61,887 bases of DNA from an uncultured Bacteroidia bacterium. GTDB taxonomy: Bacteria; Bacteroidota; Bacteroidia; Bacteroidales; UBA932. The notes under the pieces are model-generated. The model was not told the DNA's origin and made no database searches. It worked only from the letters and a program-made list of their open reading frames with translations. This document shows positions 1 through 61,887 of the stretch, piece after piece; positions within the stretch are counted from its first letter, which is position 1, and each line of letters begins with the position of its first letter. The stretch spans positions 1-61,887 of the forward strand of contig CACWLD010000015.1 in the NCBI GenBank assembly GCA_902761655.1, in the 5' to 3' direction. The position numbers and the translations under genes were made by a program.

Positions 1-69
1 TCCGCCTTTGACGGCCTTTGCAAACATTTCCCTGGTGTTTACAAGACCCAATTCTTTAAAAGAAACCAT
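1..69 (-). CDS. fba: Class II fructose-1,6-bisphosphate aldolase, 5' fragment
   Basis: Only the first 23 codons are in the window; the gene runs off the left edge. The peptide begins MVSFKELGLVNTREMFAKA, which matches the conserved N-terminus I know from class II fructose-bisphosphate aldolases of Bacteroidales (zinc enzyme splitting fructose-1,6-bisphosphate into GAP and DHAP in glycolysis). The ATG is on the complement of 67-69 and lies about 40 nt from a leftward TATTTTTG box. The call rests on this short N-terminus, so it is good but not certain. Confidence 0.75.
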   Translation of the reverse strand, partial: MVSFKELGLVNTREMFAKAVKGG

Positions 70-109
70 AATTTTATTTTATAAATATTTGATGCGGTTT
101 AAGCAATCG

Positions 110-117
110 CAAAAATA
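110..117 (-). promoter_or_regulatory. Promoter -7 box for fba
   Basis: On the complement this reads TATTTTTG, a perfect Bacteroidetes TAnnTTTG box. It is back to back with the gmk box, with 2 bp between them; together they form an 8-2-8 palindrome. Confidence 0.6.
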
Positions 118-119
118 GT

Positions 120-127
120 TATTTTTG
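120..127 (+). promoter_or_regulatory. Promoter -7 box for gmk
   Basis: TATTTTTG, a perfect TAnnTTTG box. Transcription would begin near 133. This rules out an in-frame start at 125 for gmk and favours the ATG at 146. Confidence 0.6.
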
Positions 128-145
128 TATAAATATAGAAATTGG

Positions 146-715
146 ATGGGCAATAAAGTAATGATATTTTCCGCACCTTCCGGAGCGGGCAAAAGTACGG
201 TGGTAAACCACCTCCTTGAACTGTATCCGCAGTTTGAGTTTTCCGTGTCCGCAACCTCCCGCGCGCCGCGCGGAGAAGAGAAGGACGGCGTGGAATACTA
301 TTTCATTGACGCTGACAAATTCCGCGAACTCATTGAGCAGGACGCCTTTGTGGAATACGAGGAGGTTTACGAGAACCGTTTCTACGGCACCCTCAAGTCA
401 GAGGTGGAGAGGATATGGGCAAAGGGAAAGGTGATCCTCTTTGACGTGGATGTCAAGGGCGGTTACAACCTCAAGAAATACTTTGGGGACAAGGCCCTTT
501 CAGTGCTCATCATCCCGCCTTCAATGGAAGTGCTGGAGCAGCGCCTGCGCGGCCGCGGCACTGACAGCGAAGACGCGATAAAGGAGCGCCTTGCAAAGGC
601 CGCGTCGGAACTAGACTTCGCCCTTGGCAAATTTGACATTGAGCTTGTCAACGACGTCCTGGCGGACACTTTCCGCAAGGCGGAGGAACTTACGGACAGA
701 TTCATCTCCTTATGA
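146..715 (+). CDS. gmk: Guanylate kinase
   Basis: Phosphorylates GMP to GDP with ATP in the cytoplasm, in purine nucleotide synthesis. The 189-residue protein has a P-loop SAPSGAGKS near residues 7-15, the GMP-binding stretch SRAPRxxEKDGVEYYF, and the lid region RLRGRGTDSEDAIKERL, all as in the family, and its length is normal. An in-frame start at 125 would fall inside the promoter box, so the ATG at 146 (MGNKVMIFSAPSG) is chosen. The stop overlaps the nadD start by 4 nt (ATGA), so the two are translationally coupled. Confidence 0.95.
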   Translation: MGNKVMIFSAPSGAGKSTVVNHLLELYPQFEFSVSATSRAPRGEEKDGVEYYFIDADKFRELIEQDAFVEYEEVYENRFYGTLKSEVERIWAKGKVILFDVDVKGGYNLKKYFGDKALSVLIIPPSMEVLEQRLRGRGTDSEDAIKERLAKAASELDFALGKFDIELVNDVLADTFRKAEELTDRFISL

Positions 716-1269
716 AGATAGCGGTTTACTCAGGCTCCTTCGACCCTCTCCATATAGGCCATCTGGCCATTATGGAGTATCTGACGCAGAAGGAGGACTT
801 TGACTGGGTTTACCTTGTGGTCACCCCCCAGAACCCGCTCAAGGAAGCGGAGAAGGCCCGGACGGGAATGAAGCGCTTCCGCGCCGCAAGGCGCGCTGTG
901 CGCCGTCATCCCGGCCTCAGGGTAAAGGTGGACCGCATAGAACTGCGGATGGAACCTCCGCACTACACCATAAGGACGCTGGAAGCCCTGCGCGAGCGTG
1001 AGCCCAAAAACGAATTCACGCTTGTGATAGGGGCCGACAACCTGGAGCGTATGCACAAATGGAAGGCCTATTCCCGCATCCTCAAGGAATTCGGCGTGCT
1101 GGTATACCCGCGGCAAGGCGTGGACGCCCAGGCTCTCCAGGAGAGCCTCCTGGCGGAAGACCCGGAGTACAAGATCCGCCTCATTGACGCCCCAATGGTG
1201 GACATCTCCTCCACCTTCATACGCGAGGGCCTGCAGAGAGGGGAGAATATGGATAAATGGCTGATGTGA
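712..1269 (+). CDS. nadD: Nicotinate-nucleotide adenylyltransferase
   Basis: Adenylates nicotinic acid mononucleotide to deamido-NAD in NAD synthesis. The 185-residue protein starts with the nucleotidyltransferase motif GSFDPLHIGH (residues 8-17) and ends with the ISSTFIREGL motif that contacts ATP phosphates. FTLVIGADNL in the middle is also typical. It overlaps gmk by 4 nt and is followed 13 nt later by the kinase-like gene, so it is probably part of a rightward gmk-to-mntP operon. Confidence 0.95.
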   Translation: MKIAVYSGSFDPLHIGHLAIMEYLTQKEDFDWVYLVVTPQNPLKEAEKARTGMKRFRAARRAVRRHPGLRVKVDRIELRMEPPHYTIRTLEALREREPKNEFTLVIGADNLERMHKWKAYSRILKEFGVLVYPRQGVDAQALQESLLAEDPEYKIRLIDAPMVDISSTFIREGLQRGENMDKWLM

Positions 1270-1282
1270 CAATTATAACGAT

Positions 1283-2089
1283 ATGAAACTTATAGTAGAC
1301 AGCGGGGCCACCAAGACTGACTGGTGCGCCATCCGCCAGGACGGAACCATAGGACATCTGCGCACGGAAGGCGTAAACCTTACCACTATGCCTTCCCAGT
1401 CAATTGACAACTATACCCAAAGGGCCATAGCCGCGCTCAATACCAACTACGAGCTGGTAAGCGAGGTGCACATCTATGCGGCCGGCCTGCTTGAGCCGCG
1501 CACCAGCGGAAACGTAGAATACGCTTCCGACCTGCTTGCCGCGGCCCGCGCACTCTGCGGCCACCAGAGCGGCATAGTGGCCATTATGGGAACGGGCTCC
1601 AACAGCTGCCTCTATGACGGCCAGAACGTGGTCAAGAACGTCCGCTCCGGCGGTTTCATCCTTGGTGACGAGGGCAGCGCCGCCTGCCTTGGCAAGATGT
1701 TCATATCCGATTTCCTCAAGGGACTTGTCCCAAAGGAAGTCGCGGAAGAACTGGAAGCCTCCTTCAAGGTGGATTACAATACCGTTGTAAGGAATGTCTA
1801 TAAGGGAGAAGCGCCCTCTCGCTACCTGGGCTTCTTTGCCCCGTGGCTCATAGAGAGGTATTCCTCCTGCGAATATATCCACGACCTCATCAAGCTCAAC
1901 TTCAAGCTTTTCATTGACAGGGCCCTCAGCAGGTATGACTGCAAGGACTATCCCGTGGGCCTTGTAGGAGGGTTCGTGTACAGTCTCAAGGATGTCTTCA
2001 GCGAGGTGGCATCGTCCTGCGGAATCCGCATCTCCCGTATTGAGGAGTCCCCTATGAAGGGCCTTATCGAGTATCACAGCAATGATTGA
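1283..2089 (+). CDS. BadF/BadG/BcrA-type ATPase, N-acetylglucosamine kinase-like
   Basis: A 268-residue ASKHA-fold sugar-kinase-like ATPase. The phosphate-binding motif DSGATKTDW is at residues 6-14, a second loop GTGSNSC follows near 104-110, and GGFILGDEGSAACLGK is the family's third motif. Bacteroidetes proteins of this kind are annotated as putative N-acetylglucosamine kinases, which would make it a salvage enzyme for cell-wall amino sugars, but the substrate cannot be read from the sequence. The 3' end overlaps recR by 8 nt. Confidence 0.8.
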   Translation: MKLIVDSGATKTDWCAIRQDGTIGHLRTEGVNLTTMPSQSIDNYTQRAIAALNTNYELVSEVHIYAAGLLEPRTSGNVEYASDLLAAARALCGHQSGIVAIMGTGSNSCLYDGQNVVKNVRSGGFILGDEGSAACLGKMFISDFLKGLVPKEVAEELEASFKVDYNTVVRNVYKGEAPSRYLGFFAPWLIERYSSCEYIHDLIKLNFKLFIDRALSRYDCKDYPVGLVGGFVYSLKDVFSEVASSCGIRISRIEESPMKGLIEYHSND

Positions 2090-2699
2090 GAAGTATCCTT
2101 CAAAGCTGCTTGAAGATGCAGTGGAAGCCATAGGCACCCTTCCCGGGGTGGGGCACAGGAGCGCCCTGCGCCTGGCCCTGCACCTGCTTGGGCAGCCTCA
2201 GGACAACGTGCATCATTTCACCGCCGCCATAAACAATCTTGTCGATGGCGTTCATTACTGCAAGGAATGCAGGATGATATCTGACAGCGACACCTGCTCG
2301 ATATGCTCCGATCCCACCAGGGACCATAAGACAATCTGCGTGGTGGAGAGCGTCAGGGACGTGATGAGCATTGAGAATACCGGCCAGTACAAGGGCGTCT
2401 ACCACGTCCTGGGCGGCATCATTTCCCCTATAAACGGGATAGGTCCTTCGGACCTGACAATAAAGGAACTTGTTGAAAGGCTTCGCACCCTGCAGGGGCA
2501 GGCTGTCGAGGTGATCCTTGCCCTGAGCGGAGACGTGGAGGGCGAGACCACATCGTTCTATATCTACAGGCAGATAGAGCGCCTGGGCGTGAAAGTGACT
2601 TCGCTTGCACGCGGCCTTGGCTTTGGGGATGACCTAGAGTATGCGGATTCCCTGACACTTGGGCGCTCGATAGTTAACCGAATAGAATTCAAGCCGTGA
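2082..2699 (+). CDS. recR: Recombination mediator RecR
   Basis: RecR works with RecO (and RecF) to load RecA at gaps during recombinational repair. The 205 residues show the helix-hairpin-helix LPGVGHRSALRLALHLL, a four-cysteine zinc motif CKEC...CSIC near residues 64-79, and a Toprim domain with VVESVRDVMSIE and YHVLGG. Length is normal. It overlaps the upstream kinase gene by 8 nt and the downstream mntP GTG start by 4 nt. Confidence 0.95.
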   Translation: MIEKYPSKLLEDAVEAIGTLPGVGHRSALRLALHLLGQPQDNVHHFTAAINNLVDGVHYCKECRMISDSDTCSICSDPTRDHKTICVVESVRDVMSIENTGQYKGVYHVLGGIISPINGIGPSDLTIKELVERLRTLQGQAVEVILALSGDVEGETTSFYIYRQIERLGVKVTSLARGLGFGDDLEYADSLTLGRSIVNRIEFKP

Positions 2700-3250
2700 G
2701 CGTAGTATTGACTGCCATCCTCTTTGCTCTTTCCCTCTGTGCTGACTGCTTTGCCGTGAGCCTCTGCTCCGGCATCACTATGGGTAAGGTCGCCAGGAAG
2801 GACACCCTTGTGGTGGCATCGGCTTTTGCCGTAATCCAGACAGCCTTCCTTATGATTGGCTGGGCGTTTGGAAGCGCAGTGGCGCCGCTGATAGGCAGGG
2901 TGGCTCCCTGGATAGGATTCCTACTGCTCCTGTATGTTGGAGGAAGCATGGTCCTGGAGGGCATAAAGGGAGAGGCGGAGGCGCTCAACCTGAACGGATT
3001 CCGCAATATTGTGCTGGGAGGCCTGGCCACCAGCATAGACGCCCTTGCTGCAGGAATGTCAATGTCATTGAGCGGTGAGTCTTTTTCAATTGCAGCCCCC
3101 AAGGCGTTGGCGGTCCTGGTAGTCACATTCCTTAGCGTGGTGCTTGGAATAACCAGCGGCAAGGTACTCGCTGACAAGGTGGGCCGCATAGCCGAAATAA
3201 TTGGCGGATTAGTGCTTATAGGACTGGGGATAAGTATTCTACTTAAATAA
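2696..3250 (+). CDS. mntP: Manganese efflux pump MntP
   Basis: A 184-residue inner-membrane protein with six predicted hydrophobic segments in two repeats. The paired membrane aspartates important in MntP are present in LCADCFAVSLCSGI (first helix) and ATSIDALAAGMSM (fourth). The family exports Mn2+. The GTG start overlaps the recR stop (GTGA). Choosing the next in-frame Met would remove the first helix, so GTG is favoured. It is the last gene before the corA promoter. Confidence 0.88.
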   Translation: MSVVLTAILFALSLCADCFAVSLCSGITMGKVARKDTLVVASAFAVIQTAFLMIGWAFGSAVAPLIGRVAPWIGFLLLLYVGGSMVLEGIKGEAEALNLNGFRNIVLGGLATSIDALAAGMSMSLSGESFSIAAPKALAVLVVTFLSVVLGITSGKVLADKVGRIAEIIGGLVLIGLGISILLK

Positions 3251-3257
3251 TTTTTTC

Positions 3258-3265
3258 TATATTTG
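3258..3265 (+). promoter_or_regulatory. Promoter -7 box for corA, with a repeated leader motif
   Basis: TATATTTG, a perfect TAnnTTTG box 7 nt after the mntP stop. The leader that follows carries two direct copies of CGTCGGCT (3269-3276 and 3286-3293). Confidence 0.55.
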
Positions 3266-3348
3266 CGCCGTCGGCTTCTCCGTGACGTCGGCTAACCCGT
3301 AAGTTTAACACCCTTCCGACTATTGCCGGGACCAACACTGGAAGGATT

Positions 3349-4302
3349 ATGATCAAGATTTTCTACAGGCTCGGGAATGAGATTATGCTCTCCCGGTCTC
3401 AAACGGAGTTTGCTACTATCAGCAAAGAAAATGTGCTCTGGATAGATATCCTGGAACCTACAGGAGAAGAAAAAAGGGCAACCGAAACTTTCCTTGGAAC
3501 GGAAGTACAGAGCCGTGACCAAACAGAGGAGATTGAAAGTTCCTCCCGCTTCTGGGAGGAGGATGAAGGGATATTCGCCAACACGTCCTTCCTGTCACCT
3601 GCCGGAGACGAGATGACCACTGACCCGGTATCCTTCATAATCACTGACTATACCCTCACAACGCTGCGTGACATTCCGCTGCGTTCCTTCGACCTGCTTC
3701 AAATGAAGTTGCAGGCCAGGCCTGAGTTGTTCCCCGACGCATTCACCCTTTTCCTTGAGATAATGGAGAAGAGGGTGGACCTTGACGCGGACATCGTGGA
3801 GCTGTTCGCAAAGGACACCTCCCAGTACAGCAAGCGAATCAACCAGCAGGAAGATATCAACGAGGCCTTCCTCCTGGACATAAACCAGTTGCAGGAGAAC
3901 GCAATGCTCATCAGGGCCAACATAGTGGACAAGCAAAGGCTCCTTTCCAACCTTGTCAAGAGCCACCGCTGCCCAAAGGATCCTGAACTGCGAGAAGAGA
4001 TCAACGTGCTCATACAGGACATAGCATCCCTCATAAACCATATCAACTTTACGTTTGAAAGGCTTGAGTATCTGCAGGATACGGTGCTGGGAATCATCAA
4101 CCTGGACCAGAACAGGATAATGAAGATCTTTACCGTGATCACCTTGCTCATTATGCCTGCCACTTTCGTGGCCAGCTTCTATGGAATGAACGTGGCCCTG
4201 CCGTTTGACAAGTACCGCCTGGCGTGGCTTGGGATACTGGGCGTTATGGCCCTGTTCGCATTTCTTTTATGGTATGTTTTCCGTAAAAAGAAAATGTTGT
4301 AA
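3349..4302 (+). CDS. corA: CorA-family divalent cation transporter
   Basis: Mg2+ (possibly Co2+/Ni2+) channel of the inner membrane. The 317-residue protein has a long acidic, helical cytoplasmic N-terminal domain and two C-terminal transmembrane helices. The signature YGMN lies at the end of the first helix (ASFYGMNVALP) and the protein ends in a basic tail RKKKML, as in CorA. It has its own promoter after mntP and a strong terminator right after the stop. Confidence 0.9.
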   Translation: MIKIFYRLGNEIMLSRSQTEFATISKENVLWIDILEPTGEEKRATETFLGTEVQSRDQTEEIESSSRFWEEDEGIFANTSFLSPAGDEMTTDPVSFIITDYTLTTLRDIPLRSFDLLQMKLQARPELFPDAFTLFLEIMEKRVDLDADIVELFAKDTSQYSKRINQQEDINEAFLLDINQLQENAMLIRANIVDKQRLLSNLVKSHRCPKDPELREEINVLIQDIASLINHINFTFERLEYLQDTVLGIINLDQNRIMKIFTVITLLIMPATFVASFYGMNVALPFDKYRLAWLGILGVMALFAFLLWYVFRKKKML

Positions 4303-4317
4303 ATCAATTATTTTTAC

Positions 4318-4325
4318 TATATTTG
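4318..4325 (+). promoter_or_regulatory. Promoter -7 box for rpsA, merged with the corA terminator
   Basis: TATATTTG, a perfect TAnnTTTG box. Its final G is the first base of the corA terminator stem, so terminator and promoter share sequence. The rpsA leader would start near 4331 and run about 80 nt. Confidence 0.6.
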
Positions 4326-4353
4326 CGCGCTCTATTTGGAGGGCGCTTTTTTT
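4325..4353 (+). terminator. Intrinsic terminator of corA
   Basis: Stem GCGC-G-CTC / GAG-G-GCGC (one G-G mismatch) with a 6-nt loop, followed by seven Ts. It starts 22 nt after the corA stop. Confidence 0.8.
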
Positions 4354-4413
4354 GACCCCTCCAAACAGCACAAAACATAATGTTAAACCCCTAGTTTGTT
4401 TTAATTTACAATT

Positions 4414-6264
4414 ATGGAAGAAGAAGTAAAAGTTGTTGAAGCACAGGAAACTCCTGAAGTACAGGAAGCTCCCGTAGCACAAAAAGAAACCAAGAAGAGT
4501 TCTCTGAACGCTTCAGTCGCCCCTGAGGATTTCGACTGGGACGCTTTTGAGCAGGCCGACTATTATGGCGGCACCAGCAAGGAGGATGTAAAGGCCGCTT
4601 ACGACCAGACCCTCTCAAAGGTTGTTGAAAATGAAGTTGTAGAAGGTGAGGTTACCGCTATCAACAAGCGTGAGGTAATCGTATCCATCGGCGGAAAGAG
4701 CGAGGGTGTCATCTCCGCTCCCGAGTTCCGTTACAACCCTGACCTCAAGGTCGGTGACAAAGTAGAAGTGTTCGTAGAGAGCGCTGAGGACAAGAAGGGC
4801 CAGCTTGTAATTTCTCACAAGAAGGCACGCGCCCTCAAGTCTTGGGATAGAGTTAACGAGGCCTACAACAGCGGCGAGATCGTAAAGGGCTTCGTAAAGA
4901 CCCGCACAAAGGGTGGTATGATCGTGGACGTATTCGGAATCGAGGCATTCCTTCCGGGTTCACAGATCGACATCAAGCCTATCAGGGATTATGACGTTTA
5001 CGTTAACCAGCCAATCGACCTCAAGATTGTCAAGATCAACCAGGAGTTCCGCAACGTGGTTGTATCCCACAAGGCTCTCCTCGAGGCAGAGCAGGAGCAG
5101 AAGCGTTCCGAGCTTATCGGCAAGCTTGAGAAGGGCCAGGTACTGGAGGGTGTTGTAAAGAACATCACCAACTACGGAGTATTCGTAGACCTTGGCGGAG
5201 TGGACGGTCTCATCCACATTACAGACCTCTCTTGGGGCAGGATCAACCATCCGGAAGAGGTTGTTACACTTGACGAGAAGATCAAGGTGGTTGTCCTTGA
5301 CTTCAACGAGCAGCAGAAGAGGATCGCCCTTGGACTCAAGCAGCTTACCGCTCATCCTTGGGATAACCTCGATCCTAACCTGGGCGTAGGCGACAAGGTT
5401 CGCGGAAAGGTAGTCCTCATTGCAGACTACGGCGCATTCGTAGAGATTGAGCCGGGCGTAGAGGGACTCATCCACGTATCTGAGATGTCCTGGAGCCCCA
5501 GGCTTCACTCAGCACAGGAATTCCTCAAGGTTGGCGACGAGGTTGAGGCCCAGATCCTTACCCTTGACCGCGAGAACCGCAAGATGTCCCTTGGTCTCAA
5601 GCAGCTTTCTGCAAATCCTTGGGAGAGCATCCGCGAGAAATACCCTGTTGGCTCACAGCAGAAGGCAGTTGTACGCAACATCACCAACTTTGGCGTATTC
5701 GCAGAGCTGGAGGACGGCGTAGAGGGACTGGTTCACATCAGCGACCTTTCCTGGAACAAGATCAAGCATCCTTCAGAGGTTGTAGCCCCTGGTGACACAA
5801 TCGACGTACAGATCCTTGACTTTGACGAGGCAAGCCACAAGCTCAGCCTTGGCCACAAGCAGGTTCTCCCCAACCCTTGGGACGAGATCGAGAAGAACTT
5901 CCCTGTAGGTTCTACAGTAGAGGGAACAATCGCTTCCGCTACCGATAAGGGAGCTACCGTTACCTTCGAGGGAACTGACGCAGAGGGATTCGTTTACAGC
6001 CGCGACCTTGTAAAGGAAGACGGCAAGCAGGCAGTTGTAGGAGAGAAGCTCCCGTTCAAGGTAGTTGAACTCCGCCGCAGCACCCGCAGGATCCTCCTCT
6101 CACACCTCAGGACTTACTCAGAGGCTAAGGAGAGGGCTGCAGCAGCCGAGCAGGACAACACCAAGAAGGCTGTAAAGAAGATCAACGCCAATGTCGAGAG
6201 GACAACCCTCGGTGACATCGACGCCCTTGCAGCACTCAAGGACAAACTCGAGAAAGGTGAGTAA
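4414..6264 (+). CDS. rpsA: 30S ribosomal protein S1
   Basis: Helps mRNA bind the 30S subunit; in Bacteroidetes, where Shine-Dalgarno sites are rare, S1 is thought to carry more of initiation. The 616 residues have an acidic N-terminal extension and then a string of S1 (OB-fold) domains, seen as repeated VDGLIHITDLSW / VEGLIHVSEMSW / VEGLVHISDLSW blocks. Codon use is strongly biased to CTC, AAG and GTA, as in a highly expressed gene. A 60-nt leader after the T-tract might host autoregulation, but I see no clear structure. Confidence 0.97.
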   Translation: MEEEVKVVEAQETPEVQEAPVAQKETKKSSLNASVAPEDFDWDAFEQADYYGGTSKEDVKAAYDQTLSKVVENEVVEGEVTAINKREVIVSIGGKSEGVISAPEFRYNPDLKVGDKVEVFVESAEDKKGQLVISHKKARALKSWDRVNEAYNSGEIVKGFVKTRTKGGMIVDVFGIEAFLPGSQIDIKPIRDYDVYVNQPIDLKIVKINQEFRNVVVSHKALLEAEQEQKRSELIGKLEKGQVLEGVVKNITNYGVFVDLGGVDGLIHITDLSWGRINHPEEVVTLDEKIKVVVLDFNEQQKRIALGLKQLTAHPWDNLDPNLGVGDKVRGKVVLIADYGAFVEIEPGVEGLIHVSEMSWSPRLHSAQEFLKVGDEVEAQILTLDRENRKMSLGLKQLSANPWESIREKYPVGSQQKAVVRNITNFGVFAELEDGVEGLVHISDLSWNKIKHPSEVVAPGDTIDVQILDFDEASHKLSLGHKQVLPNPWDEIEKNFPVGSTVEGTIASATDKGATVTFEGTDAEGFVYSRDLVKEDGKQAVVGEKLPFKVVELRRSTRRILLSHLRTYSEAKERAAAAEQDNTKKAVKKINANVERTTLGDIDALAALKDKLEKGE

Positions 6265-7030
6265 TTTCATACTAACTGTACTGGGTACGGCATCGGCCGT
6301 GCCCATTGCAGACAGAAATCCAAGCGCCCAAGTACTGAACGTGCACGGGCGCTTGTTCTTGATAGACTGCGGCGAGGGCACCCAGCAGCAGTTCAGGCGT
6401 CTGCACCTGTCTTTCCTGAAAGTGGAGGCCATATTCCTGTCGCATATCCACGGGGACCACTGCCTGGGAATCTTCGGGCTGCTGTCCACTATGTCAATGT
6501 ATGGACGCACGCAGCCCCTGCGCATTTTTGCGCCCCGTGCCTTCGGCCCAATACTCAAGTTCTACCAGAGTTACTTTGGTGCCGATGACACCTTCCAGGT
6601 GGAGCACGTGGTTCTGGATGCGAAGGAGCCGCAGGAAATCCTGAGCGTGGGAGAGCTCAGCGTGAGCGCGTTCCCGCTGAGGCACAAGATAGAGTGCTAT
6701 GGCTTCGGCTTTACATACAGGGGGAACTATGCGTATGCGTACTGCAGCGACACGGCGCCGTTCCCGGAGCTTTCCACCTGGGTGAAGGGCGTGAAGTACC
6801 TGTACCACGAATGCACCTACACCAGGGAGCACGCGGAAAAGGCCGTGGCGCGCTACCATTCCGTGACGGACGATGCTGCGCGATGCGCGCTTGAGGCCGG
6901 AGCGGAGAGGCTGGTGATAGGGCACTACTCCTCTCGCGTGAGGGACCTGTCCCAGTTCCAGAGGGAATGTCAGGAAACTTTCCCGGAGACAGTGGCGGCA
7001 AATGATGGAGATGTCTTTGAGATTTATTAA
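6257..7030 (+). CDS. rnz: Ribonuclease Z (tRNase Z)
   Basis: Zinc endonuclease that trims tRNA 3' ends. Metallo-beta-lactamase motifs are in order: SHIHGDHCLG (HxHxDH), the downstream RHKIECYGF, YCSDT, HECTY and GHYSSR. The proposed start is the GTG at 6257, which overlaps the end of rpsA by 8 nt and gives VSNFILTVLGTASA, matching the usual N-terminus; the longer in-frame reading lies wholly inside rpsA. The protein is 257 residues, somewhat short for the family (about 300), mainly through short loops. Confidence 0.9.
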   Translation: MSNFILTVLGTASAVPIADRNPSAQVLNVHGRLFLIDCGEGTQQQFRRLHLSFLKVEAIFLSHIHGDHCLGIFGLLSTMSMYGRTQPLRIFAPRAFGPILKFYQSYFGADDTFQVEHVVLDAKEPQEILSVGELSVSAFPLRHKIECYGFGFTYRGNYAYAYCSDTAPFPELSTWVKGVKYLYHECTYTREHAEKAVARYHSVTDDAARCALEAGAERLVIGHYSSRVRDLSQFQRECQETFPETVAANDGDVFEIY

Positions 7031-7039
7031 CTTTGGGAT

Positions 7040-8005
7040 ATGAAGAAGTTAGTTACATTTTTCGCATTTTGCGTGTGTGCATTTCTGGCAGCGGATGCCC
7101 AGACAAATACAAATCCGCAGCAGACTTATATAGACACCTATAACAAGATTGCCATCAGCGAGATGCAGCGCAGCGGCATTCCTGCCAGCATCACACTGGC
7201 ACAGGGAATGCTGGAGAGCCGTTACGGCCTGTCAGACCTTGCAGTCAGGGGAAACAACCACTTTGGAATCAAGTGCCACGACTGGAAAGGCCGCAGTATG
7301 ATAATGGACGATGAAAGGAAAGGGGAGTGCTTCCGTGCATACGACACCCCTGAGGAGTCTTTTGCGGACCATTCTGATTTCCTGCGTTTCAGGGACCGTT
7401 ACCGCTTCCTCTTCGATTACGATGTAACGGACTACCGCTCCTGGGCATACGGCCTCAGCAAGGCCGGCTATGCAACGGATCCGGAGTATCCCGCAAAGCT
7501 CATAAAACTCATAGAGGACTACAAGCTTGACCAGTATGACAAGCTGAGCCGCAGGGACCAGCGCAACCTCCCGGAGACCCCGACACGCCTGGAGGCAGTG
7601 TCAAGGCTTGAGGGAAAGGCGTTGGAGAAATTCTCCTTCCCCCTGTCACGTGCCGTATATTCACAGAACGACGTTCCTTTCATCTATGTTCAGGAAGGGG
7701 AGACCTTCAAGAGTATAGCTGAGTCCAACAACTTGTTCTTCAAGGAGTTGCTCAAGTTCAACGACCTCTCCAAGGAAAAGGAACTCAAAGCCGGAGACGT
7801 TGTCTACCTCAAGAAAAAGAAGAAAGAGTCCAAGAAGGGACTTGACAAATACGTTGTCGAGAATGACGGTGAGGACCTTTGGGATATCTGCCAGCGCTTT
7901 GCAGTTCAGCAGAAGGAGATTGAAAAGCTCAACGGATTTGACAAGAAACACGTTCTTCGTGAGGGAGATATGATTCTGCTCCGCAAGGTTAAGGCTAAGA
8001 AATGA
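7040..8005 (+). CDS. Glucosaminidase (GH73-like) with two LysM domains, exported
   Basis: A 321-residue peptidoglycan hydrolase. Residues 1-20 form a signal peptide (MKKLVTFFAFCVCAFLAADA). The catalytic domain follows (about 25-165): IPASITLAQGMLESRYG holds the likely catalytic Glu and NNHFGIKCHDW is typical of mannosyl-glycoprotein endo-beta-N-acetylglucosaminidase-like domains. Two LysM modules follow (about 215-260 and 270-315) separated by a lysine-rich linker. It overlaps mltG by 4 nt, so two wall-cleaving enzymes are made together. Confidence 0.88.
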   Translation: MKKLVTFFAFCVCAFLAADAQTNTNPQQTYIDTYNKIAISEMQRSGIPASITLAQGMLESRYGLSDLAVRGNNHFGIKCHDWKGRSMIMDDERKGECFRAYDTPEESFADHSDFLRFRDRYRFLFDYDVTDYRSWAYGLSKAGYATDPEYPAKLIKLIEDYKLDQYDKLSRRDQRNLPETPTRLEAVSRLEGKALEKFSFPLSRAVYSQNDVPFIYVQEGETFKSIAESNNLFFKELLKFNDLSKEKELKAGDVVYLKKKKKESKKGLDKYVVENDGEDLWDICQRFAVQQKEIEKLNGFDKKHVLREGDMILLRKVKAKK

Positions 8006-9069
8006 CCTCCAAGAAGAAATCCGGAAAGAAAAAACAGGCGCCAAAGAAGACCAGTGCACTGAAAATCCTGGTCTTCCTGGCGCTTTTTGTTTTTGCCGTC
8101 ATAGTGGGCGGCTATTTCTGGAACTGGTACAGCGACAACCGCAGGCCCAACTTTATGCGGGAAGCTGTGATATATGTCCGCGAGGATTCTACCGTGGACG
8201 AGGTCTATGCCCAGTTGATAAACGAGGCCGGCGTAAAGCGCCCCTACAGCCTGGATCACGCATTCAGGGACAAGCAGGTGGCGGAATATATGCAGCCAGG
8301 CCGCTATGAGATAAAGCCGGAATACACCAGCGTGTACGTTGCGCGAATGCTCAATAACTGCTGGCAGACTCCGGCCAAGCTGGTGCTTTCAGGCACTATG
8401 CGCCTGAAAAGCCAGTTGGCCTCAAAGATCAGCAGCCAGTTGATGATTGACTCCCTTGACGTTATCAGCGCACTGTCTGACAAGGACTTGCTAGCGCAGT
8501 ACGGGTTCACTCCGCAGGATGTGTTTTCATTGTTCATCCCGGATACCTATGAGATGTGGTGGACGGCGGATATGAAGGACGTGCTGGCTAGCCAGAAGAA
8601 GGCGTACGACGCCTTCTGGACGCCCGAGCGCCTTGCAAAGGCAAGGGCGCAGGGGCTCAACCAGAAGGAAGTCTCCATAATTGCATCCATTGTAAGCGGA
8701 GAGACCAATTATGAGCCTGAAATGCCAAAGATTGCGGGCGTTTACCTGAACAGGCTCAGGATTGGAATGAAGCTCCAGGCCGATCCTACCGTTGCCTACT
8801 GCCTCAATTATGAGGTGAACAGGATACTCAACAAGCACTTGCAGATAGATTCCAGGTATAACACCTATAAGTACGCGGGACTTCCTCCGGGGCCTATAGC
8901 AGTCCCAAGCAAGGCCTGCCTTGACGCCGTCCTCAATCCGGAAGGCAATTATCTGTATTTCTGCGCCAATTCAAATTTCGACGGCTCCCACCTGTTCGCC
9001 ACAAACTATACGCAGCACCTGCGCAACGCGCGGGCGTTCCAGCACGCGCTTGACGCGCGGGGCAGGTAG
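8002..9069 (+). CDS. mltG: Endolytic transglycosylase MltG-like
   Basis: Inner-membrane lytic transglycosylase that cuts nascent glycan strands and is thought to set their length. The 355-residue protein has a basic lysine-rich N-terminus, one transmembrane helix (about residues 22-40) and a periplasmic YceG domain with the family's core IIASIVSGETNYEPE...GVYLNRLRIGMKLQADPTV, which includes the conserved Glu-Thr pair. GLPPGPI and the C-terminal YFCANSNFDGSHLFA are also typical. It begins at ATGA overlapping the previous stop. It converges on relA with an 8-nt gap and no terminator. Confidence 0.9.
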   Translation: MTSKKKSGKKKQAPKKTSALKILVFLALFVFAVIVGGYFWNWYSDNRRPNFMREAVIYVREDSTVDEVYAQLINEAGVKRPYSLDHAFRDKQVAEYMQPGRYEIKPEYTSVYVARMLNNCWQTPAKLVLSGTMRLKSQLASKISSQLMIDSLDVISALSDKDLLAQYGFTPQDVFSLFIPDTYEMWWTADMKDVLASQKKAYDAFWTPERLAKARAQGLNQKEVSIIASIVSGETNYEPEMPKIAGVYLNRLRIGMKLQADPTVAYCLNYEVNRILNKHLQIDSRYNTYKYAGLPPGPIAVPSKACLDAVLNPEGNYLYFCANSNFDGSHLFATNYTQHLRNARAFQHALDARGR

Positions 9070-9077
9070 GGGAATCC

Positions 9078-10946
9078 CTATTTCTTTTTCTTGATGGTGG
9101 CAGGAACGGATTTTTCCTGCCATACTACCTTTTGTATGCGGTAAGGATATAACTCCTTCATCCTTGGGGCGTTGGGGCAGTCGCTGCGGTGAATCTTGAT
9201 GCCGGCGGTGCGGGTTACAAAGCCAAAGACGTCGTCGCCGTACTGAGGGTTGCAGCAGGCGGCCATCTTGTACTCAAGGCCCTTTACGCCCTTGGCGTTA
9301 ATCACCATTATCTCGTTGCTGGGGCTCCATTCCTCCTTGACGGCCTTCTTTTCCTCCTTCTCGTTTGTGCGGAGTACTAGCAGGTCCGGATTCTGGATGT
9401 AGGTCTTGATGTCGTTTACATCAATCTCTCCGCGCCCAATGGCTGCCATAAACGATATCACGGAGGAGAACTTGAGGTAGTGCATCATATCTGCCACCTG
9501 GTCGTCCCCAAGGGTAAGTTTCCAGTTCTTGAGCCTCCTTTGCAGCAGCTCGCGCCCCTGCGCGGCCTGGCTGCGCAGTTCTGCGTCAAGCTCAACCTTG
9601 ATCTTGCTGCGGGCCTTGGCGGTGACAACGTAGCCCAGCCAGTCCGCGTTGGGCTTCTGGCTCTTGCTGCTCATTATCTCCACCACGTCTCCGGTATGGA
9701 GCTTCTCCTTTATGGAGACGGCCTTGCCGTTGATACGGCCTCCGGTGCATTTGCAGCCCAGGCCTGTGTGTATGTTGAAGGCGAAATCAAGCACTGAGGC
9801 TCCCGCGGGAAGGATTCGGAGCTCCCCGGTAGGGGTGAATACGAATACTTCCGAACTGGGAGGCGAAGGCAGGTCTTCAGACTTTGTGTCAAATTTATGC
9901 TCCAGGTTGTAGCGGACGCTTTTCAGCCAGGTGTCCATTGCCTGCTCGTGCTTTATGCCCTTGTAGGACCAGTGCGCGGCCTGGCCGTTCTCCGCTTCGG
10001 CATCCATTCGCTTGGTGCGGATCTGAACCTCAAGATAGGCTCCCTGGGCGTTCTTTACGGTAATGTGGAGGGATTCGTAGCCGTTGGGCTTGGGGTTGGT
10101 GATCCAGTCCCGCAGGCGGGATGTATCGGCCTCGTATTCCTCGGTCACGTAGGAGTAGACGTTCCAGCAGAGCTCTTTTTCAAGGGCGTGGTCCTCAGGG
10201 TCGCAGTCAATGATGAAGCGGATGGCAAAGACGTCGTAGACGCCCTCGAACGGTACTTTTTGCACCTGCATCTTCTTGTAGATGGAGTATGCGGCCTTGG
10301 TGCGCACCTTGAGCTTGTACTCTATGCCGGCCTTGCGGAGCTTGTCCTCCAGCGGGCGGATGAATTCCGCGGTAAGCCTTATGCGGTCCTTCTCCGTGGC
10401 CTTGAGCTTGCGGCTGATCTCCTTGTATTGCTCGGGTTCGGCATAATTGAAGTAGATGTCCTCCATCTCGCGCTTGATGTTGTACAGGCCAAGCTGGTGG
10501 GCGAGGGGGATGTACAGCATAAGGGTTTCCAGGATTATCCTTTCCCTGGACTGCTTGGAGAAGATGCTCAGGGAGCGCATTACTTCAAGGCGATCCGCTA
10601 TCTTGAGAACCGTCACGCGGGGATCGCGGGAGTACTGGACTATGAGTTTCTTGTAGTTCTCTGCCTCAAGGCGCGTGTCCTTTGGCCTGATGCCGGCAAT
10701 CTTGTTGAGGCCGTCCACCAGGATTTTTACATCCTCCGGGAATTCGCTTATGTCAACCTCTGGATGGAAGCGCGTGGCTTCGTGCAGGTATACGGCGGCA
10801 ATGCAGGTCTCCGGAAGGCCTATCTCGTCCGCCACTATGCGCGCAACGGCGCTGGCGTGCTCGTACATAGGCGCTCCGTTCCCCCTTACATCACCGGCAA
10901 GCGCCTTAGCGGCAACCTCCCTGGCTCTTTGAAGCAAGCGTTCCAT
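9078..10946 (-). CDS. RelA/SpoT-type (p)ppGpp synthetase with degenerate hydrolase site and no ACT domain
   Basis: Long RSH protein of the stringent response, 622 residues. The N-terminal HD-type domain keeps His30 and His55, but the HD pair is HE (LHEATRF) and the usual EDT-type motif after it is gone, so ppGpp hydrolysis is probably lost. The synthetase half looks intact: YSIYKKMQVQK, VYDVFAIRFI, GYESLHITV and EVQIRTKRMDAEAE...AAHW. A TGS domain (VFVFTPTGEL...) and the Cys-rich zinc-finger region (CCNPQYGDD...HRSDCPN) follow. The protein ends about there, without the C-terminal ACT/RRM domain of standard RelA/SpoT (about 730 residues). I infer a dedicated synthetase. Confidence 0.88.
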   Translation of the reverse strand: MERLLQRAREVAAKALAGDVRGNGAPMYEHASAVARIVADEIGLPETCIAAVYLHEATRFHPEVDISEFPEDVKILVDGLNKIAGIRPKDTRLEAENYKKLIVQYSRDPRVTVLKIADRLEVMRSLSIFSKQSRERIILETLMLYIPLAHQLGLYNIKREMEDIYFNYAEPEQYKEISRKLKATEKDRIRLTAEFIRPLEDKLRKAGIEYKLKVRTKAAYSIYKKMQVQKVPFEGVYDVFAIRFIIDCDPEDHALEKELCWNVYSYVTEEYEADTSRLRDWITNPKPNGYESLHITVKNAQGAYLEVQIRTKRMDAEAENGQAAHWSYKGIKHEQAMDTWLKSVRYNLEHKFDTKSEDLPSPPSSEVFVFTPTGELRILPAGASVLDFAFNIHTGLGCKCTGGRINGKAVSIKEKLHTGDVVEIMSSKSQKPNADWLGYVVTAKARSKIKVELDAELRSQAAQGRELLQRRLKNWKLTLGDDQVADMMHYLKFSSVISFMAAIGRGEIDVNDIKTYIQNPDLLVLRTNEKEEKKAVKEEWSPSNEIMVINAKGVKGLEYKMAACCNPQYGDDVFGFVTRTAGIKIHRSDCPNAPRMKELYPYRIQKVVWQEKSVPATIKKKK

Positions 10947-10959
10947 AAGCGTTTAGAAT

Positions 10960-10967
10960 CAAATGTA
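10960..10967 (-). promoter_or_regulatory. Promoter -7 box for the relA-like gene
   Basis: On the complement TACATTTG, a perfect TAnnTTTG, with an ATTG about 18 bp upstream as a -33-like element. The leader would be only about 8 nt. Confidence 0.55.
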
Positions 10968-11256
10968 AATATATAATAAAAAATACAATGTTTTAACTTA
11001 TAATTTATAACTAAAACGCAATTGAGATTTTAGTTTGCTCTCTTGAAAAGGCCCTCCAGAGGCTATATTTGAAGTAAAATCAGACAAATAGTTATAGACT
11101 GAAATAGTCTAAGATATTGATATATAGCAAATTAATAATATTTAATTTGGAATATTAAATATTTGTAACTATAATTGCATCAGAAAAGCAATGTTAGTTA
11201 GCAGTTATCAAATAGTTGTATAGACAAAAAGTTAGTAGTGTATTTGCCTTGAGGGC
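10968..11256. other. AT-rich intergenic region with small inverted repeats
   Basis: About 290 bp, much more AT-rich than its surroundings, with no credible ORF. It holds a TATATTTG box on the + strand near 11064, a hairpin TAGACT/AGTCTA (11095-11111, 5-nt loop) and a hairpin AATATTTAAT/ATTAAATATT (11137-11163, 7-nt loop). A small RNA from the + strand box is possible, but nothing here identifies one. Confidence 0.35.
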
Positions 11257-11298
11257 AAAAAACAACAGGGACGGAGAAATCCGGCCCTGTTGTTTTTT
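11257..11298 (-). terminator. Bidirectional terminator downstream of uvrB
   Basis: A 14-bp outer stem (AAAAAACAACAGGG with CCCTGTTGTTTTTT) and a 4-bp inner stem CGGA/TCCG. Read leftward it ends in six Ts, and it is also T-tailed rightward. The uvrB stop (complement of 11297-11299) lies in the stem edge. Confidence 0.85.
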
Positions 11299-13447
11299 AT
11301 GCATCTTTCCAGACTTTGAGGTATTGCTGGAGGGCCCACATTTCATCGCGGTACTTGGCGGCGGCGGCAAAATCCAGGTCCGCCGCGGCCTTTTTCATAC
11401 GGCGGCGGGACTCTTCTACCATCTTTTCGACCTGGGGCCGGCCCATTGAGCGGATCACCGGATCCTGGAGCACGGCGGCCAGGTCTGCGGCAATGTAGCC
11501 GTCAACGTAGGCGCTGGTTTCCTCGCGAACGGAATCGTGCCCGAGGCCCACGGAAACGCTGCCGCGGCCAAGCTCGCTGGGGCTTGGGATGTAGCGGGGA
11601 TTGTCGTAGGAGTTGGGGGCGCTGACGCGGCCGGAAGGCCCGTTGTCCCGCCCCAGCTCGCTTGCAAGCACGTTCTGCCGCACCTCTATCTGCTGTGGCG
11701 TGATGCCGTGGAGCTTGTTGTATTCCATCTGCTTTGCCCTGCGGCGGTTGGTCTCGCGGATGGTTTCGTCCATAGATTTGGTTATGGTGTCGGCATACAT
11801 AATTACAAGGCCGTTCACGTTCCTGGCGGCCCTGCCGGCTGTCTGGGTCAGGGAGCGGGTGGTTCGCAGGAAACCTTCCTTGTCTGCGTCCAGGATGGCT
11901 ACCAAGGAAACCGTGGGGATGTCAAGGCCTTCGCGGAGCAGGTTCACGCCCACCAGCACGTCGAAAAGTCCGCGCTTGAAGTCCTCTATGATCTCAACCC
12001 TCTCCGTGGTGTCTATGTCAGAATGCATATAGCGGCTGCGGACGCCGGCGCGTGCAAGGTAACCGTCCAGTTCCTCAGCCATCCGCTTGGTGAGGGTGGT
12101 TACCAGCACGCGCTCATCATTTTCCGCGCGCTTGAGGATCTCTTCCAGGAGATCGTCCACCTGATTCTCGATGGGTCGTACCTCTATAGGCGGGTCAAGC
12201 AGGCCGGTGGGGCGTACGATCTGCTCTACAACCAAGCCTTCCGATTTCTCCAGCTCATAATCTGCCGGGGTTGCGCTCACGTACACCTTCTGTCCGGTAA
12301 TCTGCTCGAATTCCTCAAAGGTAAGCGGCCTGTTGTCGCTTGCGGCCGGGAGCCTGAAACCATATTCCACCAGAACGGATTTACGGGAATGGTCTCCGCC
12401 GAACATTGCGTGCACCTGAGGCAGGGTTACGTGGCTCTCGTCAATGAAAGTTATGAAATCCTTTGGGAAATAGTCCAGCAGGCAGAACGGCCTCTGGCCC
12501 GGCTCGCGCCCGTCAAAGTAACGGGAATAGTTCTCTATTCCGGGGCAGTAGCCCATTTCCTTTATCATTTCCAGGTCATATTCCACCCTCTGTTTAAGAC
12601 GCTTGGCCTCCAGACCCTTGCCAATCTCGTTGAAGTAGTCAAGCTGGCGCTTGAGGTCGTCCTGGATATGACTTACGGCGGCTATGCTGCGCTCCTTGGT
12701 GGTCACGAAGTTGTTGGCCGGATAGATGTTTATCTGGTCAATGGAGTCTATGTGCGCGCCCGTAACGGGGTCTATGATGCTCAGGGAATCCACTTCGTCC
12801 CCGAAGAATTCTATGCGTACGGCGTCGTCAGCGCCGCTTAGGTACACGTCCACCGTGTCTCCGTGTACGCGGAAGCTGCCGCGCTTGAAATCCGCCTCCG
12901 TGCGGTTGTAAAGCGCGTCCACCAGCTGGTACAGCAGGCGCGTCAGGCTGCGCTTTTCCCCCCGTTTCACGGGGATAGTCTGCGCGTGGAAGTCTTCCGG
13001 GTTTCCTATGCCGTAAAGGCAGGAAACGCTGGAAATGACTATCACGTCGCGCCTGCCGCTGAGCAGCGACGACGCGGCGCTCAGGCGCAGCTTCTCAATC
13101 TGGTCGTTGATGCTGAGGTCCTTCTCTATGTACGTGTCCGTAGAGGGGATGTAGGCCTCCGGCTGATAGTAATCGTAGTAGGATACGAAGTACTCTACCG
13201 CATTGTCCGGGAAGAAGGTCTTGAACTCTCCGTACAGCTGCGCCGCCAGCGTCTTGTTGTGGCTCAGGATGAGCGCCGGACGCTGCAGGTTGGCAATGAC
13301 GTTGGCCATTGTGAAGGTCTTACCGGAGCCGGTGACCCCCAGCAAAGTAACATCACCAACGCCCTGGTTGAGAGCGTTGGTGAGTTGCGCGATGGCCTCC
13401 GGCTGGTCTCCGGCCGGCTTGTATGAAGATTCAAGCCTGAACTTCAT
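11297..13447 (-). CDS. uvrB: Excinuclease ABC subunit B
   Basis: Damage-verification helicase of nucleotide excision repair. The 716-residue protein has Walker A GVTGSGKT (near residue 39), the beta-hairpin region YYDYYQPEAYIPSTDTYIEKD, the motif FIDESHVT, helicase motif VI QTAGRAARN, and a C-terminal UVR domain (MKKAAADLDFAAAAKYRDEM). It is about 40 residues longer than usual because of a Gly/Ser/Pro-rich linker before the UVR domain (GPSGRVSAPNSYDNP and following). It directly follows uraA with no intergenic base, so they are probably co-transcribed. Confidence 0.97.
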   Translation of the reverse strand: MKFRLESSYKPAGDQPEAIAQLTNALNQGVGDVTLLGVTGSGKTFTMANVIANLQRPALILSHNKTLAAQLYGEFKTFFPDNAVEYFVSYYDYYQPEAYIPSTDTYIEKDLSINDQIEKLRLSAASSLLSGRRDVIVISSVSCLYGIGNPEDFHAQTIPVKRGEKRSLTRLLYQLVDALYNRTEADFKRGSFRVHGDTVDVYLSGADDAVRIEFFGDEVDSLSIIDPVTGAHIDSIDQINIYPANNFVTTKERSIAAVSHIQDDLKRQLDYFNEIGKGLEAKRLKQRVEYDLEMIKEMGYCPGIENYSRYFDGREPGQRPFCLLDYFPKDFITFIDESHVTLPQVHAMFGGDHSRKSVLVEYGFRLPAASDNRPLTFEEFEQITGQKVYVSATPADYELEKSEGLVVEQIVRPTGLLDPPIEVRPIENQVDDLLEEILKRAENDERVLVTTLTKRMAEELDGYLARAGVRSRYMHSDIDTTERVEIIEDFKRGLFDVLVGVNLLREGLDIPTVSLVAILDADKEGFLRTTRSLTQTAGRAARNVNGLVIMYADTITKSMDETIRETNRRRAKQMEYNKLHGITPQQIEVRQNVLASELGRDNGPSGRVSAPNSYDNPRYIPSPSELGRGSVSVGLGHDSVREETSAYVDGYIAADLAAVLQDPVIRSMGRPQVEKMVEESRRRMKKAAADLDFAAAAKYRDEMWALQQYLKVWKDA

Positions 13448-14818
13448 CTAGTCAGCTTTCTTTTCCGGATCCCTTGTGCTGCCAAAGTTCACGGCCATAT
13501 CTCCGGTGGCGTTCTTTCCAAAATCGTAGTCCTTGCCAGGAAGGATTGCGTTGAGGATGATACCTGCGAGGGCAGCCACTGCGAGACCGCTGAGAGAGGT
13601 GAAGCCAATGCTGATTGCGTCGTTGGCCCCGTACTTGATACCGATAGCAAGAACCAGGATAAGGGCTGCGATTATCAAGTTGCGGGACTCAGTGAAATCT
13701 ACCTGGTTCTCGATGAGGTTCCTGATACCCACGGCGGAAATCATACCGTAGAGCACAAGCGAAACGCCACCGATTGTAGCTGCCGGCATTGCGCCTATCA
13801 GGGCGGCGAACTTGGGGCAGAAACTCAGGACGATTGCAAATACGGCCGCAAGGCGGATTACCCTTGGATCGAATACCTTTGTGATGTTGAGCACGCCGGT
13901 GTTCTCTCCGTAGGTGGTGTTGGCAGGAGCGCCGAACAGGGAGGCGAGGGCTGTTGCAAGTCCGTCTCCCATAAGTGTCCTGTGAAGGCCCGGCTCCTCA
14001 AGGTAGTTGATGCCCACCGTAGAGGAGATGGCGCACATATCGCCGATGTGCTCAACCATTGTAGCAAGGGAGATTGGCACAATTGCGATGATGGCGGCCA
14101 CGATGAGGCTCCAGTTGGGGTTCTTGAACACTGCGAACGCAGTGTTGCCCCACTGGAACGGGAGGCCTACCCAGGCGGCATCCTTGACGCCGGAGAAATC
14201 AGCGAGGCCGAAGCAGGCGGCTACTATGTACGAACCCAGCACTCCAAGAAGGATAGGCACTATCTTGATCATTCCCTTGCCCCAGATGTTGCATACGACG
14301 ATGATTGCAACGGCCAGGAGGGCGATCCACCAGTTCTGGGCGCAATTCTGGATTGCAGAGCCTGAAAGGGTGAGACCGATTGCGATGATGATGGGGCCTG
14401 TCACTACAGGAGGGAAGAATTTCATAACTTTCTTGGCTCCGAATGCAGCGAAGAGTCCTGCAAGGATAAAGTACACGAGTCCTGCGCAGAAAACGCCGAT
14501 GCAGGCGTAAGGAAGAGCCTGCTGAAGCGTAAGTCCGTAACTGTCCATTCCCATCTGGGAAACGGCGGCGTATCCCCCCAGGAAAGCGAAGGAAGATCCA
14601 AGGAATGCAGGAACCTTGAATTTGGAACAAAGATGGAAGATCAGGGTTCCAAGGCCGGCGAAAAGAAGCGTTGCAGATACGGAGAGACCTGTGATTACAG
14701 GTACGAGGATGGTGGCTCCGAACATTGCGAACAAGTGCTGGAAGCCAAGAAGAGTCATTTTGCCTGCGCCAAGCTGGCGGGCATCATAAATAGGTTGGTT
14801 TGAGCCGCTTTGTTTCAT
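13448..14818 (-). CDS. uraA: Uracil permease, NCS2 family
   Basis: Uracil:proton symporter of the inner membrane, 456 residues with about 14 hydrophobic segments. QHLFAMFGATILVP near the N-terminus is the family start, and the two substrate-binding glutamates known from UraA are present in TMVEHIGDM and TTYGENTGV. PAFLGSSFAFLGG is also typical. The nearest promoter candidate is an imperfect TATCTTTA box just before the start. The stop codon abuts the uvrB start. Confidence 0.9.
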   Translation of the reverse strand: MKQSGSNQPIYDARQLGAGKMTLLGFQHLFAMFGATILVPVITGLSVSATLLFAGLGTLIFHLCSKFKVPAFLGSSFAFLGGYAAVSQMGMDSYGLTLQQALPYACIGVFCAGLVYFILAGLFAAFGAKKVMKFFPPVVTGPIIIAIGLTLSGSAIQNCAQNWWIALLAVAIIVVCNIWGKGMIKIVPILLGVLGSYIVAACFGLADFSGVKDAAWVGLPFQWGNTAFAVFKNPNWSLIVAAIIAIVPISLATMVEHIGDMCAISSTVGINYLEEPGLHRTLMGDGLATALASLFGAPANTTYGENTGVLNITKVFDPRVIRLAAVFAIVLSFCPKFAALIGAMPAATIGGVSLVLYGMISAVGIRNLIENQVDFTESRNLIIAALILVLAIGIKYGANDAISIGFTSLSGLAVAALAGIILNAILPGKDYDFGKNATGDMAVNFGSTRDPEKKAD

Positions 14819-14837
14819 ACTCTAAAGATACGCATAA

Positions 14838-14868
14838 AACGGCCGCGCATCTTTCGTGCGCGGCCGTT
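14838..14868 (-). terminator. Terminator downstream of htpG
   Basis: Perfect 12-bp GC-rich stem AACGGCCGCGCA/TGCGCGGCCGTT with a 7-nt loop. Read leftward it is followed by a short T-run. It lies between htpG and uraA. Confidence 0.8.
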
Positions 14869-14892
14869 AGTTTTTAACATAGTTGTAAACAA

Positions 14893-16755
14893 CTATTTAA
14901 GCAATTCGCGACTGCGGGCGATGAAATCCGCCAGGTCCTTGCCCTTGAGCATTCCGTTCTCCAGCAAAGCAAGGTCAGCCACCTGCTTGAGAAGGGTGCC
15001 GTTGTTCTCCCTGTCGGCCCAAATCCTGGCTATGACGGGATTCTGCATATTGACTATAATGTTGTAAGCCTCAGGCATTTCCTTGTAGTAGTTCATACCT
15101 CCGCTAAGCGCGCTCATCTCCCTGAAGCGGCGCATAAACTCGCTCTGGGTGATGGTTACCGGGGCGGCCTGCTCGCCAAGGTTCCTGGCTTCTACATAGT
15201 AGTCGTTTCCGGCGGGGAGGACTGACTTGAACAGTTCGTCAAGGGTCTTCTTGTCCTCTTCGCTCATTTCCGGCTTAACCTCTTCCTGCTTGGGGATCAG
15301 GTTCTCCGCATTGTCGGAGTCCACGCGGCAGAAGCGGCAGTCCTCCATCTTCTGCTCCAGCAGGTTCACGAAGTGTGAGTCCAGTTCGCAGTCCAGAAGG
15401 AGCACGTCGTATCCCAGGTTCTTTGCCTGCTCTATGCGTGAGTATTGCTCCTGGAGGTTGGTGGCATACAGGAATACCACCTTCTTGTCCTTGTCCGTCT
15501 GGGTAGGGGCCACGGCGTTCTTGTACTCGTCAAGGCTGAAGTACTTGCCTTCAGTGTTCTTGAGGAGGGCGAACTTGACGCCCCTTTCGCCGAACTTCTC
15601 GTCGGACAGCATACCGTACTCTATGAACAGCTTGATGTTGTCCCATTTCTCCTCCAGCTGTGCCCTCTGCTCCTTGAAGATCTCCTCAAGCCTGTCCGCA
15701 ACCTTGCGGGTGATGTAGGTGGAGATCATCTTCACGTTCCTGTCGCTCTGCAGGTAGCTGCGGCTTACGTTTAGAGGGATGTCCGGGGAGTCTATGACTC
15801 CGTGAAGAAGGGTGAGGAAGTCAGGCACAATGTTGTCCACGTGGTCCGTGACGAACATCTGGTTGCAGTACAGCTGTATCTTGTGCTTGTCAATGGCCAT
15901 CCTCTCCTTGATCTTGGGGAAGTACAGCACACCTGTAAGGTTGAACGGATAGTCCACGTTCAGGTGGATGTAGAACATAGGATCTTCCTCCGTGGGGTAA
16001 AGGTCACGGTAGAACTTCATATAGTCCTCTTCCTTGAGGTCTGCGGGGGCCTTTGTCCAGATGGGCTCTATGTTGTTGATGACGTTGTCCTTGTCCGTGT
16101 CAACGTACTTGCCGTCCTTCCACTCCTGCTCCTTTCCAAAGATGATCTTGACAGGCATAAACTTGCAGTACTTGTGGAGCAGCTCCTGGATCTTTGTGCG
16201 GCTTGCGTATTCTGCGCAGTCATCGTCCAGGTACATTGTGATCACGGTGCCGCGGGTCTTCTTGGTGCTTTCGCCCATCTTGTACTCCGGAGAGCCGTCG
16301 CAGGTCCACTTGACTGCCGCTGCGCCTTCCTTCCAGGAAAGGGAGTCTATGGTCACCTTCTTGGAAACCATAAAGGCGGAGTAGAATCCCAGTCCAAAGT
16401 GGCCTATTATGCTGCCAATCTGGTCCTTGTATTTCTCCAGGAACTCCCCGGCGGAGGAGAATGCAATCTGGTTGATGTATCTGTCAACCTCTTCTTCCGT
16501 CATTCCCACGCCGCTGTCGCGTACCTTGAGGATCTTCTTCTCTTCGTCAAGTTCAATGCGGATGTCAGTGTTGCCAAGGTCTCCCTTGAAGTCTCCGCTT
16601 GATGCCAGCGCCTTGATCTTCTGCGTTGCATCGACGGCGTTGGCCACTATTTCCCTGATGAAAATGTCCTTGTCAGAATAGAGGAATTGCTTGATTACAG
16701 GAAAGATGTTTTCAGTTGTTACGCCAATCTTTCCCTTGGTTTGAGTACTTGCCAT
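14893..16755 (-). CDS. htpG: Molecular chaperone Hsp90 (HtpG)
   Basis: ATP-dependent chaperone, 620 residues (normal length). The GHKL ATPase site shows IREIVANAVDA (catalytic Glu), DSGVGMT and GHFGLGFYSAFMV. The middle domain keeps GVIDSPDIPLNVSRSYLQ, the signature containing the conserved Arg. It has its own leader with a 12-bp hairpin that buries an AAGGAG just before the ATG. A downstream hairpin separates it from uraA. Confidence 0.97.
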   Translation of the reverse strand: MASTQTKGKIGVTTENIFPVIKQFLYSDKDIFIREIVANAVDATQKIKALASSGDFKGDLGNTDIRIELDEEKKILKVRDSGVGMTEEEVDRYINQIAFSSAGEFLEKYKDQIGSIIGHFGLGFYSAFMVSKKVTIDSLSWKEGAAAVKWTCDGSPEYKMGESTKKTRGTVITMYLDDDCAEYASRTKIQELLHKYCKFMPVKIIFGKEQEWKDGKYVDTDKDNVINNIEPIWTKAPADLKEEDYMKFYRDLYPTEEDPMFYIHLNVDYPFNLTGVLYFPKIKERMAIDKHKIQLYCNQMFVTDHVDNIVPDFLTLLHGVIDSPDIPLNVSRSYLQSDRNVKMISTYITRKVADRLEEIFKEQRAQLEEKWDNIKLFIEYGMLSDEKFGERGVKFALLKNTEGKYFSLDEYKNAVAPTQTDKDKKVVFLYATNLQEQYSRIEQAKNLGYDVLLLDCELDSHFVNLLEQKMEDCRFCRVDSDNAENLIPKQEEVKPEMSEEDKKTLDELFKSVLPAGNDYYVEARNLGEQAAPVTITQSEFMRRFREMSALSGGMNYYKEMPEAYNIIVNMQNPVIARIWADRENNGTLLKQVADLALLENGMLKGKDLADFIARSRELLK

Positions 16756-16765
16756 AATATAAAAT

Positions 16766-16800
16766 GTCTCCTTTTAGATTTCGTTTTTCTAAAAGGAGAC
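16766..16800 (-). promoter_or_regulatory. Perfect 12-bp hairpin in the htpG leader
   Basis: Arms GTCTCCTTTTAG and CTAAAAGGAGAC with an 11-nt loop, ending 10 nt before the htpG ATG. In the htpG mRNA the 3' arm contains AAGGAG, spaced 12 nt from the ATG, so a ribosome site would be paired. No T-run follows it leftward, so a simple terminator is less likely. It is not a CIRCE element. Confidence 0.6.
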
Positions 16801-16804
16801 TGGT

Positions 16805-16813
16805 CAAAATATA
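16805..16813 (-). promoter_or_regulatory. Probable htpG promoter -7 region
   Basis: On the complement TATATTTTG, one base longer than the TAnnTTTG consensus. If used, transcription would start almost at the 5' base of the htpG leader hairpin. Confidence 0.4.
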
Positions 16814-16854
16814 TTCCAATAGTGGGATTTATGCCATATTGTCAGTCTTGGTGA

Positions 16855-18498
16855 CTATTTGTACATAAAGCGCTTGATACTCATCTTAGGAGTCTTCTCG
16901 AACGGAGCGAGAACCACTTCTACCTTTGAGATCTGGCTGTACTTGGGGAATATGCGGTTAACGTTGTGGCGGATCTGCTCCGGAATGTCGGAAACGGCCT
17001 CCTGGTCAAGCTTGTCCTTCTTGATGGCCTCTGCGTCAAGGTAAACCAGGGCGATGAGCGCGCCTGCGCGGTCAACTACTACAGACTCTCCAACGTAGTT
17101 CTGGTTGTTGATCACGGCCTCGAGCTCCTCAGGATAGATGTTCTGTCCGTTGGCGGAGAGGATCATTGTCTTGCAGCGTCCCTTGATGAAGATGTTGCGG
17201 TCCTTGTCCATAATTCCAAGGTCTCCGGTACGGAGATATCCGTCCTCCGTGAAAGCGTTGGCGCTGGCCTCGGGGTTGTTGAAGTATCCGCTGCAAATGT
17301 TGAGTCCCTTTGCAAGGATTTCTCCGGCGATGTGCTCGGGATCTTCAGAATCGATCTTCACCTCTGCGCAGTCTACTGCCTGGCCGCAGGAGCCGGGAGC
17401 GTAGATTGATGCGTCAGCGTAAGCAAGGAGAGGGGAGGCCTCGGTCATACCGTAGCCAACCGTATAGCGGATTCCAATCTTGCGGAATACCTTCTCTACC
17501 TCCGGATTCAGTGCTGCGCCGCCCATAATGAAGTTGCGTACCTTTCCGCCGAAGGCTTCCTCCAGTTTCTGTCCTATCTTCCTGTAGATAACCTTTCCAA
17601 TTCCCGGAAGGGCAAGGAGTATCTTCATATACCACTTGCTGATGACAGGCTTGATGCTTGACTTGTAAACCTTCTCCATTACCAGAGGAACGGTGCAGAC
17701 CATATAAGGCTTCACGTCCTTCATTGCCTTGAGAAGCAGGGTGGGGGAAGGGGTCTTGCCAAGGTAGTGGATTGTACAGCCGTAGCAAAGAGGGTAAACG
17801 AACTCGAAAGCGAGACCGTAGATGTGTCCCATAGGGAGCATTGAAACTATATCGTCCTCGTCATCAACATAGATGTGGCGGTAGGCGTAGTCAACCATAG
17901 CGGTGAAGCCTTCGTAGCGGAGCATAACACCCTTAGGCGCGCTGGTTGTTCCTGAAGTGTAGTTGATTATGCTGAGGTCCTTGGCGTTGTCCTTGGGGTA
18001 GCAGACGTTGTCCCTGCTGAATCCCATAGGGTATTTCTTCTTGAAATTGGCGTCTATGCTGTCAAAAGCGTCCTTGACGTCATCGTTGGCGTAGTAAAGG
18101 AGAGTGTAGTCTGAGTTGTCCACTACTGCCAAAAGCTTGGGAGTTGTTGCTTTGTCAATCTTGTCCCAGATTTCCTTGTCAGTGAAAAGGATGAGGGCCT
18201 CGGAATGATCCGTAAGGTGGCCGATAGCCTCGGGGGTGAAGTCGCTGAGGATAGGAACTACAACTGTCTCATAGGTGTTGATGGCCAGGAAGGTGTTTGC
18301 CCAGCGGGCGGTGTTCTTTGCGCTGAGGGCAATCTTGTCGCCCTTCTTGATTCCTGCAGCCTGGAAGAAAAGGTGGAATTTCTCTATGTTCTCCGCCATC
18401 TTGCCGTAGGAGATTGTCTCGCCTTTATAGTTGCACAGGGCAGGCCTGTCCCAATCTCTCTTGATAGTCTGTTCAAGTATACTGAAATAATGTTCCAT
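16855..18498 (-). CDS. AMP-dependent synthetase, long-chain acyl-CoA ligase type
   Basis: Activates a carboxylic acid (probably a fatty acid) as acyl-AMP and then acyl-CoA. The 547-residue protein shows the P-loop-like INYTSGTTSAPKGVM, the A5 motif VGYGMTEASP, the A7 motif YLRTGDLG, and the C-terminal RCKTMILSANGQNIYPEELE. The upstream ATG at 18522 lies within the TAAATTTG promoter box, so the ATG at 18498 (MEHYFSILEQ) is chosen. It stands alone between htpG and the divergent HAD gene. Confidence 0.88.
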   Translation of the reverse strand: MEHYFSILEQTIKRDWDRPALCNYKGETISYGKMAENIEKFHLFFQAAGIKKGDKIALSAKNTARWANTFLAINTYETVVVPILSDFTPEAIGHLTDHSEALILFTDKEIWDKIDKATTPKLLAVVDNSDYTLLYYANDDVKDAFDSIDANFKKKYPMGFSRDNVCYPKDNAKDLSIINYTSGTTSAPKGVMLRYEGFTAMVDYAYRHIYVDDEDDIVSMLPMGHIYGLAFEFVYPLCYGCTIHYLGKTPSPTLLLKAMKDVKPYMVCTVPLVMEKVYKSSIKPVISKWYMKILLALPGIGKVIYRKIGQKLEEAFGGKVRNFIMGGAALNPEVEKVFRKIGIRYTVGYGMTEASPLLAYADASIYAPGSCGQAVDCAEVKIDSEDPEHIAGEILAKGLNICSGYFNNPEASANAFTEDGYLRTGDLGIMDKDRNIFIKGRCKTMILSANGQNIYPEELEAVINNQNYVGESVVVDRAGALIALVYLDAEAIKKDKLDQEAVSDIPEQIRHNVNRIFPKYSQISKVEVVLAPFEKTPKMSIKRFMYK

Positions 18499-18519
18499 AA
18501 TGTTTTGTAAAAAGTTGTG

Positions 18520-18527
18520 CAAATTTA
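18520..18527 (-). promoter_or_regulatory. Promoter -7 box for the acyl-CoA ligase
   Basis: On the complement TAAATTTG, a perfect TAnnTTTG. It places the start of transcription near 18514 and decides the start codon at 18498. Confidence 0.6.
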
Positions 18528-18565
18528 CCCTCTATTGCGCGCGTACCCAACTCTTTTTTGTGGAA

Positions 18566-18617
18566 TGTGGCGAAAAATGCCGATATTTGGGGCGAACTGC
18601 CAATATATGTGGCGAAA
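18566..18617 (+). repeat. Three phased GGCGAA sites upstream of the HAD gene
   Basis: GGCGAA occurs at 18569, 18591 and 18611, about two helical turns apart. The outer two are part of an exact 11-bp direct repeat ATGTGGCGAAA (18565-18575 and 18607-18617). A near-consensus -7 box GATATTTG (18582-18589) lies among them, which suggests an operator. Confidence 0.45.
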
Positions 18618-18621
18618 TCAT

Positions 18622-19455
18622 ATGAAAAGAAAACCCATAGTAGCGCTTATTTACGACTTTGACGGGACCCTTTCTCCCGGCAATATGCAGGAATTTGGTT
18701 TTATCCAGGCGGTAGGGAAGACCCCCGCTGAATTCTGGGCCCTGAGCGACAGCATTGCAAGGGGACAGGATGCCTCCAACGTCCTGGCCTATATGAAACT
18801 GATGTTCGACGAGGCTCACAAGAACGGCATACGCCTGCGCAAGGACAGCTTCAAGTCCTTCGGGCGTGACATAGAACTGTTCGATGGCGTCAAGGAGTGG
18901 TTCTCCCTGGTCAATGAATATGGCCGCACACACGGCGTTCGCATAGAGCACTACATCAACTCCTCCGGCCTCAAGGAGATAATCGAAGGAAGCAGCATAG
19001 CCCAGGAGTTCAAGCACATATTCGCAGGCACTTTCATATATGACGATAACGGAGACGCCCAGTGGCCTGGAATTGCCGTAGACTACACCGCCAAGACCCA
19101 GTTCCTTTTCAAGATAAACAAGGGTATCTTCAGCGCCCAGGACGCCAAGGTGGTCAACTCCAGCATCGCGGAAGACAAGAAGCGCATCCCGTTCACCCAT
19201 ATGATCTATTTTGGGGACGGAGAGACTGATGTCCCCTGTATGAAGATAGTCACTATGTTCGGCGGTCACTCCATTGCGGTCTATAATCCCACCAACGACA
19301 AGAAGAAGGCCACGGCCTTCAAGCTCAAGCGTCAGGGACGCGTGAGCTTCACGGCTCCGGCCGTCTTCACAAAAGAAAGTCGCGCATACGAAGTGGTATG
19401 CGCGATCATAGATAAGATCCGTGCAGACGTCACTCTGCAGGCTCTTTCACGCTAG
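18622..19455 (+). CDS. HAD-superfamily phosphatase, phosphoserine-phosphatase-like
   Basis: A 277-residue hydrolase with HAD motif I YDFDGTLS near the N-terminus, a motif II serine in HYINSSGLKEI, and the motif III/IV acidic pair in YFGDGETDVPCM. Substrate unknown. The chosen ATG at 18622 (MKRKPIVALIYDFDGT) is right before motif I; earlier in-frame starts lie in the promoter/repeat region. The stop is shared with the convergent GH127 gene in a CTAG, leaving no terminator between them. Confidence 0.8.
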   Translation: MKRKPIVALIYDFDGTLSPGNMQEFGFIQAVGKTPAEFWALSDSIARGQDASNVLAYMKLMFDEAHKNGIRLRKDSFKSFGRDIELFDGVKEWFSLVNEYGRTHGVRIEHYINSSGLKEIIEGSSIAQEFKHIFAGTFIYDDNGDAQWPGIAVDYTAKTQFLFKINKGIFSAQDAKVVNSSIAEDKKRIPFTHMIYFGDGETDVPCMKIVTMFGGHSIAVYNPTNDKKKATAFKLKRQGRVSFTAPAVFTKESRAYEVVCAIIDKIRADVTLQALSR

Positions 19456-21839
19456 TCCTTTACCAGACGCACGTCAAATATCCTGGCTCCCATTGCATTG
19501 GCCTGTCCGCGGAAGGTGATCTTCACCTTGTCCTTGCCCTGGAGCGAGGATTTGGGAAGGGCGTATTCCTTGCGCTCTATCTTCTTCTGCCCTGTGGCGG
19601 GGAAGTTGGTCTCGCTGATGACAAGCTCATCGTCTACAAGGATATCCAGGGCACGCGGCATATTGGGGTTGTTGGAGGTCTCGTTGCCCCAGTAACCTAC
19701 GCTCAGTGAGAGGTCTTCCAGGTTGTCAGTGAACAGCTCGTAGCTGAAGTAGCCGCCGCGGCGGATGGTGCGGTAGGGCTTGTTGCTCTCGTTTCCTGTA
19801 GAGGAGTTCTCCTGGCTCATTTTGTGGTCTATCTCAGGCTGCTGCTCGCCAGGTGTCACGGCGTCAATGGTGCGGCGGTCAAGCGCAAGCATTGCAGCCT
19901 CGTCTGCGCGTATCTGGGCAAGCATATCGTCATATCCGTCTTCCGTAAGGTTCAGGAAGTAGATTGCATAGCGGCTGTCGTGCAGGTAGAAGAATGGCTC
20001 AAGCTCCAGGTTGTCGTATTTGCGGTCGTTGAAAAGGCCGGCAACGGTATAGTGGAGGGGCTTTCCTGCTACAGGCTGCATATGCTGGATTAGGTTCTCC
20101 ACCTTGCTGCGGGAGCCAACCATAATAGGGGTCTCGTCAATAGGGACAAGCGGACCTGAAGCGATGTGGGCCCAGCGGCCGTCATCGGAGAGGAGTCCGT
20201 CAAGGTGCTCGTTGCCAGTCCTTGCGGCCAGGACGATAGGGCCTTTCTTGACTGCCAGGTACTGAGGAACGTACTCGAGTTCTTCTACTGTAACCTTCAT
20301 AGGGAGGCTGATCTCAACAACGTCTCCGTTCTTCCACTTGCGGTCAATCTCCACATAGGACTGAGGAGTTGCGCCTGCTGCGTATTCCTGTCCGTTCACC
20401 TTGATGCTGTATCCGGCATCTGTCCATTCAGGGCAGCGGATGAACATCTTGAACTTCTTGGACTTCTTGAGGTTGACAGTGATCTTGCTGCCCTCCTCGT
20501 ACGGGAAGTTGGTCTCCTGTGTAATGGTGGCCTTGTTCTCCTTCCAGTTGAGCCTGGATGCTACAAAGAGGTTCACGCGGAGCTCCGATGCGCCGTCGTG
20601 GGTGTAGATGAACTCGCCATATTTGCCGTGGTTCTCCATTCCCGTGCCTACGCAGCACCACATTCCGTTGTTGACGGTGGAGTAGACGCGGTAGTGGGCG
20701 GGGCGCATAGACGTAAAGTAAACGTATCCTCCGTGCTCAGGATGCTGGGTGGAAAGGATGTGGTTGTACATTGCCTTCTCGTAGAAATCCGCATACTTTG
20801 CATCGGGGTCGATTGCAAAGAGGAACTCAGTGAGTTTGAGCATATTGTGCGTGTTGCAGGACTCAGGGCCCTCGCGGTGCTCAATGTAACTGATGTAGTC
20901 CTCCTTGGCAGGGAAGTGCTCGCTGCGGCTGTTGCCGCCGATGACTACGGAGCGGTAGTTGGAAACCCTGTCCCAGAAGAACTCTGCGGCCTCGCGGAAG
21001 ACGGGATCTCCGTCCTGCTGGACTACGCGCGCGTAACCCACTGCCTTTGGCACCTGGGTGTTTGCGTGCTTGTTGTCAAGGTTGTCGATGTGGGAGGCCA
21101 TTGCATCCAGCAGCTGGTGATGGCAGAAGCGCTTGGATGCGTTGAGGTACTTTATGTCCCCGGTCATCTGGTACGCATCGGCAAAAATCTCGTTCATTCC
21201 TCCGAACTCAGTGTTGCACATCTGCTCCATCTGCTCGTCGGTGAAGTCCTGGAAGATTGTCATACCCCAGTCGCACATCTTGAGGAACATATCCTTTGCC
21301 TCTTCAATTCCGGCATACTGCCAGGCGTCGCGGATGCCGGCGTACAGCTTGTGTACGTTGTACCAGGGTACCCAGGCGCGGCGGTACAGGTCCATATTGC
21401 CTTTCTTGAGCTCGCCCCAGAGGGTCTTGCTGTTGGGGACGCCTCCAATGTAGCCGTCTCCGTTGGCGTCCTGGGCGCGCTTGAGCTCGGACAGCATATA
21501 GAGAAGACGGTCATAGCATTCCTGATTGCCGGTTGCGGCATAGTGGATTGCAAGGGCGCCTACATAATGGCCTCCTATGTGGCCGTCAAGGCCTTCCCAG
21601 TTAGGGAAATAAGGAGCCTTTGGAGTGAGGCCTGCTTCCTTAAGGAACGGGGCCAGGAGACGGTCCGTGTCATATTCAAGCAGCACCTTGACATTCAGGT
21701 CCAGGGCGTGCTTGAACGGTCCGTCCAGGAGTTCTACATCCCTGAGGTTGAATGTGTTGTGGTACAGTCTGTCCTGCGCATTGGCGGCGATGCGGCCAAA
21801 GGAGAGTATCAGAATCAAGAAGATAGTGATGCGCTTCAT
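19452..21839 (-). CDS. GH127-family glycoside hydrolase (beta-L-arabinofuranosidase-like, DUF1680)
   Basis: A 795-residue secreted enzyme with a signal peptide (to about residue 22, ...AANAQ). The barrel keeps the zinc/catalytic residues known for HypBA1: ExC at Glu326/Cys328 (GPESCNTHNM) and the Cys-Cys pair at 395-396 (MWCCVGTG), so it should be a cysteine-nucleophile retaining enzyme. beta-L-Arabinofuranosidase activity is the family reference; GH146 and other relatives share the motifs. A C-terminal beta-sandwich ends the protein. It lies 27 nt downstream of folE. With GH51, GH2 and GH3 genes nearby it suggests plant-polysaccharide use. Confidence 0.85.
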   Translation of the reverse strand: MKRITIFLILILSFGRIAANAQDRLYHNTFNLRDVELLDGPFKHALDLNVKVLLEYDTDRLLAPFLKEAGLTPKAPYFPNWEGLDGHIGGHYVGALAIHYAATGNQECYDRLLYMLSELKRAQDANGDGYIGGVPNSKTLWGELKKGNMDLYRRAWVPWYNVHKLYAGIRDAWQYAGIEEAKDMFLKMCDWGMTIFQDFTDEQMEQMCNTEFGGMNEIFADAYQMTGDIKYLNASKRFCHHQLLDAMASHIDNLDNKHANTQVPKAVGYARVVQQDGDPVFREAAEFFWDRVSNYRSVVIGGNSRSEHFPAKEDYISYIEHREGPESCNTHNMLKLTEFLFAIDPDAKYADFYEKAMYNHILSTQHPEHGGYVYFTSMRPAHYRVYSTVNNGMWCCVGTGMENHGKYGEFIYTHDGASELRVNLFVASRLNWKENKATITQETNFPYEEGSKITVNLKKSKKFKMFIRCPEWTDAGYSIKVNGQEYAAGATPQSYVEIDRKWKNGDVVEISLPMKVTVEELEYVPQYLAVKKGPIVLAARTGNEHLDGLLSDDGRWAHIASGPLVPIDETPIMVGSRSKVENLIQHMQPVAGKPLHYTVAGLFNDRKYDNLELEPFFYLHDSRYAIYFLNLTEDGYDDMLAQIRADEAAMLALDRRTIDAVTPGEQQPEIDHKMSQENSSTGNESNKPYRTIRRGGYFSYELFTDNLEDLSLSVGYWGNETSNNPNMPRALDILVDDELVISETNFPATGQKKIERKEYALPKSSLQGKDKVKITFRGQANAMGARIFDVRLVKD

Positions 21840-21866
21840 AACGGTATGTATTTGTGTTGTTCTCGG

Positions 21867-22454
21867 TTATTTTATGAGGTTGAGGAATTCGTTGCGTGTC
21901 CGGGCGGAACTGAGGAAGATTCCGCTGAATGCGGACGTTGTGGTTATGGCATTGGACTTCTGGACGCCGCGGACCTGCATACAGGTGTGCATAGCCTCAA
22001 TGACCACGGCAACGCCCATAGGGTGGAGGGCTTCCTGGATACAGTCCCTGATCTGGACCGTGAGACGCTCCTGCACCTGGAGCCTGCGGGCGTAGGTCTC
22101 CACCACGCGGGCTATCTTGGACAGGCCGGTGATCTTTCCGTCAGGGATGTAAGCGACGTGACATTTGCCAATGAACGGGAGCATATGGTGCTCGCAGGTG
22201 GAATACAGCTCTATGTCCTTGACCAGGACCATCTGGCGGTATTTCTCGTCAAACATTGCGCTCTGGATTATCTTGAGGCCGTCTTCTTCATATCCCTTGG
22301 TAAGGAACTGGAGGGACTTGGCAACCCTTTCAGGGGTCTTGATGAGGCCCTCACGGTTCTCGTCTTCGCCCAGAAGGCGGAGGATTTCCTTTATGTGGGA
22401 TGCTATTTCCTGGGTCACAGCCGGGCTGTAATTATCTTCGCTAGTGTATGCCAT
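21867..22454 (-). CDS. folE: GTP cyclohydrolase I
   Basis: Converts GTP to 7,8-dihydroneopterin triphosphate, the first step of folate (and pterin/queuosine-type) synthesis. The 195 residues have the zinc-binding [10 protein letters not shown] and HTCMQVRG segments and [17 protein letters not shown], all classical. The ATG is only 5 nt from the end of a perfect -7 box, so the mRNA may be nearly leaderless. GH127 lies 27 nt downstream on the same strand. Confidence 0.96.
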
Positions 22455-22458
22455 ACTA

Positions 22459-22466
22459 CAAAATTA
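22459..22466 (-). promoter_or_regulatory. Promoter -7 box for folE
   Basis: On the complement TAATTTTG, a perfect TAnnTTTG. The folE ATG begins 5 nt after it, at about the expected transcription start. Confidence 0.5.
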
Positions 22467-22475
22467 CATAAAAAA

Positions 22476-22505
22476 TTTGCAGTATTGAATTTTTATCTAT
22501 ATTTG
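22476..22505 (+). promoter_or_regulatory. Promoter of the DUF2795 gene (-33 and -7)
   Basis: TTTG at 22476-22479 and TATATTTG at 22498-22505, 18 bp apart: a textbook Bacteroidetes housekeeping promoter. Confidence 0.75.
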
Positions 22506-22531
22506 CGCCCAAAACCACAATACAAATCGCT

Positions 22532-22756
22532 ATGTCATACTGGACCCTAGAACTTGCCAGCAGCCTGGACGATGCTCCATGGCCGGCAACAAAAGACGAA
22601 TTGATAGACTACGCAAACCGTTCCGGCGCTCCCGAGGAGGTTATGGAGAACCTCACCGAGCTGGAGGACGACGGTGAGATATACGAAAGCATCGAGGACA
22701 TCTGGCCGGACTATCCGACCAAAGAAGATTTCTTCTTTAACGAAGAAGAATATTAA
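22532..22756 (+). CDS. DUF2795-type small acidic protein
   Basis: A 74-residue, strongly acidic protein (MSYWTLELASSLDDAPWPATKDELIDYA...PTKEDFFFNEEEY) that I recognise as a very conserved single-domain protein across Bacteroidales, annotated DUF2795. Function unknown. The Pro-Ala-Thr-Lys-x-Glu-Leu core is the family hallmark. It has an excellent promoter of its own and a hairpin after its stop, so it is monocistronic and probably well expressed. Confidence 0.85.
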   Translation: MSYWTLELASSLDDAPWPATKDELIDYANRSGAPEEVMENLTELEDDGEIYESIEDIWPDYPTKEDFFFNEEEY

Positions 22757-22786
22757 GAGGCATATTCTCTCTTAGAATACTGATTT

Positions 22787-22824
22787 ACAGCGAGATAAAC
22801 AAAATTATATGTTTGTCTCGCTGT
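22787..22824. terminator. Bidirectional hairpin between convergent genes
   Basis: A 15-bp stem, ACAGCGAGATAAACA with TGTTTGTCTCGCTGT (one wobble pair), 8-nt loop. It sits between the DUF2795 stop and the convergent lipoprotein gene and followed by CATTTT on the + strand. Confidence 0.65.
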
Positions 22825-22835
22825 CATTTTAGGAT

Positions 22836-23243
22836 CTACTTTTCTCTCACAAAGTGACGATAGTCAGAGCCCCAGGTCCCCGGAGAGTAGGTCGTGCCCT
22901 CCTTCTGCCATTCCATCTCCTTTGACGTCAGTTTTACCAGCTTATAAGTGACATTGCTGAAGTCAGACATCGCCGGATTGATGGTAATAGTGCCTTTGTT
23001 GATCAAGTCGATGGCATATGTTCCGCTAATGTCGTGGGACTCTCCGCTCAGTGCATCATAAACATGAAGCTGATAGTGGCCGTTTCCATCAAAGGTGTAC
23101 TCCACAGAGCCATCCATCGCAAAGACCGCGGGGTCATACTCCTCGGACCAGGTGCCCTCCAGTTTGTTAACATCCAATTTCTCACACCCGCATAGCCCTG
23201 CCACCAGCAGCGCCGCACAAATCACTGTCTTCAAAATCTTCAT
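22836..23243 (-). CDS. Small lipoprotein, lipocalin-like
   Basis: A 135-residue predicted lipoprotein: signal peptide with lipobox LCGC (Cys near residue 19), followed by a short beta-rich domain beginning LEGTWSEEYDP, the usual opening of lipocalin-like 'LxGxW' domains in Bacteroidetes. No catalytic motif is seen. Function unknown; probably periplasmic or surface-exposed. It stands alone, with about 290 bp before the ECF operon end. Confidence 0.65.
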   Translation of the reverse strand: MKILKTVICAALLVAGLCGCEKLDVNKLEGTWSEEYDPAVFAMDGSVEYTFDGNGHYQLHVYDALSGESHDISGTYAIDLINKGTITINPAMSDFSNVTYKLVKLTSKEMEWQKEGTTYSPGTWGSDYRHFVREK

Positions 23244-23343
23244 TGCTCTCTTTTTTCCTATTAACGGACAAAAGAACGAAATCCTGCTTCAAAAAGATCA
23301 GCTTTTATGATACCCATTGGGAGGATTTTATTTGATAAACTAT

Positions 23344-23508
23344 TTAGTATTTGATCTTGAAGTAGTCGAGAAGCGTCTTTTCCTTTTTGGCATTGTATCC
23401 CGAGAGCAAGGCTTTCATCCGCTTATGGACTTGTTCTGGCGGACAAGTCTCCCGGCCTTCCTTCTCCTCGCGGAGCCGCCTCAGGAGAGGAGTAGTCCTT
23501 GTCTCCAT
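23344..23508 (-). CDS. Hypothetical 54-residue basic protein
   Basis: A short ORF, METRTTPLLRRLREEKEG... to ...LLDYFKIKY, rich in Arg, Lys and Glu and probably helical. It lies 25 nt downstream of the small membrane protein on the same strand, so it may end the ECF operon. The frame stays open for some codons upstream of the ATG. It could be a genuine small protein or the tail of an older gene. I do not recognise it. It better explains this stretch than the overlapping + strand ORFs. Confidence 0.35.
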   Translation of the reverse strand: METRTTPLLRRLREEKEGRETCPPEQVHKRMKALLSGYNAKKEKTLLDYFKIKY

Positions 23509-23533
23509 CTTATCGGCAAGAATTGAAAAGTTG

Positions 23534-23842
23534 CTATTTGAACATAAAAAGATCTATTGGCAGAATGTCAGGCGGCAGCAGGGATACCGTTATGGCTGAA
23601 ATGATTACCACGGCGACGATGACGCCGACGGCAAGGCGGACAGTTCGCAGGTCCCTGCGGGATATTTCAAGAACAAGGCGGATGCAGTCCTCTCTCTGCC
23701 GTGCCGGGTTCATAGCTGCCGGAATGGGCATTGCATTGATTTGGCTGACGACATCTTTCAAGAAAGATTCATTGTTTCTGACCTCCGGCTTATGTTGTCT
23801 TATGAACTGTTTTATGTCTTTATCTTTCACCATTTTGTTCAA
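23534..23842 (-). CDS. Small single-pass membrane protein coupled to the ECF sigma factor
   Basis: A 102-residue protein with a charged N-terminal half and one transmembrane helix (about residues 67-88, VRLAVGVIVAVVIISAITVSL). It starts inside the 3' end of the sigma factor gene (23-nt overlap), so it is translationally coupled to it. The position and topology (cytoplasmic N-half, one helix, short outside tail) are those of an anti-sigma factor, but it has no FecR or zinc anti-sigma motif I can see, so this is inference. A Met at 23830 is an alternative start. Confidence 0.55.
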   Translation of the reverse strand: MNKMVKDKDIKQFIRQHKPEVRNNESFLKDVVSQINAMPIPAAMNPARQREDCIRLVLEISRRDLRTVRLAVGVIVAVVIISAITVSLLPPDILPIDLFMFK

Positions 23843-24308
23843 GTATTTTCTTGAGGTGTTTCCGGGCTCTGTGCAAGTGTGAACGAACTGTCACTGAGGC
23901 CATTCCAAGTATATCTGCAATTTCTTTCGTGGAGTATTCTTCAATGTAGAAAAGAAGGACTGTCGCCTTTTCAGAAGAGGTCAATCCATTGATCGCGGCA
24001 TATAGTTCGTTATAGTCTTTTCCATTATCATCATCTGCCGGGATGCGGTTTTCCCTTTCGGTTATGGATTCGGTAGCAATGATTCTTTTGCCGATATAGT
24101 CGCAGAAACAACCATAACCGATACGGAACAGCCACGTGCTGAAACTTGAACGCCCCTGGAATGAATCATAATGAAGATAGGCTTTCAGGAAGGTTTCCTG
24201 GGCTATATCATCGGCCGTGAAAGCGTCCCCGTGGCACATACCCAGCAGGAACCTTCTGAGGGGCTCCTGCAAAGTGTAGATCTCGGCTATGAACTGCTCT
24301 CTGTTCAT
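23820..24308 (-). CDS. ECF-family RNA polymerase sigma factor (sigma-70 type)
   Basis: A 162-residue alternative sigma factor. Region 2 is seen in ADDIAQETFLKAYLHYDSFQGRSSFSTWLFRIGY (-10 recognition) and region 4 in YSTKEIADILGMASVTVRSHLHRARKHLKKIL (helix-turn-helix for -35). A short acidic linker separates them. Six nt separate it from the upstream DUF6249-like gene and it overlaps the downstream membrane protein, so the three form one operon. The target genes are not visible; autoregulation is common for such operons. Confidence 0.92.
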   Translation of the reverse strand: MNREQFIAEIYTLQEPLRRFLLGMCHGDAFTADDIAQETFLKAYLHYDSFQGRSSFSTWLFRIGYGCFCDYIGKRIIATESITERENRIPADDDNGKDYNELYAAINGLTSSEKATVLLFYIEEYSTKEIADILGMASVTVRSHLHRARKHLKKILEQNGER

Positions 24309-24314
24309 CGGCTG

Positions 24315-24764
24315 TCAGGCCGTCTTGTTAATCCTTTTCTTTTGATTGAAATAGGAAACCAGATAGGCAATCCCTACCCCGAGCAAGATTGCTCCCACAA
24401 CCATCACCAAGGTCACGACAAACCTAAGGGTTAACAACTCATCTGCGCCCCAGTTGTCTCCTCTGGCTTGAACTTCCGCGTACGAATAGAAAACGACGCA
24501 AGCGATGGTGACGACCACTCCGGCAAAGCTGAAGATGATTCCGCAGCGAAGGCTGTTCTGAAGCCGCCGTTCCTCAGTGATCGGATTCGTCAGGGACTTG
24601 GCGAGCATCTCCGGATCGACGATATTGCCTTTCTCAATCTCTTTGAGGAGGATCTCCCTTTTAGTATTGAGAATGTTCCGCCGATAAAGATAGTAGAACA
24701 TAATGGGCAGCACTATTACAGCTGCAGGAATCAGATTATAAAGAAAGCGGAATAAATAGTTCAT
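24315..24764 (-). CDS. Membrane protein, DUF6249-like, first gene of the ECF operon
   Basis: A 149-residue protein with three hydrophobic segments: one at the N-terminus (NLIPAAVIVLPIMFYYLY) and two in the C-terminal half (GIIFSFAGVVVTIACVVFY and VVTLVMVVGAILLGVGIAYL). The middle is charged. Proteins of this look accompany ECF sigma factors in Bacteroidetes. The ATG at 24764 is preferred over the longer reading because it starts right at the hydrophobic segment. The upstream DNA contains a GGTGC/GCACC hairpin (24802-24825). Confidence 0.6.
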   Translation of the reverse strand: MNYLFRFLYNLIPAAVIVLPIMFYYLYRRNILNTKREILLKEIEKGNIVDPEMLAKSLTNPITEERRLQNSLRCGIIFSFAGVVVTIACVVFYSYAEVQARGDNWGADELLTLRFVVTLVMVVGAILLGVGIAYLVSYFNQKKRINKTA

Positions 24765-24873
24765 GATGGATACTTTTATGGTTTCAACATCTGTTAGACT
24801 GGGTGCGAACCAGAAATGTTGCACCTCTACTGTTAAAGTTACGTTATTTACCTAAGAATAGAGGAGGAATGAC

Positions 24874-24905
24874 AAAAAAAGCCGTAAGAATAATCCTACG
24901 GCTTT
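24874..24905 (-). terminator. Terminator of the FMN dehydrogenase-esterase operon
   Basis: Read leftward: stem AAAGCCGTA / TACGGCTTT (9 bp, 10-nt loop) followed by a run of seven Ts. It lies about 50 nt after the esterase stop. Confidence 0.85.
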
Positions 24906-24954
24906 ATTGTTCACGACATACGAGTACAGGGATGTCAACCCTGCCTGCGCGAGT

Positions 24955-26130
24955 CTATTTCTTCCAGAGCTTGGGGAGGAATCCGTAATAGAGGAGATGT
25001 CTCCAGGTTGACCAGTCGTGGCCGGTTTCACCTATACAGAAGTATTCATATTTGATTCCGTGCTTGTCAAGGGCATCGGTGAAGCCTTTAACGCGTACAT
25101 TGAACGCGCCCTTCTCTTCTGCGCCGCCCTGTCCTACGAACAGATAATCTACCTTGTCATTGGCTTTGGGGTCGTTGAGGAATTCTCCAAGGGTCTGCTC
25201 AGGAGTGTTGTCACCTGCGCTGAGTACACCGAAGTTTGCGAACAGGTCAAGATTCTTCAGGCCTACGAATATTGTGTGACGACCACCCATAGAGAGACCG
25301 GAAATGGCACGGCCGTGAGGATTTGCGATGGTCTTGTAGTGACTGTCCACGAATGGGATGACCGCCTCGCGGTATTCACGCGCCATTATATCAAAAGTGA
25401 GGTCAGCGTGCTGGGGATGATTGCGGTGAACGACCTGGTTGTTCACAAGTGCAATAATCATTGGCTCTGCTTTTCCTTCTGCTAGAAGATTGTCCATAAT
25501 GAAGTTAACGCGTCCGTCGTACATCCAGTTAGACGGGAGCTCGCCGCTTCCGCCCATAAGATAGAGGACGGGATATGCCTTCTGAGGGTCATACTGAGGA
25601 GGGGTATATATGTAGATCTCACGCTGTCCCTGGGTAACGGGGCTGTAGTATATATGACGGGTGATGGCTCCGTGAGGTACATCCTTGGCGTCCCACCAGG
25701 ATGGTCCGTCGCCGTGGACGATGAGTTCACTGTAAGGAGGCATTGCCGTAAAGGCGGCATATGTATTATTGGGGTCTGCCATACTTACTCCGTCTACAAC
25801 CAGGTTGTACTGGTACATATCTACCGGGAGAGGGCCGATTGTAAGGGTCCATATGCCGTCTTCTCCTTTGGTGAAAGGAATGTTTCCACGGACTCCCAAT
25901 ACTGTGGTCATTGCGCCCGAGAGGGCTACGGACTCTGCTTTAGGGGCCCTGAGGCGGAAGATGACGGTATGGTCGTCATTTACCTGTGGCGAATTCAGGT
26001 TCGCGCTGAAGGGGATCAACCCCTCGGTGTCTTTCTGAGGGTTATAGCTGAGGTTTACGTTAGACTGCTGGGCAGATGCCGTCAGAGCAATAAGCAGCGA
26101 AATCGCTGCGATAATTGTCTTTTTGTTCAT
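24955..26130 (-). CDS. CE1/feruloyl-esterase-like alpha/beta hydrolase with N-terminal CBM48-like domain
   Basis: A 391-residue secreted esterase. Residues 1-20 are a signal peptide (MNKKTIIAAISLLIALTASA). A glycogen-binding-like beta-sandwich follows (about 50-140, VIFRLRAPKAESVALSG). The hydrolase domain has the nucleophile motif GLSMGG and a terminal GETGHDWSTWR holding the likely catalytic His. Relatives remove ferulic or acetyl groups from arabinoxylan. The ATG at 26130 begins the signal peptide, so the earlier in-frame start is rejected. It lies 26 nt after the FMN dehydrogenase gene. Confidence 0.82.
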   Translation of the reverse strand: MNKKTIIAAISLLIALTASAQQSNVNLSYNPQKDTEGLIPFSANLNSPQVNDDHTVIFRLRAPKAESVALSGAMTTVLGVRGNIPFTKGEDGIWTLTIGPLPVDMYQYNLVVDGVSMADPNNTYAAFTAMPPYSELIVHGDGPSWWDAKDVPHGAITRHIYYSPVTQGQREIYIYTPPQYDPQKAYPVLYLMGGSGELPSNWMYDGRVNFIMDNLLAEGKAEPMIIALVNNQVVHRNHPQHADLTFDIMAREYREAVIPFVDSHYKTIANPHGRAISGLSMGGRHTIFVGLKNLDLFANFGVLSAGDNTPEQTLGEFLNDPKANDKVDYLFVGQGGAEEKGAFNVRVKGFTDALDKHGIKYEYFCIGETGHDWSTWRHLLYYGFLPKLWKK

Positions 26131-26156
26131 AATGATATTATTTATTCTCTGCAATT

Positions 26157-27206
26157 TTATAAAATAGTTCTGTGAATAACCGTAGGGTCAAAGTCTTTCA
26201 AGGACTTGACTCCGGTGGCGGACATTACTCCTGCCAATTCCGCTGTCATTGCCTTCATCCTCCTTTCAACCTGTTCCACTCCCTGGCTGATGAGAGGCAT
26301 CAGGTGACGGCCCACGGATACGGCATCGGCGCCAAGCGCAAGGCATTTGTAAGCATCCATTCCGCTTACGATGCCGCAGTCCACAAAGATTTTCATCTTT
26401 CCCTTTACCACATCGGCGATCTGCTCAAGTGCCATAAGCGGGGGGATGGAGTATTTTACGCGGCCTCCGTGATGGGAGAGGACTATTCCAGCCACTCCGG
26501 CTTCCATACATCTGCGCGCATCGTGGACGCTCAATACTCCCTTGACAATGAAAGGCAGGCGGGTGGCCTTCACGAACGACTTCATTTCTTCCGTGCTCTT
26601 GGGCTTCATTGGAAGGCCGTAAACCACGTCGTATCCGCCTCTTCCGTTGAAAGGATGGTCTATGTCCATTCCAACTGCAAAGCAGCCGACGCTTTCTGCG
26701 TGACGGATCTTGCGGAAAACTTCATCGTTGTTCTCGTGGGGCTTTACTATTTTGACGGTCTTTGCTCCCGTTGCTACTATCTCCTCCAGTTCCTGGTCTT
26801 CTCCCATACCCATCCAGTGCACCGCGTTGCAGTTTGCGGCGGCCTGGGCATAGACTACCATTCCTTTCACGTTCCGGTTATTCTGGTGGGAAAGGGCCGC
26901 TGTCATTATTGGCGTATCGAAGGTCTGTCCAAAAAGCTCCAGCTTGGTGGAGGGGAGATCGGCATCCATATACCGTGTTTCCACCATCAAGGTATCAAAG
27001 TAGTACCTGGTAAAAGAATCTGCGCTTCCGGCTTCCCAGGCGTTGGCAATGGAGTCAGGCGGCGCGGGCTGGGCTGGTGCCGGACCCGGAACTGATGCCG
27101 GTGATTCATTGGTGCGGCCGGACAGTATTGTGGGCAGGGAAAGAGCTGCCAGTGATGCTGAGGATGCTTTTACGAAAGCCCTTCGGGAAAGTTTTATATC
27201 TTTCAT
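26157..27206 (-). CDS. FMN-dependent alpha-hydroxy-acid dehydrogenase-like, Tat-exported
   Basis: A 349-residue TIM-barrel flavoenzyme of the lactate dehydrogenase/glycolate oxidase family. The N-terminus has a twin-arginine signal (LSRRAFVKASSASLAALSLP) followed by a Pro/Ala-rich linker. FMN-binding segments include FIVKGVLS, SHHGGR and DCGIVSGMDAYKCLALGADAVSVGR. The usual SNHGGR motif is SHHGGR here. Tat export of a flavin enzyme fits folding with cofactor before export. Substrate unknown. It forms an operon with the downstream esterase, so it may act on a sugar-linked or aromatic product. Confidence 0.78.
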   Translation of the reverse strand: MKDIKLSRRAFVKASSASLAALSLPTILSGRTNESPASVPGPAPAQPAPPDSIANAWEAGSADSFTRYYFDTLMVETRYMDADLPSTKLELFGQTFDTPIMTAALSHQNNRNVKGMVVYAQAAANCNAVHWMGMGEDQELEEIVATGAKTVKIVKPHENNDEVFRKIRHAESVGCFAVGMDIDHPFNGRGGYDVVYGLPMKPKSTEEMKSFVKATRLPFIVKGVLSVHDARRCMEAGVAGIVLSHHGGRVKYSIPPLMALEQIADVVKGKMKIFVDCGIVSGMDAYKCLALGADAVSVGRHLMPLISQGVEQVERRMKAMTAELAGVMSATGVKSLKDFDPTVIHRTIL

Positions 27207-27316
27207 TGCAGTGTTACTAAATATGTGCTCCCATAAAGATAGTAACTAAAAACAGAATATTTTTAAATCCAACTGTTTTTTAGTACTTTTAAAGAACGTT
27301 GTAGAAAAGAAAGATT

Positions 27317-30300
27317 ATGATTAAAAGAATAACAGCCGTATTGGCATCATTGCTTTTGAGTTTGCAGGCATTTGCCCTGACCCCTGATCCCAATTTCTTC
27401 ATCTATTTATGCTTTGGCCAGTCAAATATGGAAGCCGGAGCCCGTCCTGCGGAGCAGGACCTAGGGTTCAACGACCCCAGGTTCAGTTTTATGGCTGCGG
27501 TGGATATGCCGTCCCTGGATCGTACAAAAGGGAACTGGTACACGGCAATCCCTCCAATCTGCCGTGAAGGCAACAATATGGGTCCGGTAGATTTCTTTGG
27601 CAGGAAAATGATCGAGAAGCTCCCGGCACAGTACAGGGTGGGCGTAATAAACGTGTCCGTTGCCGGTGCTAAACTGGAACTTTGGGACAAGGATGCCTGT
27701 GCCGATTATCTGGCAATGGAGGCCGCAGACCCAAGCCGGAGCTGGTTGATAGATATGGCCAAGGCCTACGGTATGAATCCGTATCAAAGGATAGTCGAGG
27801 TGGCAAAGATTGCGCAGAAATCCGGCGTAATCAAAGGAATGCTGGTCCATCAGGGTGAATCCAACCCCGATGACGACCTTTGGTGCGGCCGCCTCAAGAA
27901 GATACACGACGACCTCTGCCACGACCTTGGCCTGAATCCCGATGAGATTCCAATCCTTGCCGGAGAGCTGAAGCAGGCGGAAGAGGGAGGCGTATGCGCT
28001 GCATTCAATGACGTGGTGCTGTCCCACCTCCCGGAAACTATGCACAACGGCTATGTCATATCATCCCTCGGCTGCCAGAGCCAGGGGGACCAATTCCATT
28101 TCAATACGGAAGGTATGCGCCTGATGGGTTACAGGATGGCCGACAAGATGCTTGAACTTCAAGGATTTGCCAAGCCTGAGACCCGAACCATCACCTTGAA
28201 GCCCAAGAAGTTGGGCATTGAGGTGAGCCCCACCCTTTCAGGAGTATTCTTCGAAGACTTGAACCAATCCCTGGACGGCGGAATAAGCGCCCAGCTCATC
28301 CAGAATTATTGCCCTATGAGTTTTCTTACTCCGACACCACCTTCTTCTCCTGGACAGTAATCAGGAAGGATGGCGCCGTAGGTTCCGCGCGGATAGTGGA
28401 GGACAAGCCCCTTGTCCCCAACCTAAAGCGCTACTATGACTGGAATCCTGACGATGAGTACGACGATGAGGCGCTCTACAGACAGTTCTCCGTGCGCTTC
28501 GATATCGAGAACCCTGGCGAAGGCTTTGGAATAGCGGCCAACGGCTACGGCATTGGCGAGTACGGCAAGGAGCCCGAAACCTACTACGCCGTCAACACAC
28601 AGGTGCCCTCCATCCCTGCCGTGAAGGATGTCAGCTATGACCTCTCCCTTTATCTGCAGGGAGACAACTATATGGGCGATATCTCTGTTTATCTGGAGGA
28701 TGCCCAGGGCAACCGCAACTCCAACGTGCTCACTGTCAAGGGTCTGGCGAACGGCTGGACCAGGTTCGTGGCCCAGCTCAAGGCGGAGCGCAGCGTTGAC
28801 AGCCGCCTGGCCATAGTCGCTGACGCTCCCGGCACATTCTGGCTTGACTTCGTGACCCTTCTGCCGGAGGCGTCACAACTCTGGATGGATGGCAAGTATG
28901 GCCCGTTCCGCAAGGACCTTGTTCAGGCAATGGCGGACCTTCATCCAAAGTTTATGCGTTTCCCGGGAGGCTGTACCGCAGAGGGAGACATCTATTGCAG
29001 CCAGGTGTTCTGGAAGAACTCCGTGGGCCCGCGCGAGGAGCGCATCCAGTTCCGCAACCATTGGGGCTACCTTGCTTCCCAATACGTAGGCTTCTACGAG
29101 TATATGCTGTTGGCCGAATCCCTTGGCGCGGAAGCCCTGCCCATCTTCAACAACGGCATAACACGCCAGTACGGGCGCGCCAACTTCGTGGCTCCTCTGG
29201 ATACCCAGGAAGACCGCGACCGTTTCTACAGCATATACGCCCAGGATCCAATTGACTTCATAGAGTTCTGCAACGGGGGAGCCGATACGGAATGGGGAGC
29301 CCTGCGCGCAAAGATGGGCCATCCGGAACCGTTCAACCTCAAATACATAGGCATTGGAAACGAGAACGGAGGAGACCCCTTCTGGGAGCGCTTCGACATT
29401 ATCTACAACGCTGTAAAGAAAGCGCATCCGGAGATAACTATCATATCTACGGCGGGACCCGGCGAGGCCGGAAGGATGTTCGATGCCAATATGGCCCAGA
29501 TCGATGCCAAGTACCCGGATACCATCGTGGACGAGCATTACTACAAGGATGACGATTGGTTCTATAACAACACGGACAGGTACAACCCCGGAAAGGTACG
29601 TGGCTCGGAGGGACATACATACGACAGGAAGAAGCCTACCCGCGTGTTCATTGGCGAATTTGCTAACGCCAACGCCCAGAACGCATTCTCTTCAGCCCTG
29701 GCCGAGGCGGCATACTGGACCGGCCTCGAGCGCAATTCCGATATGGTTGTAATGGCCGCCTATGCCCCTCTCTTCTGCAAGAAGGGCTTCAACAAGTGGG
29801 ACTCCAACCTCATCTGGTTCGATAACCGCGGTATGTGGAGAACCTGCAATTACTACTATCAGAAACTGTTCAGCCAGGGAGGAAACCGCACCTTTGATAT
29901 GTCAGCCGTAATGAATGGAAAGAAAGTAGACGCTACGGTCTATACCTCTCCTACAATTGACACGGCAACGGGAACAATCTACATTAAGATTGTCAACTCA
30001 GAGTGCGTCAACAAGACCTTCACTGTAAACACCGGCTCTAATACACCATATGCTGCATCGCTGGAATTCATATCTTCCTACGACACTTCAGTGAAAAACC
30101 AGGGAGACCAGAACTACTACTCCAACAATCCGGAGTATGCCGCCCCGGTTATGGCGGCACCCGCGCCAGGGGAGCGCCCGGCTATGCGCAATATGGCTTT
30201 CAGGTTCGGCCGTCAGGTAAGATATACTGAAGCCGTGGTGCCTCACACAAAGGACTTGGGTTCGGTCAGGAAGTCATTCCAGGTGTTGATACCGGAGAAC

Positions 30301-30339
30301 TCCATCTGCGTCCTTAAACTGACGCCGGCAAATCAATAG
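27317..30339 (+). pseudogene. SGNH-type acetylesterase fused to GH51 alpha-L-arabinofuranosidase, broken by one frameshift
   Basis: Two overlapping frames (27317-28360 and from about 28309 to 30339) read as one protein of about 1007 residues if a single missing base near 28308-28312 is restored. Frame one: signal peptide, then an esterase of the sialate/xylan O-acetylesterase type (CFGQSNMEAG nucleophile block, VHQGESN), then the start of a GH51 domain (KKLGIEVSPTLSGVFFEDLNQSLDGGISAQLIQN). Frame two continues as YEFSYSDTTFFSW and carries the GH51 acid/base GIGNENGG and nucleophile IGEFANAN. I see no slippery heptamer, so this is a mutation or a sequence error, not programmed shifting. The intact enzyme would deacetylate and de-arabinosylate plant xylan or arabinan. 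Confidence 0.8.
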
Positions 30340-32744
30340 CCATAGCGTTTGCGGTAGCTTTGCAGGATCTTGTCTTTAAGGAGGGGTGGATAATTGGGAT
30401 GGGCCTCAAGGAAAGCATCCACTATGGCATCAGCCTCAGGGGACGAGTGTCCGTGGAGGGTTGCAGCCACCCATCTCTTTGGGAAGAAGATGTCGCCGGT
30501 GCGCTGGACATCCTCCAAGGCCTCCAGGGCCGGACGGATGTAGTCCAGCGCCTGGGCTTGGCGCAGAGGGTGGTTGAGGTACTCCAGCGCATCCTCCGCC
30601 CAGGGTTCGACCCTTCGGTTTTCAGGTTTAAGCAATGCGTTGAAGACGCTGTCGCGTACAGATTTATCCGGGGAGACGGCCGGCCTGATGAAGTCGAATT
30701 CCCGGATACGGTCTGCGCCGCTTATCCTGGCGCGCTGTTCGCGCAGGATGCTTTCGCTGCGCTCCGGAAGCCTGACGGCAAGCTGGAGCGCCAGCGAAGT
30801 ATAATCCGTCTCGCTGAGTTTTACACCCAGCCAGGGCTTCTGCTCTTTCCAGATTTTGTAAAGCTCTTCTGCCAGGTCAGGACTCCTGAAAAATCCGGTC
30901 AATGATTTGAATGCGCTTGTCTGTTCCTGGCCTAGTGAAGTGTTACGGGCAAGATTCGCAAGCAGGCCTTCGAGCTTTGGCAACAGGGATGTCTCTCCTT
31001 GATAAGCCATAGAGTTCAGATAGCCCAGAGCCGTGGAAACCAGCAGGGGCTCTTTTTCCGTGGCGGCAAAACCGGCAAGGAAATTTGCAAGGCGAAGGGC
31101 CGGGATGCGGCCGTGAAGGTGGTTCTCGTACAGGTTGGCCAATATTGAGATCCGTTCTATGGGCCGTTCAAAATCATTGATGTGCTCCATAGCATAGTCC
31201 AGCGACAGAGGATCGTGGGCAAAGAAACCATATCCCTTTCCAGATACATTAAGCAGCCGGACATCACCTATACGAGTAACATCTATGTCCTGGGGCCATT
31301 CCAGGCCACGTTCCCAAGGGTCGTGCTGCTGGAGGTTCCCATCACTGTCCACGCTATATTCAGGCATTCCCTTTTCTGTAACCCAACTATGGCTCCAGGC
31401 GGCCAGGTCTTCCGGCGTATGGCGGTCCAGGATCTCTATCAGGTCATTCCAGTCCGCATTGGAATACAGGAACTTGGATAGATACTCCCGGAGTCCTTGG
31501 CGGAAGGCGTCCGGCCCCATCCTTTCAGCCAACATTCCCATTACGATAGGAGCCTTGTCATAGACAATGTTCCCGTATATGAGACCTGCGTCCGAAAGGT
31601 TTCCCAGCGGCCGCTTTATGGCGTTGGTGCCTTCCGTACGGTCCTCCTCGTATGCAGGGATATTGAATTTCTTGAAGTCAGACAGGGGAGTGTCCACGTC
31701 CGGGAAGCGCGGTCCGGTAATCTGAGCGGCGAACCAGTTTGCAAAGACTTCCTTGGTCCAGACGTCATCGAACCACTGCATTGTAACGGCATCGCCAAAC
31801 CACATATGGGCGGTCTCGTGGGCTATCAGGTCAGAGCGGGATAGCAACTGGTCCACTGACGGGTCCGGGTTCAGGAAAATCCGCCGGTCCGTGAACTGCA
31901 CGGCACCGGGATGCTCCATTCCTCCGAACTGGTAGCCGGGAATGGCTATAAAGTCATATTTCTCAAACGGGAATGGAATGGCGGTATAATCCTCCATCCA
32001 CCTTATGGCAGAAGCAACCTGGCTGAATACCTCCGGGATTTGCGCTACCTTGGCAGGATCTGTTTCTCGGTAATAGATATGAAGGGGGATTCCGTCCACC
32101 GTATCTTCCGCAACGGACCATTCTCCCGCCACAAAGGAGAAAAGGTAAGTGCTTATGGGCTTGGTGTCATTGAAAGCCAATGTCTTACGGTCTCCGGAGA
32201 CGGACTCAAAAAGCAGGCCTCCGTCACTGACCGCCACCCATTTTTCTGGTATGTCCAGTTTTAGGGAGAAGACTGCCTTGAGGTCCGGCTGGTCAAAACA
32301 GGGGAATACTGTCCTGGCTAAGGCCGGTACTAACAGGGTGTACATATAGTCGTCATTGCGGTTGAGGGCCTGGTTGCCGGAGATGAAACCAGTCTCGATG
32401 GTATTCTCACCCTTTGGCAGAGTGCCCAGCCGCAGGTGTTCTGACTCCCAGTTTGCCGGGGTGTCTTTCCCGTTGATTTTCAGGCTCTTGATATTGTCCA
32501 CCCCTTCGCGGAAGTCCAGAAGGACTTCCCGCCGGCTGTCAAGGGAGAAGGTCAGGACCTCAGTTCCCAGGACCGGCTCCTCCTTATCCTCCGGGAGGTG
32601 GAAAGTAAGTTCATACCGGACATTGCTTATATGCGTTGCCCTTTCTTGGGCAAGTTCACGGCTTACGCCGCTTTCTATGGGTGCATTATGGCACCCGTAA
32701 AGCAGTGCGGCCGCCATTATGGCAAGTAGTGGAAGTGATTTCAT
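30333..32744 (-). CDS. M1-family aminopeptidase lipoprotein
   Basis: A zinc metallopeptidase of about 803 residues anchored as a lipoprotein (lipobox LLYGC, Cys near residue 18). The substrate motif GGMEHPG replaces the canonical GAMEN. The zinc site HETAHMWFGD...WTKEVFANW is intact. A helical C-terminal domain follows. The ATG at 32744 is chosen because the upstream GTG lies in the promoter box TATCTTTG. It would release N-terminal residues from peptides in the periplasm or at the surface. It converges on the GH51 gene with a 7-nt overlap. Confidence 0.9.
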   Translation of the reverse strand: MKSLPLLAIMAAALLYGCHNAPIESGVSRELAQERATHISNVRYELTFHLPEDKEEPVLGTEVLTFSLDSRREVLLDFREGVDNIKSLKINGKDTPANWESEHLRLGTLPKGENTIETGFISGNQALNRNDDYMYTLLVPALARTVFPCFDQPDLKAVFSLKLDIPEKWVAVSDGGLLFESVSGDRKTLAFNDTKPISTYLFSFVAGEWSVAEDTVDGIPLHIYYRETDPAKVAQIPEVFSQVASAIRWMEDYTAIPFPFEKYDFIAIPGYQFGGMEHPGAVQFTDRRIFLNPDPSVDQLLSRSDLIAHETAHMWFGDAVTMQWFDDVWTKEVFANWFAAQITGPRFPDVDTPLSDFKKFNIPAYEEDRTEGTNAIKRPLGNLSDAGLIYGNIVYDKAPIVMGMLAERMGPDAFRQGLREYLSKFLYSNADWNDLIEILDRHTPEDLAAWSHSWVTEKGMPEYSVDSDGNLQQHDPWERGLEWPQDIDVTRIGDVRLLNVSGKGYGFFAHDPLSLDYAMEHINDFERPIERISILANLYENHLHGRIPALRLANFLAGFAATEKEPLLVSTALGYLNSMAYQGETSLLPKLEGLLANLARNTSLGQEQTSAFKSLTGFFRSPDLAEELYKIWKEQKPWLGVKLSETDYTSLALQLAVRLPERSESILREQRARISGADRIREFDFIRPAVSPDKSVRDSVFNALLKPENRRVEPWAEDALEYLNHPLRQAQALDYIRPALEALEDVQRTGDIFFPKRWVAATLHGHSSPEADAIVDAFLEAHPNYPPLLKDKILQSYRKRYGY

Positions 32745-32755
32745 ATTTAATTGCA

Positions 32756-32763
32756 CAAAGATA
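32756..32763 (-). promoter_or_regulatory. Promoter -7 box for the M1 peptidase
   Basis: On the complement TATCTTTG, a perfect TAnnTTTG, 11 nt before the ATG. Confidence 0.55.
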
Positions 32764-32778
32764 ATGTAAGAAATTGCT

Positions 32779-32786
32779 TATTTTTG
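32779..32786 (+). promoter_or_regulatory. Promoter -7 box for the carboxylesterase
   Basis: TATTTTTG, a perfect TAnnTTTG. The first in-frame ATG at 32774 overlaps it, so the start at 32810 is used. Confidence 0.55.
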
Positions 32787-32809
32787 AATACGATAATAAA
32801 ATCATCAAA

Positions 32810-34300
32810 ATGAAAAACTTTGTCTGGATATCCGTATTGATTGCCTTTTCGCTGGCATTTGCATCGTGCAAGAAAGAATCAGAGAAACTCAGCCCAATCC
32901 TTACCATTGAGGGAGGGCAGGTACAGGGCGTTGCGGCAGAGCTGCCGGACGTCTTTGTGTTCAGGGGAATCCCTTACGCAGCGCCTCCCATTGGGGATTT
33001 GCGCTGGAAAGAGCCGCAGCCTGTAAAGCCTTGGGAGGGTGTTTTCAAGGCCGATGAGTTCGGCCATCCAAGCTATCAGGCAGTGCATTATCCGGGCAAT
33101 TATTTTACGGAGTGGGGATACGGAGAAGAGAAACAGTGCAGCGAAGACTGCCTGTACCTGAACGTATGGACCAAGTATCCCGGCCAGGTGGACCGCAAGG
33201 CCCCTGTGGCAGTGTGGATACACGGAGGCGGCTACCGCGAAGGATGGGGCTCGGAGCCTGAGTTCGACGCCCAGGAGTGGGCCGCGCGGGACGTGGTACT
33301 GGTTTCCATCAACTATCGTCTGGGCATCTTCGGGTTTATGGCGCATCCTGAACTTTCTGCCGAAAGCCCTTACGGAGTATCAGGCAATTATGGTATACTG
33401 GACCAGATAGAGTCCCTGAAGTGGGTCAAGAAAAATATCGCCCAGTTTGGCGGAGATCCCAATAACGTGATGATATTCGGGCAGAGCGCGGGCGGCGGCA
33501 GCGTCAGGGCGCTGTGCGCCTCTCCGCTGGCAAAGCCCTACTTCCATAAGGCAGTGATAATGAGCGCAAACGGCCTCAATGTAGATAAGAATCAGCAGTT
33601 CCGCCTGGCCGCGGGTCCAGTGGTTCCGCCTTCTATGATAAAGATGATGTTCGGCGGCCAGACCCTTGCCGAGGCGGAGGCCGAAGCCAAGGCCGTTATG
33701 GACTGGGCCGGCCTTACCACCGCCCAGGAAATGCGCGCTGCCGCCACTGAAACCATCCACGCGGCAACCACCCTCTACACCCAGGCCACCGGGAACCCCG
33801 GCATAACCATCACGCCAATCATCGACGGCCACGTTTCCCTTGAGGTCTTTGACGATGCCGCAGCAGACGGCACCCTTGCTGATGTCCCCTATATGATAGG
33901 CTACACTATGAACGATATGGCCGATATGTCTGCAGGAATCGCAGCGTTCTGCAAGGATCGCCAGGAGAAAGGAAGCAAGGCGTGGGCGTATGAATTCGCC
34001 CGCCCGCTTCCTGACGACGGCTCCCACCCGGAGGACAGGCTCCAGGGCGCCTTCCACTCATCGGACCTCTGGTTCGTGTTCAAGTCCCTCCAGCACTGCT
34101 GGCGTCCCTGGACGCAAGGGGACTGGGACCTCTCCGAGAAGATGATCACCGCCTGGACCAACTTTGCCAAGTACAGCGATCCCAACGGTCCCGACGGCGG
34201 CGAATGGACCCCCTGCACCAAGGAGAACGACAACTTTATGCTCTTCAAGCTGGATGCCTCCGACGCCGAAGCCTCCCAAATGGGCCGCCCTATCAAATAA
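32810..34300 (+). CDS. Type-B carboxylesterase, lipoprotein
   Basis: An alpha/beta hydrolase of 496 residues with a lipoprotein leader (MKNFVWISVLIAFSLAFASC). Family blocks are FRGIPYAAPP, SEDCLYLNVW, oxyanion loop WIHGGGY, and nucleophile GQSAGGGS. The C-terminal His is likely in GAFHSSDLWFVF. The acid residue position reads GYTMNDMADM, where the family usually has an acidic DE/E-G turn, so the acid is uncertain. Substrate unknown; an exported ester hydrolase near arabinoxylan genes could act on esterified sugars. The stop directly abuts the permease remnant. Confidence 0.85.
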   Translation: MKNFVWISVLIAFSLAFASCKKESEKLSPILTIEGGQVQGVAAELPDVFVFRGIPYAAPPIGDLRWKEPQPVKPWEGVFKADEFGHPSYQAVHYPGNYFTEWGYGEEKQCSEDCLYLNVWTKYPGQVDRKAPVAVWIHGGGYREGWGSEPEFDAQEWAARDVVLVSINYRLGIFGFMAHPELSAESPYGVSGNYGILDQIESLKWVKKNIAQFGGDPNNVMIFGQSAGGGSVRALCASPLAKPYFHKAVIMSANGLNVDKNQQFRLAAGPVVPPSMIKMMFGGQTLAEAEAEAKAVMDWAGLTTAQEMRAAATETIHAATTLYTQATGNPGITITPIIDGHVSLEVFDDAAADGTLADVPYMIGYTMNDMADMSAGIAAFCKDRQEKGSKAWAYEFARPLPDDGSHPEDRLQGAFHSSDLWFVFKSLQHCWRPWTQGDWDLSEKMITAWTNFAKYSDPNGPDGGEWTPCTKENDNFMLFKLDASDAEASQMGRPIK

Positions 34301-34422
34301 CTACTCCTTCTTCAGTTCAACCGCAGGATTGGTGCCGGGTACGCCAGGCTCACGGCCAGCCCCACTGCCTCGATGGCGGTGTATAACTTATTGCGGGAGA
34401 GGAATTTCAGGTAACTTTTCAT
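34301..34422 (-). pseudogene. Internally deleted ABC permease remnant (MacB/FtsX type)
   Basis: The 122-bp stretch begins with an ATG that overlaps the ATPase stop and encodes MKSYLKFLSRNKLYTAIEAV, nearly the N-terminus of the neighbouring full-length permease (MKSFWNFLKKNKLYGAINF). After about 27 codons the reading shifts, and in the next frame it ends NPAVELKKE-stop, nearly the permease's C-terminal NPAEALKKE. More than 2 kb of a second permease seem to have been lost, joining start to end. Known: MacB-type operons often carry tandem permeases. Confidence 0.85.
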
Positions 34423-35102
34423 TATAGTTCGTTCTTTACGTCGGAGACAATCTGGCCGTCAAAGAGGTCGATTGTGCGCTGTGCGCAGGCGGCGTCCTTC
34501 TGGGAGTGGGTCACCATTACGATGGTGGTGCCTTCGGCGTTGAGCTCCTTCAGGAGGTCCATCACTTCCTTACCGTTCTTGGAGTCCAGGTTTCCGGTGG
34601 GCTCGTCCGCGAGGATCAGCTTGGGGCCGGCAACCACGGCGCGGGCGATGGCCACGCGTTGCTGCTGTCCGCCGGACAGCTGCTGCGGGAAGTGCCCCGC
34701 GCGATGGCTGATGTTCATACGCTTCATTATGTCCGTGACCTTCTGCTTGCGCTCGGCAGCGCTGATGTTGAGGTATCGGAGAGGAAGCTCAATGTTTTCA
34801 TAGACATTGAGCTCATCAATGAGGTTGAAGCTCTGGAACACGAAGCCTATGTTGCCCTTGCGGAACTTTGTACGCTCCTTTTCCTTGAGGCCGCCCACTT
34901 CGGTGCCCAGGAGCTCGTATGAACCGCTGGTGGGATTGTCCAGCAGGCCGAGGATGTTGAGCAGCGTGGACTTTCCGCAGCCCGAAGGACCCATTATGGC
35001 CACGAACTCGCCGTCCTTGATTTCAAACGATACGCCGTTGAGGGCCGTGGTCTCGATTTCTTCCGTGCGGAAGATCTTGCTGAGGTTAGTAACTTTGATC
35101 AT
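34422..35102 (-). CDS. ABC transporter ATP-binding protein, MacB/LolD type
   Basis: A 226-residue ATPase with Walker A GPSGCGKST, Q-loop, signature LSGGQQQRVAIARA, Walker B LILADEPTGNLD and H-loop VTHS. The family energises MacB-like or LolCDE-like permeases that do not move substrate through the membrane but push it across the periplasm. It lies 21 nt after the permease gene and ends one base into the start of the permease remnant. With the adaptor and TolC-like gene it completes a tripartite exporter. Confidence 0.93.
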   Translation of the reverse strand: MIKVTNLSKIFRTEEIETTALNGVSFEIKDGEFVAIMGPSGCGKSTLLNILGLLDNPTSGSYELLGTEVGGLKEKERTKFRKGNIGFVFQSFNLIDELNVYENIELPLRYLNISAAERKQKVTDIMKRMNISHRAGHFPQQLSGGQQQRVAIARAVVAGPKLILADEPTGNLDSKNGKEVMDLLKELNAEGTTIVMVTHSQKDAACAQRTIDLFDGQIVSDVKNEL

Positions 35103-35123
35103 AATATGTTGATGTTTAATTAT

Positions 35124-37454
35124 TTATTCTTTCTTCAGTGCTTCGGCGGGGTTGGTCCGGGCGGTCTTGATGCTCTGGTAGAGCACACTTATGACAGCGA
35201 TGATGGCGACTGCCAAACCGGCGACGACGAATATCCACCAATGGAGGCTTATCTTGTGGCCGAAGCCATTCAGCCAGCGGTGCATAATGAACCAGGCCAG
35301 AGGCACTCCTATCACGAATGCAATCCCCACCATCTTCATAAACGATGTCACAAGCTCTTTCAACACGCCTGAATACTCGGCGCCGAAGACCTTCTTCACC
35401 GACACGCTGCGGATTTCCTGCTGCATATAGTAGGAGCTCATCGCAAAGAGGCCCAGGGCGCTCACCAGGATGGACAGCAGCGTGAAGATGAGCACTATGT
35501 TCAGAACACGTCTCTCATCCTTGAAGCCGTCTTCTATTTGCTCCTCGATATACTGGGCTTGGAAGAGAAGGTCAGGGAAAATTTCCTTTGTAAGTGCTTC
35601 CACCCGCTTTTTGGCGGCAGCCTGGTCTCCGGTGGTCTTCACAAGAAGGTGCCAGGGATAATTGTCGTCACGACTCTCCTTCCAGTTGCTTATCATTGCA
35701 GCGCTTTGGCCGTATTCCAGCGGGCGGATCTTGAAGTCGTAATAAATGCCTCCGATAGGAAAGTTCCCGTTCATTGTCGTCACAAATTCCATTTCCGATT
35801 CTTCGATGCCTATCTGTTTGAAAGCATATTCATTGAGCCACCAACTGAGCTGATGATTGTCCTGTTTTTCTCTCAACCCAAGGATCTGGAAGTACTTGTC
35901 ATCGCCCTGGATTTGCTGGAACGAAACCCAATGTCCTTCAGATATTTCCATTGTTATGTTATTAGTACTTCCAAGCGGAGTGCCATTGCCCTGTCCAACC
36001 TCTTCTACGCAGGGCTCCGAACGGAGGCGGTCGATCAGGGGCCGGATTTCTCCGCTAGTGCCGAAAGCATTCTCAATTACCAGGATGTCCTTTGTATTAT
36101 AGCCCAAGTCCGCCGAAACCAGATGACGTATCTGGAGCCCCATCGTGAGGGTGCTCACCAGCATTATGATGGTCACCACATTCTGAACTATGATGATGAC
36201 TTTGCTATAAACCGTCTTGGTCTTGAGCCTGAGCGTGCCGCGTACAATTTCTATGGGCTGCGCCTTTTGGATAAGCAGCGCCGGCACTATGCCGGAAAGG
36301 ATGCCCAGCACGGCTATAAAGCCCAGAATCAGCAATACATTGACGGGTGTAACAGCCTTGAAGATAGAAACCTGGTAATCCAGCAGACGTGAAACCGCCG
36401 GGGAGAGCGCTTCCGCAAGCAGGATTGCCATCAGCATTGAAATGCCGCAGATGAGGGTGCTCTCTGATATCACTTTCAGGGAGATGCTGCGCTTATCGGC
36501 TCCCACAAGCCGTCTGGTGGCCATTTCCTTGGCGCGGAAGCCTGTCAAGGCTGTGGTCATATTGATATAGTTCAGCACGGCGAATGCAAGGAGCAGCAGG
36601 CACATTGCAAGGAGCAGATTCACCAGTTCACGGCTGCCGAAATGGATTGTTCCCGTCCAGTCGTAGTTCCCGTTTTCCAGGAAATACATATCCCTAAGCG
36701 GGATTATACGGACCTGGTCGTGGTTGCTCTTATAGACCCAGAAGTTGTTTTCCAGCCAGTCCAGGATCTGGTCGTGCTTGGCATTGAGATCGGCTCCGGG
36801 ATAGGTCATCACAAAACAGATACCTCCTCCGGCATTGCTCATATCCTCATCGTGAGCCGGGTTTGTTTTAGGCATCAACTCGCCCCGGACCAGCACATCC
36901 GGCGCCTTGAGGATGGAGTTGCCAAAGTCTTCAAAGACGCCGCACACGGTCAACTGTATTTCCTGTGCTCCTTCTACATCTTCGAATAAGATGACTTGAC
37001 CTATTGGATCTTTATCTCTGAAATTTGCGGCGGCAAATTCCCGGCTCACCATACAGCGGTCCCAGGAGACGGCCCAGTCTGACTTGTTGCCTTCCACCAG
37101 GTCATAGCTGAAGATGTCAAAGAACGTGCTGTCTGCTGCCATCATTCCGGCATATACGGTCTCGCCACCGATTGATAATTGTGCTGCAGACATCAAGTCT
37201 GCCACACAGCATCCCTTCTCTATTTCAGGAAAATTGTTCTTAAGGTGCTTGTCCAGCCAGTAGGCCATTGCCACATTGTTATCGTTGGCAATCACATAGA
37301 TCCGGTCTGCATTTTCCTGGAATGAATCCGTGGAGAGCTGACGCTGGACATACACGGCAAGCAGGAGCACGAACGCCATTGAAACCGTCAGGCCCAGGAA
37401 GTTGATGGCCCCGTATAACTTATTTTTCTTAAGGAAGTTCCAAAAACTCTTCAT
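35124..37454 (-). CDS. MacB/FtsX-family ABC permease
   Basis: A 776-residue inner-membrane protein with an N-terminal helix, a large MacB-type periplasmic domain, then helices near 285, 340 and 375, a second helix at about 425-445, a second periplasmic domain and three C-terminal helices, ending in TARTNPAEALKKE. This is the duplicated MacB_PCD plus FtsX arrangement common in Bacteroidetes. It sits 3 nt after the membrane-fusion gene and 21 nt before the ATPase gene. Substrate unknown (drug, lipid or peptide). Confidence 0.9.
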   Translation of the reverse strand: MKSFWNFLKKNKLYGAINFLGLTVSMAFVLLLAVYVQRQLSTDSFQENADRIYVIANDNNVAMAYWLDKHLKNNFPEIEKGCCVADLMSAAQLSIGGETVYAGMMAADSTFFDIFSYDLVEGNKSDWAVSWDRCMVSREFAAANFRDKDPIGQVILFEDVEGAQEIQLTVCGVFEDFGNSILKAPDVLVRGELMPKTNPAHDEDMSNAGGGICFVMTYPGADLNAKHDQILDWLENNFWVYKSNHDQVRIIPLRDMYFLENGNYDWTGTIHFGSRELVNLLLAMCLLLLAFAVLNYINMTTALTGFRAKEMATRRLVGADKRSISLKVISESTLICGISMLMAILLAEALSPAVSRLLDYQVSIFKAVTPVNVLLILGFIAVLGILSGIVPALLIQKAQPIEIVRGTLRLKTKTVYSKVIIIVQNVVTIIMLVSTLTMGLQIRHLVSADLGYNTKDILVIENAFGTSGEIRPLIDRLRSEPCVEEVGQGNGTPLGSTNNITMEISEGHWVSFQQIQGDDKYFQILGLREKQDNHQLSWWLNEYAFKQIGIEESEMEFVTTMNGNFPIGGIYYDFKIRPLEYGQSAAMISNWKESRDDNYPWHLLVKTTGDQAAAKKRVEALTKEIFPDLLFQAQYIEEQIEDGFKDERRVLNIVLIFTLLSILVSALGLFAMSSYYMQQEIRSVSVKKVFGAEYSGVLKELVTSFMKMVGIAFVIGVPLAWFIMHRWLNGFGHKISLHWWIFVVAGLAVAIIAVISVLYQSIKTARTNPAEALKKE

Positions 37455-37457
37455 AAC

Positions 37458-38714
37458 TTAAAACAATAATACATCAGAATCACCATAGTTATCGTACCCG
37501 GAGGTGATTACCTTCTCGCCGGATTCCAGTCCTTCCAGTACTTCATAGTACTGCGGATTCTGGCGTCCTATATGTATCTCTCTCTTGACGGCTTTTGTAC
37601 CCTCTTTGTTAACTACATATATCCATTTTCCTCCGGTTTTTTGGTAAAAAGTGCCGCGGGGGATGATAATGGCCTCTTCCGGTTGGCCAAGCTGCAGGTT
37701 CAGGTAGTAGGTCTGACCGCTGCGGATGTTGTCCGGCTGCGGGCCGTCGAAGCGGAAATCTGCCTGGAACTTTCCGTCGCGGACCTCCGGATAAACCTTG
37801 CGGATAACGGTGGAGAAGGTATCTCCCTGACGCTCGAAAGTGGCCTCCAGGCCTTCCGTGACGCGGTCAATGTAATGCTCGTCAATCTGGGCTTCAACCT
37901 TGTAGTTGCCCACGGAGTTGATCTGGCCAATCTTGGTTCCGCTGGCTATGTTCTGGCCCAGGACAACGTCCAGCAGGCCCAGTTCGCCGTCAATAGGAGC
38001 CTTCACTATGAGCGCGTCTTTGCGGCGGCGTATCATATGCATATTCAGGAGCATATTCTGCAGGCTTTCTTCCATACGGTCTATCTGGGTGCCGCGGTAC
38101 AGGCTGTCCTGCCTTGAACGCTCGCGGATGAGTTCGTATTTCTGGCGGGCAAGGTTGTAGTCCTCTTCGGCTTTCAAATAATCTTCCCTGGCGATGAGCT
38201 TATCCTCGTAGAGGGCCTTCTGCTGCTCATAGGCGCGGCGCAGACGCTCTACCTGGATTCCGTACTCCAGCTCGTTCTGGCGCACGTCCAGTTTCTGCTG
38301 CTCCATCTGGATCTGCGTGTTGCGGAGGATGTTTTCCTTCTCTGCGAGCTCCGCCTCGGAATTGAGGATGGAGAGGTCCAGGTTGTCGTTGCTGAGCACC
38401 AGGATGGCGTCGCCGGCCTTGACGGGGGAGCCCTCCTCTATGAGGATCTGCTCCACTATGCCGCCTTCCTGCGGGCTCAGCTGGATGGTGGTCATCGGTT
38501 GGACACGTCCGCTGAGGCGGATGTAGTCGTTGAACTCGCCGCTTGTTGCCGTAGATATGGTAAGGGCGTCTTTGTCAACCCTGAGGGTCTTGTTGTCAGG
38601 ACGCGCAATCAGATACACTATAAATGCTGCCAGAAGTGCTCCAAGCCACCAAGGCAGGGCCTTCTTGGTGAACGCTGACCTCCAACCGGTCTTCTTCTCA
38701 ATAATCTTGTCCAT
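37458..38714 (-). CDS. HlyD/MacA-family periplasmic adaptor
   Basis: A 418-residue membrane-fusion protein with an N-terminal membrane anchor (about residues 20-40), a barrel-sandwich lipoyl-like domain (VQPMTTIQLSPQEGGIVEQILIEEGSPVKAGD), a long coiled coil (about 110-240, rich in Glu, Gln, Arg), the second half of the lipoyl domain and a beta-barrel. It would link the ABC permease to the TolC-like channel. It starts 2 nt after the tolC-like stop and ends 3 nt before the permease start. Confidence 0.92.
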   Translation of the reverse strand: MDKIIEKKTGWRSAFTKKALPWWLGALLAAFIVYLIARPDNKTLRVDKDALTISTATSGEFNDYIRLSGRVQPMTTIQLSPQEGGIVEQILIEEGSPVKAGDAILVLSNDNLDLSILNSEAELAEKENILRNTQIQMEQQKLDVRQNELEYGIQVERLRRAYEQQKALYEDKLIAREDYLKAEEDYNLARQKYELIRERSRQDSLYRGTQIDRMEESLQNMLLNMHMIRRRKDALIVKAPIDGELGLLDVVLGQNIASGTKIGQINSVGNYKVEAQIDEHYIDRVTEGLEATFERQGDTFSTVIRKVYPEVRDGKFQADFRFDGPQPDNIRSGQTYYLNLQLGQPEEAIIIPRGTFYQKTGGKWIYVVNKEGTKAVKREIHIGRQNPQYYEVLEGLESGEKVITSGYDNYGDSDVLLF

Positions 38715-38716
38715 AG

Positions 38717-40114
38717 TTATTGGTTGATGTATTCTATTCCGTTATAATATTTCACTACCGCCTGCTTGATCAGGTAATTGAACAGGCTGTTCATCTCGTC
38801 GGCCTTGGCTTTGAGGTAATTGTTGCCAGCAGTCTGGAACTCCAGGGGGGATACCAGACCCTGGTCCAACTTCTTGAGGTTCAGGGTGTAGGCCTCTTCC
38901 TGCACCTCAGCCTTGCGCTGAGCCTGCTGGAAGGCCGTGGCTGCGCCATCGCGGTCCTGGATGGCGCGCCGCACCTCGCTCTCCACGTCGCGGCGCTTCT
39001 GGTCCAGCTCGGCGCTGGCGCGCGTCAGGGAGTTCCTAGCTTTGGAGATTCTGGAAGCGCGGCTCATACGGCCCCAGATAGGGATGGAAATGCTCAACTC
39101 CACATACTCGCCACCGTTGTTGCGGAACTGGTTTTGGAATGCGGCGGTCTGGGAACCCTGGTAGGTATAGTAGCTGGTGCTCCAGCCGGCGTACAGGCCT
39201 ACGGAGGGCAGGAGCTGCCATTTGGCGGTGCTCAGCTCGCGCTTGGCGTTCTGCTCCTGCCAGGAGGCTATCTGTACAGCCGGGTTATGGTCCAGGGCGT
39301 AGTCTACAATGGCCTCTGTGGAGAGATTCCCGGTCGAGCCGGGTATGACGCTGATTCCGTCATACCCTACCTGGTCGGGTATCGCGGTCACTATTTCCAG
39401 ATCCTGGTCAAGAGGCCAGAACATAAGGTCCGCAAGGGTCATTTTGTGGCTCTGGTACATATTGTAGGTATTGGTCAGGTCGTACTGCCTGTCAGCCAGG
39501 TCAGCTTCCATCTGGACCACGTCAGCGTGGCCTTTCTGACCCAGTTCCTCCTGGCGGCGGGCCTTGGCAAGGGACTGCTCCGCAGTAGCGACCTGCTCTT
39601 TGTAAACGTCGGTCAAACGCTTGTAATACACCACGTTATAGTAGGCTTCCATAACGGCCAGGCAGATGTCCGCCTCGGCCTGCCGCTCCTGGGATTCTGC
39701 TATGAGCATTCCCGTCTTGGAGATCCTCAGGTTGTTCACGGCCTTGAATCCGTCAAAGAGGTCGAAGCCTGCGCTCACGCTGTAATTGTTGTGGAATGAG
39801 GTGGTGTTGAAGTATGTGTTTGTCTGAGGGTCGATGCTTCGGCCAAAGTTGTAGTAAGCGTAGGTTGAGGCGCTGATGTTCGGGGTGAAGAGGGCAAGCG
39901 CAGCATCCCGCCTGGCTATGCGGGCATCGTTGCCCGCGGCCTGCTGGATGCGCAGCTTGGTGGAGTTGGAAATGGCGTACTCCATACACTCTTTCAAAGA
40001 CATCTGACCGTCATAGCCAGTTGGGGCGGCCATTGCCGGCTCCTGGGCCTGCACCATTGCGGCAGACCCAAGGAATCCAGCATAAACTAAAAGTAATCTT
40101 AATCGTTTGATCAT
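38717..40114 (-). CDS. TolC-family outer-membrane efflux protein
   Basis: A 465-residue channel subunit with signal peptide (...GSAAMVQAQ) and the two helical-hairpin repeats of the family (LKECMEYAISNS..., and the second around AIVDYALDHNP). First gene of the export operon. The ATG at 40114 gives a proper signal peptide; the earlier in-frame start does not. About residues 246-265 (DQVGYDGISVIPGSTGNLS) are encoded by two palindromic repeats facing each other at 39325-39383, placed in the linker between the two halves. A decayed half-copy may lie at 40009-40018. Confidence 0.9.
   Translation of the reverse strand: MIKRLRLLLVYAGFLGSAAMVQAQEPAMAAPTGYDGQMSLKECMEYAISNSTKLRIQQAAGNDARIARRDAALALFTPNISASTYAYYNFGRSIDPQTNTYFNTTSFHNNYSVSAGFDLFDGFKAVNNLRISKTGMLIAESQERQAEADICLAVMEAYYNVVYYKRLTDVYKEQVATAEQSLAKARRQEELGQKGHADVVQMEADLADRQYDLTNTYNMYQSHKMTLADLMFWPLDQDLEIVTAIPDQVGYDGISVIPGSTGNLSTEAIVDYALDHNPAVQIASWQEQNAKRELSTAKWQLLPSVGLYAGWSTSYYTYQGSQTAAFQNQFRNNGGEYVELSISIPIWGRMSRASRISKARNSLTRASAELDQKRRDVESEVRRAIQDRDGAATAFQQAQRKAEVQEEAYTLNLKKLDQGLVSPLEFQTAGNNYLKAKADEMNSLFNYLIKQAVVKYYNGIEYINQ
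39325..39383. repeat. Pair of 26-nt palindromic repeats inside the TolC-family gene
   Basis: Two copies in opposite orientation, 39325-39350 and 39358-39383, separated by 7 nt. Each begins (outward) CGTCATACCC and has an inner palindrome (CCCGG/CCGGG or ATACCC/GGGTAT). They belong to the family also found at 41162-41187 and 42102-42152. The reading frame stays open through both. Confidence 0.8.
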
Positions 40115-40142
40115 ATAGAAAGTCGTATTCGCCACAGATTAT

Positions 40143-40158
40143 AACACTGGCTGTGCCA
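40143..40158 (-). promoter_or_regulatory. Candidate sigma-54 promoter of the tolC-macAB operon
   Basis: On the complement a perfect -24 element TGGCAC, then five bases, then GTGTT, which matches 3 of 5 positions of the -12 consensus TTGCW including the G. Transcription would start near 40133, leaving a 20-nt leader. A sigma-54 activator gene and its presumed sites lie just upstream. The weak -12 half lowers confidence. Confidence 0.5.
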
Positions 40159-40209
40159 CTTTGCGTAACTAATTAATAATAAGGTTATTATGTGCTACAA
40201 GGAAATAGA

Positions 40210-40247
40210 AAAAAGTGTAAAGGGCTTTACAACTCTTTACACTTTTT
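40210..40247 (-). terminator. Terminator of the kinase-regulator operon, overlapping activator sites
   Basis: Perfect 13-bp stem AAAAAGTGTAAAG / CTTTACACTTTTT with a 12-nt loop, followed leftward by six Ts. The loop and stem are made of CTTTACA units that are also the activator motif. Confidence 0.75.
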
Positions 40248-40263
40248 GCTTTACAGTTTACAG
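40216..40263 (-). promoter_or_regulatory. Presumed enhancer sites: TGTAAAG-GG-CTTTACA palindrome and half-sites
   Basis: Full palindrome at 40216-40231, then half-sites CTTTACA at 40235 and 40249 and TTTACAG at 40257. The palindrome is about 85-100 bp upstream of the predicted sigma-54 start, a normal enhancer distance. The same palindrome recurs in front of the regulator gene. Confidence 0.6.
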
Positions 40264-40264
40264 T

Positions 40265-41140
40265 CTATCTGAAGCGGAGTTCAAAGACTGTTTTTCCCGC
40301 GTCACTGCTCAGCAGTTCAATTGAACCGTTGTGGTTGCGCATTATCTGGCGGGCAAGGGAGAGCCCTATGCCGGAGCCTTCTTTCTTGGTGGTGTAGAAC
40401 GGAATGAAGATCTGCTCCTGGGCGGATTCCGGAATCTGTTCTCCGTCATTTGCAACGCGGACAACCACTTCGTCCCCCGGGCTCATAAAGGCACTCACAT
40501 CTATATGTCTGGCCCCTGCCTGAAGGGCGTTCTTGATAAGGTTGATCAGAATCTGGGAAATCTGGCCTTCGTCAGCGTAAATCATCAGGTCCGGCTCCTT
40601 TGCGCTGAAGGTGAACTGAGCGCCGCTGGAGGCGGCGAGTTCGCTGTTCAGTGCAAACACTTGGTTTATAAATTCCTGTAAATCAAGTGCTTTACGTATA
40701 GGCTTGGCTACACCGGAAAGTTGGCGGTATGTCTGCACAAAGTCTATGAGGTTCTTGGAGCTGTCCGATATTGTTTCCAGGCCGGCCTTGATGTCCAGTT
40801 CGCTGTGACCTTTGTCATCCACGGACTTTGCCATTGCGTCAGAGAGAGAGGCGATGGGGGAGACCGTATTCATTATCTCGTGCGTGAGCACGCGTATGAG
40901 CTTGGTCCAGGAGTCCTGTTCGTGCGCCTGGCGCTGTTTTTCGAAAATGGTGCGGATACGGTTAAGCGTGCGGTTGAACTTGTTCTTTTCCTGGAACCGG
41001 AAGTTCAGCTCCCCGTCCTCCAGTGCATCCATCATATAGGTAACCTTCTTGATATCCTTGTGCCGGGTATGGATGGAGGCTGCCAGCCACGCCAGAAGCG
41101 CGGCTGCAAGTGCAATCAGTATGATACTCCAGACAGGCAT
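40265..41140 (-). CDS. Sensor histidine kinase without a large sensor domain
   Basis: A 291-residue kinase with one N-terminal transmembrane helix (about 4-22), a short linker and then the dimerisation/phosphoacceptor box LIRVLTHEIMNTVSPI (His87). The ATPase domain shows N-box NLIKNALQAG, G1 VRVANDGEQIP and G2 GSGIGLSLARQIM. There is no recognisable periplasmic sensor, so the signal is probably membrane or cytoplasmic. It lies 46 nt after the NtrC-type regulator gene, with a palindromic repeat in the gap, and is surely its partner. Confidence 0.9.
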   Translation of the reverse strand: MPVWSIILIALAAALLAWLAASIHTRHKDIKKVTYMMDALEDGELNFRFQEKNKFNRTLNRIRTIFEKQRQAHEQDSWTKLIRVLTHEIMNTVSPIASLSDAMAKSVDDKGHSELDIKAGLETISDSSKNLIDFVQTYRQLSGVAKPIRKALDLQEFINQVFALNSELAASSGAQFTFSAKEPDLMIYADEGQISQILINLIKNALQAGARHIDVSAFMSPGDEVVVRVANDGEQIPESAQEQIFIPFYTTKKEGSGIGLSLARQIMRNHNGSIELLSSDAGKTVFELRFR

Positions 41141-41161
41141 TTTCCGTCAGACAGGCTATTC

Positions 41162-41187
41162 CGTCATTCCCGGCTTGACCGGGAATC
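41162..41187. repeat. 26-nt palindromic repeat between regulator and kinase genes
   Basis: Begins CGTCATTCCCGG; the core ATTCCCGG/CCGGGAAT is a perfect 8-bp palindrome with a 5-nt loop. Its end shares one base with the regulator's stop codon. Confidence 0.8.
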
Positions 41188-42557
41188 TATAAATTATATT
41201 TTTTCAGTTTTGCGTAAAGGGTGGGGCGGCTGACGCCAAGCAGCTTGGCGGCCGCGGAAATGTTGCCGCGGCTGCGCTGCATTGCGTCACGCACAAGCCT
41301 CTCTTCTTCCGCGTCGTTGCGTAGCGGATTCTCCGGCCTGGCATCCAGCTGGATGTCCTGGGCCGTGAGTTCCCTGCCGTCGGACAGGATTACCGCCTTC
41401 TCTATGCAGTTCTGCAGTTCGCGGATGTTTCCGCCCCAGCGGTGGCTCTTCAGCACCTCGCCCGCTTCCGGCGTGATGCCGTCCAGCTGGCGGTGGTACT
41501 TCTGTGCGAAGCGCTCCAGGAACAGTTCCGCCAGCGGAACTATGTCTTCCTTGCGCTCGCGCAGTGGTGGCAGCGCAAGGCGTACGGTGTTGATGCGGTA
41601 GAAGAGGTCCTCACGGAAGCGGCCTTCGCGCACCAGGGCCTCAAGGTCCATATTGGTGGCGCATATCAGCCTGATATCCACTGGTTTGGCTTCGGAGCCG
41701 CCCACGCGGACAATGCTGCGGCTTTGGATAGCCCGCAGCAATTTGGCCTGCAGGTGCGGCGGTATGTTGCCAATCTCGTCCAGGAAAAGCGTGCTGCCGT
41801 CGGCCTGCTCAAACTTGCCGATGTGGTCTGTGTGCGCATCGGTGAAAGCGCCTTTTACGTGGCCGAACAGCTCGCTTTCAAAGAGCGTTTCCGTGATGGC
41901 GCCTGCATCCACGGCCACCATAGGCTTGCCTTTGCGCAAGCTATGGGCGTGGATTTCCCGCGCCAGCACGTCCTTGCCCGTACCGTTTTCCCCGGTGATG
42001 AGCACCGTGGCATCGGTAGGGGCAATCTTGTCCAGGGTCTTGCGTATAGCTTTCATCGCAGGAGAGGTGCCCCAGAACATATGGTCCCCGGAGCCTTCGC
42101 CCGTCATACCCGTCCAGACGTCTTTCGTCATACCCGGCATTGACCGGGTATCCGGCCTCATAGCCTTCAGCGCCTTGTCGCGAGCGCCGGTGAGGACTTC
42201 AATCAGCTTGTCGTTCTCCCACGGCTTCACAATGAAGTCGAATGCGCCGCGCTTCATCCCCTCCACTGCAAGGGCGATATCGGCGTATGCCGTAAACAGC
42301 ACAACCTCCACTTCCGGGGCCATCTTCTTGATTTCCCCCGTCCAGTAGAGGCCTTCGTTTCCGGTGTTGATGCTGGTGTTGAAGTTCATATCCAGCAGCA
42401 CCACCTGCGGACGGAACGTCTCCAGTTCAGGAACCAGCGTGGCGGGCGATGGAATTGTCCTCACCTGCGCAAAGTGCATCGGCAGCAGGATCTCCAGCGC
42501 GCGGCGGATGCCGGCGTTGTCGTCCACCACCAATATTTTCCCGTTCTTAGAAGCCAT
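41187..42557 (-). CDS. Sigma-54-dependent response regulator, NtrC family
   Basis: A 456-residue enhancer-binding protein. The receiver domain has Asp11/12 region VVDDN and the phosphoacceptor Asp56 (VVLLDMNF). The AAA+ domain has Walker A GENGTGKD, the sigma-54-contact loop GAFTDA (GAFTGA variant), Walker B LFLDEIG. A Fis-type helix-turn-helix ends the protein (NISAAAKLLGVSRPTLYAKLKKY). Residues about 134-154, the linker between receiver and AAA+, are encoded by two palindromic repeats. Its promoter is overlapped by a palindrome that probably binds this protein. It should activate the tolC-macAB operon downstream. Confidence 0.93.
   Translation of the reverse strand: MASKNGKILVVDDNAGIRRALEILLPMHFAQVRTIPSPATLVPELETFRPQVVLLDMNFNTSINTGNEGLYWTGEIKKMAPEVEVVLFTAYADIALAVEGMKRGAFDFIVKPWENDKLIEVLTGARDKALKAMRPDTRSMPGMTKDVWTGMTGEGSGDHMFWGTSPAMKAIRKTLDKIAPTDATVLITGENGTGKDVLAREIHAHSLRKGKPMVAVDAGAITETLFESELFGHVKGAFTDAHTDHIGKFEQADGSTLFLDEIGNIPPHLQAKLLRAIQSRSIVRVGGSEAKPVDIRLICATNMDLEALVREGRFREDLFYRINTVRLALPPLRERKEDIVPLAELFLERFAQKYHRQLDGITPEAGEVLKSHRWGGNIRELQNCIEKAVILSDGRELTAQDIQLDARPENPLRNDAEEERLVRDAMQRSRGNISAAAKLLGVSRPTLYAKLKKYNL
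42102..42152. repeat. Palindromic repeats inside the NtrC-type regulator gene
   Basis: A 27-nt copy at 42126-42152 (core ATACCCGG/CCGGGTAT, 6-nt loop) preceded by a half-copy CGTCATACCCG at 42102-42112. Both are translated in-frame into a linker (DTRSMPGMTKDVWTGMTGE). Confidence 0.8.
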
Positions 42558-42569
42558 TGACGCAAAAAC

Positions 42570-42586
42570 TGTAAAGAATCTTTACA
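42570..42586 (-). promoter_or_regulatory. Operator palindrome TGTAAAG-AAT-CTTTACA before the regulator gene
   Basis: Perfect 7-bp inverted repeat with a 3-bp spacer. It overlaps the 3' end of the regulator's -7 box and its expected transcription start, 13 bp before the ATG, so binding would repress. Confidence 0.65.
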
Positions 42587-42615
42587 AAATTACAACATTT
42601 CCCCAAACTCCCAAA
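42585..42615 (-). promoter_or_regulatory. Housekeeping promoter of the regulator-kinase operon
   Basis: On the complement a -33 TTTG, 19 bp, then TAATTTTG (-7 at 42585-42592). Both elements match the Bacteroidetes consensus. Confidence 0.65.
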
Positions 42616-42626
42616 TCCTTTCACAT

Positions 42627-42664
42627 CATTTGGTACTCCAGAACCCTCTCTGGTGTACCAAATG
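42627..42664. terminator. 16-bp inverted repeat between the MFS and regulator genes
   Basis: CATTTGGTACTCCAGA with TCTGGTGTACCAAATG (one mismatch), 6-nt loop. There is no T-run, so it could be a factor-assisted end of the MFS transcript or a binding site rather than an intrinsic terminator. Confidence 0.45.
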
Positions 42665-42677
42665 CAGAGGGGAGCGG

Positions 42678-43862
42678 TCAGGAGCGGTCGCGGGAAGTGC
42701 GGATAGTGGCGGCGTAGGCGCTGTTGCAGAGTCCCAGGAAGGCGGAGAGCATAAAGAGGGTCTCTATGCCAAGGACCTTCCAGACCCAGCCGCCCAGCAG
42801 GGCTATCAGCACGGTTATGAGGTGGTTCACCGATATCCCTGTGCTGATTGTGGCCTTCATTTCTTCCTGGCTGTCGGAAATGTCCTGTACATAGACGTTG
42901 GATGCCATTGAGGCCAGGGAGATCACGGAGTCAAGCACATAGTTGACGCAGCATATGATGAAGGCGGTGCGCATAGGGAATATATGGTGCGCAAAGCCAT
43001 AGAAGAAGCATACTATGACCAGGATAAGGGTATCGGCAATCATCACCGGCTTGTAGCCCACACGGTCGATAAGCTTTCCCACCAGCGGCGAGAATATGAA
43101 GCACGCTACCGCCGATACGGCGAACAGCAGGCTTATGACGCCTGCGTCCGCGCCGTAGAAGAGCACCAGCACATACGGCCCGAAGGTGAAGAACACTTGC
43201 TTGCGGGCGCCGTAGAACACCTCCAGCATATAGTATTTGCGGAATTTCTTGCGGAAATAGAAACGCCGGCGCGAAGGGTCCGTGGCACTGTTTCCGCTCA
43301 GGCGGAAGGAGACCACGGTGGCCGCCGCCATAAAGACTGCCGCTGCTATGAAGAAATGCTTGAACGGCTTGGCGGCGGCCACCAGCGCGAACACCGCTAT
43401 CACCGCCAGGTATCCTGCCAGGTTTCCAATCTGGTACACGGCGTTCTGAAATCCCAGCGCCCTGCCTCCGGACCCGCTCCGGGAGTACTCCAGCGACAGC
43501 GTATTGCGCATTCCCAGCTGAATATGCTCTCCCATCGAATAAATGAAGATGGCCAGGATCACCAGAGCCTTGGTAGGGGAGATGAGCGCCTGCATTGTCA
43601 TCCCGATGACCATCACGCACATTCCCAGCTTGTACATCTTCTCTGCGGAAAAGTTGTACAGCACCGCCAGCACCACCACCAGGAGAAGGCCCGGCAGCTC
43701 GCGGAAGAATTCCGCTATGCCGCGGTCCATCTCCGTCATCTGCGCCACCTCCGCCAAATAATTGTCTATCACTCCCTTATACAGTCCGTATCCTATTGCG
43801 GACAGCAACAGCGAAACGAACAGCGCCTTGTATCTTGTTCCCTTTTGAAAAATCGCATTCAC
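42678..43862 (-). CDS. Major facilitator superfamily transporter
   Basis: A 394-residue inner-membrane carrier with about 12 hydrophobic segments and a central cytoplasmic loop rich in Arg and Lys (SDPSRRRFYFRKKFRKYY). The loop between helices 2 and 3 and the segment GKLIDRVGYKPV (after helix 7) are MFS-type. No substrate-specific motif is recognised. It is transcribed alone, divergently from sanA, with a large inverted repeat beyond its stop. Confidence 0.8.
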   Translation of the reverse strand: MNAIFQKGTRYKALFVSLLLSAIGYGLYKGVIDNYLAEVAQMTEMDRGIAEFFRELPGLLLVVVLAVLYNFSAEKMYKLGMCVMVIGMTMQALISPTKALVILAIFIYSMGEHIQLGMRNTLSLEYSRSGSGGRALGFQNAVYQIGNLAGYLAVIAVFALVAAAKPFKHFFIAAAVFMAAATVVSFRLSGNSATDPSRRRFYFRKKFRKYYMLEVFYGARKQVFFTFGPYVLVLFYGADAGVISLLFAVSAVACFIFSPLVGKLIDRVGYKPVMIADTLILVIVCFFYGFAHHIFPMRTAFIICCVNYVLDSVISLASMASNVYVQDISDSQEEMKATISTGISVNHLITVLIALLGGWVWKVLGIETLFMLSAFLGLCNSAYAATIRTSRDRS

Positions 43863-43904
43863 CTAGCCAGTATCTTATGGGTCGTAAAAATAATGTTTTT
43901 TGAG

Positions 43905-43912
43905 TATATTTG
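43905..43912 (+). promoter_or_regulatory. Promoter -7 box for sanA
   Basis: TATATTTG, a perfect TAnnTTTG, 17 nt before the ATG at 43930. Confidence 0.55.
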
Positions 43913-43929
43913 TTAGGGGGTATGCCGTT

Positions 43930-44568
43930 ATGAAAGCCAGGAAGGTCATAAAATGGATGCTGATTCCCGCCCTTTTGCTGCTGGGGCTGGTGGTGGTATG
44001 CTATACCACCGTCAGCAGTTACTCAAAGGACAGGCTCTATGACACCGTAGAGTACATCCCATACCGCCGCGCGGCCTTGGTCCTGGGAACTTCGCCCTGG
44101 GATCGGAATGGCGACCCCAACCGCTTCTACAACGCCCGTATCAAGGCCTGCGTGGACCTGTACAACGCCCGCAAGATAGACAGGATCATAGTCAGCGGAG
44201 ACAACCACCACATCTCATACAATGAGCCGGAAGCAATGCGAGCTTCCCTCGTGGAAATGGGCATTCCCAACGAAGTCATATTCCTGGATTACGCGGGCTT
44301 CCGTACTTTCGATTCCGTAGTGCGGGCGCGCGAGGTGTTCGGTCAGCAGTCATTCACCGTAGTCAGCCAGAAGTTCCATAACGAGCGCGCCATATTCATT
44401 GCCGGTAAGAAGGGAATCGATGCCGTGGGCTACAACGCTTCCGGCGTAGGCCTGAATTACGGCCTGATGACCTATGTACGGGAACTTTTTGCCCGCTGCA
44501 AAGTATATCTGGACCTTGCAACGGGCAAAAAACCGCATTTCTTGGGAGAGCCGGTCGACCTTGACTAG
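43930..44568 (+). CDS. sanA: SanA/YdcF-like DUF218 membrane protein
   Basis: A 212-residue protein with one N-terminal transmembrane helix (about 6-28) and a DUF218 domain: AALVLGTSPWDRNGDPNRFYNARI, IIVSGDNHH, TVVSQKFHNERAIFIA. In enterobacteria SanA affects envelope barrier function (vancomycin exclusion at high temperature); the biochemical role is not settled. The ATG at 43930 lies downstream of the promoter box, so the longer reading is rejected. It shares a CTAG with the convergent GH3 stop. Confidence 0.82.
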   Translation: MKARKVIKWMLIPALLLLGLVVVCYTTVSSYSKDRLYDTVEYIPYRRAALVLGTSPWDRNGDPNRFYNARIKACVDLYNARKIDRIIVSGDNHHISYNEPEAMRASLVEMGIPNEVIFLDYAGFRTFDSVVRAREVFGQQSFTVVSQKFHNERAIFIAGKKGIDAVGYNASGVGLNYGLMTYVRELFARCKVYLDLATGKKPHFLGEPVDLD

Positions 44569-46916
44569 CGTACGGCTACATCAGCGAAATAAACATCTCG
44601 GAGGGCCTTCACGACAGGTTTGCCCTTGAGGGTGCATACTCCCTCAAGAGGAAGGTCGCTGCTGGATGATCCAACCTTGAAGGCATAGTCACCGGGTGAT
44701 ACTGTCCAACCTGCGTCAGAGAACCAGGCAAGCTGGTCTGCACTTACACTGAAGGTTACAGTAGCGCTCTTTCCCGGCTCCAGGCTTATCCTCTGGAAGC
44801 CCTTGAGCTGGATTGGCTTGAGCGGCTGGCCGGACTTTGGCGATGCGTACAGCTGTACAACCTCGTCGCCCTTGACGCTGCCGGTGTTGGTGACCTTGCA
44901 GCTTACTTCGATGAGTCCGTTCTTTGTCTTAGCCTCAGGCTGAACACTTATGTCGCTGTATTGGAAAGTGGTGTATGAAAGGCCGAATCCAAAAGGATAA
45001 AGGGCCATTTCCGGGTTTACACCGTTGTTGTAGCAGAACTGGTCAGTGCTTTCCGTTGCAGGCATAGTCATACAGAGCTTTCCTGAAGGATTCACCTTGC
45101 CGGTAAGGATGTCGCTGACTGCGTTGCCTCCTTCCTCGCCGGGATAGAAGGCCTGCAGGATGGCGGCGCATCCGTCAGCTATGTCCGTAATCATCTCCGG
45201 ACGTCCGCTGAACATAATGAGCACTACAGGCTTGCCGGTGGCGATGAGAGCCTTGACAAAGGCCTCCTGATCGCCAGGAAGGCGGATGCCTGCGCGGCGG
45301 CGGTTCTCTCCGCAGAGGTATATGTTCTCTCCCATTGCGGCAACTATGACATCGTTACGGGCAGCGACCTTTATGGCATCGTCCCAGTTGGTGTAATCTT
45401 CAGAATCAATCTTCCTTACGTTGAGGGCGCGAACGCGCTGGTCTCCGCTCATTGAAAGTCCCATATCCGCCAGGGTGCTCCAGTCCACTCCTCGGGAGTA
45501 CTCTACCTTGCCGTCGTATTTGCTCTGGAAGCACTCCAGGAATGTGGGTACATACAGGTCGTCGGGATTCACATCCTTGCGGAAGAAGAACAGCTGCATT
45601 GAAGGGAAGGTGTAGTCTCCAAGCATACTCCAGACGGAGTTGGCGTTGGGACCAACCACGGCTATGTTCTTGCCGGAGGCAAGAGGAAGCACACCGTTGT
45701 TCTTGAGCAGGACCACGGACTCTGCGGCCAGGTCGTAAGCGGTCTGGCGGCTCTCGGCAGGGTCCATATCAAGCTTGCCTTCCTTGAAGTACTTGGGGTT
45801 GGGGTCCAGCAGGCCGCAGCGGGCCTTTACCAGGAGCGCGCGCTTTACTGCGCGCTCGAAGGCCTCCTCGCTGACGCGGCCTTCGGCCAGCAGCTCCGGG
45901 AGGTATTTATAGGAGGTGTTGGAGTTGAATTCCAGGTCGTTTCCGGTATTGATGGCATCCACGGCGCACTGCTTCAGGAATTCAGGGCTGCGGTCGCGGC
46001 TGCCCTGCTGTACGGAGCCGTAGTCGCTGACAACTATGCCGTCGTATCCCAGATAATCCTTTAGGATTACGTTCAGGAGGGTGTCGCTGCAGACTGCGTA
46101 CTGCGTGCGGAACTTGTCGTAGCAGGTCATTATGCTGCGGCTGCCTGCCTGACGGATGATGGCTTCGTGCGGGAAGAGTACTTCCTCGTAGATTTCCTTC
46201 TCAGTGAGGGAAGAGCCTCCGCCATAGCCAAGGAAGTGCTTGGTGGTGGCGGTGACGCCATCGCGGAAGCCATCGGCCTGGAGGCCTTTGACAAAGGCGG
46301 TTCCCATTGTGGCGGTGAGGTATCCGTCCTCGCCGTAGGATTCCTCCACGCGGGACCAGTGGGCGCTGCGGATGATGTCGACCATTGGCGACAGGGCGAA
46401 CTGCTCGCCAAGGTCCCGCATTGAGCGGGCCGTCTGCCTCATCTTCACTGAGAGAAGAGCAGGGTCCCAGGTGCAGGCTACGGCCATCTGCTGGGGGTAT
46501 GCCGTGGCACCCTTTGCGGTTACTCCGGTGATGCATTCGTCGTGTATCACTGCAGGAATGCCGGCGGGGGTATGGTTGACCATATAGTCCTGAATGTCAG
46601 CGATCAGCTGGCGCAGTTCGTCTGCGTTCAGACTCTGAGAACTGGATAGCTGGCAGATATGTCCGGCGCCGTAAGGGATTACTTCCTTGCACTTTTCAAT
46701 TGAGAAGACGCCGTCAACCATAAGCTCGCTGGGGTATATTCCAAAGAGCTGGGCGGCGCGGTCTTCTACTGAGAGGCGGTCATAAACGGCATCTACCTGG
46801 GCCTGTAAGGCCTTGTCTGCCTGTTTGGCTTTGTCTGCCTGGCTCTCCGCCGGCTTGGGACCGGAGCAGGCTGCTGCGATAAGCGCCAGGGAGAATATGA
46901 GAAGGTGTTTTTTCAT
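44565..46916 (-). CDS. GH3-family beta-glycosidase lipoprotein
   Basis: A 783-residue enzyme with a lipoprotein leader (lipobox AAAC, Cys near 17). It has the three GH3 parts: N-terminal barrel with the nucleophile Asp in GIVVSDYGSVQQ, the alpha/beta sandwich beginning near LAAESVVLLKNNGVLPL, and a C-terminal FnIII-like domain (ITLEPGKSATVTFSV-type). Family members are beta-glucosidases or beta-xylosidases; specificity cannot be fixed. It follows a lipoprotein gene by 12 nt and is probably in the same operon. Confidence 0.9.
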   Translation of the reverse strand: MKKHLLIFSLALIAAACSGPKPAESQADKAKQADKALQAQVDAVYDRLSVEDRAAQLFGIYPSELMVDGVFSIEKCKEVIPYGAGHICQLSSSQSLNADELRQLIADIQDYMVNHTPAGIPAVIHDECITGVTAKGATAYPQQMAVACTWDPALLSVKMRQTARSMRDLGEQFALSPMVDIIRSAHWSRVEESYGEDGYLTATMGTAFVKGLQADGFRDGVTATTKHFLGYGGGSSLTEKEIYEEVLFPHEAIIRQAGSRSIMTCYDKFRTQYAVCSDTLLNVILKDYLGYDGIVVSDYGSVQQGSRDRSPEFLKQCAVDAINTGNDLEFNSNTSYKYLPELLAEGRVSEEAFERAVKRALLVKARCGLLDPNPKYFKEGKLDMDPAESRQTAYDLAAESVVLLKNNGVLPLASGKNIAVVGPNANSVWSMLGDYTFPSMQLFFFRKDVNPDDLYVPTFLECFQSKYDGKVEYSRGVDWSTLADMGLSMSGDQRVRALNVRKIDSEDYTNWDDAIKVAARNDVIVAAMGENIYLCGENRRRAGIRLPGDQEAFVKALIATGKPVVLIMFSGRPEMITDIADGCAAILQAFYPGEEGGNAVSDILTGKVNPSGKLCMTMPATESTDQFCYNNGVNPEMALYPFGFGLSYTTFQYSDISVQPEAKTKNGLIEVSCKVTNTGSVKGDEVVQLYASPKSGQPLKPIQLKGFQRISLEPGKSATVTFSVSADQLAWFSDAGWTVSPGDYAFKVGSSSSDLPLEGVCTLKGKPVVKALRDVYFADVAVR

Positions 46917-46928
46917 ATATAAGGATTA

Positions 46929-47672
46929 TTATTGATTTTCTAAGGTTATGGTGCAGTCCCTGTAAATATTGTCAACAATAAGGAGGCTGAACGGGGCAAT
47001 AGTATAGGTCTGAGGCTCTTCTCCTTGAATAACGCTGTAAGAGAGAGTGAGCGCGTCAGGGCGGGAGTGGTAAATCCCGTTGATTATGATCTCAGTCTCA
47101 AGGTTTGTTTCTGGCACAATGACGGGAATGACGAATGACTTGCCAAAGTCTATCTTTGTAGGCTCTCCGCCGCGTCCCATAAACGCCGCCATACCAAAAA
47201 ACTGGTTCAGTTGCTCTTGGGATGTTATCTTGGTAGGGAGGACGTCCTCTATGTCATCATTACGCTTGTAGTAGTTGCTTGCCTGGGTATATGGCACCCT
47301 GAAAGGCCTATAATCAGTAATCTTTCCGCCTTCTACCTTGACCTCAGTTACACCCGGAGTACCCATATCCTGGTATGATACTCTGTACCATCCGTCGCCC
47401 AGAGACTCTATTCCGTCCACCTGGGAAACGTTTCCGGGACCATCCTGGAAACCGGTGCGGAATGCCCAGTAGGAATATGTGTCCGGGTAATCCGCCTCCC
47501 ATAATGAAGAGAGGATACCGTCAGACAGGGACTTTTTAAGAAGGGCGTCCGTCATCTCCGTACGGCCCAGGACGGCATTGTAAAAGTTTTCAATTATCTG
47601 TTTATCTGAACGGTTACTGCCGCAGGCTGCCAAGACAACGGCTGCGGCCAGAATTGCGCTTATTCTTTTCAT
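46929..47672 (-). CDS. Lipoprotein of unknown function, DUF3828-like
   Basis: A 247-residue lipoprotein (lipobox VLAAC, Cys near 17). The N-terminal part (SDKQIIENFYNAVLGRTEMTDALLKKSLSDGILSSL...) resembles DUF3828-type domains; the C-terminal part (FVIPVIVPETNLETEI...YTIAPFSLLIVDNIYRD) is a beta-rich module often found after it in Bacteroidetes. No catalytic motif is seen. The ATG at 47672 is preceded by a perfect promoter box, so the longer N-terminal reading is rejected. Likely operon with the GH3 gene. Confidence 0.6.
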   Translation of the reverse strand: MKRISAILAAAVVLAACGSNRSDKQIIENFYNAVLGRTEMTDALLKKSLSDGILSSLWEADYPDTYSYWAFRTGFQDGPGNVSQVDGIESLGDGWYRVSYQDMGTPGVTEVKVEGGKITDYRPFRVPYTQASNYYKRNDDIEDVLPTKITSQEQLNQFFGMAAFMGRGGEPTKIDFGKSFVIPVIVPETNLETEIIINGIYHSRPDALTLSYSVIQGEEPQTYTIAPFSLLIVDNIYRDCTITLENQ

Positions 47673-47696
47673 AAAGATTGATTTAGGTTTGCTATA

Positions 47697-47704
47697 CAAA
47701 TATA
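47697..47704 (-). promoter_or_regulatory. Promoter -7 box for the lipoprotein-GH3 operon
   Basis: On the complement TATATTTG, a perfect TAnnTTTG, 24 nt before the ATG at 47672. Confidence 0.55.
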
Positions 47705-47733
47705 ATAGGTTTTGACTAAATTTACGGAAGTAT

Positions 47734-48414
47734 ATGACAGACACTTTGCTCAAATACAACCTTGGAGCGGGCGTGGAGGCTTTCACCGCCAGCAGGGACG
47801 CCGTGCTTCCATATCCGGTTACCCAGGGGCATCAGGTGCACAACTGCAAAGTGGCCGTCATAGACCGCCCCGGCCTCACTCGCGAGGACCTGGAAGGGTA
47901 CGATGCCTTTGTCACCAACCTCCCCGGCGTGGCAATTGGCGTTCGCACGGCGGACTGCGTGCCCATCCTGCTGTATGACCCTGTCAAAAGGGTCATAGCA
48001 GCCGTGCACGCAGGCTGGAAAGGCACCGTGCTCCGCATCTCGCAGAATGCCCTGGAAGTGATGGCTTTCAAATTTGGCAGCTCCGCTGCCGATATCAAAG
48101 CTGTCATTGGCCCCGCAATTGGGCCTGACAGCTTCCAGGTGGGCATAGAGGTGGCGGAGAAATTCAAACAGGCCGGATTCCCAATGGACTACGTATGGTC
48201 CTTCCACGGCGCCGGGGACGGCACACCAATGTCAGGCGGCCATCACATTGACCTATTCAAGGCAAACCGATGGCTTCTGGAACAGGCTGGAGTCACTCCT
48301 GACAATATCCAAGTATTTGATATAGATACTTTTACGGCTACAGAATTCTTTTCCGCGCGCAGGGAGGGAACCCAGTGCGGGCGCAACATCAACTCAATAC
48401 TGTTGCTGCCATAG
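47734..48414 (+). CDS. pgeF: Peptidoglycan editing factor PgeF (laccase-domain/YfiH)
   Basis: A 226-residue cytoplasmic hydrolase/oxidoreductase family that removes wrong amino acids from peptidoglycan precursors (PgeF), long annotated as polyphenol oxidase. The metal-site residues are visible: the His in QGHQVHN, the Cys in RTADCVPILL and the His in AVHAGWKGT. It ends REGTQCGRNINSILL, as usual. It is divergent from the lipoprotein gene. Confidence 0.88.
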   Translation: MTDTLLKYNLGAGVEAFTASRDAVLPYPVTQGHQVHNCKVAVIDRPGLTREDLEGYDAFVTNLPGVAIGVRTADCVPILLYDPVKRVIAAVHAGWKGTVLRISQNALEVMAFKFGSSAADIKAVIGPAIGPDSFQVGIEVAEKFKQAGFPMDYVWSFHGAGDGTPMSGGHHIDLFKANRWLLEQAGVTPDNIQVFDIDTFTATEFFSARREGTQCGRNINSILLLP

Positions 48415-48473
48415 GACTCCTTTTGCACGTTTCTTGTTGCATATAGGGGCACTTGACATAAACTATTATCATT

Positions 48474-48983
48474 ATGAAAAGAATTATCACTACAGTTCTT
48501 GTAGCTGCCCTTGCAGCCCTCTCGTTCAATTCCTGCGAGACAATGGACCCTGAGAAAGACTTCACAGGCACCGTCTACGGCCTTTGGATAGTAGATAAAC
48601 TGGATGTCGCGGTAAGTACAACCGTTAACGGCAATACTACCACACACAGTTCTACCACAGATTTCTCAAAAGACCATTGCCGCTTGAACCTTGACCCTAC
48701 AGGCATAGCGACATTGTGGTACAATCTCAAGGTTGACATCGAGACCTTCACCTTTGACAAGGACAAGATGAGGATCGAGTTCAAGGAAGCTGCCGATGTA
48801 GGTGACAACGGCAAGGCAATTGTTCTCCTTGGAATCTATGACGTAGAACTCAAGGGAGACCAGATGATCTTCCGTCAGCCGGAGGCTGCCGTCAGCACAG
48901 ACAACTTCGGCGTTTCAAAAAGAGCTACCTACACGTTCCACCGCGCCCCCAAGGCTGAGGACGTTCCCACGGCTATCAACTGA
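48474..48983 (+). CDS. Lipocalin-like lipoprotein
   Basis: A 169-residue predicted lipoprotein (lipobox FNSC, Cys near 20). After a short linker comes VYGLWIVDKLDVAV and alternating beta-strands, consistent with a lipocalin-like or DUF5004-type barrel domain. It has no active-site motif. It shares its general plan, not clear sequence, with the lipoprotein at 22836-23243. It converges on the ResB-CcsA gene with a 2-nt gap and no terminator. Confidence 0.6.
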   Translation: MKRIITTVLVAALAALSFNSCETMDPEKDFTGTVYGLWIVDKLDVAVSTTVNGNTTTHSSTTDFSKDHCRLNLDPTGIATLWYNLKVDIETFTFDKDKMRIEFKEAADVGDNGKAIVLLGIYDVELKGDQMIFRQPEAAVSTDNFGVSKRATYTFHRAPKAEDVPTAIN

Positions 48984-48985
48984 TT

Positions 48986-50203
48986 CTAGGAATAGGAGTG
49001 CATTCCTCCCAGTATTAGATTAACCCCAAAGTAGGTTATCAGTACGCAGAGGAATGCGATGAACACATAAATGTGGAAGAACCTGGGCTTCTGGAAAGCC
49101 TTCAGTGTGCTGCCGTGCAGAGGCGCGGCGTACACCAGAAGGGTTATCAGAGCCCAGGTTTCTTTTGGATCCCAGGCCCAGTAACTTCCCCAGGAAATAT
49201 TGGCCCAGACGGCCCCGAGGAAGGTTCCGAATGTAATGAGGAACACAGCGGGGTAAAGTATGGTAAGGCTCAGGTCCATAAGCCGCCCCGATGCTTTCTT
49301 GCTGATCAGCCCAATAATACCTATCACAGCCAATGCGGCAAACAGGATATATGACAGCACGATTGGCGTTACGTGGATGAACAGGAGAGGGGACCGCAGT
49401 ACGGGCGCCATCTGGGCGTCTTTTGAATAAGCGCCCGTGCGGAAAATGATAAACAATGCCAGAAGGGCCAATATCAATACTGCAGGGTAAAGGTAACAGT
49501 AGCGCCGCCATCCCTTCCCGCTCTCAGAGAGCCTGGTAACGGCGCGTTTGAGTCCGCTTTCTTTCTGGAAGAAGAAACCCAGCATACCCGCAAGAAGGAG
49601 GAGATATCCCAAATAGGTTATGGCTACTCCCCAAGGGTCGCGTACAACCATCAGGATGGAGGAGTCGCCGTCGTAGTCGGCCTGATAGAAGCGGTATCCG
49701 TCTATCTTGCCAATATTGTTCATTGAGATTGTCAGGGTACTGGCATCCGCACCTGTCCCAACGGTAATTATGCTGCGGTAATCAGAAGGGGCCGTCGATC
49801 CCGGATAGCGGTCAATCTGGAACTCCTGCAGGGTCATTGGGACAGGAAGGTCCCACTGCGATCCGTCCTCCATCACCCATTGGGTGACGGTTTTTCCGGG
49901 TTCCAGCAGTACTCGGCCTTCCTTGCCCCAGATATGCGTTATAAGCGCTCCTGCAAGTATTATGGGAAAAGATATGTGAAGAAGAACTGTGGCGCACCTC
50001 CTGCCCAAGCCTTCTCCCTGAAGGATGAACCACAGTGCGCATACTGCGGCCAAACCCCACAGGGCCATAAATACTGGGTTATGGTAAACAAGTTTTAACG
50101 CTGCGGGTGTGCCTTGGATTTTTTCAATGAATGTTGCGGCTATCATCAGTACGATGACGGCTGCCATTGAACAAAAGCCTGTAATTTTCAGAATCTTCTT
50201 CAC
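48986..50203 (-). CDS. ccsA: Cytochrome c assembly protein, ResB-CcsA fusion
   Basis: A 405-residue membrane protein for system II cytochrome c maturation. The N-terminal half is a ResB-like region (four helices and a periplasmic part with HIWGKEGRVLLEPGK). The C-terminal half is CcsA with the Trp-rich haem loop WGSYWAWDPKETWAL. CcsBA delivers haem to CxxCH apocytochromes in the periplasm. It starts 9 nt after the di-heme oxidoreductase gene, which encodes exactly such a client. Confidence 0.9.
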   Translation of the reverse strand: MKKILKITGFCSMAAVIVLMIAATFIEKIQGTPAALKLVYHNPVFMALWGLAAVCALWFILQGEGLGRRCATVLLHISFPIILAGALITHIWGKEGRVLLEPGKTVTQWVMEDGSQWDLPVPMTLQEFQIDRYPGSTAPSDYRSIITVGTGADASTLTISMNNIGKIDGYRFYQADYDGDSSILMVVRDPWGVAITYLGYLLLLAGMLGFFFQKESGLKRAVTRLSESGKGWRRYCYLYPAVLILALLALFIIFRTGAYSKDAQMAPVLRSPLLFIHVTPIVLSYILFAALAVIGIIGLISKKASGRLMDLSLTILYPAVFLITFGTFLGAVWANISWGSYWAWDPKETWALITLLVYAAPLHGSTLKAFQKPRFFHIYVFIAFLCVLITYFGVNLILGGMHSYS

Positions 50204-50212
50204 TTTGCTAAT

Positions 50213-52009
50213 TTAAATTGAATCTACGAATTTTATAACTGCTTCGCGCTCTTCTTTGGTGAGATTGTAGAATTTTTCCGCAGAGGAGTAAGCGTCGCTT
50301 TTCTTGCTGTATGCGTGCCACATAATGGCTTCAAGGGTGTTCCTTGCACGGCAGTCGTGCAGGCGGTCGCCCCTTCCTGTATTCATTACGGACAGTCCGC
50401 GACCCCACAGAGGGGTGGTGCGGCACCAGGTGCCGTGGATGTCGTTGGCCATCCAGAGGCGGTGCTGGATAAGGTCAGTGTAAGGCCAGATGGTCTGGTT
50501 TGCATAGCGCGGGAGAGGCTTTGTGCCGTTCATTGCCGGAGCCCAGTAATTGTCGTCCCCAGTGGTCCAGGAAGGCCTGTGGCAGGTTGCGCAGCCTAAC
50601 TTGCTGAACAGGTCCTTGCCTTTCTGCACATCCTTGTCGTTGAGGTTCCTTGCACGAGGAACCGCAAGGCCGCGGTGCCATACCATAAAGTCATAGAACT
50701 CATCGGCGCTCATCTCAGGCTCAAAGTTGTGGTAGGCGTTGTTGAACTGGTTGGTAGACGGGCTCAGAAGGGCGAGTACGGCCTCTGAGATCTCCTCGTC
50801 AGTAACCTGTCCGTTGCTATCCACATCCACATAATACGGAGAGGAATCTCCCTGTTTGCGGATTTCAGCAATTACATCGGCATTCTTTGACATTGCCTTG
50901 GCCCAGGCGGCAGTCGTGTAAAGGAACGGCCTGTCCGGGCGGGACACGTTGGTGATGTTCCATATGGCGTTGGCGCCGGCTCCATCCTGGAGGGTTCCGC
51001 GGGTCATTGCGTAGGTGAACTTCTTTAGCAGTTTTCCGCCCATATAGGCGTCGCGCTTGTAGAAAGTACCGTTGGCGTCGTAACCGTCTCCGCAGTTGAT
51101 TTCCTCCTGTCCGTAAACAGGAACGTTGGCCTGCCAGTTATGGTAGAATGCGCTGGCGGCAAAGTCGTTTGCGTTCTTGTCCCAGAATGCTGGATTAAGC
51201 TCTACGTAAGGAGCCTCGGCCTGGTACTGTTTCTTGATTTCTTCCTGCGGAATGGCATCCAGGATGCCGCTGCCGGGGATTCCAATTGTACTTTCCAGAC
51301 GGAAACCTACCTTGTTGCCCCTTTCCCTTGCTGTCTGGTAAGGTGTAGGCTCTGTGTTGAAAGCGTCCTCCGGGATGTAGAGTTCGGGATATATCAGCTC
51401 ATATGTCTCGCCATCGGCAAACCTCAGGGGGAGGCCGCTTTCCATTGCTGAAACCTTGAGCCAGTTGATCTGGATCTTGTTCTCGTCGATAGGAGGGAGG
51501 AACGGGCCCTCAGCCATTGTCTGGGGCATTCCTGTCACCTCAGAGACATAAGGGCCGTCATTGGGGTTCTCCGCATTCTGGTGGTAGATTACCAGCAGGT
51601 AGCCGTTTCCAAAGGCGGAAGAGCCGTTTGCGCGGTATACGCTCTGCCACTGTCCGTGGCCGTAGCCCGGATGGCAGTCAAGGCAGGACTTGCGCACTGC
51701 CGCAGGGCCGCGGCCCTTGAACGGCGGAGTGCTTACGGTCACGTTGCGCTCGAAGAAAGCCTCTCCGCGGTTGAAACTGGGCTCCAGGCCCATCCTTTCA
51801 ACTGCGGGGGTGGGGTCTTCGTAAGAACCCGGAGATACGTTGTCTGTGGTTCCCAGTTCGCCGCCGGGATACCATTCGGCTGCGGAGAAGTTGCCCACGG
51901 CCTGTCCTACGTATTTGGCATCGGATTCCTTTACGGTGATTGTCTCTCCTGAGAAGTTACAGGAAACAGCCAGGAGAGTCAATATGGTAAATGGTAAAAG
52001 CTTTTTCAT
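50213..52009 (-). CDS. Di-heme oxidoreductase (DUF1111/thiol oxidoreductase family), lipoprotein
   Basis: A 598-residue c-type cytochrome, exported by a lipoprotein leader (LAVSC). Two CxxCH haem sites: SCLDCHPGYGH near residue 117 and GCATCHRPSW near 475. This is the two-domain di-heme 'DHOR' family, usually next to imelysin genes, where it is thought to oxidise or reduce metal at the cell surface. It lies between imelysin (17 nt) and ResB-CcsA (9 nt). Confidence 0.9.
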   Translation of the reverse strand: MKKLLPFTILTLLAVSCNFSGETITVKESDAKYVGQAVGNFSAAEWYPGGELGTTDNVSPGSYEDPTPAVERMGLEPSFNRGEAFFERNVTVSTPPFKGRGPAAVRKSCLDCHPGYGHGQWQSVYRANGSSAFGNGYLLVIYHQNAENPNDGPYVSEVTGMPQTMAEGPFLPPIDENKIQINWLKVSAMESGLPLRFADGETYELIYPELYIPEDAFNTEPTPYQTARERGNKVGFRLESTIGIPGSGILDAIPQEEIKKQYQAEAPYVELNPAFWDKNANDFAASAFYHNWQANVPVYGQEEINCGDGYDANGTFYKRDAYMGGKLLKKFTYAMTRGTLQDGAGANAIWNITNVSRPDRPFLYTTAAWAKAMSKNADVIAEIRKQGDSSPYYVDVDSNGQVTDEEISEAVLALLSPSTNQFNNAYHNFEPEMSADEFYDFMVWHRGLAVPRARNLNDKDVQKGKDLFSKLGCATCHRPSWTTGDDNYWAPAMNGTKPLPRYANQTIWPYTDLIQHRLWMANDIHGTWCRTTPLWGRGLSVMNTGRGDRLHDCRARNTLEAIMWHAYSKKSDAYSSAEKFYNLTKEEREAVIKFVDSI

Positions 52010-52026
52010 AATTGTTGTTCAGGTGG

Positions 52027-53241
52027 TTATTGTCTTACTATCCAGGAAGCGGCTTTGTTCAGTTCATCGTCAAGTGCGGAAACGGCATCCATTGCATCCT
52101 GTACGCAGGCATCGGCATAAATCTTTACGAATGCGCCCTTGCTCTGGCAGGTTTTGAGTGCGTCGATGGCTCCCTTGAGTGCTGTCTGTATCTTGTTCAC
52201 GTCGCTGTATCCAAGGTTGCCCAGCAGGGTGTAGATTGATTTTGCTCCCGGGTTTGAAGCTCCAAGAGCTCCATACAGGCTGTATTGGATTGACAGGATG
52301 TTGTCAATGAAGTCCTGGAATGACTTCTCGCTGTAGGGGGATTCGATGTAGTTGACGTCTTCTCCGGTGTGGGCGTTGCCCATCTTGACATCGGCAACCT
52401 CTGCGCAAATGTTGGAGCAGCCTCCCACGAGGATAGTGGAGAGGACTTCCTCCCAGGTCTCGAATGAGCTTCCCAGGGCTGCAGCGCCAAGCATATTGGC
52501 TCCGTATATCTTACCGTTGATTTCGATCTCTGCTTCGATTTCGTCAATGCGGTCTGTGTATTTAGCCTCTGCATCAGGATTCCAGGATGCGTACAGGCGG
52601 TAGCAGTTGTCGCGGAGGTCTCCGGCCACTGCGGTGGCGTAGATGAGTTCCTGCTCTCCGGTGACAGTCATTCCTTCGAAGGCCTCGTGGTCTTCGTTAG
52701 CCTTAAGCGCGGCTGCGGTGCGGTTCTTTCCGTCGCGGAAGAGGATGAACTCTATGCCGTGGAAGCCAAGGAGCTCCGCTCCAAGCTTTGCTCCGGCATA
52801 GGCTATTCCGTCTTCGCCTTTAAGCATCTCCATCTGGGCGGTGTTGCTCAGAGCTACGGCAAGCGCCTCGGCGTCAAGCGGCCAGGTGTCAATATGGGGG
52901 TCGATTCCAAATGTGGTGGCAGGGCCGTAGAGGAACGCTTCGGACTGCTCCCAGTAAGTACGGGCTGCAAGGAACTTGCTGCAGATTGCGTTGATGTCGT
53001 TGTCTGTGATAGAGTTTACGCCTTTCTTGGAAGCGGCTGCAAGGAGCTCGTAGAGACCCTGGGTCTCGTCAGCGAGTGACTTGTAGGTGGAATAAACTAC
53101 GTTGGGAACATACTGCTCCACAGCTGCTTTCATTTGTTTCTGATTGTCTGTGAGGCCTTCTTTGGAAGGCTCTTTCTGGCATCCTCCAAGGATTACAGTT
53201 CCAAGGAGGGCCATAACGCTTAATGATAAAAGTCTTTTCAT
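52027..53241 (-). CDS. Imelysin-family periplasmic protein, lipoprotein
   Basis: A 404-residue helical lipoprotein (lipobox LGGC, Cys near 21). It has the imelysin motif GxHxxE as GFHGIEFILF near residue 158. Imelysins (EfeO/IrpA relatives) are induced by low iron and bind metal; the peptidase label is doubtful. Neighbours: porin 20 nt upstream, di-heme oxidoreductase 17 nt downstream. Confidence 0.92.
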   Translation of the reverse strand: MKRLLSLSVMALLGTVILGGCQKEPSKEGLTDNQKQMKAAVEQYVPNVVYSTYKSLADETQGLYELLAAASKKGVNSITDNDINAICSKFLAARTYWEQSEAFLYGPATTFGIDPHIDTWPLDAEALAVALSNTAQMEMLKGEDGIAYAGAKLGAELLGFHGIEFILFRDGKNRTAAALKANEDHEAFEGMTVTGEQELIYATAVAGDLRDNCYRLYASWNPDAEAKYTDRIDEIEAEIEINGKIYGANMLGAAALGSSFETWEEVLSTILVGGCSNICAEVADVKMGNAHTGEDVNYIESPYSEKSFQDFIDNILSIQYSLYGALGASNPGAKSIYTLLGNLGYSDVNKIQTALKGAIDALKTCQSKGAFVKIYADACVQDAMDAVSALDDELNKAASWIVRQ

Positions 53242-53261
53242 CGTTTATGTGTTTTAGTTGA

Positions 53262-54530
53262 TTATCTTTTGAAGAATGCCATATAGGCTATACCTATGTT
53301 TACTGACGGCTCGTCATTATATGGTGAGGCAAGGAACCTTCTGGAGTATTCCGCCTTTACGGCAATCTCCGGGATTGGGAACCAGTTGATTCCGGCGGCA
53401 ATGCGGTGGCGGTCAGTGAAGGTGTAATCCTGCTGGTCCGGGGCGGGAATATAGGAGTCATAGTACTCGTAGCGGGCAAAGGCGTAAAGTTTCTGCTCCC
53501 TTGAAACGCGTTCGCTGAACCAGGGCATTATGTCATATCCGGCCTCTATTCCGGCTGCCACTGCATTCTGTGCAACGGGAATCTTCTTGTATGGGGCGTT
53601 GTTGGAAGAAAGGTTCCTCTTTACCTGGGACAGGGTGGAGGCGTCGCCAACGTATCCGAAATCAGCGTTGCCCCTTACGGTGAGGCGCCCGCCCTTGTAG
53701 ACGAAGTCAAGGGCACCCAGCGCCGTGCGCGCTTTCACGCCGGCATAGCGGGTGTTGTGCATATCGTTGGGGAAGGAGTTGTGCATTGCGTGCCCATAGT
53801 AACCGCTCAGACCAATGCGCAGGTTCTTTATGGAGTAGTTGTCAATCCTGAGCACGTATCCCAGGTTGTTTGCGACCTTATATTCATAAGGAGATTTTGC
53901 GCCGTAGTGCACAAAGTTGTCGCGGTCGAACATAAAACCGTCAAGGCCGGCGATGACCTGCGCCTCATAACGCCAGGCTCCCGCCTGTCCCCAGAGGCTT
54001 ATTCCCGTGTCGTGCCAGGTGGAAGGGAAAATTGTGTATTCTCCTTCAGGCCTGTATACGGTGAAAAAGTTGAGGGGCTCGTGGGCATTGTTCAGGCCTC
54101 CCACGGGAACCACAAAATGGCCCACCCTCAGATTGAGGGCGCCGGAGAAGGATTTCTGGAGCCAGAACTGCTCCAGTTCCACCTCGCCTCCTTTCTCTAT
54201 CTCGGTCTCCCATTCACCTGCCTCGGTGAATTCCTTTTCTACGGCCGAACCCGTTCCCGTGTGCTCGAACTCGATTTCTGTCTGCATTGACCAGCCTTTG
54301 CCAAAGTCATATCCAAGGTAGACGACGGCGTGGGGAATGTCAAACCTTCCGTGGGAAGGATCGTTTGCGTATTGCGATGGGGAAGAGTAGCGGTAAACGT
54401 TGTCGCTGAAGAAATTGCGGCTGAGAGCGACTTCTCCATAACCGCCTATGCTAAGTTGTTGGGCCCTGGCACTGAATCCTGAAGTAAATGCAAGTGTCAG
54501 TGCGGCCAGGTATAAAAACAAATGTTTCAT
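53262..54530 (-). CDS. Outer-membrane porin of the imelysin operon
   Basis: A 422-residue beta-barrel protein with a signal peptide (...GFSARAQ) and alternating strands ending in Phe-rich IGIAYMAFFKR. The opening QLSIGGYGEVALSRNF is like phosphate/OprP-type porins of Bacteroidetes. It is the first gene of a four-gene operon, so the solute is probably the metal or chelate handled by the imelysin. The start codon is the ATG at 54530, lying in the 3' arm of a 15-bp inverted repeat. Confidence 0.85.
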   Translation of the reverse strand: MKHLFLYLAALTLAFTSGFSARAQQLSIGGYGEVALSRNFFSDNVYRYSSPSQYANDPSHGRFDIPHAVVYLGYDFGKGWSMQTEIEFEHTGTGSAVEKEFTEAGEWETEIEKGGEVELEQFWLQKSFSGALNLRVGHFVVPVGGLNNAHEPLNFFTVYRPEGEYTIFPSTWHDTGISLWGQAGAWRYEAQVIAGLDGFMFDRDNFVHYGAKSPYEYKVANNLGYVLRIDNYSIKNLRIGLSGYYGHAMHNSFPNDMHNTRYAGVKARTALGALDFVYKGGRLTVRGNADFGYVGDASTLSQVKRNLSSNNAPYKKIPVAQNAVAAGIEAGYDIMPWFSERVSREQKLYAFARYEYYDSYIPAPDQQDYTFTDRHRIAAGINWFPIPEIAVKAEYSRRFLASPYNDEPSVNIGIAYMAFFKR

Positions 54531-54557
54531 GGTGCAATATTACACCACGAAACATTT
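54520..54557 (-). promoter_or_regulatory. 15-bp inverted repeat over the porin start codon
   Basis: AAATGTTTCATGGTG with CACCACGAAACATTT, one mismatch, 8-nt loop. In the mRNA the ATG pairs in the stem. It could be an operator or an RNA switch for the metal operon. No perfect -7 box is seen; the closest is TAATATTG in the loop side. Confidence 0.55.
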
Positions 54558-54581
54558 GTAGGAAATCCCCAAAAATGGTGA

Positions 54582-56795
54582 TTATTTTATTCCGAAAATG
54601 TAGACGAATGTCTCAGAGTCCTTTTTCTCTGAACCCGCCAGAGTTACCTGTATTTTGGTTTCCTTGTCCAAGGGACCGGATACAAGCTGGCCATTTACCT
54701 TGCGGACCATTTGCACGGTATAAGTATCAGATCCGTTAACCACTATATTCCTGCCCATAAAACCGCCCGGGAGCGTGATCCGTGCAAGGCCAACAGTGAG
54801 GTAAACCTTACAGTTGGAAACGGCATAGAAAGATATCTTTTCCACTCCGGCCGGAATAGTCAGTTCTGCTTTGAATCCAGGCTGCAGATAATATGCGGGA
54901 ACAGCAGAAGCCTGATTTACGGCCATCCGAACATCTTTCAAGGGGTTCTTCTGGTCAGGATACTCTATGGGGAAGGCACTGCCAAAGTCGGGGCCTATGG
55001 AAAGGAATTCCCAATACCAATAGCGTGGACTGGCTGGGGTCATATCCCCGTAATACCCTAGCTGGTATCCGGTTAAAGATACGAGCATTCCCAGATAATT
55101 GTCCAGCCCCTCCGCAATTTGGTCATCCGGCTGGAATATACGGATATACTGATTAGGCGAGCTGAGTTCCAGTTGATAGTTCTTGCCTTCCTTAACCAGT
55201 TTGCCGGAGATGCTGAGCCTGCGATAGTCATAGATTTCTGACGGAACTGAAAGAATCTCAGTATTTGGGGAATACTGGTAGGAGGACGATTTGTACTTGA
55301 TAACCTTTACATTGTTTCCGCCAATGCAGTAGCCATACTTTGAGGAAGCAATATTGCTTGTGTGCAGTGCAAGGACATTGCTTGTACCGGAAACCTCCAC
55401 GCGGGAACCGATTTGAGGCATCAAGTCAGGCAACTGGTCTGACGGCATCTGGGAAAGGTCTACGTATATGCCTTTTGGAGCAGGGTAATTTTCCCAAACA
55501 GTGAATCCGGTTTTTGTACGGCTGGAAACCGACACCGGGTATGTCCTGACCTTTGCACCTGGTGCTCCGCTGAGGATGCCCTGGATAGATACGGCATCGT
55601 TGTAGTCAACCTCTTTTGCCTCATCAAAGATGCAATAGGCAATGTTCTCATCATCGTACAAGTGATATCCACGAACGGACATAGTACGCTTTTTCTCGCC
55701 AAACAGGATACTTGACTCCACAGGACAGTAATCACTCATTACATATCCGTCTGACAGAACCAGCTGGTTGCTTCTGGGATTTACTGTTCCAATAGCTTCA
55801 AAATACGTGACGCCAAGCTGTTTGCCAAAATCGGCGGAATTGGAGAAAGGCCCATTGACATAAGGTGATTGATAAGTTCCGCTGTTGAGGCCTTCATAAT
55901 AGCCCCTGTATACGATATGTCTTGGGAATGAGAACTTCTCACCTTCCTTGACATAGCCGTAGAGGAGGTCGAATTTGTCTCCTATCTTGCAGTCTGCCAG
56001 TACTTGGGCCTTGGGGTCTGACGGACTGAATTCCAAGATGACCCAGCCCCATTCTTTAGGATCCCAGATGACTATCAAAGAAGACTTTCCCGGCCTGGAA
56101 GCCTTGGCGGCGACTACGGCGTCAAGGACCAGCATCTCGAGATTGCTTGTCCTGCCGTATTCGGAAGGGGTGCCGTACATATAGAGTTCCCCCATACTGC
56201 AGGGGAAAAGATAGATATACTCCTGTCCGTCCTCACACGTAACACCGTTCCAGAATCCTTCAACTTGTACATAATGGCCTATGAATTCATCTATCGTGTC
56301 CCTGCCTGTCAGGGATATCTGAGATGAGTAAAGCTCTTCCAGGCAAATTTTGCGACTGCTCTTGCTAACGTTCATTGTTTCAGGATCGCACAGCGTAATA
56401 CAGAATTTGCCATTGGCGTGTTCCAATTTTCCGGTAGCCTTGCAGTATACAGGATTGCTGTCGTAAATGCCGTCTGTGCTGATGTCCGGAAGGACTCTCT
56501 CAACCTCAGGATAGGGATAGCCCAGGCTGCCAATTCTGGTGATGTTCCTTACTTTAGTAATCCTCAGTACATTTCCGTGGGCCTCTTTCTTACCCTGTAG
56601 GGATATGGTGTCGTATAATGAAACGACTCCGCAGGCATGGCATTCTACATAGATACAATCATTGGACTCTCTGTCATTGGCTACGATGATTCCTCGTTGA
56701 CTGATAGCCATTACGATACAGTCTTTCAGGATAAATTCAACTCCACTGTCCAAAGCGTTGCTTTTGGCTTGGGTCACGGTAAACTCTTGTAACAT
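54582..56795 (-). CDS. Large unrecognised beta-rich protein with repeated OB-fold-like segments
   Basis: About 737 residues from the ATG at 56795 (MLQEFTVTQAKSNAL); I do not recognise the family. It lacks a signal peptide or lipobox at this start, though it looks extracellular. Segments of the form 'xVxGxV...Y-I/V-DP' recur (about residues 15-100, 130-220, 340-440, 460-600), which reads like a chain of OB-fold domains seen in Bacteroidetes surface proteins. It has few charged clusters and no enzyme motif. The reading frame is open upstream of 56795 but that part overlaps nnrD in another frame. Either the start is truncated or the protein is cytoplasmic. Confidence 0.5.
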   Translation of the reverse strand: MLQEFTVTQAKSNALDSGVEFILKDCIVMAISQRGIIVANDRESNDCIYVECHACGVVSLYDTISLQGKKEAHGNVLRITKVRNITRIGSLGYPYPEVERVLPDISTDGIYDSNPVYCKATGKLEHANGKFCITLCDPETMNVSKSSRKICLEELYSSQISLTGRDTIDEFIGHYVQVEGFWNGVTCEDGQEYIYLFPCSMGELYMYGTPSEYGRTSNLEMLVLDAVVAAKASRPGKSSLIVIWDPKEWGWVILEFSPSDPKAQVLADCKIGDKFDLLYGYVKEGEKFSFPRHIVYRGYYEGLNSGTYQSPYVNGPFSNSADFGKQLGVTYFEAIGTVNPRSNQLVLSDGYVMSDYCPVESSILFGEKKRTMSVRGYHLYDDENIAYCIFDEAKEVDYNDAVSIQGILSGAPGAKVRTYPVSVSSRTKTGFTVWENYPAPKGIYVDLSQMPSDQLPDLMPQIGSRVEVSGTSNVLALHTSNIASSKYGYCIGGNNVKVIKYKSSSYQYSPNTEILSVPSEIYDYRRLSISGKLVKEGKNYQLELSSPNQYIRIFQPDDQIAEGLDNYLGMLVSLTGYQLGYYGDMTPASPRYWYWEFLSIGPDFGSAFPIEYPDQKNPLKDVRMAVNQASAVPAYYLQPGFKAELTIPAGVEKISFYAVSNCKVYLTVGLARITLPGGFMGRNIVVNGSDTYTVQMVRKVNGQLVSGPLDKETKIQVTLAGSEKKDSETFVYIFGIK

Positions 56796-56812
56796 TGCGG
56801 TATGATTTAGGG

Positions 56813-57646
56813 TTAATACAATTCTTTGAAGCCTTTGTACAGTGCCTCTATCAAGTCCAGGCTGCTGTACGCCTCCGGGGTGCATTCCTCGCTGAGGCGG
56901 TCCCCGGCGAAGCCGTGGATCCAGACGCCCAGCAGGGCGGCGTCAAGGGCGCGGTAGCCACGGGCGAGGAGGCCTCCTATGAGGCCTGTGAGCACGTCTC
57001 CGCTGCCGCCCTTGGCCATCCCGGCGTTGCCGGTGGTATTGACATAGGCTTCGCCCGATGCGGTAGTGATGCGCGTATGCCATCCCTTCTTCACCAGCAC
57101 CCAGCCTATGTCTTCCAGGCAGGGGCCGTCATCGGCGAACGCTCCGGACTCTTCCAGCCTCTTCAACTCGCCGGGGTGAGGCGTCAGGACGGACCCATCC
57201 GGAATCAGCCTTGAAAGCCTGAAATTTGCGGCTATCAGGTTGAGCGCATCGGCGTCCAGCACCATTGGGATCCCTGCGCTTTTGGCTGCGCCCATCAATT
57301 CTTTCAGGGCTGCCATTGTCTCCGGGTCCTGTCCCAGGCCCGGGCCGACTGCTATTGCCGAAAACCTCTCCAAACGCTCCGGAACCACGCTGAAATGCCC
57401 CGCAGGGTCTTCCGACAGCATTGCGGAAGGGTATTTGTTCACGGTGGCCTGGAGGGCGCGGGCGCAGGAGTGCAGCGTCACCAGGCCGCAGCCTGATTTC
57501 AGGGCTGCGCCAGTGGCCAGCACGGCCGCGCCGCTGTACGCGTTGCTCCCGCATACCAGCAACAGATGGCCATAATTCCCCTTATGGCTATCGTTTGGCC
57601 GCGGCAGCATCAGCGGTCTCAGACAGTCTGCATTTAGTTTTCGCAA
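56813..57646 (-). CDS. nnrD: ADP-dependent NAD(P)H-hydrate dehydratase
   Basis: Repairs hydrated NAD(P)H. A 277-residue ribokinase-fold protein with HKGNYGHLLLVCGS, AVGPGLG, VLDADALNL, LTPHPGELKRL and the C-terminal TTGNAGMAKGGSGDVLTGLIGGLLA. It is the kinase-like half only; the NnrE epimerase domain, fused to it in many Bacteroidetes, is absent. It overlaps the tlpA-like gene by 13 nt and precedes the large protein by 17 nt. Confidence 0.93.
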   Translation of the reverse strand: MRKLNADCLRPLMLPRPNDSHKGNYGHLLLVCGSNAYSGAAVLATGAALKSGCGLVTLHSCARALQATVNKYPSAMLSEDPAGHFSVVPERLERFSAIAVGPGLGQDPETMAALKELMGAAKSAGIPMVLDADALNLIAANFRLSRLIPDGSVLTPHPGELKRLEESGAFADDGPCLEDIGWVLVKKGWHTRITTASGEAYVNTTGNAGMAKGGSGDVLTGLIGGLLARGYRALDAALLGVWIHGFAGDRLSEECTPEAYSSLDLIEALYKGFKELY

Positions 57647-58221
57647 TTCTCGTCAGTGCAAAGATCGTTGTTGAAAAGCGTGCGTGTCCCGGCTGCCGGC
57701 GCGCCCAGCAGGGCTGCCGCGGCTTTGCCGGCCATCACTGTTCCAAGGATAACCTTACCGTCAGGACCTATCACATACATTGACGGTATCCAATTGATAT
57801 GGTACGCCTTGCCAATTTCAGATTCCTTCATTCCCTGAGGGTCGAAAAGCTGGACACCAGGCAGGGCGTTCTCAGGAACGAACTGCTTCCAGGTGTCTAT
57901 CTCCCGGTCAAAGGAAATGGATACGAATTCTACCTTTTCCGGATTCACCAGGGTGTGCATTGCCTTTATCTGGGGGATTTCCGCCCTGCAGTCAGGGCAC
58001 CAGGACGCCCAGAACAGAAGCAGGACCGTCTTCCCGCGGAAATCGCTGAGTTTCACGCTCTTTCCGTTTATGTCATTGAGCGTGAAATCAGGTACGGCCT
58101 GTCCCTTTGCAATCAGCTCTGCGGCGTACTTTGGGTCAAGGTCTTCTTCTACTGAAGTCTGGGCGCGGAGTGTGATGCCCAGGCAAAGAAGACCAACAAT
58201 TATGGCAATTATTTTTTTCAT
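57634..58221 (-). CDS. TlpA/ResA-like thioredoxin-fold protein
   Basis: A 195-residue periplasmic thiol-disulphide oxidoreductase. Signal peptide to about residue 20 (...ITLRAQ). The active site is WASWCPDC (Cys pair) in a thioredoxin domain with [22 protein letters not shown]. The C-terminal tail holds two more cysteines ([10 protein letters not shown]). Such proteins keep CxxCH cysteines reduced for haem attachment, so it may support the nearby di-heme protein, though it is in a different operon. Confidence 0.88.
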
Positions 58222-58226
58222 ACTAA

Positions 58227-58234
58227 CAAATATA
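58227..58234 (-). promoter_or_regulatory. Promoter -7 box for the tlpA-like operon
   Basis: On the complement TATATTTG, perfect. It is back to back with the GH2 box, 3 bp apart. Confidence 0.6.
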
Positions 58235-58237
58235 ATC

Positions 58238-58245
58238 TATTTTTG
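58238..58245 (+). promoter_or_regulatory. Promoter -7 box for the GH2 gene
   Basis: TATTTTTG, perfect, 16 nt before the ATG at 58262. Confidence 0.6.
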
Positions 58246-58261
58246 TATAAATGGGAATACT

Positions 58262-60109
58262 ATGAGAAGACAGCTTTTAACGTTGGCCTTGTTTTTTGCA
58301 ACCATAGCTGCATTGGCCTGGGAACCTGTAGGGAATCCTCTCCGCACCAGATGGGCGGAGGACGTAAGCCCGGAAAATGTTCACCCGGAATATCCGCGTC
58401 CGCAGATGCTCAGGGGGGACTGGAAAAGCCTTAACGGCCTTTGGGACTATTCCATTGTGCCAAAGGATGCAGAAAAGCCCTCTGCATACGATGGGCAGAT
58501 ACTGGTGCCTTTCGTGCCTGAGTCCTCACTCTCCGGTGTTGGAAAGCGCGTAGGTGAGGACAATGCCCTGTGGTACAGGACGGCCTTCAGCGTGCCTTCT
58601 TCCTGGAAACGCCAGCGCACACTGCTTCATTTCGAGGCTGTAGACTGGGCTGCCGAAGTCTATCTTAACGGCACCCTTATAGCCTACCATACTGGCGGAT
58701 ACACTCCCTTCTCCGTAGACATTACCCCATACCTCAAAAGCAATTCCCAGCAACTGGTGGTAAAAGTTCTGGACACCACTGACAAGGGCGCAAAGATTCC
58801 GCGCGGCAAGCAGGTGTCGGAGCCCGGAAGCATCTGGTACACGCCTGTGACAGGTATCTGGCAGAGCGTGTGGCTGGAATGCGCTCCGGCAACACACATA
58901 GACGGTTATGTGGCCACCCCTGACATCGATGCCGGAGTACTGGCAGTGGACGTTGAAGCCACAGCCGGCGCCGCCTCCGTCAAGGTTGAACTGCTGCAGG
59001 GCGCCATCGGCTACGATTCATCCGTTGTGCCGCAGAATCCGCAGGTACTGGCGGAAGCCTCCGCCGATCCCGGAGCCCAGCTGAGGCTTGCCGTAAGCTC
59101 GCCCAGGCTCTGGTCTCCGGACGATCCATTCCTCTACGGCCTGCGCATAACCCTTATGGACAATAAAGGGAAGGCTCTTGACACGGTTTACGGCTACACC
59201 TCCTTCAGGAAGAGTTCCGTTGTGAAGTCCGCCAAGGGATTCAATGTCCTTGGCCTTAACAACAAGCCGCTGTTCCAGTACGGTCCGCTTGACCAGGGCT
59301 GGTGGCCTGAAGGCCTGTACACCGCCCCCACTGACGATGCCCTCCGCTATGACATAGATATGACCAAGGCAATGGGATTCAATATGATACGCAAGCATAT
59401 CAAGGTTGAGCCCGCGCGCTGGTACTGGTACTGCGACCGTCTTGGCATTGTGGTATGGCAGGATATGCCCTCAATGGACGACAACAGTTCCGGCCGCTGG
59501 TCATACAACGATTACGACGCAGGCCGCGACTCCAAGATTTCGGACTGGGAAAGGGAGAACTATTTCAAGGAGTGGTCGGAGATAATTGCCGCCCGCAAGG
59601 GATTCAACTGTATAGTGGTATGGGTGCCTTTCAACGAGGCCTGGGGCCAGTTCAACACCCTTGACGTGGTGGATTTCACCAGGCGCCAGGACTCCACCCG
59701 CCTTGTCAACGCCGCCTCCGGCGGAAACCATTACGAGAACTGCGGCGATATCCTTGACTGCCACCATTATCCCAACCCCCAGCAATACCTTTGGAGCCCA
59801 ACCGAGGCCAACGTAGTTGGCGAGTACGGCGGAATAGGTCTTGCCCTGCCCGGCCATCTGTGGCAGGAAGACCGCAACTGGGGCTATGTCCAGTACAAGT
59901 CCAAGGAAGAGGTCACGGAGACGTACCTGCGTTACTCCGGCCAGCTGCTTGACCTTGTAGGCCGCGGCTGCAGCGGCGCCGTATACACGCAGACAAGCGA
60001 CGTTGAAATAGAGGTGAACGGCCTTATGACCTATGACCGGAAAGAAGTTAAAGTTGACGTCCTCAAGATAAGGGAAGCCAACCTGAAGATTATAAATGAC
60101 TTAAAGTAG
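58262..60109 (+). CDS. GH2-family glycoside hydrolase
   Basis: A 615-residue exported enzyme, signal peptide to about residue 19. Domains: sugar-binding jelly roll (about 25-190), Ig-like sandwich (about 190-285), catalytic TIM barrel (285-600). The acid/base Glu is in [10 protein letters not shown] and the nucleophile Glu is likely in VGEYGG. Specificity (beta-galactosidase, glucuronidase or mannosidase type) cannot be told. The longer reading frame to 57893 lies over the antisense tlpA gene, so the ATG after the promoter box is chosen. The aldo/keto reductase starts 6 nt after it. Confidence 0.88.
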
Positions 60110-60115
60110 CAGAAT

Positions 60116-61087
60116 ATGAAATACACAGAATTGGGGAATACCGGAATCAAGGTCTCCCGCATATGCGTAGGATGTATGTCTTTTGGCGTACCGTTCGATG
60201 ATTTCCAGCCCTGGACCCTTAATCCGGAGCAGACAAAGGTGATGCTGGCCCACGCCCTGGACCTTGGCGTCAATTTCTTTGACACTGCAAACGAATACGC
60301 CCACGGCACAAGCGAGGAATATCTTGGAAGTACGCTCAAGGCCCTTGGAGTTAAGAGGGAGGATGTTGTGATTGCGTCCAAGGTCTATTTCAACGAGGGA
60401 CATCTCAGCGCAAAAGCCATTAAAAGGGAGATTGAAGGTTCCCTGAAGCGCCTGGGCACAGACTATCTTGACCTGTACCAGATCCACCGCTTCGACTACG
60501 GCACACCCATAGAAGAAACAATGGAAGCCCTTGACTCCCTTGTCCGCAGCGGAAAGGTCAGGGCGCTTGGCGCATCAGCAATGTACGGCTACCAGTTCCA
60601 CAATATGCAGATTGCTGCGGAAAAGAACGGCTGGACCAAGTTCTCCACGCTCCAGAACCACTACAACCTGGTTTATAGGGAGGACGAGCGCGACCTCATC
60701 CCCGTCGCGCAGCAGTACGGCGTATCGCTCATTCCGTACTCGCCGCTGGCCGGAGGCCACCTGGCGCGCACGCAATGGTTCTCCGACAGCAAGCGCAGCG
60801 AGACTGACTTCACCCTCAAGCGCAAGTACGACCACGCCAAGGAGAACGATATGCAGATAATAGCCCGCGTCGCGGAGGTCGCAGAGAAGCGCGGCGCCGC
60901 AATGACTGACGTGGCCCTAGGCTGGCTGTTCAAGAAAGGCGTAGCCGCTCCAATCGTGGGCGCCACAAAGATTTCCCATTTCGATGCGGCCGTGCACGCC
61001 CTTGACTTCACTGTCAGCGACGAGGAAGCCGCATACCTGGAAGAACTCTACCGCGCACACGATGTTGTGGGTGCGCTCAAACCATAA
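60116..61087 (+). CDS. Aldo/keto reductase
   Basis: A 323-residue NADPH-dependent TIM-barrel oxidoreductase. The catalytic tetrad is visible: Asp and Tyr in FFDTANEYAHG, Lys in VIASKVYF and His in YQIHRFDYGTP. The C-terminal PIVGATKISHFDAAV holds the NADP-binding part. Resembles YajO/YhdN-type enzymes. It lies in an operon with GH2, so a sugar or sugar-derived aldehyde is a reasonable substrate, but this is inference. Confidence 0.9.
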   Translation: MKYTELGNTGIKVSRICVGCMSFGVPFDDFQPWTLNPEQTKVMLAHALDLGVNFFDTANEYAHGTSEEYLGSTLKALGVKREDVVIASKVYFNEGHLSAKAIKREIEGSLKRLGTDYLDLYQIHRFDYGTPIEETMEALDSLVRSGKVRALGASAMYGYQFHNMQIAAEKNGWTKFSTLQNHYNLVYREDERDLIPVAQQYGVSLIPYSPLAGGHLARTQWFSDSKRSETDFTLKRKYDHAKENDMQIIARVAEVAEKRGAAMTDVALGWLFKKGVAAPIVGATKISHFDAAVHALDFTVSDEEAAYLEELYRAHDVVGALKP

Positions 61088-61109
61088 ACTTTTCGCTTAA
61101 AGGACCTAA

Positions 61110-61887
61110 ATGGAAAAACTGTCGGCATTGAGCGGCTCAGCAGGAGCGCTGATTATCCTGGCAATGGTAGTGGGCCTGGGCCTTCTGCTTGGAAAGATAA
61201 AGATTCGTGGCGTTACCTTCGGCTCGATATGGATCCTGTTCGTGGGAATCCTCCTGGGGCATCTTGGCTTCAGGGTGGATCCCGTGATCCTCACCTTTGT
61301 CAAAGATTTCGGCCTCATACTCTTCATTTTTATGATAGGACTCCAGGTGGGTCCGGGATTCTTCAGTTCGTTCCGCAAGGACGGCCTGGCAATGAACCTT
61401 CTTGCAGTTGGGCTGGTCCTGTTGGCGGCCATCACCACCTGGATTATTCACCTTGTCACAGGCGAGGATATGGGCCTTCTGACCGGAATTATGACCGGAG
61501 CCGTGGTGAACACGCCCAGCCTTGGTGCTGCGCAGGAGACTCTGTCTGAGATGGTTACAGCCTCGGGAGGAAGCGTTGAGCAGGCATTCGACGCATCGTC
61601 TAGGCTGGCTTCCGCTTATGTGGTTGCTTATCCACTTGGAGTGCTGGGAGGCTTCATAGTGCTCATTGCGATGAAGGCTGCACTGCACATCGACATAGAT
61701 AAGGAAAAACTTGCCGCAGGCAAGGAAGACGACGGCGCCAATGCGTACCGTATGGCCTGCAGGGTGGCGAACCCAGCAATTGAAGGCAAGATGCTGGGAG
61801 ACGTGCTCAAGGAGAACAATGACCTCCATTTTGTGGTTTCAAGGCTGATGAGGGATGGGGAAGTCCTTTTCCCGGAGATGGAAGAAA
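61110..61887 (+). CDS. AspT/YidE/YbjL-type transporter, 5' fragment
   Basis: Open to the right edge (259 codons, no stop). The first half has about five hydrophobic segments with the family's repeat motif: GIMTGAVVNTPSLGAAQ and FVKDFGLILFIFMIGLQVGPGFF. It then enters a soluble region (MACRVANPAIEGKMLGDVL) consistent with a TrkA-C/RCK domain. The family contains the aspartate:alanine antiporter AspT and uncharacterised YidE/YbjL. It begins 22 nt after the aldo/keto reductase. Confidence 0.85.
   Translation, partial: MEKLSALSGSAGALIILAMVVGLGLLLGKIKIRGVTFGSIWILFVGILLGHLGFRVDPVILTFVKDFGLILFIFMIGLQVGPGFFSSFRKDGLAMNLLAVGLVLLAAITTWIIHLVTGEDMGLLTGIMTGAVVNTPSLGAAQETLSEMVTASGGSVEQAFDASSRLASAYVVAYPLGVLGGFIVLIAMKAALHIDIDKEKLAAGKEDDGANAYRMACRVANPAIEGKMLGDVLKENNDLHFVVSRLMRDGEVLFPEMEE

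Follow-up and report, generated by a model that had tools for sequence, protein, structure and literature searches.

REP-type hairpin repeats turn over within protein linkers and overwrite a conserved regulator motif in Bacteroidales

The 61,887-nucleotide stretch of DNA analyzed here (contig CACWLD010000015.1 of an uncultured Bacteroidia bacterium, UBA932; hereafter the window) carries REP repeats belonging to a system in which hairpin repeats occupy protein linkers in frame, turn over among orthologues and overwrite native coding sequence. Two families, labeled R1 and R2, are found at the same linkers; an earlier sequence-only reading of the window had recognized the former but overlooked both the second family and overwriting without a change in length. 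In regulators, efflux proteins and enzymes alike, some linker peptides are DNA repeats translated in frame; VIPGLTGN, CHPERSEGS and RSFAGAQDD are repeat-derived in this way, and protein similarity resting on them should not be read as homology. Close relatives differ in both families, and overwriting without a length change is a sharp, testable footprint. The spread of CGTC-tagged REPs is stated as an open question in the 2013 survey of this superfamily (PMC3733652), and among the listed titles and abstracts of open-licence papers we found no report of a REP overwriting coding sequence or of intragenic REPs in rumen Bacteroidales, which is weak evidence of absence in either case.

R1 in the window, the genome and the genus

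R1 repeats have the layout GTCAT-stem-loop-stem'-ATC. The window holds five matches to CGTCATWCCCGG at no more than one mismatch, where 0.54 would be expected, and none of 100 shuffles reached five. The copies reported by the sequence-only reading are present (four R1 copies and a half copy in Table 1), but the core it assigned to all of them, CCGG, is missing from 39358-39383 (CCCTACCTGGTCGGG), and only the 5' half of a copy is found at 42102-42113. The intergenic copy said to touch a stop codon does so through a one-base overlap with the regulator stop at 41187-41189. In the TolC-family protein the minus- and plus-strand copies translate in frame to VIPGSTGNL and IPDQVGYD, respectively, and the full copy in the regulator reads DTRSMPGMT on the coding strand.

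Table 1. Genes, R1 copies and the native regulator motif in the window
Feature	Position	Strand	Remarks
TolC-family outer membrane protein (PF02321)	38717..40135	-	bears R1 dimer
R1 copy	39325..39350	-	25-nt core 39325-39349 plus C of CGTC tag; one imperfect pair
Degenerate R1 copy	39358..39383	+	head-to-head with 39325..39350 copy; absent from G284 and G311
Histidine kinase (HATPase_c)	40265..41140	-	
Perfect R1 copy	41162..41187	+	between regulator and kinase genes; absent from G284 and G311
NtrC-type response regulator with linker repeat	41187..42557	-	
Native, unpatched NtrC-family motif VILSDGREL	41368..41393	-	8 mismatches to R2 in window regulator
R1 5' half	42102..42113	+	regulator linker; one mismatch to CGTCATWCCCGG
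R1 copy, perfect stem, 6-nt loop	42126..42152	+	REC-AAA linker of regulator

The copies noted earlier all lie within about 3 kb, but the family spans the whole 2.0-Mb genome, where a stricter pattern gave 24 matches (reversed control 0) and a looser one 37 (reversed control 1); the genome-wide search that the earlier reading had suggested found that the element is not unique to the sites it named. Thirty of the 37 matches were read in context, the remaining seven having no locus, and of 25 clusters inspected in this genome nine, one of them possibly native, lie in frame inside open reading frames, in addition to the regulator copy. Matches per genome ranged from 0 to 83 among 61 genomes of the genus, and R1 matches in 40 of these, together with a superfamily that spans phyla (PMC3733652), give no support to a restriction to this lineage. 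These genus counts and the orthologue comparison below nevertheless bear out the proposal of an amplifying, species-variable palindrome family that settles in frame in tolerant linkers.

The R1 stem comprises 8 pairs, with 98.3% of cells paired and the outer A-T and T-A pairs each present in 21 of 22 distinct rows, and its covariation (0.318) was not reached by any of 500 shuffles (0.071, sd 0.020). Paired stem changes occur at orthologous sites (the tRNA-side copy in G000 versus G284, L074 versus L077, and L047 versus L048), and one stem pair of the regulator linker copy is A-T in 12 and G-C in 10 of 31 sequences. GTC is invariant across 30 own-genome copies, in part because the pattern searched for imposes it, and is preceded by C in 94 and by T in 19 of 126 copies; after ATC the next base is T in 87 and C in 30 of 126, the initial C of the tail being set by construction. 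Loops fall within the 4-5 nt range in 74 of 113 copies and measure 6 nt in the remaining 39; a 6-nt loop preserves the frame in one reading frame. Clusters of two copies are head-to-head in 26 of 27 cases, many of them orthologous, while the own-genome pairs, by our own reading, comprise three head-to-head, three tail-to-tail and two head-to-tail. Many repeat copies are decayed.

This anatomy fits the CGTC-tagged REP superfamily (Di Nocera et al. 2013, PMC3733652), the nearest member being CGTC-2 by its stem of 8 and loop of 5. In that survey the superfamily includes Neisseria dRS3 and Rickettsia RPE-4 and RPE-6, Bacteroidetes are among the phyla named, most tails fit CCA, loops of other lengths occur in some species, no dedicated transposase was found for the families, and they may be heading for extinction. 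R1 resembles these repeats in its unpaired CGTC tag, its 8-bp stem with outer A-T pairs and its loop, usually of 5 nt; intragenic copies and the occurrence of head-to-head dimers are further points in common, as is the lack of an adjoining transposase, judged from Y1 genes. It differs in the frequent T after ATC in place of a CCA-type tail, in its 6-nt loops, and in that two families here share linkers across many species with replacement and length-neutral overwriting. The likeness to RPE-4 and RPE-6 is one of placement, as in-frame hairpin repeats in unrelated proteins, but here the hosts are rumen Bacteroidales, 81 orthologues were compared linker by linker, and native sequence is overwritten. 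GTAG REPs and REPINs moved by RAYTs are likewise small hairpin repeats with dimers and variable copy number; R1 differs from these in its CGTC tag, with no GTAG, and in its absence beside 30 of 33 Y1 genes.

Turnover and replacement in orthologous genes

Both protein insertions were said to lie at linkers, and both sites do fall between domains or helices. In the predicted TolC model, residues 255-269 form the sole low-confidence stretch apart from the N-terminus, with the repeat peptide modeled at pLDDT <50, and in the regulator the R1 copy falls between the Response_reg (8-122) and Sigma54_activat (163-327) domains. A regulator structure model was poor overall (pTM 0.35), added little and was set aside. 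The 17-20 extra codons claimed for these insertions proved an overestimate: compared with the two nearest relatives examined, the net additions are 11 residues in TolC (a spacer of 29 versus 18) and 8 in the regulator (456 versus 448 amino acids), and they are smaller because native residues were replaced. At the TolC site ~26 nt of native sequence gave way to a 59-nt dimer. As to whether repeat-free orthologues carry the same linker residues, the nearest TolC relatives are without them, but the regulator linkers of the two nearest relatives seem, on our reading of their sequence, to hold degraded remains of the repeat found there in the window instead of being true empty sites, which would make that regulator copy probably old.

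The same linkers are occupied by R1 or R2 with quick turnover among orthologues. One 4Fe-4S linker, for example, holds an R1 array in G000, an R2 array in G284 and a plain 53-nt linker in G311. Recognized repeat peptides are absent from 41 of 81 REC-AAA linkers and from 40 of 60 scored TolC loops (21 of 81 rows were unscored there, as were 15 of 81 at the AAA-HTH linker); these states were scored by our own peptide regular expressions, which miss decayed copies, and the anchors clipped some linker peptides (L040, L082). The TolC loop that holds a dimer in the window holds similar dimers in distant species, yet none in the window's two nearest relatives. Some state counts keep a signal of the tree: the AAA-HTH linker required 16 changes, below all 200 shuffles (minimum 17).

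Repeats within genes mostly take the place of native sequence instead of merely interrupting it. Nineteen net length differences are not divisible by three, and eight of them fall at 28-34 nt. A REP-free counterpart is lacking for 56 of 139 clusters, and some nominally REP-free counterparts bear decayed or third-type repeats (e.g. L076). The junctions that were read display no consistent target duplication; at one site in G284, where the TolC gene ends, an R2 dimer of 66 nt at the stop codon has TA on either side and looks like a whole-unit insertion. The earlier label of MITE-like therefore finds no footing in these junctions, and a search among Y1 genes found no parent transposase beside the repeats.

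R2 at the conserved regulator motif

Only six of 83 comparisons between filled and empty sites were length-neutral, and four of these six lie at a conserved motif of the NtrC-family regulator; overwriting is therefore solid at one gene only. The C-terminus of a polyprenyl synthetase, considered as a second case, was ambiguous, since G284 has a similar near-palindrome and the loop is atypical. In 11 of 81 regulators the 26 nt homologous to the motif match R2 with zero length change. A strict patched set numbers nine, without L047 and without L050, whose sequence is close to native, and three regulators (L069, L083 and L116) with a true R2 insertion beside the intact native motif were counted as native in this tally. 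Codon-level agreement of the patched motif with R2 extends to synonymous positions, and the serine codon is AGY in 11/11 patched genes versus 7/68 others (p=3.5e-9).

Patching amounts to 11 changes on the tree of the first regulator set. In a second sample of 400 genomes, 21 had a match, against 0 for the control; of the 22 places newly matched, 2 were unreadable as regulators and 9 showed no difference from earlier rows over 690 nt, leaving 11 added genes and, with 22 patched and 65 unpatched rows, at least 14 changes. L068 and L111, with four mismatches, were excluded from the tree counts and from the partial-match test, as were the three true insertions from the latter. In that test, whose windows extend only up to the motif and mask the REC-AAA linker, the motif is already the site of the best partial R2 match in 36 of the 65 regulators without a patch and ranks among the top five in 54 of 65, compared with 0.3% on average and 13% at maximum for permuted R2 patterns. 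R2 is also present elsewhere in the locus in 5 of 11 patched versus 11 of 66 other regulators (Mann-Whitney p=0.015). The sequences flanking the motif (90 nt upstream, 18 nt downstream; 10 of the 11 patched rows, at the regulator motif only) showed no excess similarity among patched genes (p=0.32 and 0.34).

Possible routes of spread

We lean slightly towards a reading in which the REPs spread here largely by copying guided by short homology, with selection retaining in-frame copies located in linkers; we infer this copying mechanism, no copying step having been observed. A nascent strand or single-stranded piece of repeat would pair with chromosomal DNA already similar to the end of a repeat, and repeat sequence would then be written into the paired stretch. 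Matching at both ends would give a length-neutral change, matching at a single end would cost native sequence with a variable net length, and copying between hairpin arms would yield paired stem changes. Selection would purge events that break the frame or damage a domain, and survivors would for that reason be expected in linkers, gene ends and intergenic DNA. Stem covariation with its paired changes, replacement at the TolC site, the sharing of one 4Fe-4S linker by R1 and R2, the repeated overwriting of the motif, the partial R2 match already there in unpatched regulators, the unshared flanks and the greater amount of R2 elsewhere in patched loci speak for this reading. Against it stand sites that look like plain insertions, the clustering of lengths at 28-34 nt, the three true insertions beside the native motif, the small number of length-neutral comparisons, the weak correlation of R1 with Y1 counts and the tree signal at the AAA-HTH linker. 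Quasipalindrome or template-switch mutation can create or restore a hairpin stem, paired changes included, in a single event (PMC8794818), which resembles what is seen here, but it is described there near one locus, and for the R2 patch the donor must lie elsewhere. A broader proposal, which we hold tentatively and at somewhat less than even confidence, is transposase-free selfish spread, in which homeology-guided templated repair copies REP hairpins onto chromosomal stretches that nearly match them, even conserved coding ones. If true, the replication machinery, and no dedicated enzyme, would account for copy number, dimers, stem covariation and half-repeat arrays, and protein linkers would be rebuilt repeatedly from the same few DNA words.

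Ordinary non-autonomous transposition by a Y1/HUH (RAYT-like) or other transposase, with preferred short targets and with later deletions or point mutations blurring the junctions, seems to us unlikely. The clean R2 dimer in G284 and the clustering of net length differences at 28-34 nt agree with it, as do the Y1_Tnp matches in 46 of 61 genomes, three of them in the window's own, and a weak correlation of R1 counts with the number of Y1 genes (Spearman 0.35, p=0.006, n=61); zero net length at the conserved motif, however, is impossible by insertion, and a Y1 gene flanked by repeats was rejected, as neither R1 nor R2 was found in the examined flanks of 30 of 33 Y1 loci. The R1/Y1 presence-absence association was not significant (Fisher p=0.11), and G001 and G014 are R1-rich with no Y1 match, though only 74% and 70% complete. 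That few events occurred, with filled or patched alleles then moved between species by ordinary homologous recombination, would suit the scattered TolC-loop dimers but is improbable, the flank test at the motif being negative for such transfer.

Retention of the hairpins for function, as RNA structure or a useful linker peptide with selection accounting for the paired stem changes, draws on strong covariation that is seen at orthologous coding sites too. It is nonetheless very improbable given how common repeat-free orthologues are, how many copies are decayed, the interchange of R1 and R2 and the low confidence of the TolC peptide in its model; template switching alone, moreover, can yield paired changes (PMC8794818). 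At some sites native coding sequence is indeed similar to the ends of the repeat, but chance resemblance or convergent coding sequence is scarcely conceivable beside the shuffled and reversed controls, which refute a chance origin for the family as a whole, and the agreement with R2 at synonymous positions.

At one Y1 locus (L169), R1-like copies lie on both sides, ~350 and ~1000 nt from the start of the match, and this Y1 gene has its own hairpins close by.

Repeat families in the locus and genome

The 2.0-Mb genome to which the window belongs is 93.7% complete and has 63 contigs, the window being number 15. Among its relatives, those with names are uncultured Bacteroidales or Bacteroidia, most of them apparently from samples of the rumen or another ruminant stomach; the genomes compared are largely MAGs. 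The sequence-only reading had placed a family of ~26-nt palindromic repeats at 39325-42152. Repeats are indeed present at the sites it named, in a gene run encoding a TolC-family protein, a histidine kinase and an NtrC-type response regulator, although the copy at 39358-39383 lacks the CCGG core and 42102-42113 is a 5' half only.

The first family, R1, a CGTC-type REP, has the structure GTCAT-x6-loop-x6'-ATC; among 126 copies, 94 have C immediately before this unit and 87 have T immediately after it. A strict pattern gave 24 matches in the window's own genome (control, 0) and a loose pattern 37 (control, 1), which form ~27 clusters as read from coordinates. An alignment of 30 copies (22 distinct) has 98.3% of stem cells paired and a covariation score of 0.318 versus 0.071 (sd 0.020) for shuffles; one stem pair is seen as G-C, C-G, T-A and A-T and another as C-G and G-C, these two variable pairs being unconstrained in the loose search pattern. 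Across 61 genus genomes, R1 at up to two mismatches ranges from 0 to 83 matches per genome (zero in 21). The second family, R2 (GTCATYCTGAGCGNAGCGNAGRATCT), was found at up to one mismatch in 29 of the 61, with a maximum of 91 matches in one genome and 3 in the window's own; its outer stem varies in pairs (TCT/AGA 32, CCT/AGG 16; 48 of 52 paired). A lone repeat-head match, CGTCATTCCCGT, lies at window 47122-47133 (-) with one mismatch, and the hairpin scan gave no second arm there.

Filled and empty sites among relatives

Context reading of 30 of the 37 own-genome R1 matches, which make up 25 of the ~27 clusters, placed nine clusters in frame within ORFs (Table). The regulator is a tenth gene with an in-frame copy, absent from the genome-wide search because of its 6-nt loop; a 5-nt loop would bring TGA into frame in copies read as DARS...GMT, and these copies accordingly have loops of 6 nt.

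In-frame R1 clusters of the window's genome, and R2 dimers with half-repeat arrays in its relative G284
Feature	Host	Coordinates
R1 cluster	TolC protein	
R1 cluster	PF04018 membrane protein	
R1 cluster	DHquinase-EPSP synthase fusion	
R1 cluster	4Fe-4S protein	
R1 cluster	ABC-transporter-type ATPase	
R1 cluster	AIRS-domain protein	
R1 cluster	CCDC81/HU protein	
R1 cluster, possibly native sequence	polyprenyl synthetase C-terminus	
R1 cluster	ORF without Pfam hit	
R2 dimer + array		L272:5939-6027
R2 dimer + array		L272:14891-14971
R2 dimer + array		L272:16303-16371
R2 dimer + array		L277:1604-1673

The nearest sampled genomes, G284 and G311, are 90% and 86% identical over this locus. Where the window's TolC gene carries a 59-nt head-to-head R1 dimer, in a loop seen in a single structural model (mean pLDDT 77), both relatives have ~26-28 nt of other sequence; the dimer replaces this stretch and makes the gene 33 nt longer on balance. 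The window's intergenic R1 copy is absent from both. The 4Fe-4S protein linker holds an R1 array in the window's genome, an R2 array in G284 and 53 nt without recognised repeat in G311. The repeat beside a tRNA-like stretch is missing from G311 but has an orthologue in G284, where the stem shows a paired change. At the TolC stop codon of G284, a 66-nt R2 dimer is flanked by TA on either side with nothing lost, which does not fit replacement; not every site does. G284 also has four R2 arrays assembled from half-repeat units 18 or 21 nt long; each lies within a long ORF and keeps its frame.

A counterpart without recognised repeat was available for 83 of 139 repeat clusters (95 stretches). The net length difference, ranging from -48 to +79, is divisible by three in 64 of the 83 and zero in six, four of which are at the regulator motif; 8 of the 19 differences not divisible by three fall at 28-34 nt, matching what whole-unit insertion would give.

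Among 81 regulators, the window's included, the linker between the REC and AAA domains either carries an R1 or R2 peptide or lacks a recognised repeat peptide. With states assigned from peptide patterns and gains and losses pooled, this linker requires 29 or 31 changes, depending on which of two trees is used (shuffles: mean 34.2, minimum 28). For the AAA-HTH linker (66 scored) the figure is 16-17 (shuffles: mean 20.0, minimum 17), and for the TolC loop (60 scored) it is 14 (shuffles: mean 18.2, minimum 14). Linker states therefore turn over and track the tree weakly, least so at the REC-AAA linker. Paired stem changes separate close relatives at the same coding site in the regulator (L074 versus L077) and in TolC (L047 versus L048).

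In L076 and L079 the same regulator and TolC linkers hold a third type of repeat, GTCATTTCGAGCGAAGTCGAGAAATC, as well as an intermediate repeat whose outer stem is TCC/GGA. The half-repeat tandem arrays of G284 come before or after R2 dimers, for example NEPQDDNEPQDD. A repeat-rich intergenic stretch adjoining tRNA-like sequence (L209:14819-15500; contig 16 of the window's genome, ~38.8-39.5 kb) contains R1, R2 and longer pieces recurring on many G284 contigs.

Overwriting of the regulator motif by R2

After the AAA domain of the regulator sits the motif ..EKAVILS[DE]G..LT.., to which NtrC1 (4l4u) and ZraR (1ojl) align gap-free. In 11 of 81 regulators the motif DNA matches R2 at 0-2 mismatches over 26 nt with length unchanged, versus 4 mismatches in two and at least 6 in 68. 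The motif serine codon is AGY in all 11 patched genes versus 7 of 68 native ones (p=3.5e-9). In L069, L083 and L116, R2 is a true insertion adjoining the native motif.

Patched regulators are scattered: each of two trees requires 11 changes for them, and 9 are required for a strict set of nine. A patch pattern search of 400 genus genomes matched in 21 (control, 0), giving 22 places, of which 20 were readable as regulators and nine of these were identical to regulators already in the set; the enlarged set with the 11 new regulators (22 patched and 65 unpatched rows) requires 14 changes. The overwritten sequence was already a near match: the motif spot is the best partial R2 match in 36 of the 65 unpatched regulators, and in 54 of the 65 it ranks within the top five of ~2,000 windows, while permuted R2 patterns place their best match there in 0.3% on average. 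No sharing was found among patched genes in the sequence immediately outside the patch, and the exchanged tract is therefore about repeat-sized. R2 occurs elsewhere in the locus in 5 of 11 patched versus 11 of 66 unpatched cases (Mann-Whitney p=0.015, Fisher p=0.044). The case for overwriting is solid for this one gene.

Proposed copying step, precedents and Y1 transposases

The comparisons show turnover, replacement, overwriting where a near match already existed and paired stem changes at orthologous sites; the copying step behind them is inferred. A 1988 review reportedly considered gene conversion for REPs. A hypothetical intermediate, a single-stranded repeat piece that anneals at a replication fork, would account for overwriting and insertion alike. 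Hairpin stems can reportedly be made and restored by template switching (PMC8794818).

PMC3733652 already describes CGTC REPs, including their presence in Bacteroidetes, intragenic copies and the absence of a transposase for them, and assigns Neisseria dRS3 and Rickettsia RPE-4/6 to them. It also gives a precedent for sites shared by different repeats: two Xanthomonas species carry different REPs at nearly the same position in recB. As far as the literature searched shows, the occupation of common linkers by two repeat families in many species, replacement of native sequence at those linkers and length-neutral overwriting by a repeat are new.

The Y1 transposase family of other REPs was not tied to R1 or R2 in place, 30 of 33 Y1 loci having no copy of either in the flanks covered; R1 and Y1 numbers correlate weakly (Spearman 0.35, p=0.006, n=61). 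In L169, AACGTCC...GGACGTT hairpins stand on either side of a Y1-type transposase gene (approximately 1258-1290 and 2360-2395); unlike R1 and R2, these are possibly that gene's own repeat family.
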